NCBI GenBank assembly: GCA_018268955.1
Contig: JAFDVO010000003.1
Span: 212 to 64,211 of the forward strand
Direction of reading: 5' to 3'
DNA: 64,000 bases
From: Acidobacteriota bacterium
Lineage (GTDB): Bacteria; Acidobacteriota; Vicinamibacteria; Vicinamibacterales; CAVVIG01
Shown here: positions 1-64,000 of the stretch, in pieces
Layout of the letters: each line of letters begins with the position of its first letter
Position numbering within the stretch: the first letter of the stretch is position 1
The notes under the pieces: generated by a model
The model's input: only the letters and a program-made list of their open reading frames with translations
What the model was told of the DNA's origin: nothing
Databases searched by the model: none
Translations under genes and position numbers: made by a program

Positions 1-105
1 GAGAAGCAGAAGGAAGGCAAGAAGCGCATGAAGCGGGTGGGCAAGGTCGAGATCCCGCAGGAGGCGTTCCTGGCCGTGTTGAAGATGGGGACGGACAGCG
101 AATGA
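1..105 (+). CDS. lepA: Elongation factor 4 (LepA), C-terminal end only
   Basis: The window opens inside the last 34 codons of a reading frame. Its tail contains [19 protein letters not shown], the lysine-rich C-terminal signature of LepA, a ribosome-associated translational GTPase. The GTPase domains lie outside the window. The stop codon overlaps the lepB start in an ATGA arrangement (102–105), implying translational coupling. The lepA–lepB order is common in bacteria and supports the call despite the short fragment. Confidence 0.9.
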
Positions 106-854
106 CCGCCGAACCAAAGCGCATCGTCGTCGACAACGCAGCAGGGGCCGCCCGCCCGGAGTTCCACAAGTCGACGCTGCGCGAGTACTTCGAGTCGATC
201 GTCATCGCCGTCATCCTCGCGCTGTTCATCCGGACATTCGTCGTGCAGGCGTTCAAGATCCCGACCGGGTCGATGGAGAACAACCTGCTGATCGGCGACC
301 ACCTGCTGGTGAACAAGTTCGTGTTTGGCCCGAGCGCAAACGGCCTGGAGCGCGCGGTGCTGCCGCTTGGCACCATCACGCGCGGCGACGTCGTCGTCTT
401 CAAGTACCCCGAAGAACCAGAGCGCGACTTCATCAAGCGCGTCATCGGCCTGCCCGGCGACACCATCGAGCTGAAGCAGAAGAAGGTCTACATCAACGGC
501 ACGCCGCTGGATGAGCCGTACGTGCATTTCCTCGAGCCGCCGCGCACTGGCGCTGCCGAAGCCGAGATCACGTCGCTCGACGTGCGCGAGCGCTTCGGCC
601 CTGTCACGGTTCCTGCGAACCAGTACTTCGTCATGGGGGACAACCGCGACAACTCGCAGGACAGCCGCTATTGGGGCTTCCTCCCGCGCGATTACGTCAA
701 GGGCAAGGCCCTGGTCATCTACTGGTCGTTCGAATCGGGGCGCGAAGATTACGAGGAAGCAGGCGCGGCGGACACGGTGAAGGGACTGTGGTCCGTGTTT
801 TCGCATTTCTTCACGCGCACCCGCTGGGAACGGATGTTCCGGCAGATTCGATAG
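102..854 (+). CDS. lepB: Signal peptidase I
   Basis: A 250-residue S26-family signal peptidase that cleaves signal peptides from exported proteins at the outer face of the inner membrane. One transmembrane helix lies at about residues 31–49. The catalytic serine is S57 in [10 protein letters not shown] and the general-base lysine is K112 in [12 protein letters not shown]. The conserved [14 protein letters not shown] box follows near residue 178. Length is normal for a single-anchor LepB. It overlaps lepA by 4 nt and is followed after 57 nt by a small membrane protein. Confidence 0.97.
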
Positions 855-911
855 CGGACAAACGGCGGTGGGTGATTGGCCCATCGCGAGTTGCCGATAA
901 GCTGTGAGTCG

Positions 912-1253
912 ATGATCAAGCTGCTCATCAAGCTGGCGATCGTCGCCCTCCTCGCGAACGCCGCCTTCCACGTCGGCTCCGAATACCTCACGTACTTCCG
1001 CTTCAGGGATGCGATCCGCGAGGCGGCGATGTTCCGGGCGAAGACCGACGCCGAGCTGCTCGGCCGCATCCTCGATCTCGCGGGCGAGTACGAGGTGCCG
1101 ATCGACGCGGAGAACATCACCATCGACCGCGACCAGCGGAAGATCCTGGTGGACGGCTGGTACGACAAGATGGTTGAGGTCCTTCCGAGCTACCAATACC
1201 CCTGGCACTTCGATTTTGCCGTCGAGGCGATGAAGCCGGCGGAGCTGCCGTAG
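912..1253 (+). CDS. Small membrane protein, DUF4845-like
   Basis: A 113-residue protein with one N-terminal hydrophobic helix (about residues 3–22), then a short helix reading YLTYFRFRDAIREAA and a predicted periplasmic part. Its size, topology and position just after lepB resemble the DUF4845 proteins found between lepB and rnc in many proteobacteria, but the sequence match is by eye only. The start is the ATG at 912, which puts the membrane helix at the N terminus; upstream codons give an unlikely polar extension. No strong Shine–Dalgarno is seen. Function unknown. Confidence 0.6.
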   Translation: MIKLLIKLAIVALLANAAFHVGSEYLTYFRFRDAIREAAMFRAKTDAELLGRILDLAGEYEVPIDAENITIDRDQRKILVDGWYDKMVEVLPSYQYPWHFDFAVEAMKPAELP

Positions 1254-1303
1254 GACGCAGGGCGTAAGAACTTAGAAGGTAGAAGTTCCGACGGTGAGTG
1301 CCG

Positions 1304-1591
1304 TCAGGGCGTGCGGCGCAGCAGCTGCGTGGCGGTCGCGACGCTGATGCCGTCCACCGCGACACGCTTGGAGCGGTTCTTCTGTCCCGACACGATCCGC
1401 ACCGCGCGCCTGGGGCACGCCAGCAGCCTGGAGAGGAGTTCGACGAGCGCCTCGTTCGCGGCGCCTTCCACCGGTGGCGCGGAGAGCCTGACGAGCAGGC
1501 GCCCGTCCCGCTCGCCGTCGACGCCGGGCTTCCCCGAGCGGGGGATTACCCGGACATCGAGCTCCACGCCTGTCGCGGTCGAGCGGATCAC
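1304..1591 (-). CDS. yggU: DUF167 / YggU family protein
   Basis: A 95-residue basic protein of the YggU/DUF167 family. Recognisable blocks are VRVIPRSGKPGVDG at the N terminus, VRLSAPPVEGAANEALVELL in the centre and VSGQKNRSKRV near the end. The biochemical role of the family is not established. Its ATG overlaps the divIVA stop by 4 nt, so the two are translationally coupled. It is the last gene of a minus-strand group with yggS and divIVA, a grouping typical of cell-division neighbourhoods. Confidence 0.88.
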   Translation of the reverse strand: MIRSTATGVELDVRVIPRSGKPGVDGERDGRLLVRLSAPPVEGAANEALVELLSRLLACPRRAVRIVSGQKNRSKRVAVDGISVATATQLLRRTP

Positions 1592-2127
1592 CCGGCCTTC
1601 GCTTCCGGTTCCACGGCCGCGCGAGGCCGGTGCTGCAGGAGCTTCGGTTCCCGGTCGCGCGCGTCCTGCTCGCGCCCGTCCTGCTCCCGCACGAAGTCGA
1701 GCGTATTCCGCAGCGCCTGGATGCTCGCCTCGAGCGACGTCTCCACCTCGCGCCGCTTCAGCTTCAGTCCGTCGATGTCGCGCTGCAGGTCCTCGACGCG
1801 CGCCTGCGTCTTCTCGAGGAGCATGACGGAGCGGCTCTCCGCGTCGCGAACGATACGCAGCGCTTCTTCTTCAGCGCGGGTCTTGACCTCGTCTGCCATG
1901 CGCTGTGCGGTGAGCAGCGTGTTCTGCAGGTTCTTCTCCTGCTCGACATGGCCCCGCAGCGACTCCTCCAGCTTTGTCACTTCCTGCCGCAGCCGGTCGG
2001 TCTCTCGCAGCGCGCCCTCGTAGTCGTCTGCCACCGCCGTCAGGAACGACGAGACCTCGACCGGGTCGAGCCCGCGAAATGCCGAGCGGAACTTCTGCTG
2101 ACGAAGATCAAGGGGACTGACGTTCAT
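1588..2127 (-). CDS. divIVA: DivIVA-domain coiled-coil protein
   Basis: About 179 residues. The N terminus MNVSPLDLRQQKFRSAFRG is the DivIVA lipid-binding signature. A long coiled coil follows (about residues 30–140, rich in E, R, L and Q), then a basic tail. DivIVA proteins sense membrane curvature and organise poles or septa. I chose the ATG at 2127 because it matches family N termini and lies 11 nt after GGAGG; an ATG at 2136 sits too close to the same GGAGG. The reading frame stays open further upstream but without homology. It lies 107 nt after yggS and overlaps yggU. Confidence 0.9.
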   Translation of the reverse strand: MNVSPLDLRQQKFRSAFRGLDPVEVSSFLTAVADDYEGALRETDRLRQEVTKLEESLRGHVEQEKNLQNTLLTAQRMADEVKTRAEEEALRIVRDAESRSVMLLEKTQARVEDLQRDIDGLKLKRREVETSLEASIQALRNTLDFVREQDGREQDARDREPKLLQHRPRAAVEPEAKAG

Positions 2128-2234
2128 GCGTTCCATGCCCTCCAGGGTGCTGCCCGAGGTTATCGGCGGGAAGGACAGCAAGATGTATAGAGGAGCGCAG
2201 TTACGGATTGCGCGCGGTGATTGCACTCCTGCAA

Positions 2235-2951
2235 TCACGGGCGAGCGGCAGGCGTGCGGGCCCCGAAGATGGCCGACCCGACCCGCACGATTGTCGCCCC
2301 TTCCTCGACGGCCACCTCGAAGTCGTGGCTCATGCCCATGGACAGTTCGTGCAGCATGCCCTCCGGGACTCCACTGGCCACGTGGCGATCCCGCAGGGCA
2401 CGCAACGCCGCGAAGAACGGACGGGTCGCCTGCGGGTCGTCGAATGCCGGCGGCAGCAGCATGAGCCCGACCAGGCGTGCCGCCTGGCACCCCATCGCGG
2501 CCTCGACGATGCGTGGGACCTCGGCTTCAGGGGCGCCGAACTTCGTCGGCTCGAGGGCGAGGTCGACCTGGATCAGGACGTCGACCGCTCGCTGCCGCTC
2601 TGCGGCGGCTGCGTCGACCTTCTGGAGCAGATCGACCGAGTCAATCGAATGGATGACGTCGAAGCTGGCGGCAGCCTTTTTCGCCTTGTTCGACTGGAGA
2701 TGACCGATGAGGTGCCAGCGGAGCGGCAGGGCGCCGGTCGCGAGGATCTTGGCCTGGCCCTCCTGGACCTTGTTCTCGCCAAAATCGATCTGCCCGGCGT
2801 CGGCTGCGGCGCGGACGGCTTCGAACGGGAAGGTCTTGGAGACGGCGACGAGACGAACGTCTGAGGCGGGGCGACCGGCCCGCCGTGCAGCGTCCGCGAT
2901 GCGATCGCGGACGCTGGTCAGGCGAGCGGCAATGTCAGCGGGAGCGATCAC
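2235..2951 (-). CDS. yggS: YggS family PLP-binding protein (PLP homeostasis)
   Basis: A 238-residue single-domain alanine-racemase-fold protein. The PLP lysine is K39 in RLVAVSKTF, followed by the family block DFGENKVQEGQAK. LRWHLIGHLQSNKAK, VDLLQKVD and the late GMSHDFEVAVEEGATIVRVGSAIFG segment complete the YggS pattern. Members bind PLP and buffer its level but lack the partner domain needed for racemisation. It starts 6 nt after the TPR gene upstream and precedes divIVA, as in many division-gene clusters. Confidence 0.95.
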   Translation of the reverse strand: MIAPADIAARLTSVRDRIADAARRAGRPASDVRLVAVSKTFPFEAVRAAADAGQIDFGENKVQEGQAKILATGALPLRWHLIGHLQSNKAKKAAASFDVIHSIDSVDLLQKVDAAAAERQRAVDVLIQVDLALEPTKFGAPEAEVPRIVEAAMGCQAARLVGLMLLPPAFDDPQATRPFFAALRALRDRHVASGVPEGMLHELSMGMSHDFEVAVEEGATIVRVGSAIFGARTPAARP

Positions 2952-2957
2952 GCAGCC

Positions 2958-3812
2958 TTACTTGACCTGCTTTTCGAGCTCAGTGATGAGCGACTTGGCA
3001 ATCGCGGCGTTCGGGGCGGTCGGCGCAAGCTTCACGAACTCCTCGAACTGCGCCTTCGCCTTGGCGGGGTCGCTCGCGACGAGCGTCATGCCGTAGATGT
3101 AGTGCGCGTCGGCGTTGCTCGGGTCGATCTGGACCGCCTTCTCGATCAGGGGCTGCGCCTCGGCGCTCTTGCCGGTGTTGAAGTAGATCCCCGCGAGGCC
3201 CACGTAGGCAGCGGCGTCGTCCGGCTTGACCTCGATGGACTTCTTGTACGCGGTTTCCGCGCTGGCGAAGTCCTTCTTCGCGGTGTAGCTGAACGCAATG
3301 TTGTTGTAGCAGTTGTAGCAGGTCGGGATGATGCCGATCGCCTCCTGGAACTTGGCGATGGCCGCATCATGCTGGCCCGCGTTGCTCAGCTGCACGCCTT
3401 CATCGAACACCTTGGTGATCGCGGCGTTCTTGGCCTGCGCTTCCTTCGTGGCCGCGGCGCTGGCCATCGCGAGGACCAGGTTCGCTTCCTGCGTGGAGTT
3501 GGCGCGCACGCCGACCGTGGCCGGAGCGGAGCCGAGCTTGTCCTTCTCTGCCGTGACCTTGTACTGGCCCGAGGCGAGACCGATCTGGATGTACTCACCC
3601 TTCTTGTTGGTCTTCGTCTCGAACTTGCGGCCGGTGCCACCGACCATTTCGAGCGTGACCTTGGCATCGGCCACCGGCTGGTTCTTGTCGTCCATGACGA
3701 CGCCCTTCACCATACCGGTGGACTGCGCGAACGCCGGAACCGCGGCGATGAGAGAAGCAACGAGAGCGACCGCGAAGAGCCACGACGGCCGGCCGCACAT
3801 TCGGCGGACCAT
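2958..3812 (-). CDS. Exported carboxypeptidase-regulatory-like plus TPR protein
   Basis: About 284 residues. A signal peptide (roughly 1–29, ending AVPAFAQ) is followed by a carboxypeptidase-regulatory-like beta domain (about 33–105, GMVKGVVMDDKNQPVADAKV) and at least three TPR units (about 135–284). No catalytic motif is visible, so it is probably a periplasmic scaffold. The ATG at 3812 follows AGGAGG at 6 nt, which fixes the start; a longer frame upstream has no support. It is 6 nt before yggS and about 46 nt after the helicase gene. This domain pair is frequent in Acidobacteriota. Confidence 0.85.
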   Translation of the reverse strand: MVRRMCGRPSWLFAVALVASLIAAVPAFAQSTGMVKGVVMDDKNQPVADAKVTLEMVGGTGRKFETKTNKKGEYIQIGLASGQYKVTAEKDKLGSAPATVGVRANSTQEANLVLAMASAAATKEAQAKNAAITKVFDEGVQLSNAGQHDAAIAKFQEAIGIIPTCYNCYNNIAFSYTAKKDFASAETAYKKSIEVKPDDAAAYVGLAGIYFNTGKSAEAQPLIEKAVQIDPSNADAHYIYGMTLVASDPAKAKAQFEEFVKLAPTAPNAAIAKSLITELEKQVK

Positions 3813-3858
3813 AGAAATCCTCCTGGGAAGTGACACTAAACAGTTAGTCCAAAACATC

Positions 3859-5853
3859 TTACACGATCGTAAAGAACGCATCGACGGCGTCGAGATCGCG
3901 GACGACCGGGGCGGGCGGCACCGAGGCCAGAAAGCGGCGCCCATACCCTTTCGTCTGCAGGCGCGGGTCGAGGACCGCCAGAACGCCACGATCCCGCCGA
4001 TGCCTGATGAGCCGGCCGAGCCCCTGTTGCAGCGTCAGGATCGCCAGCGGCACCTGGTACTCCCCGAACGGTTCTCCGCCTCGCGCCCGGATCGCCTCGA
4101 TGCGGGCTGCCGTGATCGGATCGGCCGGAGACGCGAAGGGCAGCTTGTCGACGATGACGCAGCTGAGGGCGTCGCCGGCCACGTCGACCCCCTGCCAGAA
4201 GCTCGATGTCGCGAAGAGGACGCTGTGCGGCGTCTCCCTGAACTGCTGCAGGAGCTGGGAGCGTGGCGCGGTGCCCTGGACGAACATCGGGTAGTCGAGG
4301 GCCATTTCCGCAATTGCCTGCACGGCGCGCAAGGAGGCATAGCTCGTGAAGAGCACGAACGCACGGCCCTGGCTTCGCTTCAGGAGTTCGATGACCTGCT
4401 TGCCAGCCGCCATCGTGAACGATGGCTCACGCGGGTCCGGCATGCGCGGGGGCAGGTAGAGGAGTGCCTGGCGTTCGTAGTCGAACTCCGAGGCCAGCCG
4501 CACTTCCTCCGCTTCGGTGATGCCCAGGCGCCCCTTCACGTAGTCGAAGGCATTGTCGACGGTCAGCGTGGCGGACGTGAGCACCGTCCCCTGCATCCGA
4601 TCGAGCAGCAGGTCGCGGATGATCTCGGAGACGTCGATTGGCGAGGCCCGCAGGAAGATCCCCTTCCCCCGGAACTCCACGAAGTACACGTATGCGGGGT
4701 CCCCGACGCGCAGGAGGAAGCGCAGTTCGTCGCGTATCTCCCCGGCACGCCGCGCAAGGGCGCTGATGTCGAACGGTGGCTTGGGCGTGTTCTCATCATG
4801 GTCGGTCGGCTTGAGCAGCGCCAAAGAGGCCTCGACCACATCCAGTGAGCCGGCCAGATACGCCGCCACCTCACGCGTGTGCGAGAGCGAGGCATCCGTC
4901 GCCCGCACCCGCTCCTCGCCCCTCGGGCGCTCGCCTGTGCGATGGGCAAACGCCAGCTCCGTGAAGAAGGCGCGCGCGTGGTCCCGCAGCCGGTCGACAC
5001 CTTTCTGCAACTCGTCCTGCGCCTCTCGCGTGGCGACGGCCCCAGACCTCATGAAGCGCTCGACGTCGCGGGCGTAATCCTCGAGACGGTAGGTGCTCAC
5101 CGAGAAGCCGAAGTACTGCGTGGCGACGTCTTCGAGCTGGTGCGCCTCATCGACGACCGCATATGCGCACGCGGGAATCACTTCACCATAAGCGTTCTGG
5201 CGGACCGCCGCGTCCGCGCAGAGCAGATGGTGATTGACGATCACCACGTCAGACGATGCCGCACGCTGCCGCATGCGCGTGACGAAGCACTCGTCGAAGC
5301 GAGGGCAGTCGGACCCGAGGCACGACTCGGCGGTGGCCGACACCTCGTTCCAGAACGGCAGGTCCTCGGGAAGATCCGAGAGCTCCGCGCGATCCCCAGT
5401 GTCGGTCTGGGCCGCCCACGCCGAGACCATCGGCAGGAAGACGTCGTGGGCGGCTGCGCCCTTGTCCTTGAGCTGGTCGAGGCGGTGCAGGCAGAGGTAG
5501 TTCGCGCGCCCCTTCATGTAGGTCGCGGTGAACGGGACATCCAGCGCGCGCTGCAGCGTCGGGATGTCCTTGAAGTAGATCTGTTCCTGAAGGTTCTTCG
5601 TGCCGGTCGAGACGAGGACCCGCTGCCGGCTGAGGATGGCTGGAACGAGGTACGCGAGCGTCTTGCCGGTGCCGGTGCCCGCCTCCGCGAGCAGCACGCC
5701 ACCATGCTCGAACACGTCGGCCACGCGCGTGGCCATGTCGACCTGTCCTGCGCGCGGCTCGTAGTCCGGCAGCGCGCGGGACAGCGCACCGCCGGACGTG
5801 AAGACCGTGGCGGTTAGGCCTGCAAGTCCGGATACAGCGGAAACTTCCGGCAC
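3859..5853 (-). CDS. dinG: DinG/XPD-type ATP-dependent DNA helicase
   Basis: A 664-residue superfamily 2 helicase of the XPD/DinG group. Walker A is GTGTGKT (K64), after a DYEPRAGQ Q-motif-like segment. The Walker B box is [11 protein letters not shown]. Four cysteines between them (one in RANYLCLHR, three in [14 protein letters not shown]) fit the 4Fe-4S cluster of this family. Motif VI is [14 protein letters not shown]. It probably unwinds DNA during repair or R-loop removal. The start is GTG at 5853, overlapping the end of glyA by 40 nt, which suggests coupling. No exonuclease domain is fused. Confidence 0.9.
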
Positions 5854-7091
5854 AGCCGTTCGACTTCTTCGCGGACCGTCGCCAGCGCCCCGTCATTGTC
5901 CGGGGTCGCCAGGGCGCGTGCGATCAGCTCGCCGACCGCGTCCATGTCCGCTTCCTTCAGGCCACGTGACGTGATCGCCGGGGTGCCGATGCGGATGCCG
6001 CTCGCCACCATGGGGGGATTCTGGTCGAACGGGATCGCGTTTTTGTTGACCGTAATACCGGCCTTCCCGAGCGCAGCCTCCGCGACCTTGCCGGTGATCC
6101 CTCGCGAGAACACGTCCACAAGCATCAGGTGGTTGTCGGTGCCGCCGCTGACCAGCCGGAAGCCCGCATCGCTGAGCACCTGGGCGAGGCGCGCCGCATT
6201 CTTGACGATCTGCCGCTGGTATTCGGCGAACGCAGGCTCCGACGCTTCCTTGTAGCAGACCGCCTTGCCGGCAATGACGTGCATGAGCGGCCCACCCTGC
6301 ACGCCCGGGAACACGCTGCGATCGATCTCCTTCTGGAACTTCTCGCGGCACAGGATCATGCCGCCGCGCGGACCGCGCAGTGTCTTGTGCGTCGTGGTGG
6401 TGACGAAGTCCGAGTGCGGGACAGGGCTCGGGTGCACGCCCCCGGCGACGAGGCCGGCGATGTGCGCCATGTCGGTCATCACGAGCGCACCGACCTGATC
6501 CGCGACGGCCCTGACGCGGGCGAAATCGATGACCCGCGGGTATGCGCTCGCGCCGACGATGATCAGCTTCGGCCGGCGTTCGTGCGCGAGCCGCTCGAGT
6601 TCCTCGTAATCGATCCGCTCGTCGTCCTTGCGCACGCCGTAGGGAACGATCGTGTAGAGCTGCCCGGAGAAGTTGAGCGGATGGCCGTGCGTCAGGTGCC
6701 CGCCGTGCGCGAGGTTCATCCCGAGGATCGTGTCACCCGGCTTGAGCACCGCCAGGCACACGGCCATGTTGGCCTGCGCGCCGGAGTGCGGCTGCACGTT
6801 CGCGTGCTCGGCGCCGAACAGTGCCTTCGCGCGGGCAATCGCCGCGCGTTCGACCACGTCCACGTACTCGCACCCACCGTAGTACCGCTTGCCCGGATAG
6901 CCTTCCGCGTACTTGTTCGTGAGCGCGGAGCCGACCGCTTCCATGACGGCGCGGCTCACGAAGTTCTCGGACGCGATCAGTTCGAGTCCGGTGTTCTGGC
7001 GATGCACCTCGTGCTGGACCGCGTCGAAGACGTCGGGGTCGGTCTCAGCCAGCGTGCGCCACAGCGGGAGCCTGGTCGTCTCGGTTGCCAT
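5814..7091 (-). CDS. glyA: Serine hydroxymethyltransferase
   Basis: A 425-residue PLP enzyme interconverting serine plus tetrahydrofolate with glycine plus 5,10-methylene-THF. Diagnostic blocks are [48 protein letters not shown] and the PLP-lysine segment [14 protein letters not shown]. The ATG at 7091 is preceded by AGGAA and matches family N termini; the frame remains open upstream without homology. It lies 82 nt after rpiB and overlaps the helicase gene, giving a likely rpiB–glyA–dinG transcript. Confidence 0.97.
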
Positions 7092-7173
7092 CGTGTTCCT
7101 GCGTCTGTGTTCCTGCGGTATTGCGGTATCCGTCACGTGCCGGACTGTTTCGTGAACGTTGCGGTGGTCGCGC

Positions 7174-7626
7174 TCAGCGCGCCTGGCCGGCCGACTCGGC
7201 CGCCGTGATCTGGTCGATGCGTCGCTGGTGACGGCCGCCGGCAAACGCCGTGTTCAACCAGAGCTCCAGGATCTCGTCAGCCAGTCCGAACGCGACGATG
7301 CGGCCGCCCATCGAGAGGACGTTGGCGTCGTTGTGTTCCCTGGAGAGCCTGGCTGTGAACAGGTCGTTGCAGAGCGCGGCACGCACGCCTGGCACCTTGT
7401 TCGCGGCAATCTGCTCGCCCTGACCGCTGCCCCCGAGCACGATGCCGCGATCTGCCCGGCCATCCACCACAGCACGGCCCACGGCCATGCAGATCGGCGG
7501 ATAGTCCACCGATGCTTCGCTGTCCGTGCCGAAGTCCTCGACGGTATGTCCGAGCCGCTGCAGGGTCTGCTTGAGGTGCTCTTTGAGGAGGAATCCGGCG
7601 TGATCGGCCCCAATCGCCACACGCAT
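7174..7626 (-). CDS. rpiB: Ribose-5-phosphate isomerase B
   Basis: A 150-residue RpiB/LacAB-family sugar-phosphate isomerase that interconverts ribose-5-P and ribulose-5-P. The N terminus [19 protein letters not shown] is characteristic, as is [18 protein letters not shown]. The active-site loop reads [14 protein letters not shown]. It has glycine where enterobacterial enzymes have the catalytic cysteine (CGTG) and a glutamate in SGQGE, matching the actinobacterial type that uses Glu as base. First gene of the minus-strand run with glyA and dinG, and divergent from the methyltransferase gene. Confidence 0.95.
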
Positions 7627-7672
7627 CCGGACATTCTACTATGCGCGGCCCCGACGGGACGCCGCGCCGGAC

Positions 7673-7788
7673 GGCTTCAGGCTTCTGGTTCCTGGCCTCC
7701 GGGCGGGGCGGCTTCGGACTGCGCCGTTGGAGAGGTGATAGCCTAGGGCCGACAGCGCCCGGAGCCTGAAGCCCGGAGCCCGGAGCCT
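7673..7788. repeat. Imperfect palindromic GC-rich intergenic repeat
   Basis: Two arms (about 7673–7708 and 7754–7788) are made of repeated GGCTTCAGGC-like and GCCCGGAGCC-like units and are imperfect reverse complements of each other. The intervening 45 nt is unique. The element fills most of the gap between the divergent rpiB and rlmI-like genes. Its right arm provides the GGAG that acts as Shine–Dalgarno for the methyltransferase ATG at 7791. A related element lies at 41046–41118. Confidence 0.6.
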
Positions 7789-7790
7789 TC

Positions 7791-8951
7791 ATGCAACCGA
7801 CCGTCACCCTCTCCCACCGCGGCGAACAGCGCCTGCTCGGCGGACACCCGTGGATCTACCGCAGCGACGTTGCCGACGCGTCTGCCTCGGCGGGCGACAT
7901 CGTCGTGGTCAGGAACGCGAAGGGCCGCGTGCTTGGGTCGGCGTTCTTCAGCGACCGGTCCCAGATTGCGGTGCGGATGCTGACGCACGGCGAGCAGGTC
8001 GCGAACGAGGCGGTGATCGCGTCACGCATCGATGCGGCCATTGCCTTCCGTGAGTCTCTCGCGATCGATGCGACTGCGTATCGGCTGGTCCACGGTGAAG
8101 CCGACCTGCTCCCAGCGCTCGTCGTCGATCGGTACGGCGACTACCTCGTCGTCCAGGCGCTCACGCAGGGGATGGACCGTCTGACGCCCGTGATCGTGCG
8201 GGCGCTCGAGGACCGCCTGCGGCCCAAGGGGATCCTCGCCAGGAACGACCCGAAGACGCGCGCGCTGGAAGGGTTGCCTCAGGAGGTGACCCTGCTGCAG
8301 GGCGAGGTGCCCGAGGCAGTGAGCGTACGTGAGGGGAACGTCGAATACGACGTCGATCTGCGCCACGGACAGAAGACCGGCCTGTTTCTCGACCAGCGCG
8401 AGAACCGCGAGGCGGCTGCGCGGTATGCGCGCGGACGCGTGCTGGACTGCTTCAGCTACAACGGCGGGTTCGCGATGACGCTCGCACCAATGGCGCAGGA
8501 GACGATCGCCTTCGACATCTCGGAGGATGCGATTGCCCGTGTGCGTGCGAATGCGCTGCGGAACGGCGTGACGGTCGACGCGCGGGTGGGGAACGTGTTC
8601 GACGAACTCCGCGGCCTCGACCGACTGAAGGAGCGGTTCGACACGATTGTGCTGGATCCGCCTGCCTTCGCGAAGAGCAAGACTGCGGTCGAGAAAGCGG
8701 TCAGCGGCTACAAGGAGATCAACCTGCGCGCGCTGAAGCTCCTGAACCCGGGCGGGTTCCTGGTGACGTGCAGCTGTTCGTACAACATCAGCGAGGGGCT
8801 CTTCGCGCAGATCGTGCACGAGGCGGCACTCGACGCCGGCGCCCACGTCACTGTCGTCGAGAAGCGGATGCAGGGGCGCGACCACCCGGTGATGCTCGGC
8901 GTTCCCGAAACGTACTACCTGAAGTGCTTCATCCTGAGGAAGGTCGGATAG
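7791..8951 (+). CDS. rlmI: Class I SAM-dependent rRNA methyltransferase, RlmI-like
   Basis: A 386-residue protein with an N-terminal PUA-like domain (about 1–75), a middle EEHEE-like region and a C-terminal Rossmann methyltransferase domain. The SAM motif is in VLDCFSYNGGFAMTLA (about residue 220). The catalytic region holds VLDPPAFAKSK, and TCSCSYNI supplies the cysteine expected of m5C methyltransferases. QKTGLFLDQRENR is diagnostic of the RlmI/RlmK family, which methylates 23S rRNA (C1962 in E. coli). The exact target base here is inferred. GGAG lies 5 nt before the ATG. Confidence 0.92.
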   Translation: MQPTVTLSHRGEQRLLGGHPWIYRSDVADASASAGDIVVVRNAKGRVLGSAFFSDRSQIAVRMLTHGEQVANEAVIASRIDAAIAFRESLAIDATAYRLVHGEADLLPALVVDRYGDYLVVQALTQGMDRLTPVIVRALEDRLRPKGILARNDPKTRALEGLPQEVTLLQGEVPEAVSVREGNVEYDVDLRHGQKTGLFLDQRENREAAARYARGRVLDCFSYNGGFAMTLAPMAQETIAFDISEDAIARVRANALRNGVTVDARVGNVFDELRGLDRLKERFDTIVLDPPAFAKSKTAVEKAVSGYKEINLRALKLLNPGGFLVTCSCSYNISEGLFAQIVHEAALDAGAHVTVVEKRMQGRDHPVMLGVPETYYLKCFILRKVG

Positions 8952-8966
8952 CCGCGACCGCCGACG

Positions 8967-9812
8967 ATGAGTGGCAATACCAGTAGGGCTGGTCAGGCTG
9001 CCAGGGCTGGTTCGGCTGGCAGGGCAGGCACGCTCGGCCCGAGCGAGCGCGACGCGATTGTGGCTCGGGTGATTGCGGCGCTCGAGGCGCACGCGCGGCC
9101 AATCGAAGGTCTCGACCCCGACCGTTACTTTCGCACCTCCACCAAGACCACGTTCCTCAACACGGGCACGCCGTTCATGCGGGCACTGGGCAAGGCCCTC
9201 GCGCGTGAGCACCGCGCCGACTGGAGTCTGGCCGACGTGGTGGGGCTGGTTGACGTGCTGGTGCGGGACACACGGTTCGACGTGAAGAGCGTCGGCATCG
9301 AACTGCTCGCCTGCTTCCAGCGCCAGTTCACGCCAGCGCTTCTGCCGACAGTGAAGCGGTGGCTCGCAGGGGACCACTGCGCGAACTGGGCGACGACCGA
9401 CGCGCTCTGCGGCTATGTGATCGGTCCACTTCTCCTCACGCATCCGGAATTGGTCTCGGTGGTGGCCTCGTGGTGCACCCATCGGAACATGTGGGTGCGT
9501 CGCGCATCGGCAGTTGCGCTGATCAAGCCGGCGGTGACCGCCCGCGGGCATGCGCTGGATGCGGCCTACGAGGTCGCCACGTCGCTGCGACGTGACGGTC
9601 ACGATCTCATCCACAAGGCGGTCGGGTGGCTGCTGCGTGAAGCCGGCAAGGCCGACTCCACGAGGCTCGAGCAGTACCTCCGCGAGGGTGGCGACGCCAT
9701 TCCGCGCACGACACTGCGGTACGCCATCGAGCGGTTCTCCCCGGAACAGCGTCGTGAACTGCTCGAGGCGACCAGAGGCACTCCTCGTCGCCTGCGGGCA
9801 CCGACCTGCTGA
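8967..9812 (+). CDS. DNA alkylation repair (AlkD-like) HEAT-repeat protein
   Basis: A 281-residue helical-repeat protein resembling the AlkC/AlkD family of DNA glycosylases that excise bulky or positively charged alkylated bases. Typical segments are RYFRTSTKTTFLNTG, VGIELLACFQRQF, NWATTDALCGYVIG and MWVRRASAVALI. The first 25 residues are low-complexity Ala/Gly/Arg repeats encoded by imperfect GGCTG-type DNA repeats, and no Shine–Dalgarno precedes the ATG, so the true start may lie later (for example GTG 9058). It is 15 nt after the methyltransferase gene. Catalytic activity is not proven by the motifs. Confidence 0.78.
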   Translation: MSGNTSRAGQAARAGSAGRAGTLGPSERDAIVARVIAALEAHARPIEGLDPDRYFRTSTKTTFLNTGTPFMRALGKALAREHRADWSLADVVGLVDVLVRDTRFDVKSVGIELLACFQRQFTPALLPTVKRWLAGDHCANWATTDALCGYVIGPLLLTHPELVSVVASWCTHRNMWVRRASAVALIKPAVTARGHALDAAYEVATSLRRDGHDLIHKAVGWLLREAGKADSTRLEQYLREGGDAIPRTTLRYAIERFSPEQRRELLEATRGTPRRLRAPTC

Positions 9813-9815
9813 TTG

Positions 9816-9863
9816 CCAATTCACCAATTCACCAATTCACCAATTCGCCAATTCACCAATTCC
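9816..9863 (+). repeat. Octanucleotide tandem repeat (CCAATTCA)x6
   Basis: Six uninterrupted copies of an 8-nt unit: four exact CCAATTCA, with the fourth copy ending in G and the sixth in C. The array begins 3 nt after the alkD-like stop and ends just before a TAAGAT -10-like hexamer (9866–9871) in front of the TPP riboswitch. The tract is AT-rich against a GC-rich background. Arrays of this kind can change copy number by slippage. Confidence 0.9.
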
Positions 9864-9871
9864 GCTAAGAT

Positions 9872-11668
<1,797 letters not shown>

Positions 11669-11678
11669 CGCGCAGTCG

Positions 11679-12215
11679 TCAGGGGGTCGTGAGCGGGACG
11701 ATCTGAATCACGGTCGGGAAGCGCGAAGGCTGCGCGTTCGGCCGTGGATTCGGATAGCCCTCGGACACCTGCGAGCGGAACTCCTTGACCGTCACGCTCG
11801 GCGGAAACGCCATCGTCTCCTCACGGAACCGCCCGAGGTCGAACTGATGCGTGGCCGGCGCATCGAACACCAGGTCGCCGCGCTGCTTGAGGGTCGTACG
11901 GTAAAACGTGACCACGTCGACGAACGACGCGGTGGTGCCGAACAGGAAGTAGCGTTGCCCTCGGCCAGCGTCGTATGACGCGAGGAACTGCGCGCCGGGG
12001 TAGAGCGCGACCCCGAGCTGCGACTCGCCGGGCACCGCGCTCGACGGAGCGGTTGGGGCGGGCGCTGCGGGAGCCGACGACGGCGGTTGCGATGGCGGCG
12101 GGGCTGGCGCGGGGGCGGGCGGCCTGGCCGGCTCCTGTGTGCCGGTGCGCGGAAACGGCTGGGGCGCCGGCGGCTGCTGGGCCAGTGTCGCCAGCAGCAG
12201 GGTCATCGCGATCAT
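11679..12215 (-). CDS. Predicted exported proline-rich protein of unknown function
   Basis: 178 residues. A short hydrophobic N terminus (MIAMTLLLATLA) is followed by a Pro/Ala-rich linker (about 13–65) and a compact C-terminal domain with GVALYPGAQFLASYDAGRGQ, RYFLFGTTASFVDVVTFYR and FREETMAFPPSV. I do not recognise the domain by name. A TATAAT hexamer on the coding strand ends 7 nt before the ATG, so the transcript may be leaderless. It is convergent with thiC and divergent from htpX. Confidence 0.75.
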   Translation of the reverse strand: MIAMTLLLATLAQQPPAPQPFPRTGTQEPARPPAPAPAPPPSQPPSSAPAAPAPTAPSSAVPGESQLGVALYPGAQFLASYDAGRGQRYFLFGTTASFVDVVTFYRTTLKQRGDLVFDAPATHQFDLGRFREETMAFPPSVTVKEFRSQVSEGYPNPRPNAQPSRFPTVIQIVPLTTP

Positions 12216-12222
12216 GTGAGGG

Positions 12223-12228
12223 ATTATA
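12223..12228 (-). promoter_or_regulatory. -10 element placed for a leaderless transcript
   Basis: TATAAT on the minus strand lies 7 nt before the ATG of the 178-residue exported protein. A start point 6–8 nt beyond the -10 would coincide with the first base of the start codon. No Shine–Dalgarno lies between them, and no good -35 is visible. Confidence 0.5.
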
Positions 12229-12274
12229 GCGTCGGAACCGGGCCGAACCTCGACGCGTCATACTCGATAGCACT

Positions 12275-13105
12275 ATGCCGAATGCCATGAAGACTGCGCT
12301 GCTGCTCGGCGCGATGAGCGCGTTGTTCCTGCTGGTGGGCCAGGCGCTGGGTGGCGCCCAGGGGCTCGTCGTGGGCTTCCTGTTCGCGGCGCTGACGAAC
12401 TTCGTCTCCTACTGGTTCTCGGACAAGATCGTGCTGTCGATGTATCGCGCGCAGCAGGTCGGGCCTGACTCGCGGCTGTATCAGCTGGTCGAGCGGCTCG
12501 CGACGCGGGCGCAGTTGCCGATGCCGAAGGTGTACGTCATCCCCGAGATGTCACCGAATGCGTTCGCGACCGGCCGGAACCCCTCGCATGCCGCGGTCGC
12601 CGCCACTGAAGGTATCCTTCGCATTCTCAGCGAGGACGAACTCGAAGGGGTCATTGCGCACGAACTCGCCCACGTGAAGCACCGCGACATCCTCACGAGT
12701 TCCGTTGCCGCGACGCTGGCGGCAGCCATCATGATGCTGGCGCGCTTCGCCATGTTCTTCGGCGGCGGGCGCAGTGACGATCGGGAAGGTTCCAACCCGA
12801 TCGCCGGGCTCGCGGTGATGATCCTGGCGCCCATTGCGGCCATGCTGATCCAGGCAGCCATTTCCCGTTCGCGCGAGTTCGACGCAGACGCGGGCGGCGC
12901 CGCGATCGCTGGATCGCCGATGGGCCTCGTGAGCGCGCTGCGCAAAATCGAAGGCGCCTCGCGCGCCGTTCCGCTCGATGCCAGCCCCGCGACGGCGCAC
13001 ATGTTCATCATCAAGCCCTTCTCGATGGGCGGGATGTTCTCCCTCTTCAGCACGCACCCGCCGACCGACGCCCGCATCGAGGCCCTGCTCCAGGCACGCG
13101 GCTGA
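12275..13105 (+). CDS. htpX: M48-family zinc metalloprotease HtpX
   Basis: A 276-residue inner-membrane protease that degrades misfolded membrane proteins. Two N-terminal helices (about 5–25 and 29–50) precede the zinc motif HELAH (about residues 129–133, in EGVIAHELAHVKHRD). Two more hydrophobic segments follow (about 145–168 and 178–198), then the third zinc-ligand region SREFDADAGGAAI. The PMPKVYVIPEMSPNAFATGRNP segment is typical. The start may be ATG 12275 or the in-frame ATG 12287, which better fits family N termini (MKTALLLGA). Confidence 0.95.
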   Translation: MPNAMKTALLLGAMSALFLLVGQALGGAQGLVVGFLFAALTNFVSYWFSDKIVLSMYRAQQVGPDSRLYQLVERLATRAQLPMPKVYVIPEMSPNAFATGRNPSHAAVAATEGILRILSEDELEGVIAHELAHVKHRDILTSSVAATLAAAIMMLARFAMFFGGGRSDDREGSNPIAGLAVMILAPIAAMLIQAAISRSREFDADAGGAAIAGSPMGLVSALRKIEGASRAVPLDASPATAHMFIIKPFSMGGMFSLFSTHPPTDARIEALLQARG

Positions 13106-13249
13106 GCCGCCTGTCGCGCGTGTGGCCGGACCCGACGGTACGGCCCGCAGGGCGTCGTAATTCGCAACCCTCGGACCTGCTGCTGAATCATTCCGTCGAG
13201 GGCGCGCACGCTGGCCCCTGTCTTGCTCCGCTCCTCTGCGGAGGCAGCC

Positions 13250-15559
13250 GTGCACGTGGACGATCTCGACATCTCACCAAGCAAGATCGCGGAAACCGCG
13301 CAGCGAATCGTGGACCGCGCCATCGAGGAGGCGCGCCGGCGCGAGCACGCGCTGCTGACAAACGAACATGTCTTCCTCGCCTTCGCTCAGGTGGAATGGG
13401 ACACCTTCGCCGAGGTGATGCGCGACGTGGAAGTCAACCCGCACACCGTGCTGCAGGCGGTCGAGGAACACCTCCATATGATGCCGTCGTTCGCCGGACG
13501 CGATCTCCGCGTCACGCCGGCGACGAAGCTGGTCTTCAAGCTCGCGCTGCACCATGCCAGCCGGAGCAACCGCCAGTCGATCGAGGCGGTCGACCTGTTC
13601 TCGGCGCTCTTCGAGGAAACGCAGGGCCTGCCGGTCACGGTGCTGCGGCGCCACGGCGTCGAGCCCGACGTGCTCGTGTCTCGCCTGAACACGCGCGTCC
13701 GCGAGATCGAGATGCGCGAGGAGCGGCTCAAGAAGCGCTTCGAACTCCCGCCCTTCCTGAAGCACTTCGCCACGAACCTGAACCTGCTGGCGCGCCAGGA
13801 CAAGGTGCCTCCGGTGTTCGGTCGCGATCACGAGATCGAGCAGGTGATGGAGATCCTCTGTCACCGTGAACGCGCGAACTCCGTGATGCTGCTCGGCGAG
13901 CCGGGCGTCGGCAAGACCGCGATCGTCGAGGGGCTCGCACGGCGCATCGAGTTCCAGCCGGAGACCGTGCCCGTTCGCCTGCGCGACATCCAGCTGGTGA
14001 ACCTGCAGATGAACACGATGGTTGCCGGCACGATGCTGCGGGGCATGTTCGAGGACCGCATCCAGAACGTCATTCGCGAACTGAAGGAGCGTCCGAACCT
14101 CGTGCTCTTCGTCGACGAAGCGCACACGATGGTCGGGGCCGGTTCCGCACTGGGCGCCCCGTCGGACGCCGCCAACGTGTTCAAGTCGGTGCTCGCGCGC
14201 GGCGAGATCCGGATGATCGCGGCGACCACGCTCAGTGAGTACAAGGAGTACATCCAGGAAGACGAGGCGCTGGCGCGCCGGTTCCGCTGCGTGAACGTCC
14301 CTGAGCCGTCCATCGACGAGGCGCGGCGGATCCTCTACAACCTGCGGCCGCGGCTCGAGCGCAACTACTCGGTCAGGCTGCTGGACGAGGCGATCGAGAC
14401 AGCGCTCGAGATGTCGCCGCGCTACATGCGCCACCTGCACCTGCCAGACAAGGTGATCGGGTGGCTCGACACCGCCTCGGTCCGGGCAGAGATCGACAAG
14501 CGCTGGGAGGTGAAGCGCGAGGACGTTGTCGCGGTCATCTCGCACGCCGCACAGATTCCGGAAGACATGGTCTTCCGCGACGTGACTGACCGGTTCAAGG
14601 ACATCGAGGCACGCTTGCAGACCCGCGTGGTCGGGCAGGGCAACGCGGTCAGCGCCGTGGCGCGGCGGCTCGTGCTGAACAAGGGGCCGCTCAAGGACGG
14701 GTTCGACAGGCCGGATGGCGTGCTCCTGTTCCTCGGTCCCACTGGCGTCGGCAAGACCGAACTGGCCAAGGCTGTGGCCGAGTTCCTGTTCGGCGACGAG
14801 AAGAAGATGATTCGCGTCGACATGTCCGAGTACCAGGACGGCGCCGTGTCGGTCGACAAGCTCATCGGCATGCCGCGCGGCATCGTCGGCAGCGAGCGCG
14901 GGGGCATCCTGACGAACCAGCTGAAGGACAACCCGTACTCGGTGGTCCTGCTGGACGAAGTGGAGAAGGCGAGCCCGAACATCCTCAACCTGTTCCTCCA
15001 GGCGTTCGACGAAGGGTGGCTCACCGACGGGCGCGGCAAACGTGTCTACCTGAGCGATGCGGTCGTCATCATGACGTCGAACATCGGCTCGGAGAACTTC
15101 AGAAAGCTAACCAGTCCGATGGGCTTCCTGTCGCGCAGCGTGGGGGTGGACCAGGTGCAGGGCGAAGTGATGCGCGAGCTCGAGCGGCGCTTTCCGCCCG
15201 AGTTCCGCAACCGCATCGACGAGGTCGTGCTCTTCGCCCCGCTTACGCACGACGAAGTCCGGGAAATTGCCCGTCACTACATCGCGCAGGTGGACGCCAC
15301 CCTGATGCGGTGCGGCAAGTCGATGACGGTCACCGACGAGGTGCTCGAGCACATCGTGGCGAAAGGCTACAGTCTCGCGTATGGCGCACGCTTCCTGAAG
15401 CGGTTGATCGACGAGAAGCTGAAGCTCCCCATGAGCGAACGGTGGCACCAGGGCTCGCACTTCGAAGTCACCGTCAGGGACGGCGACATCCTCGTGCAAC
15501 CTGCACCAGGCCGCGTGCTCGTGCCGGACCAGGCGCTCGCCTTCGGCGACGTCGCCTGA
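13250..15559 (+). CDS. clpA: ClpA-like HSP100 unfoldase (two AAA+ domains)
   Basis: About 769 residues. An N-terminal Clp-repeat domain (about 1–145, ALLTNEHVFLAF) is followed by D1 with Walker A GEPGVGKT and VLFVDEAHT, and D2 with GPTGVGKT and VVLLDEVEKAS. There is no ClpB-type middle coiled coil, and SPMGFLSRS in D2 lies where the ClpP-docking [LI]G[FL] loop occurs, so this is a ClpA/ClpC-type partner of ClpP. The GTG at 13250 has GGAGG 5 nt upstream and is preferred over a TTG at 13223. Both pore-loop tyrosines are replaced: D1 KYRG is MLRG (L263) and D2 GYVG is GIVG (I545). No clpS or clpP is adjacent. Confidence 0.9.
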   Translation: MHVDDLDISPSKIAETAQRIVDRAIEEARRREHALLTNEHVFLAFAQVEWDTFAEVMRDVEVNPHTVLQAVEEHLHMMPSFAGRDLRVTPATKLVFKLALHHASRSNRQSIEAVDLFSALFEETQGLPVTVLRRHGVEPDVLVSRLNTRVREIEMREERLKKRFELPPFLKHFATNLNLLARQDKVPPVFGRDHEIEQVMEILCHRERANSVMLLGEPGVGKTAIVEGLARRIEFQPETVPVRLRDIQLVNLQMNTMVAGTMLRGMFEDRIQNVIRELKERPNLVLFVDEAHTMVGAGSALGAPSDAANVFKSVLARGEIRMIAATTLSEYKEYIQEDEALARRFRCVNVPEPSIDEARRILYNLRPRLERNYSVRLLDEAIETALEMSPRYMRHLHLPDKVIGWLDTASVRAEIDKRWEVKREDVVAVISHAAQIPEDMVFRDVTDRFKDIEARLQTRVVGQGNAVSAVARRLVLNKGPLKDGFDRPDGVLLFLGPTGVGKTELAKAVAEFLFGDEKKMIRVDMSEYQDGAVSVDKLIGMPRGIVGSERGGILTNQLKDNPYSVVLLDEVEKASPNILNLFLQAFDEGWLTDGRGKRVYLSDAVVIMTSNIGSENFRKLTSPMGFLSRSVGVDQVQGEVMRELERRFPPEFRNRIDEVVLFAPLTHDEVREIARHYIAQVDATLMRCGKSMTVTDEVLEHIVAKGYSLAYGARFLKRLIDEKLKLPMSERWHQGSHFEVTVRDGDILVQPAPGRVLVPDQALAFGDVA

Positions 15560-15562
15560 CGC

Positions 15563-16597
15563 TCAGGGGTCCCATCGGAACCCGACCTGCTCCGGCGCTG
15601 CCGCTGCCGTCGACTCGGCGGCAGCGTCGGGTGCGCGGTCCCGCCGACGTCGCGCGACGCCGTACCGGGCCTGGAGCGTCCCCACCATCGCCTTGATCTC
15701 ACGGACGTAGGCATCCGGCGGGTACTTGCGCCCGTAGAGGCGCTCGAGCCCGGGCCGCATCGCCGGGAACTCGCGCTCGACGAATTCCATGAAGTGCGCG
15801 CGTGTACCGTCCTGCAAGTACATGACATTGCAGCCGACGAACTGCGCGCCGTGGTCGGCGATCGCCTTGACGGTGCGCTCGATCTTCGCGCGCGATGAGG
15901 AAAACCCGGGGACGATCGGAGCCATGAGCACGCCGACGTTCAGCCCCGCACCGGCCAGTTCACGGACCGCGCGCAGTCGTTGTATCGGGTGCGCGGTCCC
16001 CGGTTCAAGCGTTCGCCACGCGTCGTCGTCAACCGTTGGGACGCTCATGTAGATCGTGCAGTCCGCCACGCGCGTGAGGTCCGCCAGCACGTCCCGGTCG
16101 CGAACGATCATCGGCCCTTTCGTGACAAGGCCCGTTGGGTTGCGAGCCTCCGCAAGTGCCTCGAGTGTTCGCCTTGTGAGCCTGTAGTGTCCCTCGATCG
16201 GCTGATACGGGTCTGTCGCCGTTCCAACGGCGACCTGGTCGCGCCGCCAGGAGGGCCGATTCAGCTCGCGCCGCAGCACGTCGACGAAGTTCCGCTTCAC
16301 GAGGATGACACTGGCGAATTCGTCGCTGGCGTTCAGCTCGAACTGGGTGTGGTAGCGGCGGGCATAGCAGTAATGGCAGGCGTGCGTGCACCCACGGTAT
16401 GGGTTCAGCGTCCAGTCGAACGGCATGCCCTTCACGCGGTTCAGTGCCGAGCGACAGTCGACCTCCTGGTACGTCGCGTCGTCTGCTCGGCGCTGGGCTT
16501 CAGTGAGGGCGGCCACCCCGCCATCGCGGACCATGTCTGCCACCCCTCGTGTCGACGGGCGTGACGCAGGGCGGTGAAAGAGGAGTGGTTCTGTCAT
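15563..16597 (-). CDS. Radical SAM protein of the Rv2578c/PA0069 family
   Basis: A 344-residue radical SAM protein. The cluster cysteines C70, C74 and C77 form CTHACHYC, preceded by the family signature MPFDWTLNPYRG. Later blocks include GTATDPYQPIEG, VTKGPMIVRDRDVL, and SVPTVDDDAWRTLEPGT. The fold resembles spore photoproduct lyase-like proteins, but the reaction of this family is not known. Its stop lies 3 nt from the clpA stop (convergent), and its start is 76 nt from the divergent membrane-protein gene. The C-terminal 35 residues are Ala/Arg-rich and probably disordered. Confidence 0.88.
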   Translation of the reverse strand: MTEPLLFHRPASRPSTRGVADMVRDGGVAALTEAQRRADDATYQEVDCRSALNRVKGMPFDWTLNPYRGCTHACHYCYARRYHTQFELNASDEFASVILVKRNFVDVLRRELNRPSWRRDQVAVGTATDPYQPIEGHYRLTRRTLEALAEARNPTGLVTKGPMIVRDRDVLADLTRVADCTIYMSVPTVDDDAWRTLEPGTAHPIQRLRAVRELAGAGLNVGVLMAPIVPGFSSSRAKIERTVKAIADHGAQFVGCNVMYLQDGTRAHFMEFVEREFPAMRPGLERLYGRKYPPDAYVREIKAMVGTLQARYGVARRRRDRAPDAAAESTAAAAPEQVGFRWDP

Positions 16598-16673
16598 TCT
16601 TCGCCGTTTGTTCGCCGATCATGTCGCGGTGCAGGGTGGCCGTCAAGCGCGGCCATTGTGCGATGCTGACGAC

Positions 16674-18248
16674 GTGCGTCAGGTGCGGGGGACGGGTGCG
16701 CTCGTTGCGGGAGTACTGATTGTGCTGGCGTTCGTGCTCGCCGCCCGGAGTGCGGCTGATGCACCCGCCACATCCGACATCGCGGTCATCGAGAGCTACA
16801 CACGGCTTGCGACAAGCGGTGCACTCCAGGTCGGCGCGTACTCGCGCTTCCAGTGGCACCATCCAGGGCCGCTGCCCTTCTACCTGCTCGCTCCCTTCTA
16901 CATGCTCGGCGCGGGTCGCACGGCCGCGCTGAACGCCGGGGCCGCGGTGCTGTCGCTTGAGTCGATCGGTCTCGTCCTGTGGTCGCTGTGGCGCAGACGG
17001 CCGCCCCTGGCAGCGCTCACCGGGTTGTCGCTGGCGCTCTACGCGTGGCGCGGTGCGGAGGCGCTGACCAGCCCGTGGAATCCGCATATGCCGGTGCTTC
17101 CGCTCACGGCGCTGCTGGTCGCCTCGGCGGACGTGTTCGCGGGCGCCACGTTCATGTTGCCGGTCGTCGCACTGCTGGCCAGCGTCGTCGCGCAGGCGCA
17201 TGTGGCCCTTGTCCCGACGGCGCTCGCCGTCGCGCTGCCCACGGCGCTCGCCAGCATCGCGCGCGCCTTCGGCCGGGACGGTGGCCGAGCGGCGCGTTGT
17301 TCCCTGGCGCTCGCGTTCGCCGTGCTGTTGCTGGCCTGGGCGCTCCCCCTGGCTGAACAGGTCACGGCGGAGCCGCGCGGCAACATGACCGAACTCGCCA
17401 GGTTCTTCCTCGGGCGCCACGGCGCCGGGCAATCACTCCCCGCTGCCGTGTCCGCCTGGAGCGACATGCTGGTTGGCGTGCTGAGGCCGGATTTCTATGT
17501 GGCCCATGGCTGGCCGTTCGTGGAGAGCCCGGTGCGCTGGGCCGAGTGGATGTCGCTGCTGCTCGTCAGCGTCATCACGCTCGGAACCGCACGGGCCCTG
17601 CTGCAGCGCGACCGGTTCATGGCGTCGCTGGGGACCGTGCTGTTGCTGTCGTGCGCTGTTGCGCTCTGGTCTTCGACCCGGATCGAGGAGACGATCTTCG
17701 ATCACGACGTCTTCTGGATCATCGCTCCGGGGCTGCTGATGCTTGCCGTTGCCGTGGAGTGGCTGGCTCGTGCCGGTGCGACCCTCGCCAACTGGCGGTC
17801 GCTGTCCATCGCCGCACGGCCAGCGACGGTTCTCTGCGTGGTGCTGTTCACGGTCACGGTGGTGATCGCGTGGGCGCAGGTGAGGCGCGAGGTGCTGCGT
17901 TCGTACGAACCGCCAGTGGAGGCCATGACGGCGCGCTTGCTTGCTGACGACATCCTCGACTACATGCGACGCGCGCACGTCGATCGACCCTTGATACGGA
18001 TCGATCAGGACGCCTGGGGTGTTGTGGCTGGCGCCGTGCTCGACCTGCAGAAGCGCGGGCAGATGGTCGCCATCGAGGAGGACTGGGTGGTGATGTTCAC
18101 GCGCGCCTTTGCGCCGACCGGACACGAAGACGCGACCATCACTGTCGCGATGCCGCCGCTGCACCTCCGGCTGACGGCACAGCAGGAGCCGCTGATTTCG
18201 TCACACGAGCCGATCTACGCCCACGCCGTGCGCGTCAGCGCACCGTGA
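16674..18248 (+). CDS. Polytopic membrane protein, possible GT-C glycosyltransferase
   Basis: About 524 residues with some ten to twelve hydrophobic segments and a C-terminal soluble part (from about residue 425). A large first loop contains SDIAVIESYTRLATSG and the acidic and His-rich YSRFQWHHPGPLPFY, which resembles the first periplasmic loop of GT-C enzymes that use polyprenyl-phosphate sugars. No exact family is recognised. I favour GTG 16674 (VRQVRGTGA) because it places the first helix near the N terminus; an earlier in-frame TTG at 16608 adds a polar, unconserved stretch. Its 3' end overlaps the convergent GT-C gene by 14 nt. Confidence 0.7.
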   Translation: MRQVRGTGALVAGVLIVLAFVLAARSAADAPATSDIAVIESYTRLATSGALQVGAYSRFQWHHPGPLPFYLLAPFYMLGAGRTAALNAGAAVLSLESIGLVLWSLWRRRPPLAALTGLSLALYAWRGAEALTSPWNPHMPVLPLTALLVASADVFAGATFMLPVVALLASVVAQAHVALVPTALAVALPTALASIARAFGRDGGRAARCSLALAFAVLLLAWALPLAEQVTAEPRGNMTELARFFLGRHGAGQSLPAAVSAWSDMLVGVLRPDFYVAHGWPFVESPVRWAEWMSLLLVSVITLGTARALLQRDRFMASLGTVLLLSCAVALWSSTRIEETIFDHDVFWIIAPGLLMLAVAVEWLARAGATLANWRSLSIAARPATVLCVVLFTVTVVIAWAQVRREVLRSYEPPVEAMTARLLADDILDYMRRAHVDRPLIRIDQDAWGVVAGAVLDLQKRGQMVAIEEDWVVMFTRAFAPTGHEDATITVAMPPLHLRLTAQQEPLISSHEPIYAHAVRVSAP

Positions 18249-19611
18249 CGTCGTCTTCGCCGGGAGCGGGAAGGCTGGCCATGGCGATACACATCGCGGC
18301 CATGACGAAGTAGTAGTAGTTGCAGAACGCCTTCGACCCCATCACGAACATCGCGAACATCGTGAACGCCGTCGAGGCGGCGAAGCCTGCGGGCGTGTTC
18401 CTCGTCGTGAACAGGCTGAGCACCGCGGCGACCACGGCCGAGACGACAGCCCACAGGAACGTCCCTCGTCCGTAGCCGTTACGGTCGGCCCAGATGAGGA
18501 AACTCAGTGCGTCGGCGCGGAACGGCTCGAGGGTCTGCAGCCACACGACACTCCGCATGAACGAGTTCGTGTGCCAGAGCGCGAAGGGCAGCGTCACGGC
18601 CGCGCCGACGAGAGCCATGATGCCGATGCACCTGAGCGCCCGCCGCCGGTCGAGCAGCAGTGACCGCAGAACGGCAAGCCCGGTGAACGGCAGGTACTGC
18701 TTCGTCGCCAGCATCAGCCCGGTCGCCCAACTGGCCCGCAACGGGCCGCCGGCCAGCAGGCGCGCGGAGAGTGCGAGCGTGAAGATGGCAATGGGCTCGG
18801 TCCAGCCCTGCTCCAGCACGAAGAACCCGCGCGGGGTGGTGAGCAGCATGATCGCCGAAAGCTGCGCCACGAGATGGCGACGGCCGTAGCCGATGATGCC
18901 CGCTGCCCCGATCAGCCACGCCAGCTCCGCGTACCGGTAGTCGCCGAACAGCACGTGCCCAGGCAGGGCAAGCAGCAGCGTTGGCGGCGGATAGGGGAAA
19001 CCGAACCCGATGCGATCCCCGAAGACGACCGCCGGGTTGTAATACAGCTTCCAGTTCTCACCGTAGATGTTCGGGAAGGAGATGCGATAGGGGTCGTGGT
19101 GGTGCAGGAGCGCCTCGAGCGCCTCATGGTGCACAAAGATCACGTCGATGCCGGGAAACGGCGAGGCGCGAAACATCCACACGCCGAGGAGCGTCACGAC
19201 GGCGAGCGCAAGCGGGAACCAGATCCGCCTCGTGGCCTTCCAGCCGGCCATTCCCAGCGCCACCAGCGCACCGATTGCGATCACGCCAGCATAGAAAGGG
19301 ACCAGGCTCGTGTCGTCGACGATGGCTTCACCGGGCCGCGGGTTCCGCAGCAGCTGCACGACGTTCCAGCAGATCCCCGCGCCGAGCAGCGCAACGAGGA
19401 GCCAATAGCCTGAACGGTGGAGCGGGCCGCTGAGCCGGTGCCCCAGCGTGCCCAGCACGCACAGCCCGAAGGCGACTGCCACCCACCAGAGCGCGTCCTC
19501 GTTGTACGTGCCGCTCGAGATCTGGAGGGCATGTCCGAGTGCGGCCACGCTCATGGCGTAGCACGCGGTCGGCAGGTTCAGGAGCCGGAGGCGGTCGAGC
19601 AGATCAGTCAA
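18235..19611 (-). CDS. Polytopic membrane protein, GT87/DUF2029-like
   Basis: A 458-residue membrane protein with about eleven helices. An acidic loop after an early helix reads FPGIDVIFVHHEALEALLHHHDPY, and GFPYPPPTLLLALPGH precedes a helix; both resemble DUF2029/GT87 mannosyltransferases that use lipid-linked sugars. The family call is by pattern only. Its start overlaps the stop of the upstream membrane-protein gene by 8 nt, so it is the last gene of the accD–folC–lptD–SDR run. It probably adds sugars to a lipid or envelope glycan. Confidence 0.7.
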   Translation of the reverse strand: MTDLLDRLRLLNLPTACYAMSVAALGHALQISSGTYNEDALWWVAVAFGLCVLGTLGHRLSGPLHRSGYWLLVALLGAGICWNVVQLLRNPRPGEAIVDDTSLVPFYAGVIAIGALVALGMAGWKATRRIWFPLALAVVTLLGVWMFRASPFPGIDVIFVHHEALEALLHHHDPYRISFPNIYGENWKLYYNPAVVFGDRIGFGFPYPPPTLLLALPGHVLFGDYRYAELAWLIGAAGIIGYGRRHLVAQLSAIMLLTTPRGFFVLEQGWTEPIAIFTLALSARLLAGGPLRASWATGLMLATKQYLPFTGLAVLRSLLLDRRRALRCIGIMALVGAAVTLPFALWHTNSFMRSVVWLQTLEPFRADALSFLIWADRNGYGRGTFLWAVVSAVVAAVLSLFTTRNTPAGFAASTAFTMFAMFVMGSKAFCNYYYFVMAAMCIAMASLPAPGEDDVTVR

Positions 19612-21235
19612 CAGGAAGTAGTTCGAAGATGTCGGCCGTGCCGACCGGGTCCTTGTACGCGCCCCAGGGCTTCAACTCAGGGCGGGTGGCCATCCGCAGC
19701 ATCAGCTGCGTGTATCGCTCCTGATCATAGAACGCGCGGTGGACGATGATGAACCGGACATCGTGCGCGCGCAGGCGGTCGAGCGTGCCCTCACCCGGAA
19801 AGACGTTCATCCGCAGCACCGTCGTGATGTAGTCCCGCGGATAGTACCCGCTGTACCCGTTTACCAGGGGGCGGAAGTGCCACAGCGACCAAGCCTGGTA
19901 CTCAGGCTCCCAGCCCGGCAGCCGGTCGAGGTTTGGCAGTGGCAGTTCCAGCAGCGCACCGGGCGCAGCACTCTCGAGAATCTTGTAGACGTCAGGCGTC
20001 TGCGGAGATTCGGCGGGCATGAGCCGCATCGCCCGGTTTGCGGAGTCCGCCATTATCAACGCCAGCAACATCGGCATGAGCGCGGACGCTGCCCGCGTCG
20101 CTGGCCACGCCTGGCGCCACGCGTGGGCACCGACGCCAGCAAGCAGCGCAACGGCACAGCTCGCGATGACCGCGAAGCGGGCCGTGGCGCGGAACCCGCG
20201 CAGCGCCTCGACGTGGTCGACCAGTGCGCGGTAGATCGTGCCGTTGAAGCCAAACGACAGCTCCACCGCGGTGACGGCGAGCAGGACGTAGACCAACGTC
20301 ACCCGTGAGGGCCGACGCACGACCGCAAGCGCGGCGAGTGCGAGCGCGACCGCGCCTGGGAACAGGCGCAGCTCCGGGCCACCCCATCGGTCCGCCGTCC
20401 ATCCCCACACGCGATTCCAGGTCGTCGTCGCGAAGTAGCTGTGGAACGTGGCGCTGTAGCGCGCAATCTCCTCGGCGGTCCGTCCGCCGAGTTCGTTGGC
20501 TGCTGCGCGATAGGGCCATGCGAACGGCGCTGTCAGGACGACGGCAACCACGCCGGCGGCGAGCAGCGGCAGGACGACTGCGCGCGTGCGCGTTCGTGCC
20601 GTCGCAAGCACCAGCGCGGGCACGAAGACGACCAGCGTGAGGCCGAGGAACACGCCGTAGTAGACACACGCCAGCACCTGCAGCCAGAAGCAGACGCCGG
20701 CGATCGCGCCCCAGCGCAACTCGCCGGACTCGACAGTACGATGCAGGGCCCAGAGCGTCAGCGGGATGAACATCGCCCACTGCAGCTCCAGGTGCATGAA
20801 GTGTTCGATTCGGTACGGCAGGAGGGTGAACACCGCTGCCGAGAGGAGTGCCGGACCTTCGGCGCCGATCACATGGCGCGCGAGCACGAACATCGCGACG
20901 CCGGAGCCGGCAAACCCCGCGAGCAGCATCAGGTTGTAGGTCAGCGCTGGCGGGAGCCCAGCCCAGAAGAGCGGCGCGGCGATCAGCCCCTCCAGCATCG
21001 TGGCATCCGAGTACGCCAGCGTCGTCTTCGCCGGGTGGAAGATGTTCGCGTCGAACAGGTGCAGCGGCGACGTGACGAGCCCGTGCGCGATCCACCCAAG
21101 GCGCCAGATGCTGAACAGGGCGTCGTGATGGTTGGCGAGCTGTGAGGCAGGGACGAGCCCTTGCGGCCAGGTGACGAACAGGGTCAGCCCGACGACGAGC
21201 GCGGTGGCTCGGGACAGGCTGCGCGCCGTACTCAT
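19604..21235 (-). CDS. Polytopic membrane protein, GT-C-like, with C-terminal soluble domain
   Basis: A 543-residue protein with about ten to twelve helices in the first 400 residues and a soluble C-terminal part (about 410–543) containing ELPLPNLDRLPGWEPEYQ and GYSGYYPRDYI. The loop after helix 1 contains NHHDALFSIWRLGWIAHGL, reminiscent of GT-C acceptor loops. The same architecture occurs in bacterial integral-membrane glycosyltransferase candidates of unknown donor. Its start overlaps the SDR stop by 4 nt. A role in surface-polysaccharide or lipid glycosylation is inferred from neighbours only. Confidence 0.7.
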   Translation of the reverse strand: MSTARSLSRATALVVGLTLFVTWPQGLVPASQLANHHDALFSIWRLGWIAHGLVTSPLHLFDANIFHPAKTTLAYSDATMLEGLIAAPLFWAGLPPALTYNLMLLAGFAGSGVAMFVLARHVIGAEGPALLSAAVFTLLPYRIEHFMHLELQWAMFIPLTLWALHRTVESGELRWGAIAGVCFWLQVLACVYYGVFLGLTLVVFVPALVLATARTRTRAVVLPLLAAGVVAVVLTAPFAWPYRAAANELGGRTAEEIARYSATFHSYFATTTWNRVWGWTADRWGGPELRLFPGAVALALAALAVVRRPSRVTLVYVLLAVTAVELSFGFNGTIYRALVDHVEALRGFRATARFAVIASCAVALLAGVGAHAWRQAWPATRAASALMPMLLALIMADSANRAMRLMPAESPQTPDVYKILESAAPGALLELPLPNLDRLPGWEPEYQAWSLWHFRPLVNGYSGYYPRDYITTVLRMNVFPGEGTLDRLRAHDVRFIIVHRAFYDQERYTQLMLRMATRPELKPWGAYKDPVGTADIFELLPVD

Positions 21236-22173
21236 GCGCCGCGGACGCGTGCCCGCCAGTACTCCAGGAGGTCACGCACCGTCTGTTCTGTCGGCACGGC
21301 GGCCTCCCATCCGAGTTCCTGCTTTGCGCGCGACGGGTCCCCAAGAAGCATCGGCGAGTCGTTCGGCCGGTATCGTGCCGGGTCGGTGACGACCTCCACC
21401 TTGACGGTCGCCTCGGCCAGCAGCATGTCGAGCAGCGTGTGCACCGCCAGCGCGACCCCTGAACAGATGTTGTACGGACGCTCCGGGACGCCACGCTCCA
21501 CGATAAGCCGGTATGCGCGCACGGTATCGCGGACGTCGGTCAGGTCGCGCAGCGCTTCGAGGTTGCCGACGCGGATCTGCGCTGGAATCAGTCCTGTTTC
21601 GATCTGGGCGATCTGACGTGCGAACGCCGCCGAGACGAACGAGGGATCCTGCCGCGGGCCGAAATGGTTGAACGGCCGTGCGATGTAGACGGGCGGACGT
21701 CCCGCGTTGCCGAAGCCGACCATCTCCTGCGCGAGCTTGCTGAGCGCATAGGGGCTGTCGGGCGCGATCGTGTACGACTCGTTGATCGGGTCGAGGCTGC
21801 TGCCGTAGATATGCGCCGAGCTCGTGATCAGCAGCTTCGTATCGGGCGCGACAGCCCGGAGGGCTTCGACCACGTGGTGCGTGCCCATGACGTTCACGCG
21901 CATGGTCTGCGTGACGGTCGTCCACGACTGGCCGACGTGGGCGGCGCCAGCACAGTGGTAGATGACGGCTGGACGTGTCTCCTCGATGGCGCGGCGTACG
22001 GCAGCCGCGTCCAGGATGTCGACGCCCCGCCATCGCACGCCCGGCACATCCCGTGGCGGCGCGCCGCCCGGACGGCACCAGCCGACGACGTCCACGTGGT
22101 CGGCAATCAGCGCATCAACGAGGTGGCCGCCGGCAAACCCAGCGGCGCCGGTGACGAGTGTGGTGGTGGACAT
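21232..22173 (-). CDS. NAD-dependent sugar-nucleotide epimerase/reductase (RmD/GMD-like SDR)
   Basis: A 313-residue extended SDR protein. The dinucleotide motif is TGAAGFAGGHL near residue 8, the catalytic Ser is in LLITSSAHIYGS and the YxxxK pair is in SPYALSKLAQEM. The substrate loop includes RPFNHFGPRQDPSFV. These match GDP-6-deoxy-D-mannose reductase and GDP-mannose 4,6-dehydratase relatives, so it probably makes a deoxyhexose nucleotide. It starts 3 nt after the lptD stop and overlaps the following GT-C-like gene. A single SDR without an obvious nucleotidyltransferase nearby leaves the exact sugar open. Confidence 0.85.
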   Translation of the reverse strand: MSTTTLVTGAAGFAGGHLVDALIADHVDVVGWCRPGGAPPRDVPGVRWRGVDILDAAAVRRAIEETRPAVIYHCAGAAHVGQSWTTVTQTMRVNVMGTHHVVEALRAVAPDTKLLITSSAHIYGSSLDPINESYTIAPDSPYALSKLAQEMVGFGNAGRPPVYIARPFNHFGPRQDPSFVSAAFARQIAQIETGLIPAQIRVGNLEALRDLTDVRDTVRAYRLIVERGVPERPYNICSGVALAVHTLLDMLLAEATVKVEVVTDPARYRPNDSPMLLGDPSRAKQELGWEAAVPTEQTVRDLLEYWRARVRGA

Positions 22174-22176
22174 CTG

Positions 22177-24519
22177 TCAGCGCGGAACGCCGCCAAGCGC
22201 CCCGTTGAACGGCGAGAAGTTCCCGAGGCCAGCAAGCGTGAAGGACATGAAGAACCGATGGTCGGCAGGGACGATGTACGACGGCAGCCCGGCGAAATTG
22301 TAGCGCTGGTATTCGAGCGCGATGCCGCAGCACTGCGCATTGTAGAACCCCGAGATGCGCTGCTGCAGCATCGCGGAGCGCTGGATGTCGTAGTTGAAGG
22401 TGTAGATCGCGCCGTAACGCCGGTCGCGCGTCTGCAGGTTCGACTGGAACGTCAGGTAGTGACTCAGGGCGTTGCGGTCGTTGAACCCCGCCAAATCCTT
22501 GATGTAGAAGGTGTGGCTCCAGCCGACGGAGGCAATGAGCTCCTGCCGCCAGTTCACCGTGCCGTTCGCCGACATCTGCCGGAGCTTGTGATACCGGCTG
22601 TCTACTTCCGCGCGGACGTTGCCGTTCACGGTCGGCGTTGGCGTCGCCCGCAGGTTCACTGCGAACGGCGAGAAGTTGTTCGGCGTACTGGTTGTCGTGC
22701 TCGTCAGGAACCGCGGGTCCACCGTCGACGCGGCCGGGTTCGAGTAGTAGGTCTGGTTGATCTCGAGGGCGAGCACTTCCTGCGCCTGGCTCGTCGTGCC
22801 CACCTTCCGCTTCGCGTACAGGCGGTTGTTGAGGCCGTAGGTGTACCGCGTCGTGCTGCCGTAGGTGTAGTCCGTCCCTTCGATCTTCACGATGCGCGCG
22901 TAGTTGTCGATGGCCGACGTGCGCTCGGCATTGAAGAACGGCTCGATCGTGTGCTTGAAGCGCTCGGCGTATCCATTGCCCGGCGTATCCCAGACCCGCG
23001 TGAACACCGGGCCGACCGCCTGGGCCAGCATCGTGAAGTACTGCCGGTTCACGCCATCGTCGAGGATCGTGGTCCCCGTGAGATCGCGCAGGTCCAGGCT
23101 GCGCGTGTAGTAGGTTTCGCGCCAGGACAGGGACGAGTTCACCGTAAGGAACGGCCAGCGCTTGAAAGGATAGCGAATGGTCGGCGCGAGATCGATGCGC
23201 GAGAGGCCGCGATCACCGTTCGGCACGATCACGTCGTCCTGGAGCGTCTGGCGATCGAGCCGGACGAACTCACCCGTCGCGCCGAAGTAGACGGCGGAGC
23301 GGCCGAACAGCGGACGCTCGCTGCGTGTCAGGGCAATGCGGGGCGAACTCCCGATCACCTGCGAACTGCTTGACCCCGCGGACACGGCGGTGAAGTACTC
23401 CGTCCGGTCGAACGTGCCGTTCACCACCGTGCCGGCAATGGTTCCGTAGACGTTGGCGCTGTAGCGCCGCTGGTTGCGCGTGGCGTCGTTGACGTTCGTG
23501 TTGAACGTCTGGTTCGTGATCACGCTGGAAAAGTAATCGACCTGCGCGCGGGCGCGGAACCGGTGCGGCAGTGCCTGGTTCATGCTGCCGTTGACGTTGT
23601 AGCTGCGGGAGTCCGGCTGCACGGTCGTGCCGCCACCCGCGTTGGTGTACGCGGTCGCCTTCTGGTTCAGCATGTAGGCGGTCAACTGTCCGTCGTTGCC
23701 ACCTCCCATGTTGTACCGGTACTCGCTGCCCGCGCCCGTGCCAGTCTTCGAGAACCAGTCCAACAGCACCGTCGCGTCCTGGCTGCGATTGATGGCCCAG
23801 AAGAACGCGTTGTGGATGGTCTGACCGCGGATGGTGGAGACGCCGTAGGTCGGGATCAGGAACCCGGTGGCGCGGTCTTCCTCCTTCGTGGGGTAGAAGA
23901 GCACCGGCAGGTAGAACATCGGCACGCCCTTGACGTTCAGAAGCGCCTGCTTCAGGAGCGTGTAGTGGTCGATGTTCAGGACGATGGTGTCCGCGCTCAG
24001 ATCCCACCGCGGTGTCGGCTGCACGCAGGTGCTGAACCCGCCGTTCGTGATCTTGTACTTCTTCGGGCCGAGCTTCTCGACCGTCTCCCCGAAGTAGTAG
24101 ACGTCGTTGTCCTGGTTCGTCATCTGCGGCACCACGATGCCGCCTGTGACGGGCGCGGGTTGCCGGCCCTGGCGCACGGTCGCGATCCCGCTCGCGTGGA
24201 AAAAGGTGCCGAGCTGGGTGCGGGTGTTGAAGTCCGCCTTGTCCGCCGCGATCCGGTTCGCGCCCTGGGTGACCACCACGTTCCCGGTCGCCAAGACGCG
24301 TTCCTGATCCTCGAAGTACTCGACCGAATCGGCGTAGATGCTGCTGTCGCCCTTCTCGAGCTCGACGGCGCCGGTGAAGAGGTAGTGCTTCTCTCCGAGC
24401 TTTTCGTACTTGTAGGCGGTGAGCCTGTCGAAGCCTGGGACCGCCACCTGTTGCGCGGAGGCACGGCCGGGCAGGGCCAGGGTCACGAGAAGCGCAGCGA
24501 GCACCAGCAGGAAAGGCAT
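22177..24519 (-). CDS. lptD: LPS-assembly protein LptD
   Basis: About 780 residues. A signal peptide (1–22, ending GRASAQ) leads into a periplasmic OstA/LptA-like beta-jellyroll (about 40–180, with VELEKGDSSIYADSVEYFEDQ and VVVTQGANRIAADKADF). A C-terminal outer-membrane barrel of many alternating strands follows (about 230–780). With LptE it inserts lipopolysaccharide into the outer leaflet, so the organism has an LPS-type outer membrane. The ATG at 24519 gives a normal signal peptide; the longer open frame upstream overlaps folC. It follows folC by 32 nt. Confidence 0.92.
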   Translation of the reverse strand: MPFLLVLAALLVTLALPGRASAQQVAVPGFDRLTAYKYEKLGEKHYLFTGAVELEKGDSSIYADSVEYFEDQERVLATGNVVVTQGANRIAADKADFNTRTQLGTFFHASGIATVRQGRQPAPVTGGIVVPQMTNQDNDVYYFGETVEKLGPKKYKITNGGFSTCVQPTPRWDLSADTIVLNIDHYTLLKQALLNVKGVPMFYLPVLFYPTKEEDRATGFLIPTYGVSTIRGQTIHNAFFWAINRSQDATVLLDWFSKTGTGAGSEYRYNMGGGNDGQLTAYMLNQKATAYTNAGGGTTVQPDSRSYNVNGSMNQALPHRFRARAQVDYFSSVITNQTFNTNVNDATRNQRRYSANVYGTIAGTVVNGTFDRTEYFTAVSAGSSSSQVIGSSPRIALTRSERPLFGRSAVYFGATGEFVRLDRQTLQDDVIVPNGDRGLSRIDLAPTIRYPFKRWPFLTVNSSLSWRETYYTRSLDLRDLTGTTILDDGVNRQYFTMLAQAVGPVFTRVWDTPGNGYAERFKHTIEPFFNAERTSAIDNYARIVKIEGTDYTYGSTTRYTYGLNNRLYAKRKVGTTSQAQEVLALEINQTYYSNPAASTVDPRFLTSTTTSTPNNFSPFAVNLRATPTPTVNGNVRAEVDSRYHKLRQMSANGTVNWRQELIASVGWSHTFYIKDLAGFNDRNALSHYLTFQSNLQTRDRRYGAIYTFNYDIQRSAMLQQRISGFYNAQCCGIALEYQRYNFAGLPSYIVPADHRFFMSFTLAGLGNFSPFNGALGGVPR

Positions 24520-24551
24520 GATCCCGAGAGCAGGCAGGTGAGGCGAGCGTA

Positions 24552-25847
24552 TCACGACAGGCGCACGGCCTCGAGAACGTCGCCCAGCAGGAAGATCGAG
24601 CCGGCCACCACGACATCCTGTCCGCCGTGAGACGCGCGCGCGATGGCCTCCGCGGGGGACTCGCATGTGGAAACACGGCGGTCCGGCGCGAGGGTCTGCA
24701 CCAGCCGGGCGATGTCGGCAGGTTCCGCAGCTCGAGGGTTCGATGCACGGGTGATGACGATGTCCGAGACGGCCGGCAGGAGCGCCTGCAGCATCGTGGT
24801 CACATCCTTGTCGCGCATCGCGGAGAAGACGAGCGGGCGCGGTGCCCCGAGCGAGCCGAGATACTGGGCCAGCGCCGCAGCGCCCTCGCCATTGTGGGCG
24901 GCGTCGAGCAGCGCATCGGCGCCGTTGGCCAGCGTGAGGTGCTGCAGCCGGCCGGGCCACTGCACGGCCCCGAGCGCACGGCGGATCGCCTCCGCGCCGA
25001 CGGCGATGCCCTGGTGTTCCGCGACTTCGAGCAGGCGGACCGCCACGGCTGCGTTGCCGAGCTGATGCGCGCCAGCAAGGGCAAGCTGCACACGGCCGTA
25101 GTCGCGTGTCACTGTTCGCAACGCGAACTGCTGCTGCCCGTTCGCCACGGTGGTCACGGGCCCGACGTGGACCTCCTCGTCGCTGCGGACGAGCGGTGCG
25201 TGCCGCTCGTCGGCGATCCGCGCAACCGCCGCCGCTGCGTCATGCGGCAGGCTGCCGAGCACCACGGGCACGCCTGGCTTGATGATTCCGGCCTTCTCCC
25301 GCGCGATGTCCGCGAGCGTCGAGCCGAGGTACTGCTGATGGTCGAAGCCGATGGAGGTGATCGCCGTCGCCACGGGAGATAAGACGTTCGTCGCGTCCAA
25401 CCGGCCGCCGAGGCCGACTTCGCAGACCGCCACGTCGACCTGCGCAACGCGGAACAGATCGAAGGCGATCGCCGTGGTGACCTCGAAGAACGTCGGATGG
25501 ACCTCGAGGACGCCGCGGGTGCGCAGCGCATCGACCGCTCCACGTACACGGTCCGCGCTCTCGCGCAGCGCGGCACGATCGACTGGGCGTCCGTCGATCA
25601 CGAATCGCTCGGCCAGGTCCACAAGATGGGGCGAGGTATAGCGGGCGGTCCTCTGTCCAGCGAGGCGGAGCGCGGTTTCGGCCATGGCCGTCACCGAGCC
25701 CTTGCCATTGGTGCCGGCGACGTGCAGGGAGCGGAACGCGCGCTCAGGGTGGCCCAGTTCGGCCACGATGGCGCGCATGTTCTCCAGCCCGAACTTGATG
25801 CCGAACTGCGCGAGGTCGAACAGCCAGTCGAAGGTGTCTGGTGCCAC
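24552..25847 (-). CDS. folC: Bifunctional dihydrofolate synthase / folylpolyglutamate synthase
   Basis: A 431-residue Mur-ligase-family enzyme that adds glutamate to dihydropteroate and to folates. The P-loop is HVAGTNGKGSVTAM (about residues 42–55). Other blocks are RYTSPHLVDLAERF, VGLGGRLDATNVL and LLDAAHNGEGAAAL. The start is GTG at 25847, sharing one base with the accD TAG stop, so the two are coupled. The accD–folC pair is widely conserved. Confidence 0.96.
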   Translation of the reverse strand: MAPDTFDWLFDLAQFGIKFGLENMRAIVAELGHPERAFRSLHVAGTNGKGSVTAMAETALRLAGQRTARYTSPHLVDLAERFVIDGRPVDRAALRESADRVRGAVDALRTRGVLEVHPTFFEVTTAIAFDLFRVAQVDVAVCEVGLGGRLDATNVLSPVATAITSIGFDHQQYLGSTLADIAREKAGIIKPGVPVVLGSLPHDAAAAVARIADERHAPLVRSDEEVHVGPVTTVANGQQQFALRTVTRDYGRVQLALAGAHQLGNAAVAVRLLEVAEHQGIAVGAEAIRRALGAVQWPGRLQHLTLANGADALLDAAHNGEGAAALAQYLGSLGAPRPLVFSAMRDKDVTTMLQALLPAVSDIVITRASNPRAAEPADIARLVQTLAPDRRVSTCESPAEAIARASHGGQDVVVAGSIFLLGDVLEAVRLS

Positions 25848-26749
25848 TACGCCTGTGCGGCCGGCTCGGCGACCGCGGGCGCAGGCGTGGCCGCCGGGTG
25901 GCCAGGCGTGGCCCCCATGAACCGGAGCGCGCGCGCGATCACGGATTTCATTTCGCGGCGGTCCACCACGAGATCGATCTGCCCCTTCTCGAGCAGGAAC
26001 TCGGAGCGCTGGAACCCCTCAGGCAGCTTCTGCTTGATCGTCTGTTCGATGACGCGCGGACCGGCAAATCCGATCTGCGCCTTCGGCTCCGCGATGTTCA
26101 GGTCGCCGAGCATGGCGAAGCTGGCGCTGACCCCGCCGGTGGTGGGGTCCGTGAGGACCGCGATGTACGGAAGACGGGCGCGGTCGAGCCTCGCGAGCGC
26201 GCCGGAGATCTTCGCCATCTGCATCAGCGACAGCGCCCCTTCCATCATGCGGGCGCCGCCGGAGCAGCAGACGATGATGAGGGGGCAGCGGCGCTCGAGC
26301 GCCCGCTCGACTGCGCGCGTGATCTTCTCGCCGACGACCACGCCCATGCTGCCGCCGATGAAGGCGTACTCCTGGGCGGCCACGACCGTCTCGATCCCGT
26401 CGATCGTGCCGGAGCCGACGATGACGGCGTCTTTCAACCCCGTGCCTGCGCGGCTGGCTTTCAGGCGTGAGCTGTAGCTCTTCGTGTCCGTGAACTTCAG
26501 CGGGTCGGTCGACACGAGGTTCGCGTCGTGCTCGACCCACTCACCGTCGAACAGCAGGCGCAGTCGCTCCGTCGCGTTCACGCGGAAGTGGTGCGCGCAT
26601 TTCGGGCACACGTGCATGTTCGCGGCGAGATCCTTGTTGTAGATCGCCTGCGAGCAGCCGGGACACTTCACCCACAGCCCTTCGGGGACGCGGCTGCTGG
26701 GTTTCTCCTGTGCCTCGATGGGCTTGCGCGTCTTCTTGAACCACGCCAT
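25847..26749 (-). CDS. accD: Acetyl-CoA carboxylase carboxyltransferase subunit beta
   Basis: A 300-residue subunit of the acetyl-CoA carboxylase that makes malonyl-CoA for fatty-acid synthesis. The N-terminal zinc ribbon is CPGCSQ...CPKC (about residues 31–55). The crotonase-fold catalytic part contains GTIDGIETVVAAQEYAFIGGSMG and SGGARMMEGALSLMQM. The C-terminal 20 residues are Ala/Pro-rich. It lies 20 nt after the nucleoside kinase gene and shares one base with folC. The alpha subunit gene is not in this window. Confidence 0.97.
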   Translation of the reverse strand: MAWFKKTRKPIEAQEKPSSRVPEGLWVKCPGCSQAIYNKDLAANMHVCPKCAHHFRVNATERLRLLFDGEWVEHDANLVSTDPLKFTDTKSYSSRLKASRAGTGLKDAVIVGSGTIDGIETVVAAQEYAFIGGSMGVVVGEKITRAVERALERRCPLIIVCCSGGARMMEGALSLMQMAKISGALARLDRARLPYIAVLTDPTTGGVSASFAMLGDLNIAEPKAQIGFAGPRVIEQTIKQKLPEGFQRSEFLLEKGQIDLVVDRREMKSVIARALRFMGATPGHPAATPAPAVAEPAAQA

Positions 26750-26769
26750 GACCGTTCAGCTTACCGCAC

Positions 26770-27411
26770 TCACTTCGTCCGCGGCACGTAGTACCGTGTG
26801 CCGCCGCTCATCTGGCCGACCTGCCGCACGAGGTCGTCGAGCGACTCGTCACTCACGGCCGAGTCGAACTCCGACGTCTCGACGACGAGCAGTGGCGTGG
26901 CGTCGTAGTGGAAGAAGAAGTGGTGGTACGCCTCGTTCAGTTCGCGCAGGTACTCCGCGTCTGGTTCGAACGTCTCGGTATCCAGCTCCGCTCTGCGGTT
27001 GCGGATCCGCCGCAGCAGCACATCGGTCGGCGCCTGCAGGTAGATCACGAGGTCAGGCGCGGGGACGTCGCGCGCGAGCAGGTCGAACAGCCGCTGATAG
27101 ATGAACAGCTCGTTATCGTCGAGGTTGAGGTACGCGAAGATTTTGTCCTTGTCGAAGAGGTAGTCCGCGACCGTGGTCTGGCTGAAGAGGTCTGCCTGCT
27201 GCAGCGCGGTCTGCTGCCGATGGCGCTGGAGGAGATAGAACAGCTGCGCCTGCAGCGCGGATCCGGGACGGTCCGCATAGAAGTCGGCGAGGAACGGGTT
27301 GTCGGTCTCCTCGAGGACGAGCGTCGCATCGAGCCTGGTCGCGAGCCGCTCGGCGAGCGCTGTTTTGCCAGCGCCGATGGGGCCTTCGACCGCGATGTAG
27401 CGGAACTGCAA
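26770..27411 (-). CDS. Deoxynucleoside kinase family protein
   Basis: A 213-residue dNK-family kinase that phosphorylates deoxynucleosides with ATP. The P-loop is [15 protein letters not shown] (about residues 9–23). Family blocks include [43 protein letters not shown] and [21 protein letters not shown]. The start is TTG at 27411; an in-frame TGA lies just upstream, so no ATG or GTG start is available. It begins 26 nt from the divergent HEAT–cyclophilin gene and heads the run into accD. Substrate preference cannot be read from the sequence. Confidence 0.88.
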
Positions 27412-27437
27412 GGCGTCCCGATGATATCATCGCGAAC

Positions 27438-29567
27438 GTGACGCGTACGACGATCGCGCTGCTGCTCACGCTCGGCGCGTGCGCCTGCGCCAGCGCGCCC
27501 CCTGCACCCGCCAAGCCACCCGAACCCACGTTCGAACAGAAGATGTCGTGGATCCTCAGGCTCGAGGATTCGCGGACGTTGCGCGATCCGGTTCCCGACA
27601 TCCCGCCGCCCGCGCCGACGCCGGCGTCGGGCCGGGGCCGGCCGGTCGTTGCGCCGACGCCACCGCCCGTTCCCGATCTCACGCGGCTGCTCCGCGACGG
27701 AGAGGCGCGCGTCCGTCGGCGCGCCGCACTGGCCATCGGCCGCAGCGGGGTCGCTGAGGGCGTGGCGCCATTGCTGCCGGTCCTCGCCTCCGACGCCGAC
27801 CCGGAGGTCAGGCAGATGGCGGCGTTCGCGCTCGGGCTCATCGGCGATCGAGGCGCGCTCGACGCGCTGACAGCGGCGCTCGCCGATCCGGCGCCCGTCG
27901 TTCGCGGCAGTGCCGCCGAGGCGCTCGGGACGATCGGCGATGCGACCGCCGCCCCGGCCATCGCCAAGGTGGCGACCGATGTCCTCGCGAGCGGTGCGTT
28001 GGCGTCCGTGCCGCCCGAAGACGGAGATGGCGCGCGCGACACGCCGACGGCGGCCTTCAAGCTTGCGGTCTTCTCCCTGACGAAGCTGAAGGCGTACGAG
28101 GCGCTCGCGGGCGCCGTGCTCGATGGTAGTGGACAGCCGCGCACGACATGGTGGCCCGTCGCCTTCGCACTGCAGCGGCTCGAGGACCAGCGTGCGCTGC
28201 CGGCGCTGCTGGCGCTTGCGAAAGACCCGCAGCCTTACACGCGCGCCTTTGCGGCCAAGGGGCTCGGCGCGATGAAGGACCCACGCGCGGGAGCGGCGCT
28301 GCTGCCGCTGGTAGCGGATGCCAATCGGTCTGTCGCGATCGACGCGATCCGATCGCTGGCGCGACTGGGCGAGCGTCAGGCTGGCGCCGCGCTGATGAAG
28401 CTGGTGCAGAACGCGAAGACCGAGCCGCACCTGCGGCTCGAAGCCGTGACCGCACTCGGCTCGATCCACGTGGACGGTGTATCGGACACGCTCATCGACG
28501 TGCTGGGCGATCCCAATCCCCCGGTGCGCGCCGCGGCCGTGCGCGCCATGGCGCAGAACGATCCGGAGGGATTCGTCACCGTGCTGTCGGGCCTGGATCC
28601 CGATCAGCACTGGAGTGTCCGCGCCGCCTTGGCCACCGCGCTCGGTGGGTTGACGCCCGAAGCCGGCCTGCCTCGCCTTCGGAGCATGCTCGGCGACGCC
28701 GAGCCGAAGGTCATCCCTGCCGTGCTCGCGGCCATCGCACGGCTGCGTCCGCCAGACGCCGGAGGGATCCTGATCGATCACCTGAAGTCGTCGGATGTGG
28801 TCATCCGGAAGGCCGCTGCAGAAGGGATCGCCGCGGTGAAGCCACCCGACGGTCCGGCCGCACTCATCGATGCGTACCAGCGGAGCCTCGGCGACACCAC
28901 CTATCTTGCGCGTGCCGCCGTACTCGGCGCCCTCGCGGCGTACGGCCGCGAGACGGCGACGCCGCTCCTGACCGATGCCCTGAAGGACAAGGAGTGGGCC
29001 GTCCGGTATCGGGCTGCTGCGCTCCTCGCGGAACTGGACACCGCGTCTGCGGCTCGGGCGGACATGCGGCCTGTCCCCACGGGACAGCCGGACGCGTGGT
29101 ACTCACGTCCAGCCCTCGTGGCACCGCCGGTGTCGACCCACGTGTACCTGGACACGGATCGCGGAACCATCCAGATTGAGCTCGCGGTGCTGGATGCCCC
29201 GATCACGGTGGACACGTTCGTGAGGCTTGCGCGCGGTGGGTTCTTCGACGGCGTGCCGTTTCACCGCGTGGTGCCGGACTTCGTCATCCAGGGCGGCGAT
29301 CCGCGCGGAGATGGCGAGGGCGGGCCCGGATTCACGATTCGGGACGAAATCAATCAACTGCCGTACCTGCGTGGCACGGTCGGCATGGCGCTGGACTGGG
29401 CGGATACGGGCGGAAGCCAGTTCTTCATCACGCACTCGCCACAGCCGCATCTGGATGGACGCTACACGGTGTTCGGGCGCGTGATCTCCGGCATGGAGGT
29501 GGTGGATGCGATCGAGCAGTGGGACGTGATCCGCCGCGTGCGCGTCTGGGATGGCACCACCGACTGA
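27438..29567 (+). CDS. HEAT-repeat lipoprotein fused to a cyclophilin-type peptidyl-prolyl isomerase
   Basis: 709 residues. The N terminus has a lipoprotein signal with LTLGAC (lipid cysteine about residue 15), then a Pro-rich linker. About twelve HEAT-like units follow (about 70–530: [39 protein letters not shown]). A cyclophilin domain ends the protein (about 560–705), with catalytic Arg in [17 protein letters not shown], plus [16 protein letters not shown] and [14 protein letters not shown]. It probably acts as a membrane-anchored periplasmic folding factor with a helical-repeat substrate arm. The GTG start has no visible Shine–Dalgarno. A bidirectional terminator follows at 29617. Confidence 0.88.
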
Positions 29568-29616
29568 CACCAGCAGCGCAGGGCCGGAGCGGCCGCCGAC
29601 GCGAACCGCAGGGCAA

Positions 29617-29646
29617 CAAAAAAGGGGGCGACATCGCCCCCTTTTT
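29617..29646. terminator. Bidirectional intrinsic terminator
   Basis: GGGGGCG-ACAT-CGCCCCC flanked by an A tract on the left and a T tract on the right, so it works on both strands. On the plus strand it ends the HEAT–cyclophilin gene (stop 29567). On the minus strand it ends the transcript of the 17-codon lysine-rich gene (stop codon from 29672 to 29670). Confidence 0.9.
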
Positions 29647-29669
29647 CATTCTTCCCGGATCGGAAGCAA

Positions 29670-29723
29670 CTAGCGCTTCTTCGCCGCCTTCTTCTTCGCG
29701 CCCTTGGCTGCCTTCTTCGCCAT
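29670..29723 (-). CDS. 17-residue Lys/Ala-rich peptide
   Basis: The minus strand encodes MAKKAAKGAKKKAAKKR followed by TAG. An in-frame TAA two codons before the ATG shows it is not the tail of a longer frame. AAGG lies about 4 nt before the ATG, inside an unusual G-rich leader. A TTGACA–18 nt–TAATCT promoter lies about 210 nt upstream on the same strand, and an intrinsic terminator lies 24 nt downstream. The sequence resembles the lysine/alanine tails of histone H1-like or ribosome-associated proteins, so nucleic-acid binding is plausible. It could also be part of a small regulatory RNA. Confidence 0.55.
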   Translation of the reverse strand: MAKKAAKGAKKKAAKKR

Positions 29724-29876
29724 GATGCCTTATCCCCCCCTTCATCCGGGTGTGTCTTGGCGCGGGCAACCCAGGCGCCGATCCGTGGCGGCCGTCTGGC
29801 TCGCTCACTCGACCCCCGCTGCCCGCCGCCGCGTGGCACCTTCCGCGCCGCTCCTGATGGTCCCCGGGGCGGAAGT

Positions 29877-29899
29877 GTGAGGTCGAAAGTCAACCTCAC
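29877..29899. repeat. Inverted repeat in the leader of the tiny lysine-rich gene
   Basis: GTGAGGT and ACCTCAC form perfect 7-bp arms separated by 9 nt. The repeat lies inside the predicted 5' leader (about 29724–29931) of the 17-codon minus-strand gene. It could be an RNA hairpin or a protein-binding site. The rest of the 29724–30008 gap shows no gene. Confidence 0.5.
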
Positions 29900-29937
29900 T
29901 AGGGGTGGCTTATGCCGTCCACCCTCATACCAGATGT

Positions 29938-29967
29938 AGATTATGGATGGGAAAAACGAGCTGTCAA
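29938..29967 (-). promoter_or_regulatory. Sigma70-type promoter for the tiny lysine-rich gene
   Basis: On the minus strand, TTGACA (29967–29962) and TAATCT (29943–29938) are separated by 18 nt. The surrounding DNA is AT-rich against a GC-rich genome. Transcription would start near 29931, giving a leader of about 207 nt before the ATG at 29723. Confidence 0.6.
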
Positions 29968-30008
29968 GCACAAAGCAGATGTTTTTGTCAAAAAAATCTC
30001 TTCGGTGA

Positions 30009-32760
<2,752 letters not shown>

Positions 32761-32765
32761 GAGAT

Positions 32766-34361
<1,596 letters not shown>

Positions 34362-34373
34362 TCAGAAGCAGCC

Positions 34374-35387
34374 ATGCATATCCTGAACAAAACGAACATC
34401 GACTTCATGCGGTGGCGGTGGCACGCCGTCGCGCTGTCGTGGGTCCTGATCATCGCGGGCATCGCGGTGACCGCGACGAAGGGGATCCCGCGGGGCATCG
34501 AGTTCGCCGGCGGCACCTCCGTGATCATGCAGTTCGATCAGGCCCCGAGCGACGACGCGGTGCGCACGGCGCTGAACCAGCATTTCCAGGGCGGTGGCCA
34601 GAACGCGGTCGTCCAGACCTACGGTGACGTTTCGCTGCGCCAGAAGATGGTGCGCGTGCCGCAGGTCGGTGAGGAATCGGGCGCTGCACTCAGCAAGACG
34701 GCCGACGCGGTCACGGCGGCGCTGAAGGCCGGGAACCTTGGCAACTTCACCGTGGTCGGCACCGAGATCGTCGGTCCCGCGGTCGGGCAGGAGCTGTCGC
34801 GCAAGGGCCTCCTTGCCACGGTGCTCTCGCTCGGCGGCATCCTGCTCTACATCGCGTTCCGCTATCAGCTCAGCTTCGCGGTCGGTGCGGTCATCGCGTC
34901 GGTTCACGACCTGCTGATCACGATGGCCTTCCTGGCCTTCTTCCAGTACGACCTCACGTTGAACGTGATCGCCGCGATCCTCACCGTCGCCGGGTATTCC
35001 ACGAACGACACGATCGTCATCTTCGACCGCGTCCGTGAGAACCTGCGGACGGGGCGCCGCGCGTCGCTGATGGAGGTCATCAACACGTCGATCAACCAGA
35101 CGCTTGGCCGCACCATCCTGACGGCGGGCACCACGCTCCTCTCGGCCATCGCGCTGTTCTTCTTCGGTGGAGAGGTGCTGCGCGGCTTCGCGTTCACGAT
35201 GATCGTCGGCATCATCACGGGCACCTATTCCAGCGTGTTCGTGGCGGCCGCGGTGGTCACCTTCTGGCGCAACGCCGGACCGACCCGTGCGGCAGCGACC
35301 TCTCCGGTGACGGACGCGCTTCCGGGCGGCACCCCGCAACAGCCGACCCGCAAGGCGCGTCCGCAGCGCAAGGCGCGCGCGTCCTAG
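34374..35387 (+). CDS. secF: Protein translocase subunit SecF
   Basis: A 337-residue partner of SecD with six helices and one periplasmic domain. Diagnostic blocks are IPRGIEFAGGTSVIMQFDQ, VGPAVGQELSRKGLLAT and the TVAGYSTNDTIVIFDRVREN motif that matches SecD's VDSNVLIFERIKEE. The C-terminal tail (about 300–337) is Pro/Arg/Lys-rich. It lies 12 nt after secD and 6 nt before uppP, so all three are probably co-transcribed. Confidence 0.97.
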   Translation: MHILNKTNIDFMRWRWHAVALSWVLIIAGIAVTATKGIPRGIEFAGGTSVIMQFDQAPSDDAVRTALNQHFQGGGQNAVVQTYGDVSLRQKMVRVPQVGEESGAALSKTADAVTAALKAGNLGNFTVVGTEIVGPAVGQELSRKGLLATVLSLGGILLYIAFRYQLSFAVGAVIASVHDLLITMAFLAFFQYDLTLNVIAAILTVAGYSTNDTIVIFDRVRENLRTGRRASLMEVINTSINQTLGRTILTAGTTLLSAIALFFFGGEVLRGFAFTMIVGIITGTYSSVFVAAAVVTFWRNAGPTRAAATSPVTDALPGGTPQQPTRKARPQRKARAS

Positions 35388-35393
35388 TCGCGC

Positions 35394-36200
35394 GTGCCCG
35401 TCTGGCTCAAAGCCGTCGTGCTCGGCATCGTGCAGGGGCTCACCGAGTTCCTGCCGATTTCCTCGACAGCGCATCTCCTCATCGGTGAGCGCCTGATCGG
35501 ATTCGATGATCCGGGCAGCGTGTTCACCGAGATGATCCAGCTCGGTTCCATCCTCGCCATCGTCTGGCTGTACCGGCGCAAGGTTCTCGACGTCGTCATG
35601 GGCCTCCCCAGCCGCCCTGAGGCGCGGCGGTTCGCGGCCATGCTGATCGTGGCGGTCCTGCCGGCGCTTGCCGCTGGCGCGCTCGCATCGGACTTCGTCG
35701 AGGCGGTGCTGCACAAGAGCCTGGCGACGATGGCGGTCGCGTTCATCATCGGCGGGATCGTGATGTTGGCCGTGGAGCGGGCCGCGACCCGGCCTCGCAC
35801 GAGAGCCGTGGACGACACCTCGACCCCGCAGGCGTTTGGTATCGGCCTGTTCCAGATGCTCGCGCTGGTGCCGGGCGTCTCCCGCTCGGGTGCCACGATC
35901 GTCGGCGGCATGTTGATGGGGCTGGACCGGCCAACGGCCGCGGAGTTCTCCTTCTTCCTGGCGATGCCGACAATGGCTGCGACGTTCGCGCACAGCGTGC
36001 TGGAGTTGCGGCACCAGATTACGGCGGACCGCACGGGAGAACTGGCCATCGGATTCGTATTCGCGTTCCTCGCGTCGTTGGTCGTCGTCGAGCCTTTCCT
36101 GGCGGTGGTCCGCCGGCGAGGTTTTGCGCCGTTCGCCTGGTACCGGATACTGGCGGGCGTCGTGGTGCTGGCAGGCGTGTACAGCGGGTGGTTGGGCTGA
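35394..36200 (+). CDS. uppP: Undecaprenyl-diphosphatase (UppP/BacA)
   Basis: A 268-residue inner-membrane phosphatase that recycles undecaprenyl diphosphate to the carrier used for peptidoglycan and O-antigen. The two catalytic boxes are QGLTEFLPISSTAHLLIGE (about 15–32) and LVPGVSRSGATIVGGML (about 160–176). About eight helices are visible. The start is GTG 35394, 6 nt after secF. Its stop overlaps the DUF502 start (TGATG). Confidence 0.96.
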   Translation: MPVWLKAVVLGIVQGLTEFLPISSTAHLLIGERLIGFDDPGSVFTEMIQLGSILAIVWLYRRKVLDVVMGLPSRPEARRFAAMLIVAVLPALAAGALASDFVEAVLHKSLATMAVAFIIGGIVMLAVERAATRPRTRAVDDTSTPQAFGIGLFQMLALVPGVSRSGATIVGGMLMGLDRPTAAEFSFFLAMPTMAATFAHSVLELRHQITADRTGELAIGFVFAFLASLVVVEPFLAVVRRRGFAPFAWYRILAGVVVLAGVYSGWLG

Positions 36201-36820
36201 TGTTCCAGTGGCTCCGGCGCAGTTTCATCGCCGGGTTCTTCGTCACGGTGCCCCTCTTCATCACCGTCGCTGCCTTCATCTGGCTCTTCGGGATCGTCGA
36301 TGGGTTGACGAGCCCGGTGTACGAGCGGGCGCTCGGGCGTCGGGTTCCGGGGCTCGGGATCGCGACGACCGCCGTCGGCGTGTTGCTGGTCGGAGCCGTG
36401 GCCACGAACGTGATCGGGCGGCGCATTCTCCAGCAGGCGGACAGCTACCTGCTTCGCGTCCCGGTGTTCAAGACGATCTATGCGCCGGTCAAGCAGCTCG
36501 TCGTGGCGTTCTCGCCTGACAACGAGCTTGGGTTCAAGCGGGTCGTGCTGGTGCGCGTGCGCGACAGCCACTCCCTCGGCTTCCTGACCAAGGAGTTCAC
36601 GGTCGACACCGGAACCGGCGTGCGGCCGATGGTCGCTGTCTACGTGCCGACGAACCACCTGTACCTGGGAGACATCATCGTCTGCGATCGCGAGCAGGTG
36701 AGTTTTCCCGACATCTCGGTGCAGGACGGCCTGAAGATCTTCCTCACGGCAGGCATGGCCCTGCCATCCTCGATCGGCACGACCGAAGGGGACCACCGCC
36801 CGCCTGAGTTCCGAGTATAA
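36200..36820 (+). CDS. DUF502 family membrane protein
   Basis: 206 residues with two helices (about 8–30, IAGFFVTVPLFITVAAFIWL, and 52–73) and a soluble C-terminal part with FKTIYAPVKQLVVAFSP, VDTGTGVRPMVAVYVPTNHLYLG and ISVQDGLKIFLTAGMALP. These match DUF502, whose function is unknown. The ATG at 36200 overlaps the uppP stop, so it is the last gene of the tgt–sec–uppP run. A TATAAT hexamer overlapping its stop codon (36816–36821) might be part of the hppA promoter, but no -35 is evident. Confidence 0.88.
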   Translation: MFQWLRRSFIAGFFVTVPLFITVAAFIWLFGIVDGLTSPVYERALGRRVPGLGIATTAVGVLLVGAVATNVIGRRILQQADSYLLRVPVFKTIYAPVKQLVVAFSPDNELGFKRVVLVRVRDSHSLGFLTKEFTVDTGTGVRPMVAVYVPTNHLYLGDIIVCDREQVSFPDISVQDGLKIFLTAGMALPSSIGTTEGDHRPPEFRV

Positions 36821-36913
36821 TCCGCGCGTTTTCCGTTCACTGGGTGAGTCGGGCCCCGTCAGGGGCGAGTCGGTTCCCGAAGTCCGGCCATGGCTGGACG
36901 TCTGTGAGGTGAG

Positions 36914-39388
<2,475 letters not shown>

Positions 39389-39416
39389 GCGTCGTCCATT
39401 TCGAAAGATCCGGTGT

Positions 39417-39431
39417 CTAACGTCCTGTTAG
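39417..39431. repeat. Short inverted repeat upstream of the tonB promoter
   Basis: CTAAC-GTCCT-GTTAG, perfect 5-bp arms, lies between the hppA stop and the tonB -35. It is too short and lacks a U tract to be a convincing terminator, and could be a second regulator site. Confidence 0.35.
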
Positions 39432-39435
39432 CTCG

Positions 39436-39465
39436 TTGACTCGAAGAAATTCGAGTGACTATAAT
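39436..39465 (+). promoter_or_regulatory. Strong sigma70-type promoter for the tonB–exbBD operon
   Basis: TTGACT (39436–39441), an 18-nt spacer, and TATAAT (39460–39465). It lies 89 nt before the tonB start and reads toward tonB, exbB and the two exbD genes. The spacer holds a perfect palindrome, listed separately. Confidence 0.8.
39439..39456. promoter_or_regulatory. Candidate operator in the tonB promoter spacer
   Basis: ACTCGAAGAAATTCGAGT: 7-bp perfect arms (ACTCGAA / TTCGAGT) around GAAA, sitting between the -35 and -10. A repressor bound here would block RNA polymerase. It does not look like a classical Fur box; the regulator is unknown. Confidence 0.55.
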
Positions 39466-39554
39466 CGCCGCCTTTGACGCGACTGCCAGCCCGACACTGG
39501 GGGGCGCGTAACGGCCTTTCCGGTACAGGCCGGAACCCGAGGAGGACATCAGAA

Positions 39555-40280
39555 GTGCCACGTGACATGTTCGGCGATGTCGTGGACCCGTCGATCAAGG
39601 TGGGAACGCGAGCTTGGTATACCGTTCCGCTTTCGATCATCGTGCACACGGCGATTCTCGCGGCGGTTGTGATCATCCCGCTGATGGCTGCGGATGTGCT
39701 TCCGACGCCGCCATCGATGATGGCGTTCGTTGCGGCACCCCCGCCTCCGCCACCGCCGCCTCCTCCTCCGCCACCGCCGCAGGTGCAGCAGGCACCCCAG
39801 CCGAAGGTGGATGTGAACCCGGCTGCGGCACCGGTCGAGGCTCCGTCGGAGATCAAGCCGGAAACCGGGCTCGAAACCGCGCGGAACGTCGCCGCGGGTG
39901 TTGAAGGTGGTGTCGTCGGTGGGGTGACCGGCGGCATCGTTGGCGGTCTCGACGCGGCGCCGCCGCCACCCCCGCCACCGCCGCCGCCACCGGCGCCGGT
40001 CCGCGTGGGCGGCAACATCAAGCCGCCGACGAAGGTGAAGGACGTCCGGCCGGTCTACCCGGCCATTGCGCAGTCGGCTCGTGTCCAGGGTGTCGTCATT
40101 GTCGAGGCGACCATCGGACCAGACGGACGCGTGACGGAGGCGAAGGTCCTTCGGTCGATCCCGCTGCTGGATGCGGCGGCGCTCGACGCCGTGAAGCAGT
40201 GGCAGTTCACGCCCACGCTGCTGAACGGACAGGCTGTGCCGGTCATCATGACCGTCACGGTGAACTTCACGCTGCAGTAG
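39555..40280 (+). CDS. tonB: TonB energy-transduction protein
   Basis: About 241 residues. One helix (about 22–44, VPLSIIVHTAILAAVVIIPLM) is followed by two poly-proline stretches (about 56–75 and 136–150) and a C-terminal TonB domain (about 155–241) with VRPVYPAIAQSARVQGVVIV and AALDAVKQWQFTPT. TonB passes the proton-motive force from ExbBD to outer-membrane receptors. The start is GTG 39555, with GGAGG 9 nt upstream. It heads the operon with exbB and two exbD genes. Confidence 0.93.
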   Translation: MPRDMFGDVVDPSIKVGTRAWYTVPLSIIVHTAILAAVVIIPLMAADVLPTPPSMMAFVAAPPPPPPPPPPPPPPQVQQAPQPKVDVNPAAAPVEAPSEIKPETGLETARNVAAGVEGGVVGGVTGGIVGGLDAAPPPPPPPPPPPAPVRVGGNIKPPTKVKDVRPVYPAIAQSARVQGVVIVEATIGPDGRVTEAKVLRSIPLLDAAALDAVKQWQFTPTLLNGQAVPVIMTVTVNFTLQ

Positions 40281-40371
40281 GCTTCGAGCGTTTCAAGGCG
40301 GACCGCCCGGCTGCGGGGCGGTCCATGCGAACCGAACTTTTTTCAGTCTTCGTCTCGATGGAGGATGGACC

Positions 40372-41043
40372 GTGGATTTGATGGAAATGTACCAGAGCAT
40401 GACGATCGTCGCGAAGGCGGTCGCGTTCGTTCTGATCATTATGTCGATGTGGTCGCTCGGCGTCGGTATCGAGCGCTTCTTCACCTACAACCAGGCGCGT
40501 AACCAGTCGAAGCTGTATGCCCCGCAGGTTGCGAAGCACCTCAAGGAAGGCCGCCTGAAGGAGGCGATCGCCCTCTCCGGCAAGAAGGAGTTCCGTTACA
40601 GCCACCTCGCGAAGGTGGTGCTCGCCGGCCTTCAGGAGTACCAGTTCCAGCAGGAGTCTGGCCAGGGGATGAGCCGTGAGGACATCATGGACACGGTCCG
40701 CCGCGCCATTCAGCGTGCGTCGGCTCTGACGGCCTCGGACCTCAAGAAGGGCGTTGCGGCGCTCGCGACGATCGGTTCCACGGCTCCGTTCGTGGGTCTG
40801 CTCGGCACGGTCGTCGGCGTCATCAACGCGTTCCAGGGCATCGGCGCGAGCGGCTCGGCCGGTATCGGCGCCGTCTCGGTCGGTATCTCGGAAGCGCTGG
40901 TGGAAACCGCACTGGGTCTGGTCGTCGCCATCCCCGCGGTGTGGATCTACAATTACCTGACGGCGCGCATCGAGTACTTCAACGTCGAGATGGACAACTC
41001 GTCGTCGGAGCTCGTCGACTACTTCATCAAGAAGACCGTCTAG
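40372..41043 (+). CDS. exbB: MotA/TolQ/ExbB proton-channel protein
   Basis: A 223-residue inner-membrane protein with three helices (about 15–35, 128–150 and 172–195). The signature GVAALATIGSTAPFVGLLGTV and the later VSVGISEALVETALGLVVAI are diagnostic. With ExbD it forms the proton channel that drives TonB. The GTG start at 40372 has GGAGG 7 nt upstream. It is 91 nt after tonB and separated from exbD by a palindromic repeat. Confidence 0.96.
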   Translation: MDLMEMYQSMTIVAKAVAFVLIIMSMWSLGVGIERFFTYNQARNQSKLYAPQVAKHLKEGRLKEAIALSGKKEFRYSHLAKVVLAGLQEYQFQQESGQGMSREDIMDTVRRAIQRASALTASDLKKGVAALATIGSTAPFVGLLGTVVGVINAFQGIGASGSAGIGAVSVGISEALVETALGLVVAIPAVWIYNYLTARIEYFNVEMDNSSSELVDYFIKKTV

Positions 41044-41045
41044 TA

Positions 41046-41118
41046 GGCTCTTGGCTGCGGGCTCTTGGCTTCCGGCCGCACTGCCGGGGCGAGAGCCTAG
41101 AGCCCGAAGCCCAAAGCC
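41046..41118. repeat. Imperfect palindromic GC-rich repeat in the exbB–exbD gap
   Basis: Left arm GGCTCTTGGCT-GCG-GGCTCTTGGCTT (itself a direct repeat) pairs imperfectly with a right arm ending GAGCCCGAAGCCCAAAGCC. It fills the 103-nt gap between exbB and exbD and is related in unit (GGCTTCGGGCTC-like) to the element at 7673–7788. It would form a long hairpin within the operon mRNA. Confidence 0.6.
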
Positions 41119-41146
41119 ACTCAAGCGTCAGTAGGAGAATACAGCT

Positions 41147-41587
41147 ATGGCAATGGACCTTGGCGGCGCCAAAGGCGGAGTCAAGTCCGATATCAACGTG
41201 ACGCCGCTGGTCGACGTCATGCTGGTGCTGCTGATCATCATGATGCTCATCGCCCCCATGCTCCAGCAGGGCGTGAGCCTCCGCCTGCCGACCGCCACCA
41301 ATACGGTCGACAAGCCTGAGTCACAGGACCAGACCGTCATCTCCATCGCCGCGAACAAGGAGGTCTACCTGAACGCCAAGCCGATTCGGGAGGCCGACCT
41401 TGCCCAGCGCATCACGGACATCCTCGAGGGCAAGACCGAGAAGATCGTCCTGATCAAGGCGGATGAAGAGGTCGAGTACGGCGCCGTGATGGGCGTCATG
41501 GACCAGCTGCGCCAGGCGGCGATCGAGGACGTTGGCCTCATCACCGAGAAGCGCAAGGACACCAGCGGCGGAGCGGGAGGTCAGTAA
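41147..41587 (+). CDS. exbD: Biopolymer transport protein ExbD (first copy)
   Basis: A 146-residue protein with a short cytoplasmic N terminus and one helix containing the channel aspartate in NVTPLVDVMLVLLIIMMLIAP (about 20–40). A periplasmic domain follows (ISIAANKEVYLNAKPI, EKIVLIKADEEVEYGAVMGVMDQL). AGGAGA precedes the ATG. Its stop overlaps the second exbD start by one base (TAATG). With ExbB it energises TonB. Confidence 0.95.
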   Translation: MAMDLGGAKGGVKSDINVTPLVDVMLVLLIIMMLIAPMLQQGVSLRLPTATNTVDKPESQDQTVISIAANKEVYLNAKPIREADLAQRITDILEGKTEKIVLIKADEEVEYGAVMGVMDQLRQAAIEDVGLITEKRKDTSGGAGGQ

Positions 41588-42057
41588 TGGCGCACGCGCA
41601 TCAACACTACGGCGCGGAGAAGGTCGTCAAGGCCGAGGTCGCGCACGCCAGTGCGGACATGAACGTCACGCCGCTGATCGACGTGCTGCTCGTGCTCCTC
41701 GTCATCTTCATGGCGGCACTGCCCCTCACCCAGAAGGGTGTGGACATCAACCTGCCGGCCGAGACGAAGAACGCGAACCAGCAGGACACGCCTGACGTCA
41801 GCCAGATCGTCGTCGAGTACACCGCCGACAAGAAGATCTCGGTCAACAAGCAGGACGTGACCATCGGCGAGCTCGAAAGCAAGCTCCGCACGATCTTCGA
41901 AGAGCGCAAGGACAAGACGATGTTCATCTCCGGCGCGGAGACGCTGCACTACGGCGACATCATGGCCGTCATCGACGCGGCGCGCGGCGCGGGTGTCGAG
42001 AAGGTCGGTATTGTCACCTCGGGCATGCGCAAGGCTGCCGGCGTCGCCAGCAACTGA
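41587..42057 (+). CDS. exbD: Biopolymer transport protein ExbD (second copy)
   Basis: A 156-residue ExbD paralogue. The His-rich N terminus (MAHAHQHYGAE) is followed by the channel helix NVTPLIDVLLVLLVIFMAAL with its aspartate and a periplasmic domain (QIVVEYTADKKISVNKQDV, KTMFISGAETLHYGDIMAVID). Two ExbD copies in tandem are common in Bacteroidota and Acidobacteriota. It overlaps the first copy by one base and is followed by an intrinsic terminator that ends the operon. Confidence 0.95.
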   Translation: MAHAHQHYGAEKVVKAEVAHASADMNVTPLIDVLLVLLVIFMAALPLTQKGVDINLPAETKNANQQDTPDVSQIVVEYTADKKISVNKQDVTIGELESKLRTIFEERKDKTMFISGAETLHYGDIMAVIDAARGAGVEKVGIVTSGMRKAAGVASN

Positions 42058-42086
42058 ACGCGTCACGACAATCGGACAGACTGCAG

Positions 42087-42120
42087 CGGCCGCTCCTCAC
42101 GGAGCGGCCGTTTTGCTTTT
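42087..42120 (+). terminator. Intrinsic terminator of the tonB–exbBD operon
   Basis: CGGCCGCTCC-TCAC-GGAGCGGCCG, a perfect 10-bp stem, followed by TTTTGCTTTT. It lies 30 nt after the second exbD stop. Confidence 0.92.
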
Positions 42121-42133
42121 CAGCGGGTCTGAA

Positions 42134-42706
42134 TCAGCCGCCTGCTGCCTGACCCGCCGGGAACCCCGCCTGCTTCCGCACCTCCCGCGCCTGCCACAGG
42201 TGCCTCCGTTCGTGGGCGAGCAGGATCGCGAACGTGCCGTCGAGCGTGAACGAGACCGGGCCGAACTGCGATCTCACCTTCACCGCACGCAGGTCGATAC
42301 CGTCAGCACTCCGGATCGTGTCAGCCAGTGCCGCCTGCAACTGATCCCACCGCTGGACGGTTGCCGTGGGGGAAAGCGTCGGCGGCGCGATGAACGCTGC
42401 AGGGGCCTTGACCCGGATGCGGGCCGGCGGTTCGATAGAGTAGAGGAACAGGCGCTCGATCAGATTGAGCGAGAACGGGCCCGACGAAAGCCGTCCCGCC
42501 GCGCGTGCTCCGGCAATGGCACTGCGCAGCAGTGGAAGGTATCGGTCAGCCGTGATGTTCAGGTGCTCGATGCACTGGCCAAGCGACCACCGTCCTGGCG
42601 CAGGCGACCAGTTGAACTGAGCCTCGCAGAGACCAGCGCCCACGCCTGGCATGTCCTGCACGATCGAGGTTAACTCGAGCAGAAACCCTTCGATTTGCGC
42701 GTTCAT
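42134..42706 (-). CDS. DinB-superfamily protein
   Basis: A 190-residue four-helix-bundle protein of the DinB/DUF664 type. Candidate metal-binding histidines occur in GQCIEHLN (about residue 49) and LLAHERRHLWQ near the C terminus, and WSPAPGRWSLGQC is a typical N-terminal block. Family members include metal-dependent thiol transferases and many of unknown role. The ATG at 42706 is preferred; a longer open frame has no homology. It is convergent with the exbD operon and divergent from the TonB-dependent receptor. Confidence 0.82.
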   Translation of the reverse strand: MNAQIEGFLLELTSIVQDMPGVGAGLCEAQFNWSPAPGRWSLGQCIEHLNITADRYLPLLRSAIAGARAAGRLSSGPFSLNLIERLFLYSIEPPARIRVKAPAAFIAPPTLSPTATVQRWDQLQAALADTIRSADGIDLRAVKVRSQFGPVSFTLDGTFAILLAHERRHLWQAREVRKQAGFPAGQAAGG

Positions 42707-43035
42707 GCGCTCGATTCTAGAACGGCCTTCCCGACCTGCCGCTGCCTGGAATGAGTGATGAAGACCCACGGATCGGCCGTTCCAGTGGCCTCATGATCCA
42801 ATGAACCGGAGAGGCCGCGGCCACTCGGGGTTCACTGGCCCAACCGGGCGCCCAACTGGCGCCGCGGCGAAGGACAATAAGAACATCCGAATCGGAACCC
42901 GCGTCGGGCACGCCCGTGCCTGACGCACGCGCCCGCGTTCACGATGCCGTTACTCCCACCGCATACGCTGGACTCCAACGGCCCTGCCCGAGACCGTCCT
43001 CGTGTCCGCCCGCGCACCTTTCTCACGGAGAACAT
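42707..43035. other. Divergent intergenic region with no gene
   Basis: 329 nt between the DinB-like gene (-) and the TonB-dependent receptor (+). I see no credible gene and no clear -35/-10 pair. AGTGGCC and GGCCACT form an inverted repeat in about 42785–42835. GGAG lies 5 nt before the receptor ATG. Confidence 0.6.
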
Positions 43036-46000
43036 ATGAGTCGTAAGACACCGCGATACTTCCTTGTCATCGCGCTCCTCTGCGCCGTCGGCATCATGAT
43101 GCCCGCGACGACGTTGTGGGCGCAGGTGACGACCGCTGGCATCACCGGAGAGGTGAAGGACAGCCAGGGGGCCGTCGTCCCTGGCGTGACCGTCACCGCC
43201 GTTCACGAGCCCTCGGAGACGACCTACACGGCCGTGACGCAGTCAGATGGTCGGTACTTGATCCCCGGCATGCGCGTCGGTGGACCGTACCGGGTCACCG
43301 CCGAACTGCAGGGATTCCGAACGGAGACGCAGAGCAACATCCAGTTGAGTCTCGGTGTGACGCAGGACATCAACTTCGCCTTGGCGCTGGCCAGTGTCCA
43401 GGAAACGGTCGAGGTCGTCGGCGTCAGCAATCCGGTTTTCAGCTCCACGCGAACCGGCGCCGCCACGGCCGTGACGCGCGATGAACTCGCAACGCTGCCG
43501 ACCGTCTCTGGTCGCATCAACGACATCACGCGCCTGACACCCCAGTACAGCGGCAACGGCACGTTCTCCGGGCAGGACAACCGGATGAACAACATCACGA
43601 TTGACGGTTCGTACTTCAACAACTCCTTCGGCCTCGGCGGCCAGCCGGGCGACCGCACCGGCGTCGCGCCGGTGTCCCTCGAAGCCGTCGAGCAGGTTCA
43701 GGTGAACGTGGCGCCCTACGACGTGCGTCAGGGCAACTTCGTCGGCGCCGGCGTGAACATGGTCACGCGCAGTGGCACGAACCAGCTTGTCGGCTCCTTC
43801 TACAGCCGGTACCGCAACCAGTCGTTTGTCGGCACCGAGGCGGCTGGTCAGCCCTACAACCCAGGTACGTTCACCACGAAGAACAACGGCGGCTACCTCG
43901 GTGGCCCAATCATCAAGAACAAGCTGTTCGCGTTCGGCAACTTCGAGAAGCAGCTGGAGGTGAAGCCGCTCTCGTCATTCATCGCAAACGCCGGTGGACA
44001 GGCCGTGGCGGGTAATACGACGCGCGTGCTTGCCTCTGATCTCGATACCCTCGCCGCCCTCCTGAAGAGCAAGTTCAACTACGATCCGGGCCCGTATACG
44101 CCGGTCGACAAGAAGACGCCTGGCAAGCCGTTCATCGTCAAGCTGGACTACAACCTGAACAAAACAACGCGAACAAGATCAACTTCAGGTACAACCAGCT
44201 CTCGTCCAGCACCGACGTGCTGCTCTCCGGTTCCTCGTCTGCCGGTAACGGGCGTGGCACCAACAGCACGAACTGGCTTGGCTTCCAGGGCTCGAACTAC
44301 CAGATCCTCGAGAACATCAAGTCAGGCATCGGCGAGTGGAGTTCGGTCATCGGCAGCTCGATGTCGAACAACCTCGTGATTGGCTACACGAAGAACGACG
44401 AGAGCCGTGGCACTGTCGCGAACTTCCCGTTCGTCGACATCCTCGACGGCTCCGGCAGCACGTACACGTCGTTCGGGCCCGACCCGTTCACGCGCAACAA
44501 CGAGCTGCGCTACCAGACGTTCCAGGCCCAGGACAACTTCACGAAGTTCCTGAAGAACCACACGCTGACGTTGGGCGTGAGCCTCGAGAAGTACCACTCG
44601 GACAACGTGTTCTACCAGCTCGCCAACGGCGTCTACACGTACAACTCCCTCGCGGACTTCTACGCGGCGGTCAATGGTCAGCCCGTGACGCTTCGGCGTT
44701 ACCAGCTCGCCTACGTGAACCTGCCTGGCCTCGACAAGCCACTCCAGCAGCTCGATGTCTGGTACACCGGGTTCTATGGCCAGGATCAGTGGCGCCTTCG
44801 CAAGAACCTGACCCTCACCGCGGGTCTCCGTATCGACACGCCCAACTTCAAGGACACCGCGTCGCAGTTCGACAACCCGAACGCGGACAAGCTCACCTTC
44901 CGGGACGAGAACGGCCAGCTCGTTCAGTACAACAGCGGCAAGCTCCCCGACTCGAAGCCGCTCTGGTCGCCGCGACTCGGCTTCAACTGGGACCTCAAGG
45001 GCGATCAGTCGACGCAGCTCCGCGGCGGCACGGGCATCTTCACGGGCAAGCCGGCGTACGTCTGGATTTCGAACCAGCTGGGGAACACCGGCACGCTGCT
45101 CGGGCGCATCGACGAGTCGAACACCACGGCGCGGCCGTTCAACGCCGATCCTGACGCCTACAGGCCGTCGGTCTCAGGCAAGCCCGCCGGCAGCTACGAG
45201 CTGGACGTGACCGATCCGAACTTCAAGTTCCCGCAGACGTGGCGCAGCAACGTGGCCGTCGACCGCAAGCTGCCGTGGGGCATGATCGGCACCGCGGAGT
45301 ACCTGTTCAACCGCGACATCAACGGCATCTACTACATCAACGCGAACCTCCCCGCCGCGCAGGCGACCTTCAGCGGGGTGGACAACCGTCCGCGCTGGAC
45401 CGGTGCGAGCTGCTCGGGCTCGGGCAACGTTGGTGGATGTGCCACCCGCATCAACGCGGAGCCGGGCAACATCGTCACCGCCGCGTATGTGATCAAGAAC
45501 CAGGACGTCGGCCGCTCCTGGGTCGCGTCTGGCAGCCTCTCGAAGTCACTCGCGAGCGGCCTTTCGCTCAAGGGCGCCTACAGCTACGGGCGTTCGCGGA
45601 ACACTGTTGACGCGGGGAGCACCGCCTCCGGCACTTGGACGACCATCGCGAACGTCTACGGTCCCAACAATCCGGGTCTGGGTTACTCCCAGAACTCCCC
45701 AGGCCACCGTGTGTTCATGAACGCGTCGTACACGAAGCAGTACTTCGGCTTCGGCGCCACGACGGTCTCGGCCTACTGGGAAGCGCGCACCAACTCCTCG
45801 AACTTCGCCACGAACGCGAGCTACGTGTTCGGCGGGGACATGAACGGGGACAGCGCGTCGAACAACGACCTGATCTACATCCCCAAGGACACCAGCGAGA
45901 TGAACTTCGTGGGGTTCACGGCCTCGAATGGGACGGTCTTCACCGCGGAACAGCAGGCAGCGGCGTTCGAGGCGTACATCAAACAGGACCCGTATCTGAG

Positions 46001-46379
46001 CAAGCACCGGGGCGAGTACGCGGCGCGGAACGGCCTGTTCCTCCCACTGGTGAAGCGCATGGACCTGAGCATCACGCAGGAGGTGTTCCACGGGCGGACC
46101 GGACGCCGGCACTCGGGCCAGTTCCGCCTGGACATCACCAACTTCGGCAACCTGCTGAACCACAGCTGGGGCGTGGGCAAGCGGCCCGCGATCGCCTCGG
46201 CCTCGTCATCGCTGAACCTGATTCCGATCCTGACCAATGCTGCGGTCGACGCGAACGGGAAGGTGAGCTACCGCATGGCGCTCGTGAGTAACCAGCTGCC
46301 GACCACGACCTGGCAGACCACGACGTTCTCGAGCGACGTGTACACGATGATGATCAGCTTCCGGTACAACTTCAACTGA
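43036..46379 (+). pseudogene. Oar-like TonB-dependent receptor, frameshifted
   Basis: The gene would encode 1114 residues but is broken by a 1-nt deletion at the AAAA run 44161–44164. The first part (from ATG 43036, GGAG 5 nt upstream) has a signal peptide (about 1–29, ending TTLWAQ), a carboxypeptidase-regulatory-like domain (about 33–115, GITGEVKDSQGAVVPGVTV) and a TonB plug with NNITIDGSYFNNSFG. The second frame resumes with NKINFRYNQLSS and runs to the barrel end, MISFRYNFN. Adding one A restores LNKNNANKINF. This is the Oar-like outer-membrane family typical of Acidobacteriota. A sequencing error is possible. Confidence 0.85.
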
Positions 46380-46407
46380 CATCGGAAGCCTGACGACTGA
46401 CGCGCCA

Positions 46408-46446
46408 GGGCCGGGGCGATCATCACGATCGCCCCGGCCTTTTTCT
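46408..46446 (+). terminator. Intrinsic terminator after the TonB-dependent receptor
   Basis: GGCCGGGGCGATC / GATCGCCCCGGCC stem with an ATCAC loop, followed by TTTTTCTTT. It lies about 28 nt after the receptor stop. The next 235 nt hold no gene. Confidence 0.92.
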
Positions 46447-46615
46447 TTGATCAGCGTCACCGGGATTCGCGTCAACTCGCCACTGCCGCCGGGGCCGCCA
46501 GCACATGCCACCCGGGTAGCACGTCTCGAGCGTCTGGCGCAGGTGAGCGGCAGCAGCAATCAGCGGCGACGCGGTCGCAGCCCAATGTGGTCGTCGGTGA
46601 CGAGCGAGGGGATAC

Positions 46616-46637
46616 GGCGGCCCAGGAGTGGGCCGCC
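46616..46637. repeat. Perfect GC hairpin without U tract
   Basis: GGCGGCCCA-GGAG-TGGGCCGCC, a 9-bp stem with a GGAG tetraloop, in the gap between two terminators. No T tract follows on either strand, so its function is unclear. Confidence 0.6.
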
Positions 46638-46681
46638 GCCTCGCTGTTCTGCGGGAGCGACGACCGGCTGGACGAAAACAC

Positions 46682-46717
46682 AAAGGGCCGTCAGACCCTG
46701 AGGTCCGACGGCCCTTT
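46682..46717 (-). terminator. Intrinsic terminator of the TPR lipoprotein gene
   Basis: On the minus strand AAAGGGCCGTC and GACGGCCCTTT form a long stem with one internal mismatch, followed by TTTGTGTTTT. It lies 24 nt after the stop of the minus-strand TPR lipoprotein gene at 46742. Confidence 0.85.
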
Positions 46718-46741
46718 GACGTCCCGGAAGCGGAGAGGCGG

Positions 46742-47701
46742 TTAGTTGCCGCCCGCAGCCTTCTTGCGGAGTTCGTTTGCCTTGTCGCTCAGCGCGGTCG
46801 CTTCCTTGAGGAGCGCCTGCTGCTTGGACGGGTCCTTCTCGACGTTCGCCTGCAGACGGAGGAGCAGGCCGCGGAAGGTGATCGCCTCAACGTAGTCGGA
46901 CTTGAGCGAAATCGCCTTGTCGACCGCTTCGAGCCCCTTGGTGATGTATTCCTTCTTCTGGGCCTCGGTCAGCCCGGCATCGCCGCGGGTTTCATCCCAG
47001 TAGTAGCCGGCGATGGTCTGGAACGCCTCCGGGTTGTTCGGCTCGATCTCGGCGCGCTGGTTCAGCGACTCGATCGTCTTGTCGAAGCGCCCCTGGCGGT
47101 TGTAAAACCCGGCCAGCTGCATGTAGACCGACGCATCCTTGGGCTTGGCTTCCTTGCCCATCAGGAGCACCTTCTCTGCGTCGTCGTAGAGACCGGCGTC
47201 CTCGTAGATCTTCGCGAGCACCGCGTAGTTCGAGGGTTCCTGGGGCTCCATCTGGATCATCTTGATGAGCACCGGCTCCGCCTTGGCGGGGTCGTTCAGC
47301 TTGTCGGCACCGTAAGCGGCGACGAGGTACTCGAGCGAGAGCTTCGCGAGCTTCCGCTCGTCCTCGAGCTGCGAGTTGCCGAGCTTCTCCGCGCAGAGCG
47401 TGTAGTTGTCGACCGCCTTCTGGAGCAACGCATCGTTCTCCGGCTCGCCCTTCTTGCTTGGCCGGAACATGTTGTCGTAGCTGTTCCCCAGGAAGAAATA
47501 CGCCACGGCAAGGTTAGGATCTTCCTTGATCGTCTCTTCGTAGAGTCCGGCGGCCTTCTTGTAGTCCTGGGCCTGGTACGCGGCGTTGGCGGCCTTGAAA
47601 CTTCTCTTCGCCTGCACCTGACCGACCTGCGAGCAGCCTACCGACATCGATAGGGCCAGCACCGCCGCCGAAGCGACCGATGCACCCGAAAACGCCTTCA
47701 T
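46742..47701 (-). CDS. TPR-repeat lipoprotein
   Basis: 319 residues. A lipoprotein signal peptide ends in LSMSVGC (lipid cysteine about residue 23). At least six TPR-like units follow, for example AANAAYQAQDYKKAAGLYEE, AVAYFFLGNSYDNM, PSNYAVLAKIYEDAGLYDDA and ASVYMQLAGFYNRQGRFDKT. It is probably an outer-membrane or periplasmic scaffold with no enzyme motif. The ATG at 47701 follows GGGGG by 4 nt; an in-frame start at 47731 would precede the signal peptide. It is divergent from relA and shares an overlapping promoter core with it. Confidence 0.85.
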   Translation of the reverse strand: MKAFSGASVASAAVLALSMSVGCSQVGQVQAKRSFKAANAAYQAQDYKKAAGLYEETIKEDPNLAVAYFFLGNSYDNMFRPSKKGEPENDALLQKAVDNYTLCAEKLGNSQLEDERKLAKLSLEYLVAAYGADKLNDPAKAEPVLIKMIQMEPQEPSNYAVLAKIYEDAGLYDDAEKVLLMGKEAKPKDASVYMQLAGFYNRQGRFDKTIESLNQRAEIEPNNPEAFQTIAGYYWDETRGDAGLTEAQKKEYITKGLEAVDKAISLKSDYVEAITFRGLLLRLQANVEKDPSKQQALLKEATALSDKANELRKKAAGGN

Positions 47702-47765
47702 TGAGCCCCCTTTTATGGCCGAAACCAACACACCTGACCGAATAGTCCCGCTCGGGCGAGGAGAA

Positions 47766-47795
47766 TTGCCGTGGCCGAAACCGGGTCAGTATAGT
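47766..47795 (+). promoter_or_regulatory. Promoter for the RelA/SpoT gene
   Basis: TTGCCG (47766–47771), an 18-nt spacer and TATAGT (47790–47795), reading toward the relA/spoT ATG at 47842. Its -10 overlaps the -10 of the opposite promoter. Confidence 0.65.
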
Positions 47796-47817
47796 GAAGC
47801 AAATTTTCCTAAGTCAA
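47788..47817 (-). promoter_or_regulatory. Promoter for the TPR lipoprotein gene
   Basis: On the minus strand TTGACT (47817–47812), an 18-nt spacer and TATACT (47793–47788). It reads toward the lipoprotein ATG at 47701. The two promoters share the central TATA. Confidence 0.65.
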
Positions 47818-47841
47818 TATGATGCTTAGACACCGGAATTC

Positions 47842-50022
47842 ATGATTCGCTTCGAGGATCTCGTAGAAAAAGTCAAAGCGTACAGCCCCGACGCCGACGT
47901 CGAGCTGCTGAGACGGGCGTACGTCTTCTCGGCTTTCGAACATCGGGGCCAGGTGCGGCACTCGGGTGAGCCGTACCTGATCCATCCGCTCGCGGTCGCC
48001 GACTTTCTCGCCGACATGAAATTAGACGTCGTGGCGGTCTCCGCTGGCCTGCTCCACGACGTGGTCGAGGACACCCTCACGACGATCGAGCGTATCCGGG
48101 AGCTCTTCGGGCCCGAGGTCGCCCATGTCGTGGAAGGGGTCACGAAGATCAGCGCGGTCCGCTTCTCCTCGACAGAAGAGCGGCAGGCGGAAACCTTCCG
48201 CAAGATGCTCCTGGCCATGGTGGACGACATCCGCGTCATCCTGGTCAAGCTCTCCGACCGGCTGCACAACATGCGGACGCTCAACCACCTGGCAGAGGAG
48301 AAGCGGATCGCGATCGCCCAGGAAACCCGCGACATCTACGCGCCGATCGCGAACCGGCTCGGGATGAGCAAGCTCAAGAACGAGCTGGAAGAGCTCTCGT
48401 TCCGCTACCTGGAGCCGCAGCTCTACGAATCGCTGCGCGCCAGGGTCGATGCGCGCCGCCGCGCGACCGAAGGGCTCATCGAGCAACTGCGGGCCACCAT
48501 CGAGGCCAAGCTGCAGGAGGCCTCGGTGCCGGTCATCCAGATCGACGGCCGCATCAAGCGCCTGTGGAGCATTGCGCAGAAGCTGAAGAAGCAGCGCATC
48601 GAACTCGATCAGGTCTACGACTTCATCGCGCTCCGGATCATCACCGCCAGCGTGAAGGACTGCTACGCGGCGCTCGGCATCATCCACCAGACCTGGTCCC
48701 CTGTCCCCGGGCGGATCAAGGACTTCATCGCGATGCCCAGGCCGAACGGGTATCAGTCACTGCATACGTCGGTCATCAGCGACGTCGGCATGCCTTTCGA
48801 GGTGCAGATCCGGACGCTCGAGATGCATCGCATGGCCGAGGAGGGTGTCGCCGCTCACTGGAAATACAAGGAGGGGCGCGTCGGAGACCAGAACGACGAG
48901 CGCTACTTCCAGTGGATGCGACAGCTCCTGGAATTCCAGCAGGAGGTGCGGGACCCGCGCGAATTCATCCAGAACCTGAAGGTGGAGCTCTACCCGGAGG
49001 AGGTGTACGCCTTCACGCCCAAAGGGCAGGTCAAGGCATTCCCGCGGGGCGCCACGCCCATCGACTTCGCGTACTCCATCCACACCGACGTCGGCCACCA
49101 GTGCGTCGGTGCGCGGGTGAACGGCAAGATGGTCCCGCTGCGCGCCCACCTGCGGAACGGCGACATCGTCGAGATCATCACGCAGTCCGGGCACAGGCCC
49201 TCACGCGACTGGCTCAACTTCGTCGCCACGTCGCACGCCCGCTACAAGATCAAGCACATGATTCGGCTCGAGGAGCGCGCTCGCGCGATTGATCTCGGCC
49301 GCAAGGTATTCGACAAGGAACTGCGCCGGTTCGACGTGTCGCAGAAGGGGCTGCTCGAGGGGGACCTGTTCAACAAGGCGCTGTCCGATGCCGGCGTGAA
49401 GACGCTCGACGACCTGATGGCCCTGATCGGTTACGGCACGCTGTCCGCGAAGCAGCTACTCGGGAAGCTTGTGCCCGCCGAACGCCTGCGCGAGCGTCCG
49501 CCCGACGGCGCCATGACCGCGGCTGTGAAGCGAGCATTCGGCGGCGGCGAGGAGAAGATCAAGGTTCGAGGCTCCGACGATGTGCTGGTGTTCAGGGCGA
49601 AGTGCTGCAACCCAATCCGCGGCGAGAAGATCGTCGGCTACATCACGCGTGGCAAGGGGGTGTCGGTGCACTCGGCAACCTGCCCGAACGTCATGAACCT
49701 TCTGTACGACCCCGAGCGGCGCATTGACGTCGAGTGGGAGAAGGCGCCTGGCGGCGAGGCGGTCGCCAGCTACACCGTGAAGCTCTCGATGGAAGTGGAG
49801 GACCGGAAGGGCGTGCTCGCAGCCGTGTCGGCCAAGATCGCGGACATCAACACCAACATCCGCAACATGGAGGCGCGCACCGGGGGAGACGAGCAATTGG
49901 CCAGGATCGACGTGACCGTGGAAATCAGCGACGTGCAGCACCTCGAGAAGGTCATTCGGGCGCTGAAGTCAGTGAATGGCGTTGTCGATGTGGAGCGGGC
50001 TGGTCGCGTGCAGGGCGGATGA
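47842..50022 (+). CDS. relA: Bifunctional (p)ppGpp synthetase/hydrolase (RelA/SpoT)
   Basis: A 726-residue RSH enzyme of the stringent response. The HD hydrolase domain (about 25–175) contains YLIHPLAVADFLADMKLD and AGLLHDVVEDT with its HD pair. The synthetase domain (about 235–345) has YDFIALRIIT, PGRIKDFIAMPRPNGYQSLH and the RIKD motif typical of bifunctional enzymes. A TGS domain (about 385–445, VYAFTPKGQVKAFPRGAT) and a C-terminal ACT domain (about 650–722) regulate it. As the only RSH gene seen here, it could both make and degrade (p)ppGpp. Confidence 0.96.
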   Translation: MIRFEDLVEKVKAYSPDADVELLRRAYVFSAFEHRGQVRHSGEPYLIHPLAVADFLADMKLDVVAVSAGLLHDVVEDTLTTIERIRELFGPEVAHVVEGVTKISAVRFSSTEERQAETFRKMLLAMVDDIRVILVKLSDRLHNMRTLNHLAEEKRIAIAQETRDIYAPIANRLGMSKLKNELEELSFRYLEPQLYESLRARVDARRRATEGLIEQLRATIEAKLQEASVPVIQIDGRIKRLWSIAQKLKKQRIELDQVYDFIALRIITASVKDCYAALGIIHQTWSPVPGRIKDFIAMPRPNGYQSLHTSVISDVGMPFEVQIRTLEMHRMAEEGVAAHWKYKEGRVGDQNDERYFQWMRQLLEFQQEVRDPREFIQNLKVELYPEEVYAFTPKGQVKAFPRGATPIDFAYSIHTDVGHQCVGARVNGKMVPLRAHLRNGDIVEIITQSGHRPSRDWLNFVATSHARYKIKHMIRLEERARAIDLGRKVFDKELRRFDVSQKGLLEGDLFNKALSDAGVKTLDDLMALIGYGTLSAKQLLGKLVPAERLRERPPDGAMTAAVKRAFGGGEEKIKVRGSDDVLVFRAKCCNPIRGEKIVGYITRGKGVSVHSATCPNVMNLLYDPERRIDVEWEKAPGGEAVASYTVKLSMEVEDRKGVLAAVSAKIADINTNIRNMEARTGGDEQLARIDVTVEISDVQHLEKVIRALKSVNGVVDVERAGRVQGG

Positions 50023-50071
50023 ACGGCCGACCGTCGCGCATGGCCGCACAGGGTCACGTGCGGCCACGACT

Positions 50072-50458
50072 TCACGCGTCGTATGAGGCGATGACGTCGA
50101 TCTCGATTCGGGCGTCGCGGGGCAGGCGCGCGGCCTGGACCGTCGATCGCGCCGGGTACGGCTCCGCGAAGAACGTGCGATAGACCTCGTTCATGGCGCC
50201 GAAGTCATTCATGTCGGCGAGGAACACCGTGGTCCGCACCACATGCGCGTAGTTGAGGCCGGCGGCATCGAGCAGGGCTCCGATGTTCTGGAGGACGCGC
50301 CGGGTCATGGCGCCGATATCGCCGTCGACGATCGCGCCCGTGTCAGGGTCGATGGGGACCTGCCCCGACACGAACAGGAGCTGGCCGGCGCGAAGGGCCG
50401 CCGAGTAGGGGCCGATGGCCTTCGGCGCATTCGGGCTCGCGACGGCCTGCTTCGGCAT
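50072..50458 (-). CDS. ridA: RidA family reactive-intermediate deaminase
   Basis: A 128-residue RidA/YjgF protein that hydrolyses reactive enamine/imine intermediates from PLP enzymes. Signature blocks are SPNAPKAIGPYSAALRAGQLLFVSGQ, QNIGALLDAAGL and the C-terminal ARLPRDARIEIDVIASYD with the substrate-binding arginine. The ATG at 50458 fits the family N terminus; the open frame upstream runs through rpmB. It is 5 nt after rpmB, so the two are probably co-transcribed. Confidence 0.95.
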   Translation of the reverse strand: MPKQAVASPNAPKAIGPYSAALRAGQLLFVSGQVPIDPDTGAIVDGDIGAMTRRVLQNIGALLDAAGLNYAHVVRTTVFLADMNDFGAMNEVYRTFFAEPYPARSTVQAARLPRDARIEIDVIASYDA

Positions 50459-50463
50459 GTCTC

Positions 50464-50655
50464 TCAGGCCGCCTTCACGACCTTGTTCGAGCGGATGCAC
50501 CGGGTGCATGCACGGACGCGGCGCACGCCACCGTTGACCACCGCACGCACCGTCTGCAAGTTCGGCTCGAAGCGACGCGCGCTCACGTTGTGGGCGTGGC
50601 TCACCTGCCGGCCAACCGCCGGCGTCTTCCCGCAAATCTCACACTGCTTCGCCAT
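50464..50655 (-). CDS. rpmB: 50S ribosomal protein L28
   Basis: A 63-residue L28. The N terminus MAKQCEICGKTP and the central RRFEPNLQTVRAVVNGG are diagnostic. Two CxxC pairs, CEIC and CTRC (about residues 5–8 and 51–54), mark the zinc-binding C+ type. The ATG at 50655 is preceded by GGGAA. A -35/-10 pair lies upstream at 50687–50715. It precedes ridA by 5 nt. Confidence 0.96.
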   Translation of the reverse strand: MAKQCEICGKTPAVGRQVSHAHNVSARRFEPNLQTVRAVVNGGVRRVRACTRCIRSNKVVKAA

Positions 50656-50686
50656 GTTCTGAGTTCCCTTCCGCGGCAAAACCACA

Positions 50687-50715
50687 AGTATAGTCGCCGG
50701 CCCGGTCTTCCACAA
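50687..50715 (-). promoter_or_regulatory. Promoter for rpmB–ridA
   Basis: On the minus strand TTGTGG (50715–50710), a 17-nt spacer and TATACT (50692–50687). The start point would be near 50680, about 25 nt before the rpmB ATG. Confidence 0.6.
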
Positions 50716-51126
50716 GACAGGACGCGGAAAGGAGCGATAGCCGAGTGACCCGTCGCAAGCCATGGCGGGGGTCCGAGCGTCTGAACGCTGCGACGGCGCC
50801 GCCGACGACCGCAGCCGGACCGCCGCCGGCTGGTGACGACCTCCCGTCTTCGGGTGCGAACATCCCGGCGCTTCTGAGGACGAGAGCCGTCACCTCGAGC
50901 GGACAAATTGTTTTTGCGTAACGGCAGAACTCCGCAAGGGGATGGCGCGTCTAATCGGGCAACTGAATTTGAACGGCCGGCAAAGCCGAGCGACTGTTAT
51001 GGCGCTAAATCATTTGGAATCAAACATCTTGCGCTGTCGCTCGGAGGCCGCTCCGGAAGAGGTCGGTTGGTGCGCTCAGGCGGAATCGCCTGCGCCGGTC
51101 GACCGGGAGCGTAGCGAAGTTGGTCG
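50716..51126. other. Intergenic region, no gene seen
   Basis: About 410 nt between the rpmB and dksA promoters. Short open frames exist on the plus strand, but they have no family motifs and no Shine–Dalgarno. The part from about 50905 to 51035 is clearly less GC-rich than its surroundings. TTGCG and CGCAA arms (about 50913–50940) are the only repeat I see. A small RNA or a decayed gene is possible. Confidence 0.5.
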
Positions 51127-51156
51127 TTGCCTGCGCCCGACAGATCAGTTTATACT
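51127..51156 (+). promoter_or_regulatory. Promoter for the DksA/TraR gene
   Basis: TTGCCT (51127–51132), an 18-nt spacer and TATACT (51151–51156). The transcript would start near 51163, about 70 nt before the ATG at 51236. Confidence 0.6.
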
Positions 51157-51235
51157 CGGCACTTCATTTGCATGATTCGCGGCAATCTTATTCGGGCGGT
51201 GCTCCAGTAAGCGCGGGAGCAGAGGAGCGGCAATT

Positions 51236-51691
51236 ATGAAGAAGACAACGAATGTGGCGACTGAGGCGACGCCGAAGTCCCGTTACACGGAATTGAAGCG
51301 GATGCTCGAGGAGCGCCGTCGCGAGATCCAGGCCGAGGTCCAGGGCAAGATGCGGGACGTTCGGTCCGAGGGCACCTGGGGCAGCAAGACCAACGAGGTG
51401 TTCGACGCGGTCGAGAGCTCCGAGGCGGACATCCAGGACGACATCGAGTTCGCGCTCATTCAGATGAAGTCTGAGACGCTGAACAAGATCAACGACGCGT
51501 TGATCCGGCTCGAGCAGGGTGACTACGGCAACTGCTTCGAGTGTGGTGAGGAGATTGCGGAGAAGCGTCTCCGTGCGCTGCCGTTCGCGGTCCGCTGCAA
51601 GGACTGCGAAGAGGCGCGTGAGGTGGCCGAGCAGCGTGAGCGCCAGATGGCGGCTCGCCGCGGCACCTCGTCCCTCTTCTTCGACATGTAA
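51236..51691 (+). CDS. DksA/TraR-family zinc-finger protein
   Basis: A 151-residue protein with an N-terminal coiled coil (about 15–95, TELKRMLEERRREIQAEVQG) and a C4 zinc finger CFECGEEI...CKDC (about 99–122). The family binds the RNA polymerase secondary channel and, with (p)ppGpp, tunes transcription. No DxxDxA motif typical of the DksA coiled-coil tip is visible (the region reads EVFDAVESSEADIQ), so the activity may differ. GAGGAG lies 8 nt before the ATG. RelA/SpoT is encoded 1.2 kb upstream. Confidence 0.9.
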   Translation: MKKTTNVATEATPKSRYTELKRMLEERRREIQAEVQGKMRDVRSEGTWGSKTNEVFDAVESSEADIQDDIEFALIQMKSETLNKINDALIRLEQGDYGNCFECGEEIAEKRLRALPFAVRCKDCEEAREVAEQRERQMAARRGTSSLFFDM

Positions 51692-51706
51692 GCTCTGGCG
51701 ACCCTG

Positions 51707-51731
51707 GGGGCTCCGCCGGTGGCGGAGCCCC
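51707..51731 (+). terminator. Hairpin after the DksA/TraR gene
   Basis: GGGGCTCCGCC-GGT-GGCGGAGCCCC, a perfect 11-bp stem, 15 nt after the stop. The following ATCCTCC has no U tract, so termination efficiency is uncertain; it may protect the 3' end. Confidence 0.6.
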
Positions 51732-51855
51732 ATCCTCCATCGGCCCCCACCCCCGCTCGCCTCCGACCGACATACAATCGCCCGGGTACCTGCGTCCCGG
51801 TTTCCCGTGGCAGACGCGCGTTCGTCGAACGCAGCCCCGCCACAAGGAGTTCGGC

Positions 51856-54306
<2,451 letters not shown>

Positions 54307-54346
54307 GCGGACGGACTGTTCGCGACCGACGCCCCTGGCGGAGCAT

Positions 54347-54386
54347 ACGGATCTCACGGAGAGTTCCTCGGAACGCGTGAGTCCGT
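54347..54386. repeat. Long stem-loop after lon
   Basis: ACGGA-T-CTCACG pairs with CGTGAG-TCCGT (11 bp with one bulge), and the loop contains a second perfect stem GTTCC-TC-GGAAC. It lies 40 nt after the lon stop and 68 nt from the convergent NUDIX stop. There is no U tract on either side. It may be a terminator, a 3'-end stabiliser or a small structured RNA. Confidence 0.6.
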
Positions 54387-54454
54387 GTTCTCCGCTGGGA
54401 ACCTTCTCCAGGCTTCTTGGCGGTTCCACCCGTCCTGACCCTCCCGGCCGACCC

Positions 54455-54958
54455 TCAGAGCAACGTCAACGCGTACGCCGTCTTGAGGTCGATGATCTCG
54501 CCGCGTTCGACCATCCCACGGGCTTCGTCGACGGTGACGGACCTGGTCTCGATGTCCTCGTCGGGATCGGGCCTGCGAGTGGAGTCCGGGGGCGGTGGCC
54601 GCAGGCCGGACACCTTATAGAAGATCAGCTCCTCGTCGCAGAACCCGGGCGTTGGGAAAAGCCCCCGGATGCGTTCGACGCTGCCGGGTACCCGACCGAT
54701 CTCCTCTTCGCACTCCCGCGCGGCAGCCTCGTCTGGTGACTCCCCATCGTCGACGCGCCCTGCCGGCACTTCCCACATGACGCGGTCGATGCTTGCGCGA
54801 TACTGCCGAATCAGCACCACGCGTCCGTCGTCTTCGATCGGGATGATGACGACGGAGGGGTTGTGCCGGACGATCGCGACTTCGTGTGTCTTGCCGTTCG
54901 GGAACTGGCGCTCGGTGACTTCGACCGAGAACACCCGGCCCTTGAAGACAATGGGCAT
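54455..54958 (-). CDS. NUDIX hydrolase, ADP-ribose pyrophosphatase-like
   Basis: A 167-residue NUDIX enzyme. The NUDIX box GRVDDGESPDEAAARECEEE-IG is intact (about 66–88), preceded by VWEVPA-like MWEVPAGR and followed by PTPGFCDEEL. This pattern is typical of ADP-ribose pyrophosphatases (NudF-like), which convert ADP-ribose to AMP and ribose-5-phosphate. It is the last gene of the minus-strand ileS–lspA–lgt–rluD run, 28 nt after rluD, and convergent with lon. Confidence 0.9.
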   Translation of the reverse strand: MPIVFKGRVFSVEVTERQFPNGKTHEVAIVRHNPSVVIIPIEDDGRVVLIRQYRASIDRVMWEVPAGRVDDGESPDEAAARECEEEIGRVPGSVERIRGLFPTPGFCDEELIFYKVSGLRPPPPDSTRRPDPDEDIETRSVTVDEARGMVERGEIIDLKTAYALTLL

Positions 54959-54986
54959 GCAGCGCTCCTGCGAAGGCCGTCGGGCC

Positions 54987-55955
54987 TCAGGGCTGTTCGA
55001 GGTCCTCGGGGTTGTTGCGCGCGATCAGCTCGTCGAGGACCGACTTCAGGTCCGGAGGCAGCTCGCTCTCGAATGACAGGCGACGGCCCTCCGTCGGATG
55101 GGTGAATGCAAGGCGCGCCGCGTGGAGGAACGGACGGTCCAGGCGAGCCACCGCCTTGATATCGGCCGGCAGCCGGCGACGCACGCCGCCGTACAGCGAG
55201 TCGCCGACGATCGGATGCCCGATCGAACTCAGGTGCACGCGGATCTGGTGCGTGCGTCCGGTGTGAATCGCAATCTGCGCGAGGGTGAGCGCCGGGTTGA
55301 CGTGGTACACGCGCACGATGCGTGTCACCGCCTCGCGGCTGCGACGCGCGCGGTTCGACATCTTCTTCCGGTTGTTCGGATCACGCCCGATCGGCTCTTC
55401 GATGCGGCGGCCCGCCTGGACGACGCCCCAGACGAGCGCCACGTACTCCTTCTCGACCTCGCGATCGTGGAACTGCCGGGCGAGTTCCTGGTGCGCCGCA
55501 TCGTTCTTCGCGACGACCATCAGGCCTGAGGTGCCGCGGTCGAGCCGATGCACGATGCCGGGACGCTTTTCGCCACCAATCCCGCTCAGGTCGTCGACGT
55601 GGTGCAGCAGCGCGTTCACGAGCGTGCCCGAGTCGTGGCCCGCGGCGGGATGTACGACCATGCCCGGCGGCTTGTCGACGACCGCGACGTCGGCGTCCTG
55701 ATAGAGGATCGGGAGTTCGAGATCCTCGGGGCGCGGCGCCGCCTCCTTCAGCTCGGGCAGGTCGACCTCGATCGCTGCGTCCGCCTTCATGCGCAGGTTG
55801 GCTTTCGCCGGACGGCCGTCGACCTTCACACGGCCGTCGTCGATCAGCTTCTGAAGGTGCGAGCGCGAGTACCCGGCGACCAGTGCGACGAGCACGCGGT
55901 CGAGCCGCTGGCCGTCGTACTCCGAAGGAACGTGAACGGTGAGTGGGGAGGTCAG
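54987..55955 (-). CDS. rluD: Pseudouridine synthase, RluA/RluD family
   Basis: About 322 residues if the CTG at 55955 is used. An S4 RNA-binding domain (SRSHLQKLIDDGRVKVDG) is followed by the catalytic domain with the Asp motif HRLDRGTSGLMVVAK. Further blocks are PPGMVVHPAAGH and TGRTHQIRVHLSSIGHP. It probably modifies 23S rRNA. The in-frame segment VHVPSEYDGQRLDR upstream of GTG 55895 matches the conserved RluD N terminus, but no ATG, GTG or TTG precedes it. CTG 55955 overlaps the lgt TGA as CTGA and has GGAAGG 4 nt upstream. Confidence 0.9.
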   Translation of the reverse strand: MTSPLTVHVPSEYDGQRLDRVLVALVAGYSRSHLQKLIDDGRVKVDGRPAKANLRMKADAAIEVDLPELKEAAPRPEDLELPILYQDADVAVVDKPPGMVVHPAAGHDSGTLVNALLHHVDDLSGIGGEKRPGIVHRLDRGTSGLMVVAKNDAAHQELARQFHDREVEKEYVALVWGVVQAGRRIEEPIGRDPNNRKKMSNRARRSREAVTRIVRVYHVNPALTLAQIAIHTGRTHQIRVHLSSIGHPIVGDSLYGGVRRRLPADIKAVARLDRPFLHAARLAFTHPTEGRRLSFESELPPDLKSVLDELIARNNPEDLEQP

Positions 55956-56752
55956 GCGGCCTTCCGCACGCGCTCGGGAGCGGGCTCGCCGGCGCGGGAG
56001 AGCACCACCAGCATGATGACAGCCAGCGGTGCGAGGACGATCGAGATGAACTGGGACGTCGAAAACATCAGCACGGACCCGCGCGGGTCGTTCCGGTAGA
56101 ACTCGATGACGAACCGCGAGATCGCGTACAGGAGCATGTACACCCAGAAGGTCCGCCCCGGGTAGGTGCGCCCCTTCTTCTCGGTGGCGAGCAGCAGTGC
56201 CAGGATCAGCGCCTCGGCGCCCGCCTCGTACAGCTGCGTGGGGTGCAGTGGCACGTTCAGCGGAGTGCCGACGTTCGCGGCGGCGTACGGGTTCGTGAAT
56301 GTGATGGCCCAGGGGACGTCGGTCGGCTTGCCCCAGCAGCAGCCGGCGAAGAAGCAGCCGAAGCGGCCGACCACGTGGCCGAGGGCAATGCCTGGCGCAA
56401 ACACGTCGGTGGTGGTCCAGAGCGGCAGGCCGATACGCCGGATGTACCAGAGGGCCACCACGACGGCGAGGATGAGGCCGCCGTAGAACACCCCGCCCGA
56501 CCGCGCGAGCGTGATCAGCTCGGACGGATCGCTCACGAACGTGTTGAAGTCGGTGATGACGAGGAGCAGCTTCGCGCCGACGAGGGCGCTGATGATGATG
56601 TAGATGCCCAGGTCGAGCACGCGCGCCTGATCGAGACCACGCGCCTTGGCCCGCACCATGGCCAGCTTCAGGCCAAGCAGATAGGCAGCGGCCAGCAGGA
56701 CGCCGTACGTGTAGATGGTCGCCGGTCCGAGATCAAGAAGGATTGGATGCAT
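55952..56752 (-). CDS. lgt: Prolipoprotein diacylglyceryl transferase
   Basis: A 266-residue inner-membrane enzyme that attaches diacylglycerol to the lipobox cysteine. About seven helices are visible. Signature blocks are RSGGVFYGGLILAVVVALWY, LGHVVGRFGCFFAGCCWGKP and HPTQLYEA. Its start overlaps lspA by 20 nt. Grouping with lspA gives two of the three lipoprotein-maturation enzymes in one transcript. Confidence 0.96.
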   Translation of the reverse strand: MHPILLDLGPATIYTYGVLLAAAYLLGLKLAMVRAKARGLDQARVLDLGIYIIISALVGAKLLLVITDFNTFVSDPSELITLARSGGVFYGGLILAVVVALWYIRRIGLPLWTTTDVFAPGIALGHVVGRFGCFFAGCCWGKPTDVPWAITFTNPYAAANVGTPLNVPLHPTQLYEAGAEALILALLLATEKKGRTYPGRTFWVYMLLYAISRFVIEFYRNDPRGSVLMFSTSQFISIVLAPLAVIMLVVLSRAGEPAPERVRKAA

Positions 56753-57266
56753 GCGTCCCCGTCCAGATCATATCGAGGATCATCAGCGCCACGCCGACTG
56801 TAATGGCTGAGTCGGCCACGTTGAACGCCCAGAAGTGAAAGGTGCCCCAATAGGCATCGACGAAGTCAACGACCGAGCCGACGAAGATCCGGTCGATGAG
56901 GTTGCCGGCTGCGCCACCGATGATGAGCGCCATGCCCAGCCGCGCCGCACGCTGCTCGCGAGCGAGCGTCCCTGCATACATCGAGACTCCGATGAGCGCG
57001 CACACGGCAATCACGGCGATCACGATCGTCTTGCCGGGGAAGTTCATCGCGTTCATGAACCCGAACGCGGCGCCCGTGTTCCGCACGTGCGTGAAGTCCA
57101 GGAAGTTGGGAATCACCTCAACGCTGGCATGCACCGGAATCCGGGTGCGCACGAGCCACTTCGTGAACTGATCGAACGCGACCACAACCAGCGGCACCCA
57201 TATTTCGAGGTGCCGCGCGCGGGGGGGGCCTGACGCCGGCTGCACACTGGCGACCGGTTCATCCAT
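56733..57266 (-). CDS. lspA: Lipoprotein signal peptidase (SPase II)
   Basis: A 177-residue aspartic protease of the inner membrane that cleaves prolipoproteins after Lgt action. Four helices are visible. The catalytic aspartates lie in GGAAGNLIDRIFVGSVVDFVD and AFNVADSAITVG. VIPNFLDFTHVRNTGAAFGF is the third family block. It overlaps ileS by 8 nt and lgt by 20 nt, a standard ileS–lspA arrangement. Confidence 0.97.
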   Translation of the reverse strand: MDEPVASVQPASGPPRARHLEIWVPLVVVAFDQFTKWLVRTRIPVHASVEVIPNFLDFTHVRNTGAAFGFMNAMNFPGKTIVIAVIAVCALIGVSMYAGTLAREQRAARLGMALIIGGAAGNLIDRIFVGSVVDFVDAYWGTFHFWAFNVADSAITVGVALMILDMIWTGTHASNPS

Positions 57267-60096
57267 GAGCCGGTCCCGCCAGCGCCTCTGTGCATCGTGG
57301 GCACAGGCCGGCCCACTCCGGTTCGTCGGACACAGCAGGCACGTACCGCCAGCACCGCTCGCACTTCACGCCGCCGGCGCGCTCGATCGTGATGCGCGGA
57401 CCGGCTTCCTCATGTGCCTCGACGTCCGCGGGTGCCGATCGCAACGCGACTTCCGACACGATGAAGAGCATCGGCAGCTGCGCGGCATAGGGTTCGAGGA
57501 ACGCGAGCTGCTTTTCGGTGGCAGAGAGCACGACCCGCGCCTGGAGCGAGCTGCCGATCTGCTTGTCCTTCCGCAGCGGCTCGATCTCCGCGAGCACGCG
57601 CTCCCGCAGCGCGCCGAGTTGCTGCCACTGCTGCAGCAGCTCAGGGTCGACCATGCGCTCGAGGTCGGCTGTCTCGGGGAACAGCGCGATGTGGACCGAT
57701 TCGTCCGTGCGCCCTGGCAGGTAGCGCCAGAGCTCGTCGCACGTGAAGGAGAGGATCGGCGCCAGCAGGCGCGCGAGCCCCTCGGCCATCACGTACATCG
57801 CCGTCTGGGCGGAGCGCCGCTCCGCCGAGGTCGCCGCGAAGGTGTAGAGCCGGTCCTTGGAGACATCCGCGTAGAACGCGCTCAGGTCGACCGTGACGAA
57901 CGCGTTCACCGCCTGGAAGATCGTCCCGTAGTCGTAGCGGCTGTACGCGCTGCGGATCTTCAGCGCGATCTCCGCATAGCGGGCGAGGATGTACCGGTCC
58001 ACCTCTTCGAGCGACGCGTGCGCGACGGCGTCAGATGCCGGGTTGAAGTCGTACAGGTTCGCGACCAGGTACCGCAGCGTATTGCGGATCTTGCGGTACG
58101 CCTCGACCGCGCGCGCCAGGACCTCCTTGCCGATGCGGATCTCCTGCGTGTAGTCGCTCATGGAGACCCACAGGCGCAGGATGTCGGCGCCACTCTGCTT
58201 GATGATGTCCTGTGGCTCCACCGAGTTGCCGAGCGACTTCGACATCTTCCGCCCGTCTTCGGCCACGATGAAGCCGTGGGTGAGCACCTCGTTGAACGGT
58301 GCCCGCCCGCGTGTGCCGAGACCGACGAGCAGCGAACTCTGGAACCAGCCGCGATGCTGGTCGCTGCCTTCGAGGTAGATGTCCGCTGGCCAGGTGAGTT
58401 CCGGACGCACCGAGAGCACCGCCTCGTGACTGGACCCCGAGTCGAACCAGACGTCGAGGATGTTCATCTCGCGCTCGAACGTCGTGCCGCCGCACGTCGG
58501 ACACTGCAGCCCGTCAGGGACGAACTCCTCGGTCGGGCGCTCGTACCACGCGTCCGCGCCGAACCGCTCGAAGACCGCGGCCGCCTTGTTCACGATCTCA
58601 GGAGAGATGACCGCCTCGCCGCACTTCGTGCAGTCGAGGGCCGGGATCGGCACGCCCCAGGCGCGCTGGCGCGACACGCACCAGTCCGGCCGGTTCGCGA
58701 CCATGTTGTAGATCCGGTCGTGCCCCCAGGACGGGATCCAGGACACCTTGTTGTCCACCTGATCCAGTGCCGCCTGCCGCAGCGTGCGGACCTGATCGTC
58801 CTGGCGCAGCTTCGGGTCGTCCATGCCGATGAACCACTGCGAGGTGGCCAGGAAGATCACCGGGTTGTGGCATCGCCAGCAGTGCGGGTAGGTGTGCGCG
58901 AACGACTTGCGGTGCCACAGGCGACCGCGCTCCTTCAGCGCCTCTTCGACCTTCGGGTTCGCATCGAACACGCGCAACCCGCCGAACAGCTCCACGGTGT
59001 CCAGGAAGTGGCCCGCAGGGCCGATCGGCGCGTAGATCTCCAGCCCATACTTCTGCCCGGTGTGGAAGTCCTCGGCGCCGTGGCCGGGCGCCGTGTGCAC
59101 CACGCCCGTGCCCGCATCCAGCGTGACGTAATCGGCAAGCACGCCGACCGAGTCACGTGCGTACAGCGGGTGCTGGAACCGGACGTGTTCGAACACGTCG
59201 CCCTTCATGCGGGCAACCGGCATGTCGAGCGCGACGCCCGATTCAGACGCAACCGTCGCTGCGAGCCCCTCGGCCAGGATCACCGCGCGGCCGTTCACGT
59301 CGTACGCCACGTAGTCGAGTTCGGGATTGAAGGCGACCGCCAGGTTCGATGGAATCGTCCATGGGGTCGTCGTCCAGATGAGGACCGACACCTGCCGTCC
59401 CTCGAGTTCCGGCACCCGGGCAACCAGCGGCGCCGCGTTGCCGGCCGGCAGCGGGAACTCGACGTAGATCGACGGGGACGTGTGGTCCTCATACTCCACC
59501 TCGGCTTCGGCGAGAGCTGTGCGGCAATGGATGCACCAGTGGACCGGCTTCTTGCCCTTGTAGACGAGCCCCCGCTCCACGAAGCGACCAAAGGCCCGCG
59601 CGATGGCGGCCTGGTAGCGATAGTCCATGGTGACGTAGGGGTCATCCCACGTGCCCAGCACGCCGAGCCGCTGGAACTGCGCGGTCATCGTGCCAATGAA
59701 CCGTTCGGCGAATGCCCGGCACGCGCGGCAGAAGTCGGCCGTGGACATCTCCCGCTTCTTCGCGCCGAGTTCGCGGTCCACCTTCAATTCGATCGGCAGG
59801 CCGTGGCAGTCGTACCCGACGACGAAGGGCGCGTCGAACCCCTCCATCGATCGGGACTTCACGACGAAGTCCTTCAGGATCTTGTTGAGGGCCGTGCCGA
59901 TGTGGATGTTGCCGCTCGTGTACGGCGGACCATCATGCAGGATGAACTTCGGGGCGCCGCGCCGGCGCTCGCGAATCTTCCCGTAGAGGTCGAGGGCGGC
60001 CCAGCGGGCGAGCATGTCCGGCTCGCTCGTCGGCAGGTTCGCCTTCATCGGGAAGTCGGTGCGCGGCAGGTTGACGGTGTCTTTCCACTCGGGCAT
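57259..60096 (-). CDS. ileS: Isoleucyl-tRNA synthetase
   Basis: A 945-residue class I synthetase charging tRNA-Ile. The HIGH box is SGNIHIGTALN (about 64–74) and the KMSKS box is DGRKMSKSLGNS (about 620–631). The CP1 editing domain lies between them (TTTPWTIPSNLAVAFNPELDYV region). A C-terminal zinc site CERCWRYV...CPRC (about 910–938) marks the eubacterial type. It heads the minus-strand run ileS–lspA–lgt–rluD–NUDIX, divergent from the HAD gene by 43 nt. Confidence 0.98.
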   Translation of the reverse strand: MPEWKDTVNLPRTDFPMKANLPTSEPDMLARWAALDLYGKIRERRRGAPKFILHDGPPYTSGNIHIGTALNKILKDFVVKSRSMEGFDAPFVVGYDCHGLPIELKVDRELGAKKREMSTADFCRACRAFAERFIGTMTAQFQRLGVLGTWDDPYVTMDYRYQAAIARAFGRFVERGLVYKGKKPVHWCIHCRTALAEAEVEYEDHTSPSIYVEFPLPAGNAAPLVARVPELEGRQVSVLIWTTTPWTIPSNLAVAFNPELDYVAYDVNGRAVILAEGLAATVASESGVALDMPVARMKGDVFEHVRFQHPLYARDSVGVLADYVTLDAGTGVVHTAPGHGAEDFHTGQKYGLEIYAPIGPAGHFLDTVELFGGLRVFDANPKVEEALKERGRLWHRKSFAHTYPHCWRCHNPVIFLATSQWFIGMDDPKLRQDDQVRTLRQAALDQVDNKVSWIPSWGHDRIYNMVANRPDWCVSRQRAWGVPIPALDCTKCGEAVISPEIVNKAAAVFERFGADAWYERPTEEFVPDGLQCPTCGGTTFEREMNILDVWFDSGSSHEAVLSVRPELTWPADIYLEGSDQHRGWFQSSLLVGLGTRGRAPFNEVLTHGFIVAEDGRKMSKSLGNSVEPQDIIKQSGADILRLWVSMSDYTQEIRIGKEVLARAVEAYRKIRNTLRYLVANLYDFNPASDAVAHASLEEVDRYILARYAEIALKIRSAYSRYDYGTIFQAVNAFVTVDLSAFYADVSKDRLYTFAATSAERRSAQTAMYVMAEGLARLLAPILSFTCDELWRYLPGRTDESVHIALFPETADLERMVDPELLQQWQQLGALRERVLAEIEPLRKDKQIGSSLQARVVLSATEKQLAFLEPYAAQLPMLFIVSEVALRSAPADVEAHEEAGPRITIERAGGVKCERCWRYVPAVSDEPEWAGLCPRCTEALAGPAHG

Positions 60097-60139
60097 GGGT
60101 ATCCCGCGATTTTATAATGGATGGAATGCAGCAGCCGGA

Positions 60140-60847
60140 ATGACGCGCGCCGTCCTGTTCGACGTCGACTTCACGCTCATCTATCCCGGCCCGACATTCC
60201 AGGGCACCGGATACGAAGCCTTCTGCGCGCGCTTCGGCATCAACGTCGACGCGACCCGCTTCGACGCCGCGGTCTCCAGCGCCGCCCGGCTCCTGGACCT
60301 TCCCGACGACACCGCCTACGACGACGAGATCCACGTCAGGTACACGCGCCACATCATCGAGCAGATGGGTGGACGCGGGGACGCCGTCGACGCTGCCGCC
60401 CGCGAGATCTACCGTGAGTGGGCGGCCTGCCATCATTTCGAGCTCTTCGACGAGGTCCCGACCGTGCTGCGCGCCCTCGCGTCCGAGGGGATGCGCCTCG
60501 GCCTCGTCTCCAACTCGCACCGCTGCCTCGTTTCCTTCCAGGCGCACTTCGATCTCACCGGACTGATCGCCGCAACGGTGTCTTCGTCCGAGCACGGGAT
60601 GATGAAGCCGCATCCGAGCATCTTCACGGCAGCACTCGGCCTGCTCGACGTCGCGCCGCCGGAGGCGTTGATGGTCGGCGACAGCCTGCGGCATGACGTC
60701 GAAGGCGCGCTCCAGGTCGGCATGCGCGCCGCGCTCCTTCACCGCAGCGACACGCCGCACCCGCGCGCGCAGGAACTTGCGGAGCGGGGTGTTCCCGTGC
60801 TGCGGTCGCTGAAGGAACTGCTGGCTCTCATCAGAGAGCGGAGCTGA
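60140..60847 (+). CDS. HAD-superfamily hydrolase
   Basis: A 235-residue HAD phosphatase. The catalytic motif is RAVLFDVDFTLIYPG (DxDxT, about residues 9–13), motif II is LGLVSNSHR, and motif IV is ALMVGDSLRHDVEGALQVGM. A helical cap (about 20–100) sits between motifs I and II. The substrate cannot be told from sequence; small phospho-metabolites are typical. The ATG at 60140 (MTRAVLFDVD) fits the family; the longer frame overlaps ileS antisense. It is 56 nt before the HIT gene. Confidence 0.88.
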   Translation: MTRAVLFDVDFTLIYPGPTFQGTGYEAFCARFGINVDATRFDAAVSSAARLLDLPDDTAYDDEIHVRYTRHIIEQMGGRGDAVDAAAREIYREWAACHHFELFDEVPTVLRALASEGMRLGLVSNSHRCLVSFQAHFDLTGLIAATVSSSEHGMMKPHPSIFTAALGLLDVAPPEALMVGDSLRHDVEGALQVGMRAALLHRSDTPHPRAQELAERGVPVLRSLKELLALIRERS

Positions 60848-60903
60848 AGGAGCGCCGTTCGCCTGCGCCCTGAGGCCGCGAGGTTTTGTCGTAAGCTGAC
60901 CGC

Positions 60904-61245
60904 ATGTCCTGCCTCTTCTGCAAGATCATCAACCGGGAGATCCCTGCCTCGGTCGTGTACGAAGATGAGCGCGTGTTTGCGTTCAACGACATCAACCCGC
61001 AGGCACCCACACATGTGCTCATCGTGCCGAAGCAGCACGTGGCGTCACTGAATGAACTGGATGCGGCCCACGACGCGCTGGTGGGAGAACTGGTGCGGCG
61101 GGCGGCGGCGATCGCGAAGGATCGTGGCATCGACGCCCCCGGCTACCGGACGGTGTTCAACACGAACCGTGATGCCGGCCAGACGGTGTTCCACATCCAC
61201 CTCCACCTGATCGGCGGGCGCAGCCTGGCGTGGCCTCCCGGCTGA
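60904..61245 (+). CDS. HIT family hydrolase (HinT-like)
   Basis: A 113-residue histidine-triad protein. The catalytic HxHxH is in QTVFHIHLHLIGGR (about 97–103). CLFCKIINREIPASVVYEDE opens the protein and is typical of HinT/HIT phosphoramidases acting on AMP–lysine-type bonds. It begins with a clean ATG after a short gap from the HAD gene, and its stop abuts the convergent prmC stop. Confidence 0.93.
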   Translation: MSCLFCKIINREIPASVVYEDERVFAFNDINPQAPTHVLIVPKQHVASLNELDAAHDALVGELVRRAAAIAKDRGIDAPGYRTVFNTNRDAGQTVFHIHLHLIGGRSLAWPPG

Positions 61246-62112
61246 TCAGCGGGCGGCGCGACGTTGCGCGACGGCGGTTCGTGGGATGTCCTGAAGGTCG
61301 TGCTTGATCTCGAGCAGCGTCAGGGCCGGCGTCGCTGCGACGATGGCTTCCACCTGCGCGTCCTGACCGGCACCGAACTCGAACACCAGAAGCCCTTCTG
61401 GCGCGAGAACCTTCGCAGCGTCCGGCACCAGCCGCCGGATGATCTGCAGGCCGTCGTCCCCCGCGAAGAGGGCCCCGGCCGGCTCGAACTCGCGGACTTC
61501 GGGCTGCAGATCCGGGGCGTCCGAGGCGGGCACATATGGCGGGTTCGCCACGATTAAATCGAAAGGACCGTTGAGGCCGTCCAGGAGATCGGTGCAGGCG
61601 CAGCTGACGCGGGCCGTGAGCCCGTAGCGTGAGAGGTTGCGTTGCGCCACCGAGAGGGCCGCGTCGCACACGTCGCTCGCCACGAGCGTGGCCTTTGGGA
61701 ACTCGCGGGCCAGCGCAACGGCGAGGCAGCCACTGCCGGTGCAGACGTCGAGCATGCGCAGCGCCAGGCCGTGGTCGAAGTGTTCGAGTGCCGCTTCGAT
61801 GATGAGTTCTGTCTCGGGCCTGGGCACGAGGACCGCGGGCGTGACCTCGATCGTGACGTTCCAGAATTCGCGCGTGCCGGTGATGTAGGCAATCGGCTCC
61901 CGGCGGACGCGCCGGGCGACCAACTGCTCGAACGCGAGCTGGAAGTCTGGAGTCGCGGCTTCGTCGCCGTGCGTCATCAGGCGTGCGGCGTCCCAGCCAA
62001 GGACGTGCTGGGCCAGCAACCGCGCGTCGAGGGCAGCTTCGTCCCTGGGAATGCCAGCAGCGCGGAACCGGCGCCTGGCGTCGGCGACAACGGCGTTGAT
62101 TTCAATCGGCAT
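61246..62112 (-). CDS. prmC: Peptide chain release factor N5-glutamine methyltransferase
   Basis: A 288-residue SAM methyltransferase that modifies the GGQ glutamine of release factors. Family blocks are QLVARRVRREPIAYITGTREFW, VLVPRPETELI, MLDVCTGSGCLAVALA and the catalytic DLIVANPPYVPASD. It follows prfA by 30 nt, so enzyme and substrate are encoded together, as in most bacteria. Confidence 0.96.
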   Translation of the reverse strand: MPIEINAVVADARRRFRAAGIPRDEAALDARLLAQHVLGWDAARLMTHGDEAATPDFQLAFEQLVARRVRREPIAYITGTREFWNVTIEVTPAVLVPRPETELIIEAALEHFDHGLALRMLDVCTGSGCLAVALAREFPKATLVASDVCDAALSVAQRNLSRYGLTARVSCACTDLLDGLNGPFDLIVANPPYVPASDAPDLQPEVREFEPAGALFAGDDGLQIIRRLVPDAAKVLAPEGLLVFEFGAGQDAQVEAIVAATPALTLLEIKHDLQDIPRTAVAQRRAAR

Positions 62113-62142
62113 CGCAGTCGCGGTCGATGCGCGCAGCGGGCG

Positions 62143-63216
62143 CTACGACACGGCCGTAGCGTCCTTCAGCTTCTCCGACTGGTAGTAGGTGCTCAACTGG
62201 TCGATGAGCTCATCGAGCTCGCCGTTCATCACGTTCGTGAGCTGGTGCGTCGTGAAGTTGATCCGGTGGTCGGTGATGCGGCTCTGCGGGAAGTTGTAGG
62301 TCCGGATCTTTTCGGACCGCTCGCCGGTACCCACCTGGTTCTTGCGGTCCTTGGCGATCGCGTCCTGCTGCTTCCGGAGTTCCATCTCGTACAGCCGTGA
62401 GCGCAGCACCTTCATGGCCTTCGCGCGGTTCTTGATCTGCGACTTCTCGTCCTGCTGCGACACGACCAGTCCGGTCGGGATGTGCGTGATGCGCACGGCC
62501 GAATAGGTGGTGTTCACGCTCTGGCCGCCCGGACCGCTCGAGCAGAACGTGTCGACGCGCAGGTCCTTCTCGTTGATCTGCACGTCCACTTCTTCGGCTT
62601 CCGGCAGCACGGCAACCGTGGCCGTGGACGTGTGGATGCGCCCGCTGGCTTCGGTAGCGGGTACGCGCTGCACGCGGTGCACGCCGCTTTCGTACTTCAG
62701 CTTGCTGTAGGCGCCGCGTCCCTCGATCGTCGCGATGCCTTCCTTCATCCCGCCGACACCCGACTCGCTGGTCGACATCATCTCGACGCGCCAGCCCTGC
62801 TTCTCCGCGTACTTGCTGTACATGCGGAACAGCTCGCCAGCGAAGAGCGCCGCTTCATCGCCGCCGGTTCCGGCGCGGATTTCCAGGACGACGTTCTTCT
62901 CGTCGTTCGGGTCCTTCGGGATGAGCAGGATCTTCAGCTCTCCCACGAGCGACTCGCGACGGGTCGCCAGCCCCTTGAGTTCTTCCTGAGCCAGCTCGCG
63001 CATGTCCGGGTCGCCGGCCTTGGCCAGTTCCTCGGTCTGCTCGAGATCGGTGAGCACAATCTTGTACTCGCGGTACTTCTCGACCGTCGGCTCGATGTCG
63101 GCGAGCGTCTTCGCCTGCTTCCGGTACTCAGTCGGATCGCTCTGCAGCTCCGCCGTGCCGAGCCGGTGCAGCAGCTCTTCGTACTGGTGTTCCAGGGCTT
63201 CCAGTTTGTCGAACAT
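62143..63216 (-). CDS. prfA: Peptide chain release factor 1
   Basis: A 357-residue class I release factor reading UAA and UAG. The peptidyl-transferase motif is [18 protein letters not shown] (about 225–240). The stop-codon-reading PAT tripeptide is in [20 protein letters not shown]. The coiled N-terminal domain spans about 1–110. It precedes prmC. A small GC hairpin lies 8–24 nt before its start. Confidence 0.97.
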
Positions 63217-63223
63217 AAAGGTT

Positions 63224-63240
63224 CGGGCGTCGAACGCCCG
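63224..63240. repeat. Short GC hairpin between moaD and prfA
   Basis: CGGGCGT-CGA-ACGCCCG, a perfect 7-bp stem with a 3-nt loop, lies in the 35-nt gap between the moaD stop and the prfA start. It might be a weak terminator for moaED or a leader hairpin of prfA; the U tract is only CCTTT. Confidence 0.5.
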
Positions 63241-63251
63241 CTCTTACAAGC

Positions 63252-63497
63252 TTACCCGCCTGACACAGGCGGCAGGAATGCCACCTCATCGCCATCCGCG
63301 AGGACCTGATCGCGACGCGCATAATCGGCATTCACTGCCGTCGAGATCGATCGCTCGTACGAGCCGATCGAGGGGAACTCCGCGGCGAGCTGGTGCCAGA
63401 GCGCCCCGACGGTCGCACCGGGCGCCACGTCCCGCGTGAGCTCGGCCGCGCCGACCAGGTCCCGGAGTCGGGCAAAGAGCTTCACGGTCACGCGCAC
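63252..63497 (-). CDS. moaD: Molybdopterin synthase small subunit MoaD
   Basis: An 81-residue ubiquitin-fold sulfur carrier. The C-terminal diglycine (FLPPVSGG) is the site of thiocarboxylate formation. The N terminus MRVTVKLFARLRDLVGAAEL is typical. With MoaE it makes molybdopterin from precursor Z. It overlaps moaE by 10 nt, implying coupling. No other moa gene is in the window. Confidence 0.95.
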   Translation of the reverse strand: MRVTVKLFARLRDLVGAAELTRDVAPGATVGALWHQLAAEFPSIGSYERSISTAVNADYARRDQVLADGDEVAFLPPVSGG

Positions 63498-63979
63498 GCG
63501 ATACGCTCCGCGTCAGCTCGTGCCTGGTCATCATCGGGATCGGCCGTCGCGCCCTCGATCCACACGTCGCCGCCTTCGAAGAACTCCCGTTTCCAGATCG
63601 GCGCGATCTGCTTGACCCGCTCGATGGCGTAGCGGCACGCCGAGAACGCGTGCCCGCGATGCGGCGACGCTGCCGCAATCGCCACGCTCGCGCCGCCGAT
63701 CTCGATGCGGCCGATGCGATGGTGGAGCGCGAGGCACACATCCGGCCAGCGCTGCCGAATCTCCTCGGCGATCCGCTCGAAGGCCTTGAGGGCCAGCGGT
63801 TCGTACCCCTCGTACTCGAGGTGGTGCACGACGCGGCCGATGTTGTGGTTGCGGACCAGGCCGAGGAAGGTGGCCACCGCGCCATCGGAGCCTGACGCGT
63901 CGCCCCGGTCCGTGACCGCCGCAATCAGCGGAAGAAGATCCAGCGGCTCAGGGCCGATGGCCAGCAGGGGAATGCCCAC
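63488..63979 (-). CDS. moaE: Molybdopterin synthase large subunit MoaE
   Basis: A 163-residue catalytic subunit. Conserved blocks are DGAVATFLGLVRNHN, VCLALHHRIGRIEIGGASVAIA, SPHRGHAFSACRYAIERVKQ and the lysine-containing APIWKREFFEGGDVWIEG. A 15-residue tail is unconserved. The start is GTG 63979. TATACT on the same strand ends 6 nt before it, with no Shine–Dalgarno, so the mRNA may be leaderless. Confidence 0.95.
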   Translation of the reverse strand: MGIPLLAIGPEPLDLLPLIAAVTDRGDASGSDGAVATFLGLVRNHNIGRVVHHLEYEGYEPLALKAFERIAEEIRQRWPDVCLALHHRIGRIEIGGASVAIAAASPHRGHAFSACRYAIERVKQIAPIWKREFFEGGDVWIEGATADPDDDQARADAERIACA

Positions 63980-63985
63980 CAGCTA

Positions 63986-63991
63986 AGTATA
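63986..63991 (-). promoter_or_regulatory. -10 element directly before moaE
   Basis: TATACT on the minus strand, 6 nt before the moaE GTG. The start point would fall at the first base of the start codon. The -35 lies near or beyond the window edge. Confidence 0.5.
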
Positions 63992-64000
63992 TAGGCCCGT

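Follow-up and report, generated by a model that had tools for sequence, protein, structure and literature searches.

The window analyzed here, a 64,000-nt stretch of Acidobacteriota DNA, carries on its minus strand (29617-29967) what we consider to be an uncalled small-protein gene present throughout the order Vicinamibacterales (group 6 of the Acidobacteriota). We give a probability of around 0.7 to this reading, which draws on sequence comparisons and in which the gene would be transcribed alone, from a strong promoter, as a structured mRNA of about 315 nt, and its product would be an abundant polycation. The frame encodes MAKKAAKGAKKKAAKKR, a peptide of 17 residues. Most families outside that of the window encode two such peptides, A and B, on one transcript; the peptide of the window is B. 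The original prediction was that a short K/A peptide, missed by gene calling, has a transcription unit of its own, and the promoter, leader, frame, and terminator are indeed all present. The unit is not a product of chance, since its full-length fold (-155.5 kcal/mol) is 4.8 sd better than those of shuffled sequences (-127.1, sd 5.9) and it recurs in other genera at 67-80% DNA identity.

Promoter, terminator, and ribosome-binding site

The features of the unit and its neighbors are the following, with the evidence for each in brackets:

27438-29567, plus strand: gene of a HEAT-repeat and cyclophilin-type peptidyl-prolyl isomerase, convergent synteny marker (gene-context comparison)
29618-29646, minus strand: intrinsic terminator, probably common to the convergent gene (sequence, fold, family conservation)
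29670-29723, minus strand: coding frame of MAKKAAKGAKKKAAKKR, peptide B (sequence, comparative coding tests)
29732-29743, minus strand: extended ribosome-binding site GAAGGGGGGGAU (precedes peptide B throughout the order)
29759-29830, minus strand: long hairpin of leader B, in relatives GGUG..UGCCAGGCGGCA..CCAC (consensus fold and flank covariation)
29851-29860, minus strand: possible remnant of the lost A ribosome-binding site, CCATCAGGAG (matches CCCCCCATCAGGAGAGAACA-ATGGCG of A elsewhere)
29877-29899, minus strand: second leader hairpin, GUGAGGUUGA/UCGACCUCAC (fold)
29903-29924, minus strand: 5' hairpin GGGUGG/CCACCC (pairing tests in two-peptide relatives)
29938-29967, minus strand: promoter TTGACA-18-TAATCT, followed by the conserved ACATCTKGTATGAG around the predicted start at about 29931 (sequence and 56-unit alignment)
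29968-29996, minus strand: upstream promoter element, in which a T-tract leads into TTGACA (29991-29986) and TTTGTGC (29974-29968) abuts the -35 box (131 units)
30009-31259, minus strand: upstream neighbor, a TPR protein gene on the same strand as the unit (gene-context comparison)

The promoter had been described as TTGACA-18-TAATCT, and we find it on the minus strand just past the TPR gene, with the -35 box at 29967-29962 and, after an 18-nt spacer, the -10 box at 29943-29938. It can equally be read as TTGACA-16-CATAAT, a register that matches 11 of the 12 consensus positions and for which shuffled sequences yield 0.2 sites. Among the 56 aligned units, the TTGAC and AATCTA columns are invariant. 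Conservation extends upstream, reaching 77-90% per position in the T-tract and 87-99% in TTTGTGC across 131 units. The predicted transcript of about 315 nt starts with a leader of about 207 nt. One genus (g40 of family f14; L148, L151, L155, L156) has a second copy of the promoter and 5' leader directly before a gene that we take to be ftsZ, where the FtsZ start stands in place of the peptide frame. This copy is consistent with a strong, growth-linked promoter.

At the other end, the proposed intrinsic terminator is evident in both sequence and fold as GGGGGCG-AUGU-CGCCCCC followed by T6 (29641-29618), and its stem and T-run are kept in the family of the window. The terminator scan made no call there, probably because the stem runs on through A and U runs. 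The region 29618-29646, a nearly perfect palindrome, has T-runs on either strand; the peptide unit and the convergent cyclophilin gene probably share it as terminator.

The 17-codon frame extends, as first described, from ATG at 29723 to TAG at 29670, with an in-frame TAA just upstream at 29732-29730. The AAGG initially taken as its ribosome-binding site has to be replaced by GAAGGGGGGGAU (29743-29732), farther from the ATG, which is the one kept in relatives. We read it as a near-complement of the 16S 3' end, and its GGGGGG is invariant in the family of the window.

Distribution of the unit and evolution of its peptides

Of 60 relatives at the genus, family, and order levels, 57 gave a match to the unit in a DNA search. 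We then used an 83-nt model, covering the promoter and the 5' hairpin and built on 56 units, which has matches in 134 of the 193 genomes of the class. All but one of these (133) are in the order of the window, the last being a weak match in another order, and the unit is normally single per genome. When 247 genomes spread over the phylum were searched, the 23 matches all fell within Vicinamibacterales, and the other classes gave none. A pattern for the peptide gene that is independent of the promoter agrees, being found in 18 of 24 members of the order and in none of the 223 other genomes. Judging from these searches, the unit is kept in nearly all members of Vicinamibacterales.

The weak match (genome G090; L169 / L270) proves real on inspection of its sequence. 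It is a diverged single-peptide version that combines MAKKKAAAKKKATKVTKKKAAKKK and a ribosome-binding site with a terminator and a promoter-like TTGACA-17-TATGCT-ACATCT. The cyclophilin orthologue lies on the same contig, convergent and about 1 kb away. Conversely, five genomes of family f8 (genera g34, g80, and g81) have the cyclophilin gene and lack the unit beside it; there, the unit is either not strictly essential or has moved. Five other genomes of the order without a match to the model have no clear cyclophilin orthologue either, and an assembly gap could account for the missing unit. The sources of the contigs suggest that Vicinamibacterales are widespread in soil and groundwater, and almost all of them carry this gene, which escapes gene callers and homology searches, being too short and of too low complexity. 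A frame of 16 codons can conceal a sequence strictly conserved across an order.

Among the 194 frames collected, 189 start with MAKK and 191 end with KKR or KKK, at lengths between 14 and about 60 residues. The end is found by translating onward from the start, and its constancy over these lengths means that length changes keep the frame. The composition (K 49%, A 28%, R 5%) is that of a K/A-rich, low-complexity polycation in the manner of H1-like proteins. The interior is of low complexity, with K, A, G, and T interchanged, and the peptide is presumably disordered.

Peptide A was found in 86 of 131 units, B in 108, and both in 66. A lies about 120 nt after the -35 box, behind AGGAGGAAGA, and B roughly 100-250 nt beyond A, behind GAAGGGGGGGAU, usually with a terminator between the two. 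Comparison of A with B within single genomes gives 151 synonymous and 38 non-synonymous codon differences. The two peptides are identical in 18 genomes, where the genes differ at 3-9 nt, all silent, including swaps of AGT for TCG at serine and of CGG for AGA at arginine. Within a genome the mean edit distance between A and B is 3.1, against 6.6 (sd 0.26) when partners are swapped between genomes. Hence, A and B have evolved in concert, either by selection or by gene conversion long ago, which makes them a clear case of co-evolution within genomes of two peptides on one transcript.

The original prediction had suggested looking for conserved K/A-rich frames between the same neighbors. This search was fruitful: about 190 frames have the form MAKK...KKR, the downstream gene is the convergent HEAT/cyclophilin gene in 121 of 131 units, and paired genes have diverged at synonymous sites only. 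By every comparative test available, the frame is under selection at the protein level and the peptide is predicted to be translated. An accidental K/A frame in a non-coding transcript, of the kind that purine-rich sequence of high G+C can yield, is contradicted by the fixed start and end over varied lengths, the silent divergence between A and B, and the two independent ribosome-binding sites, and we regard it as the least credible of the explanations.

By comparison of families, the ancestral unit would have encoded two peptides, with the family of the window losing A and keeping B. Nearly every member of this family lacks A. B is the near-invariant MAKKAKGGKKKAGKKR, of which the peptide of the window is a variant, and its frame hardly varies across many genera even at synonymous sites, which indicates an added constraint on the RNA. 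It is weakly possible that CCATCAGGAG is a leftover of the A ribosome-binding site, given one short match to the CCCCCCATCAGGAGAGAACA-ATGGCG of other families. Family f8 has a single, longer frame of 35-60 residues.

Structure of the leader RNA

The leader of the window has at least three hairpins. It had been described with a 7-bp inverted repeat; the leader stands, and the repeat is in fact a 10-bp hairpin (29899-29877) with a further hairpin (29924-29903) on its 5' side. Equivalents of the former, different in sequence, are found in other members of the family, and the GGGUGG/CCACCC stem of the latter varies in step across the order. The ATG of a conserved GTATGAG was considered as the start of a leaderless mini-ORF and rejected, since some families have ATG-TAG at this place and the hairpin explains the conservation.

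In two-peptide units, a pseudoknot forms between the loop of the 5' hairpin (GCUCAGC) and a GCUGAGC that lies a short way upstream of the A Shine-Dalgarno sequence. Among 26 sequences, 82.8% of the cells are paired; sliding the partner by 1-3 columns lowers this to 28-45%, and the covariation score was equalled in 1 of 500 shuffles. Loops of 83 units score 16.7 with their own partner and 15.16 (sd 0.22) with swapped ones, with a maximum of 15.7 in 200 swaps. In the family of the window, the pseudoknot has no evident downstream arm. The long hairpin of leader B has a core of UGCC-N4-GGCA in 59 of 108 leaders, with a loop that is mostly AGGC and once GAAA. Its flanks co-vary (9.82 with their own partner, 8.91 with swapped ones, sd 0.29, none of 500 swaps reaching the observed value). 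RNAalifold gave zero consensus pairs on the alignment of the promoter and hairpin. Hence, the search model uses sequence only, and pairing was judged by the controls with swapped and slid partners, the specific tests on which our account of the structure rests.

In two-peptide units such as L022, L019, and L044, the segment immediately behind the A stop (ACCGGUUCC) has its complement in the A leader, as in CCGGUUG/CAACCGG. These segments may form a long-range helix that encloses frame A and competes with the A terminator.

Possible functions and similar frames elsewhere

In the mechanism we propose, the gene would be transcribed alone from a strong promoter of the sigma-70 type, into a structured mRNA with a terminator of its own. 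A high output is suggested by the consensus promoter, the conserved leaders, and the presence on each transcript of two ribosome-binding sites. The peptide, about half lysine, with fixed ends and variable length, would act as an abundant polycation on nucleic acid, in the nucleoid or on ribosomal RNA, or alternatively on another polyanion such as polyphosphate. More tentatively, the pseudoknot by the A start and the hairpin leader of B might tune translation, possibly through feedback by the peptide itself. Non-specific binding of nucleic acid or another polyanion, to which we give slightly less than even odds, is suggested by the composition, the fixed ends, the variable low-complexity interior, the strong expression signals, and the doubled coding. 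AlgP, an H1-like protein of Pseudomonas, is linked to the spacing of polyphosphate granules (PMC9239181), which makes polyphosphate a possible partner of the peptide.

The kind of gene is known, as a K/A-rich H1-like polycation and as a small-protein mRNA with a structured leader; its ultra-short, doubled, pseudoknotted, order-wide form is new. We found no prior description in the literature on the peptide, on K-rich small proteins, or on RNA motifs of Acidobacteria. The H1-like proteins (HC2 of Chlamydia, those of Bordetella and Burkholderia, AlgP of Pseudomonas) are likewise K/A-rich, low-complexity, and polycationic, and the longest members here (48-60 residues) resemble a short H1-like tail. 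However, most peptides here are far shorter, with 14-20 residues, and two mini-peptides come from one structured transcript. The longest member scores 13.7 bits against the Pfam model of HC2 (PF07382, cut-off 40), the best similarity in Pfam and not significant (E 0.068), and 12.6 bits against NCBIfam NF038053 (cut-off 80). Riboswitch-like or ribosomal-protein leaders share the covarying H-type pseudoknot just before the Shine-Dalgarno sequence, whereas here only a K/A peptide is controlled and there is no Rfam match. The Rfam searches, at gathering and relaxed thresholds, gave none in the window and relatives, those at the gathering score covering the window and 15 relatives.

The peptide could instead belong to the ribosome as a dedicated component, or bind to it as a factor, with bTHX or eL41 as functional analogues. 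These are tiny basic ribosomal proteins, alike in size and charge, with defined sequences and a defined site. A very short, lysine-rich product, a strong promoter of the growth type, and occurrence once per genome across the order fit this explanation, and circumstantially so do similar frames beside typA, serS-secA, and diphthine synthase genes in unrelated phyla. We nevertheless think it unlikely, as the fourfold range of lengths and the interchangeable, low-complexity interior are not what a fit to a single rRNA pocket would lead one to expect. Furthermore, Pfam and NCBIfam scans revealed no family match for the members of 29-60 residues, and in these longer members no bTHX or eL41 signature.

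The original prediction had offered a regulatory RNA as its alternative, and a transcript that is primarily regulatory, with the peptide as secondary product, would resemble dual-function small RNAs such as SgrS/SgrT, SR1/SR1P, and RNAIII/delta-toxin. The unit shares with them a short, independently transcribed, structured RNA with its own promoter, a tiny ORF, and an intrinsic terminator. Beyond the frame, conserved structure is extensive and covaries; this and the frozen synonymous sites in the family of the window also speak for this explanation. The conserved, covarying leader makes the alternative partly right. Against a primarily regulatory RNA, selection clearly acts on the amino acids. 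In addition, the ORF is often doubled, and leader B, or even A with its leader, is lost in whole families, while almost every unit keeps at least one K/A peptide. Hence, we consider it improbable that regulation is the primary function. A leader peptide or attenuator that senses lysine or translation and controls a downstream gene could account for the runs of lysine codons directly before the terminator, but no co-directional regulated gene was found beyond it: the convergent orientation of the next gene in 121 of 131 units leaves nothing to attenuate and virtually excludes such a role.

We thus favor a small-protein gene with an abundant polycationic product, a candidate minimal polycation of the nucleoid or ribosome with a pseudoknotted control element. 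A bolder and distinctly doubtful extension is that of a genetically encoded polyamine, in which tandem ultra-short polycations would be abundant core constituents of the nucleoid or of the translation machinery across the whole order, the pseudoknotted leader would sense the polycation (the peptide or polyamine/Mg2+), and Patescibacteria, DPANN archaea, and other phyla would have made independent inventions of the same kind. If true, the pseudoknotted leader would set the level of encoded polyamine-like peptides.

Frames of the form MAKK...KKR, with 10-20 residues and behind AGGAGG, are also found in Patescibacteria, DPANN archaea, FCPU426, Elusimicrobia, Saganbacteria, and Planctomycetes (L173, L177, L182, L183, L184, L190, L197, L202, L203, L220, L225, L229, L233, L241, L243). 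Their presence in unrelated phyla suggests that annotation generally misses such proteins. Some local contexts recur, with neighbors whose names we assigned by eye: the frame presumably follows typA in two Patescibacteria, lies in the gap between serS and secA in Levyibacteriota, and stands beside a diphthine synthase-like gene in two archaea. These non-acidobacterial frames look like repeated independent inventions, not one family. They are sporadic in their classes, with 4 of 192 genomes in that of G414 and 2 of 87 in that of G418, and yet occur in 3 of the 4 genomes of one patescibacterial order.
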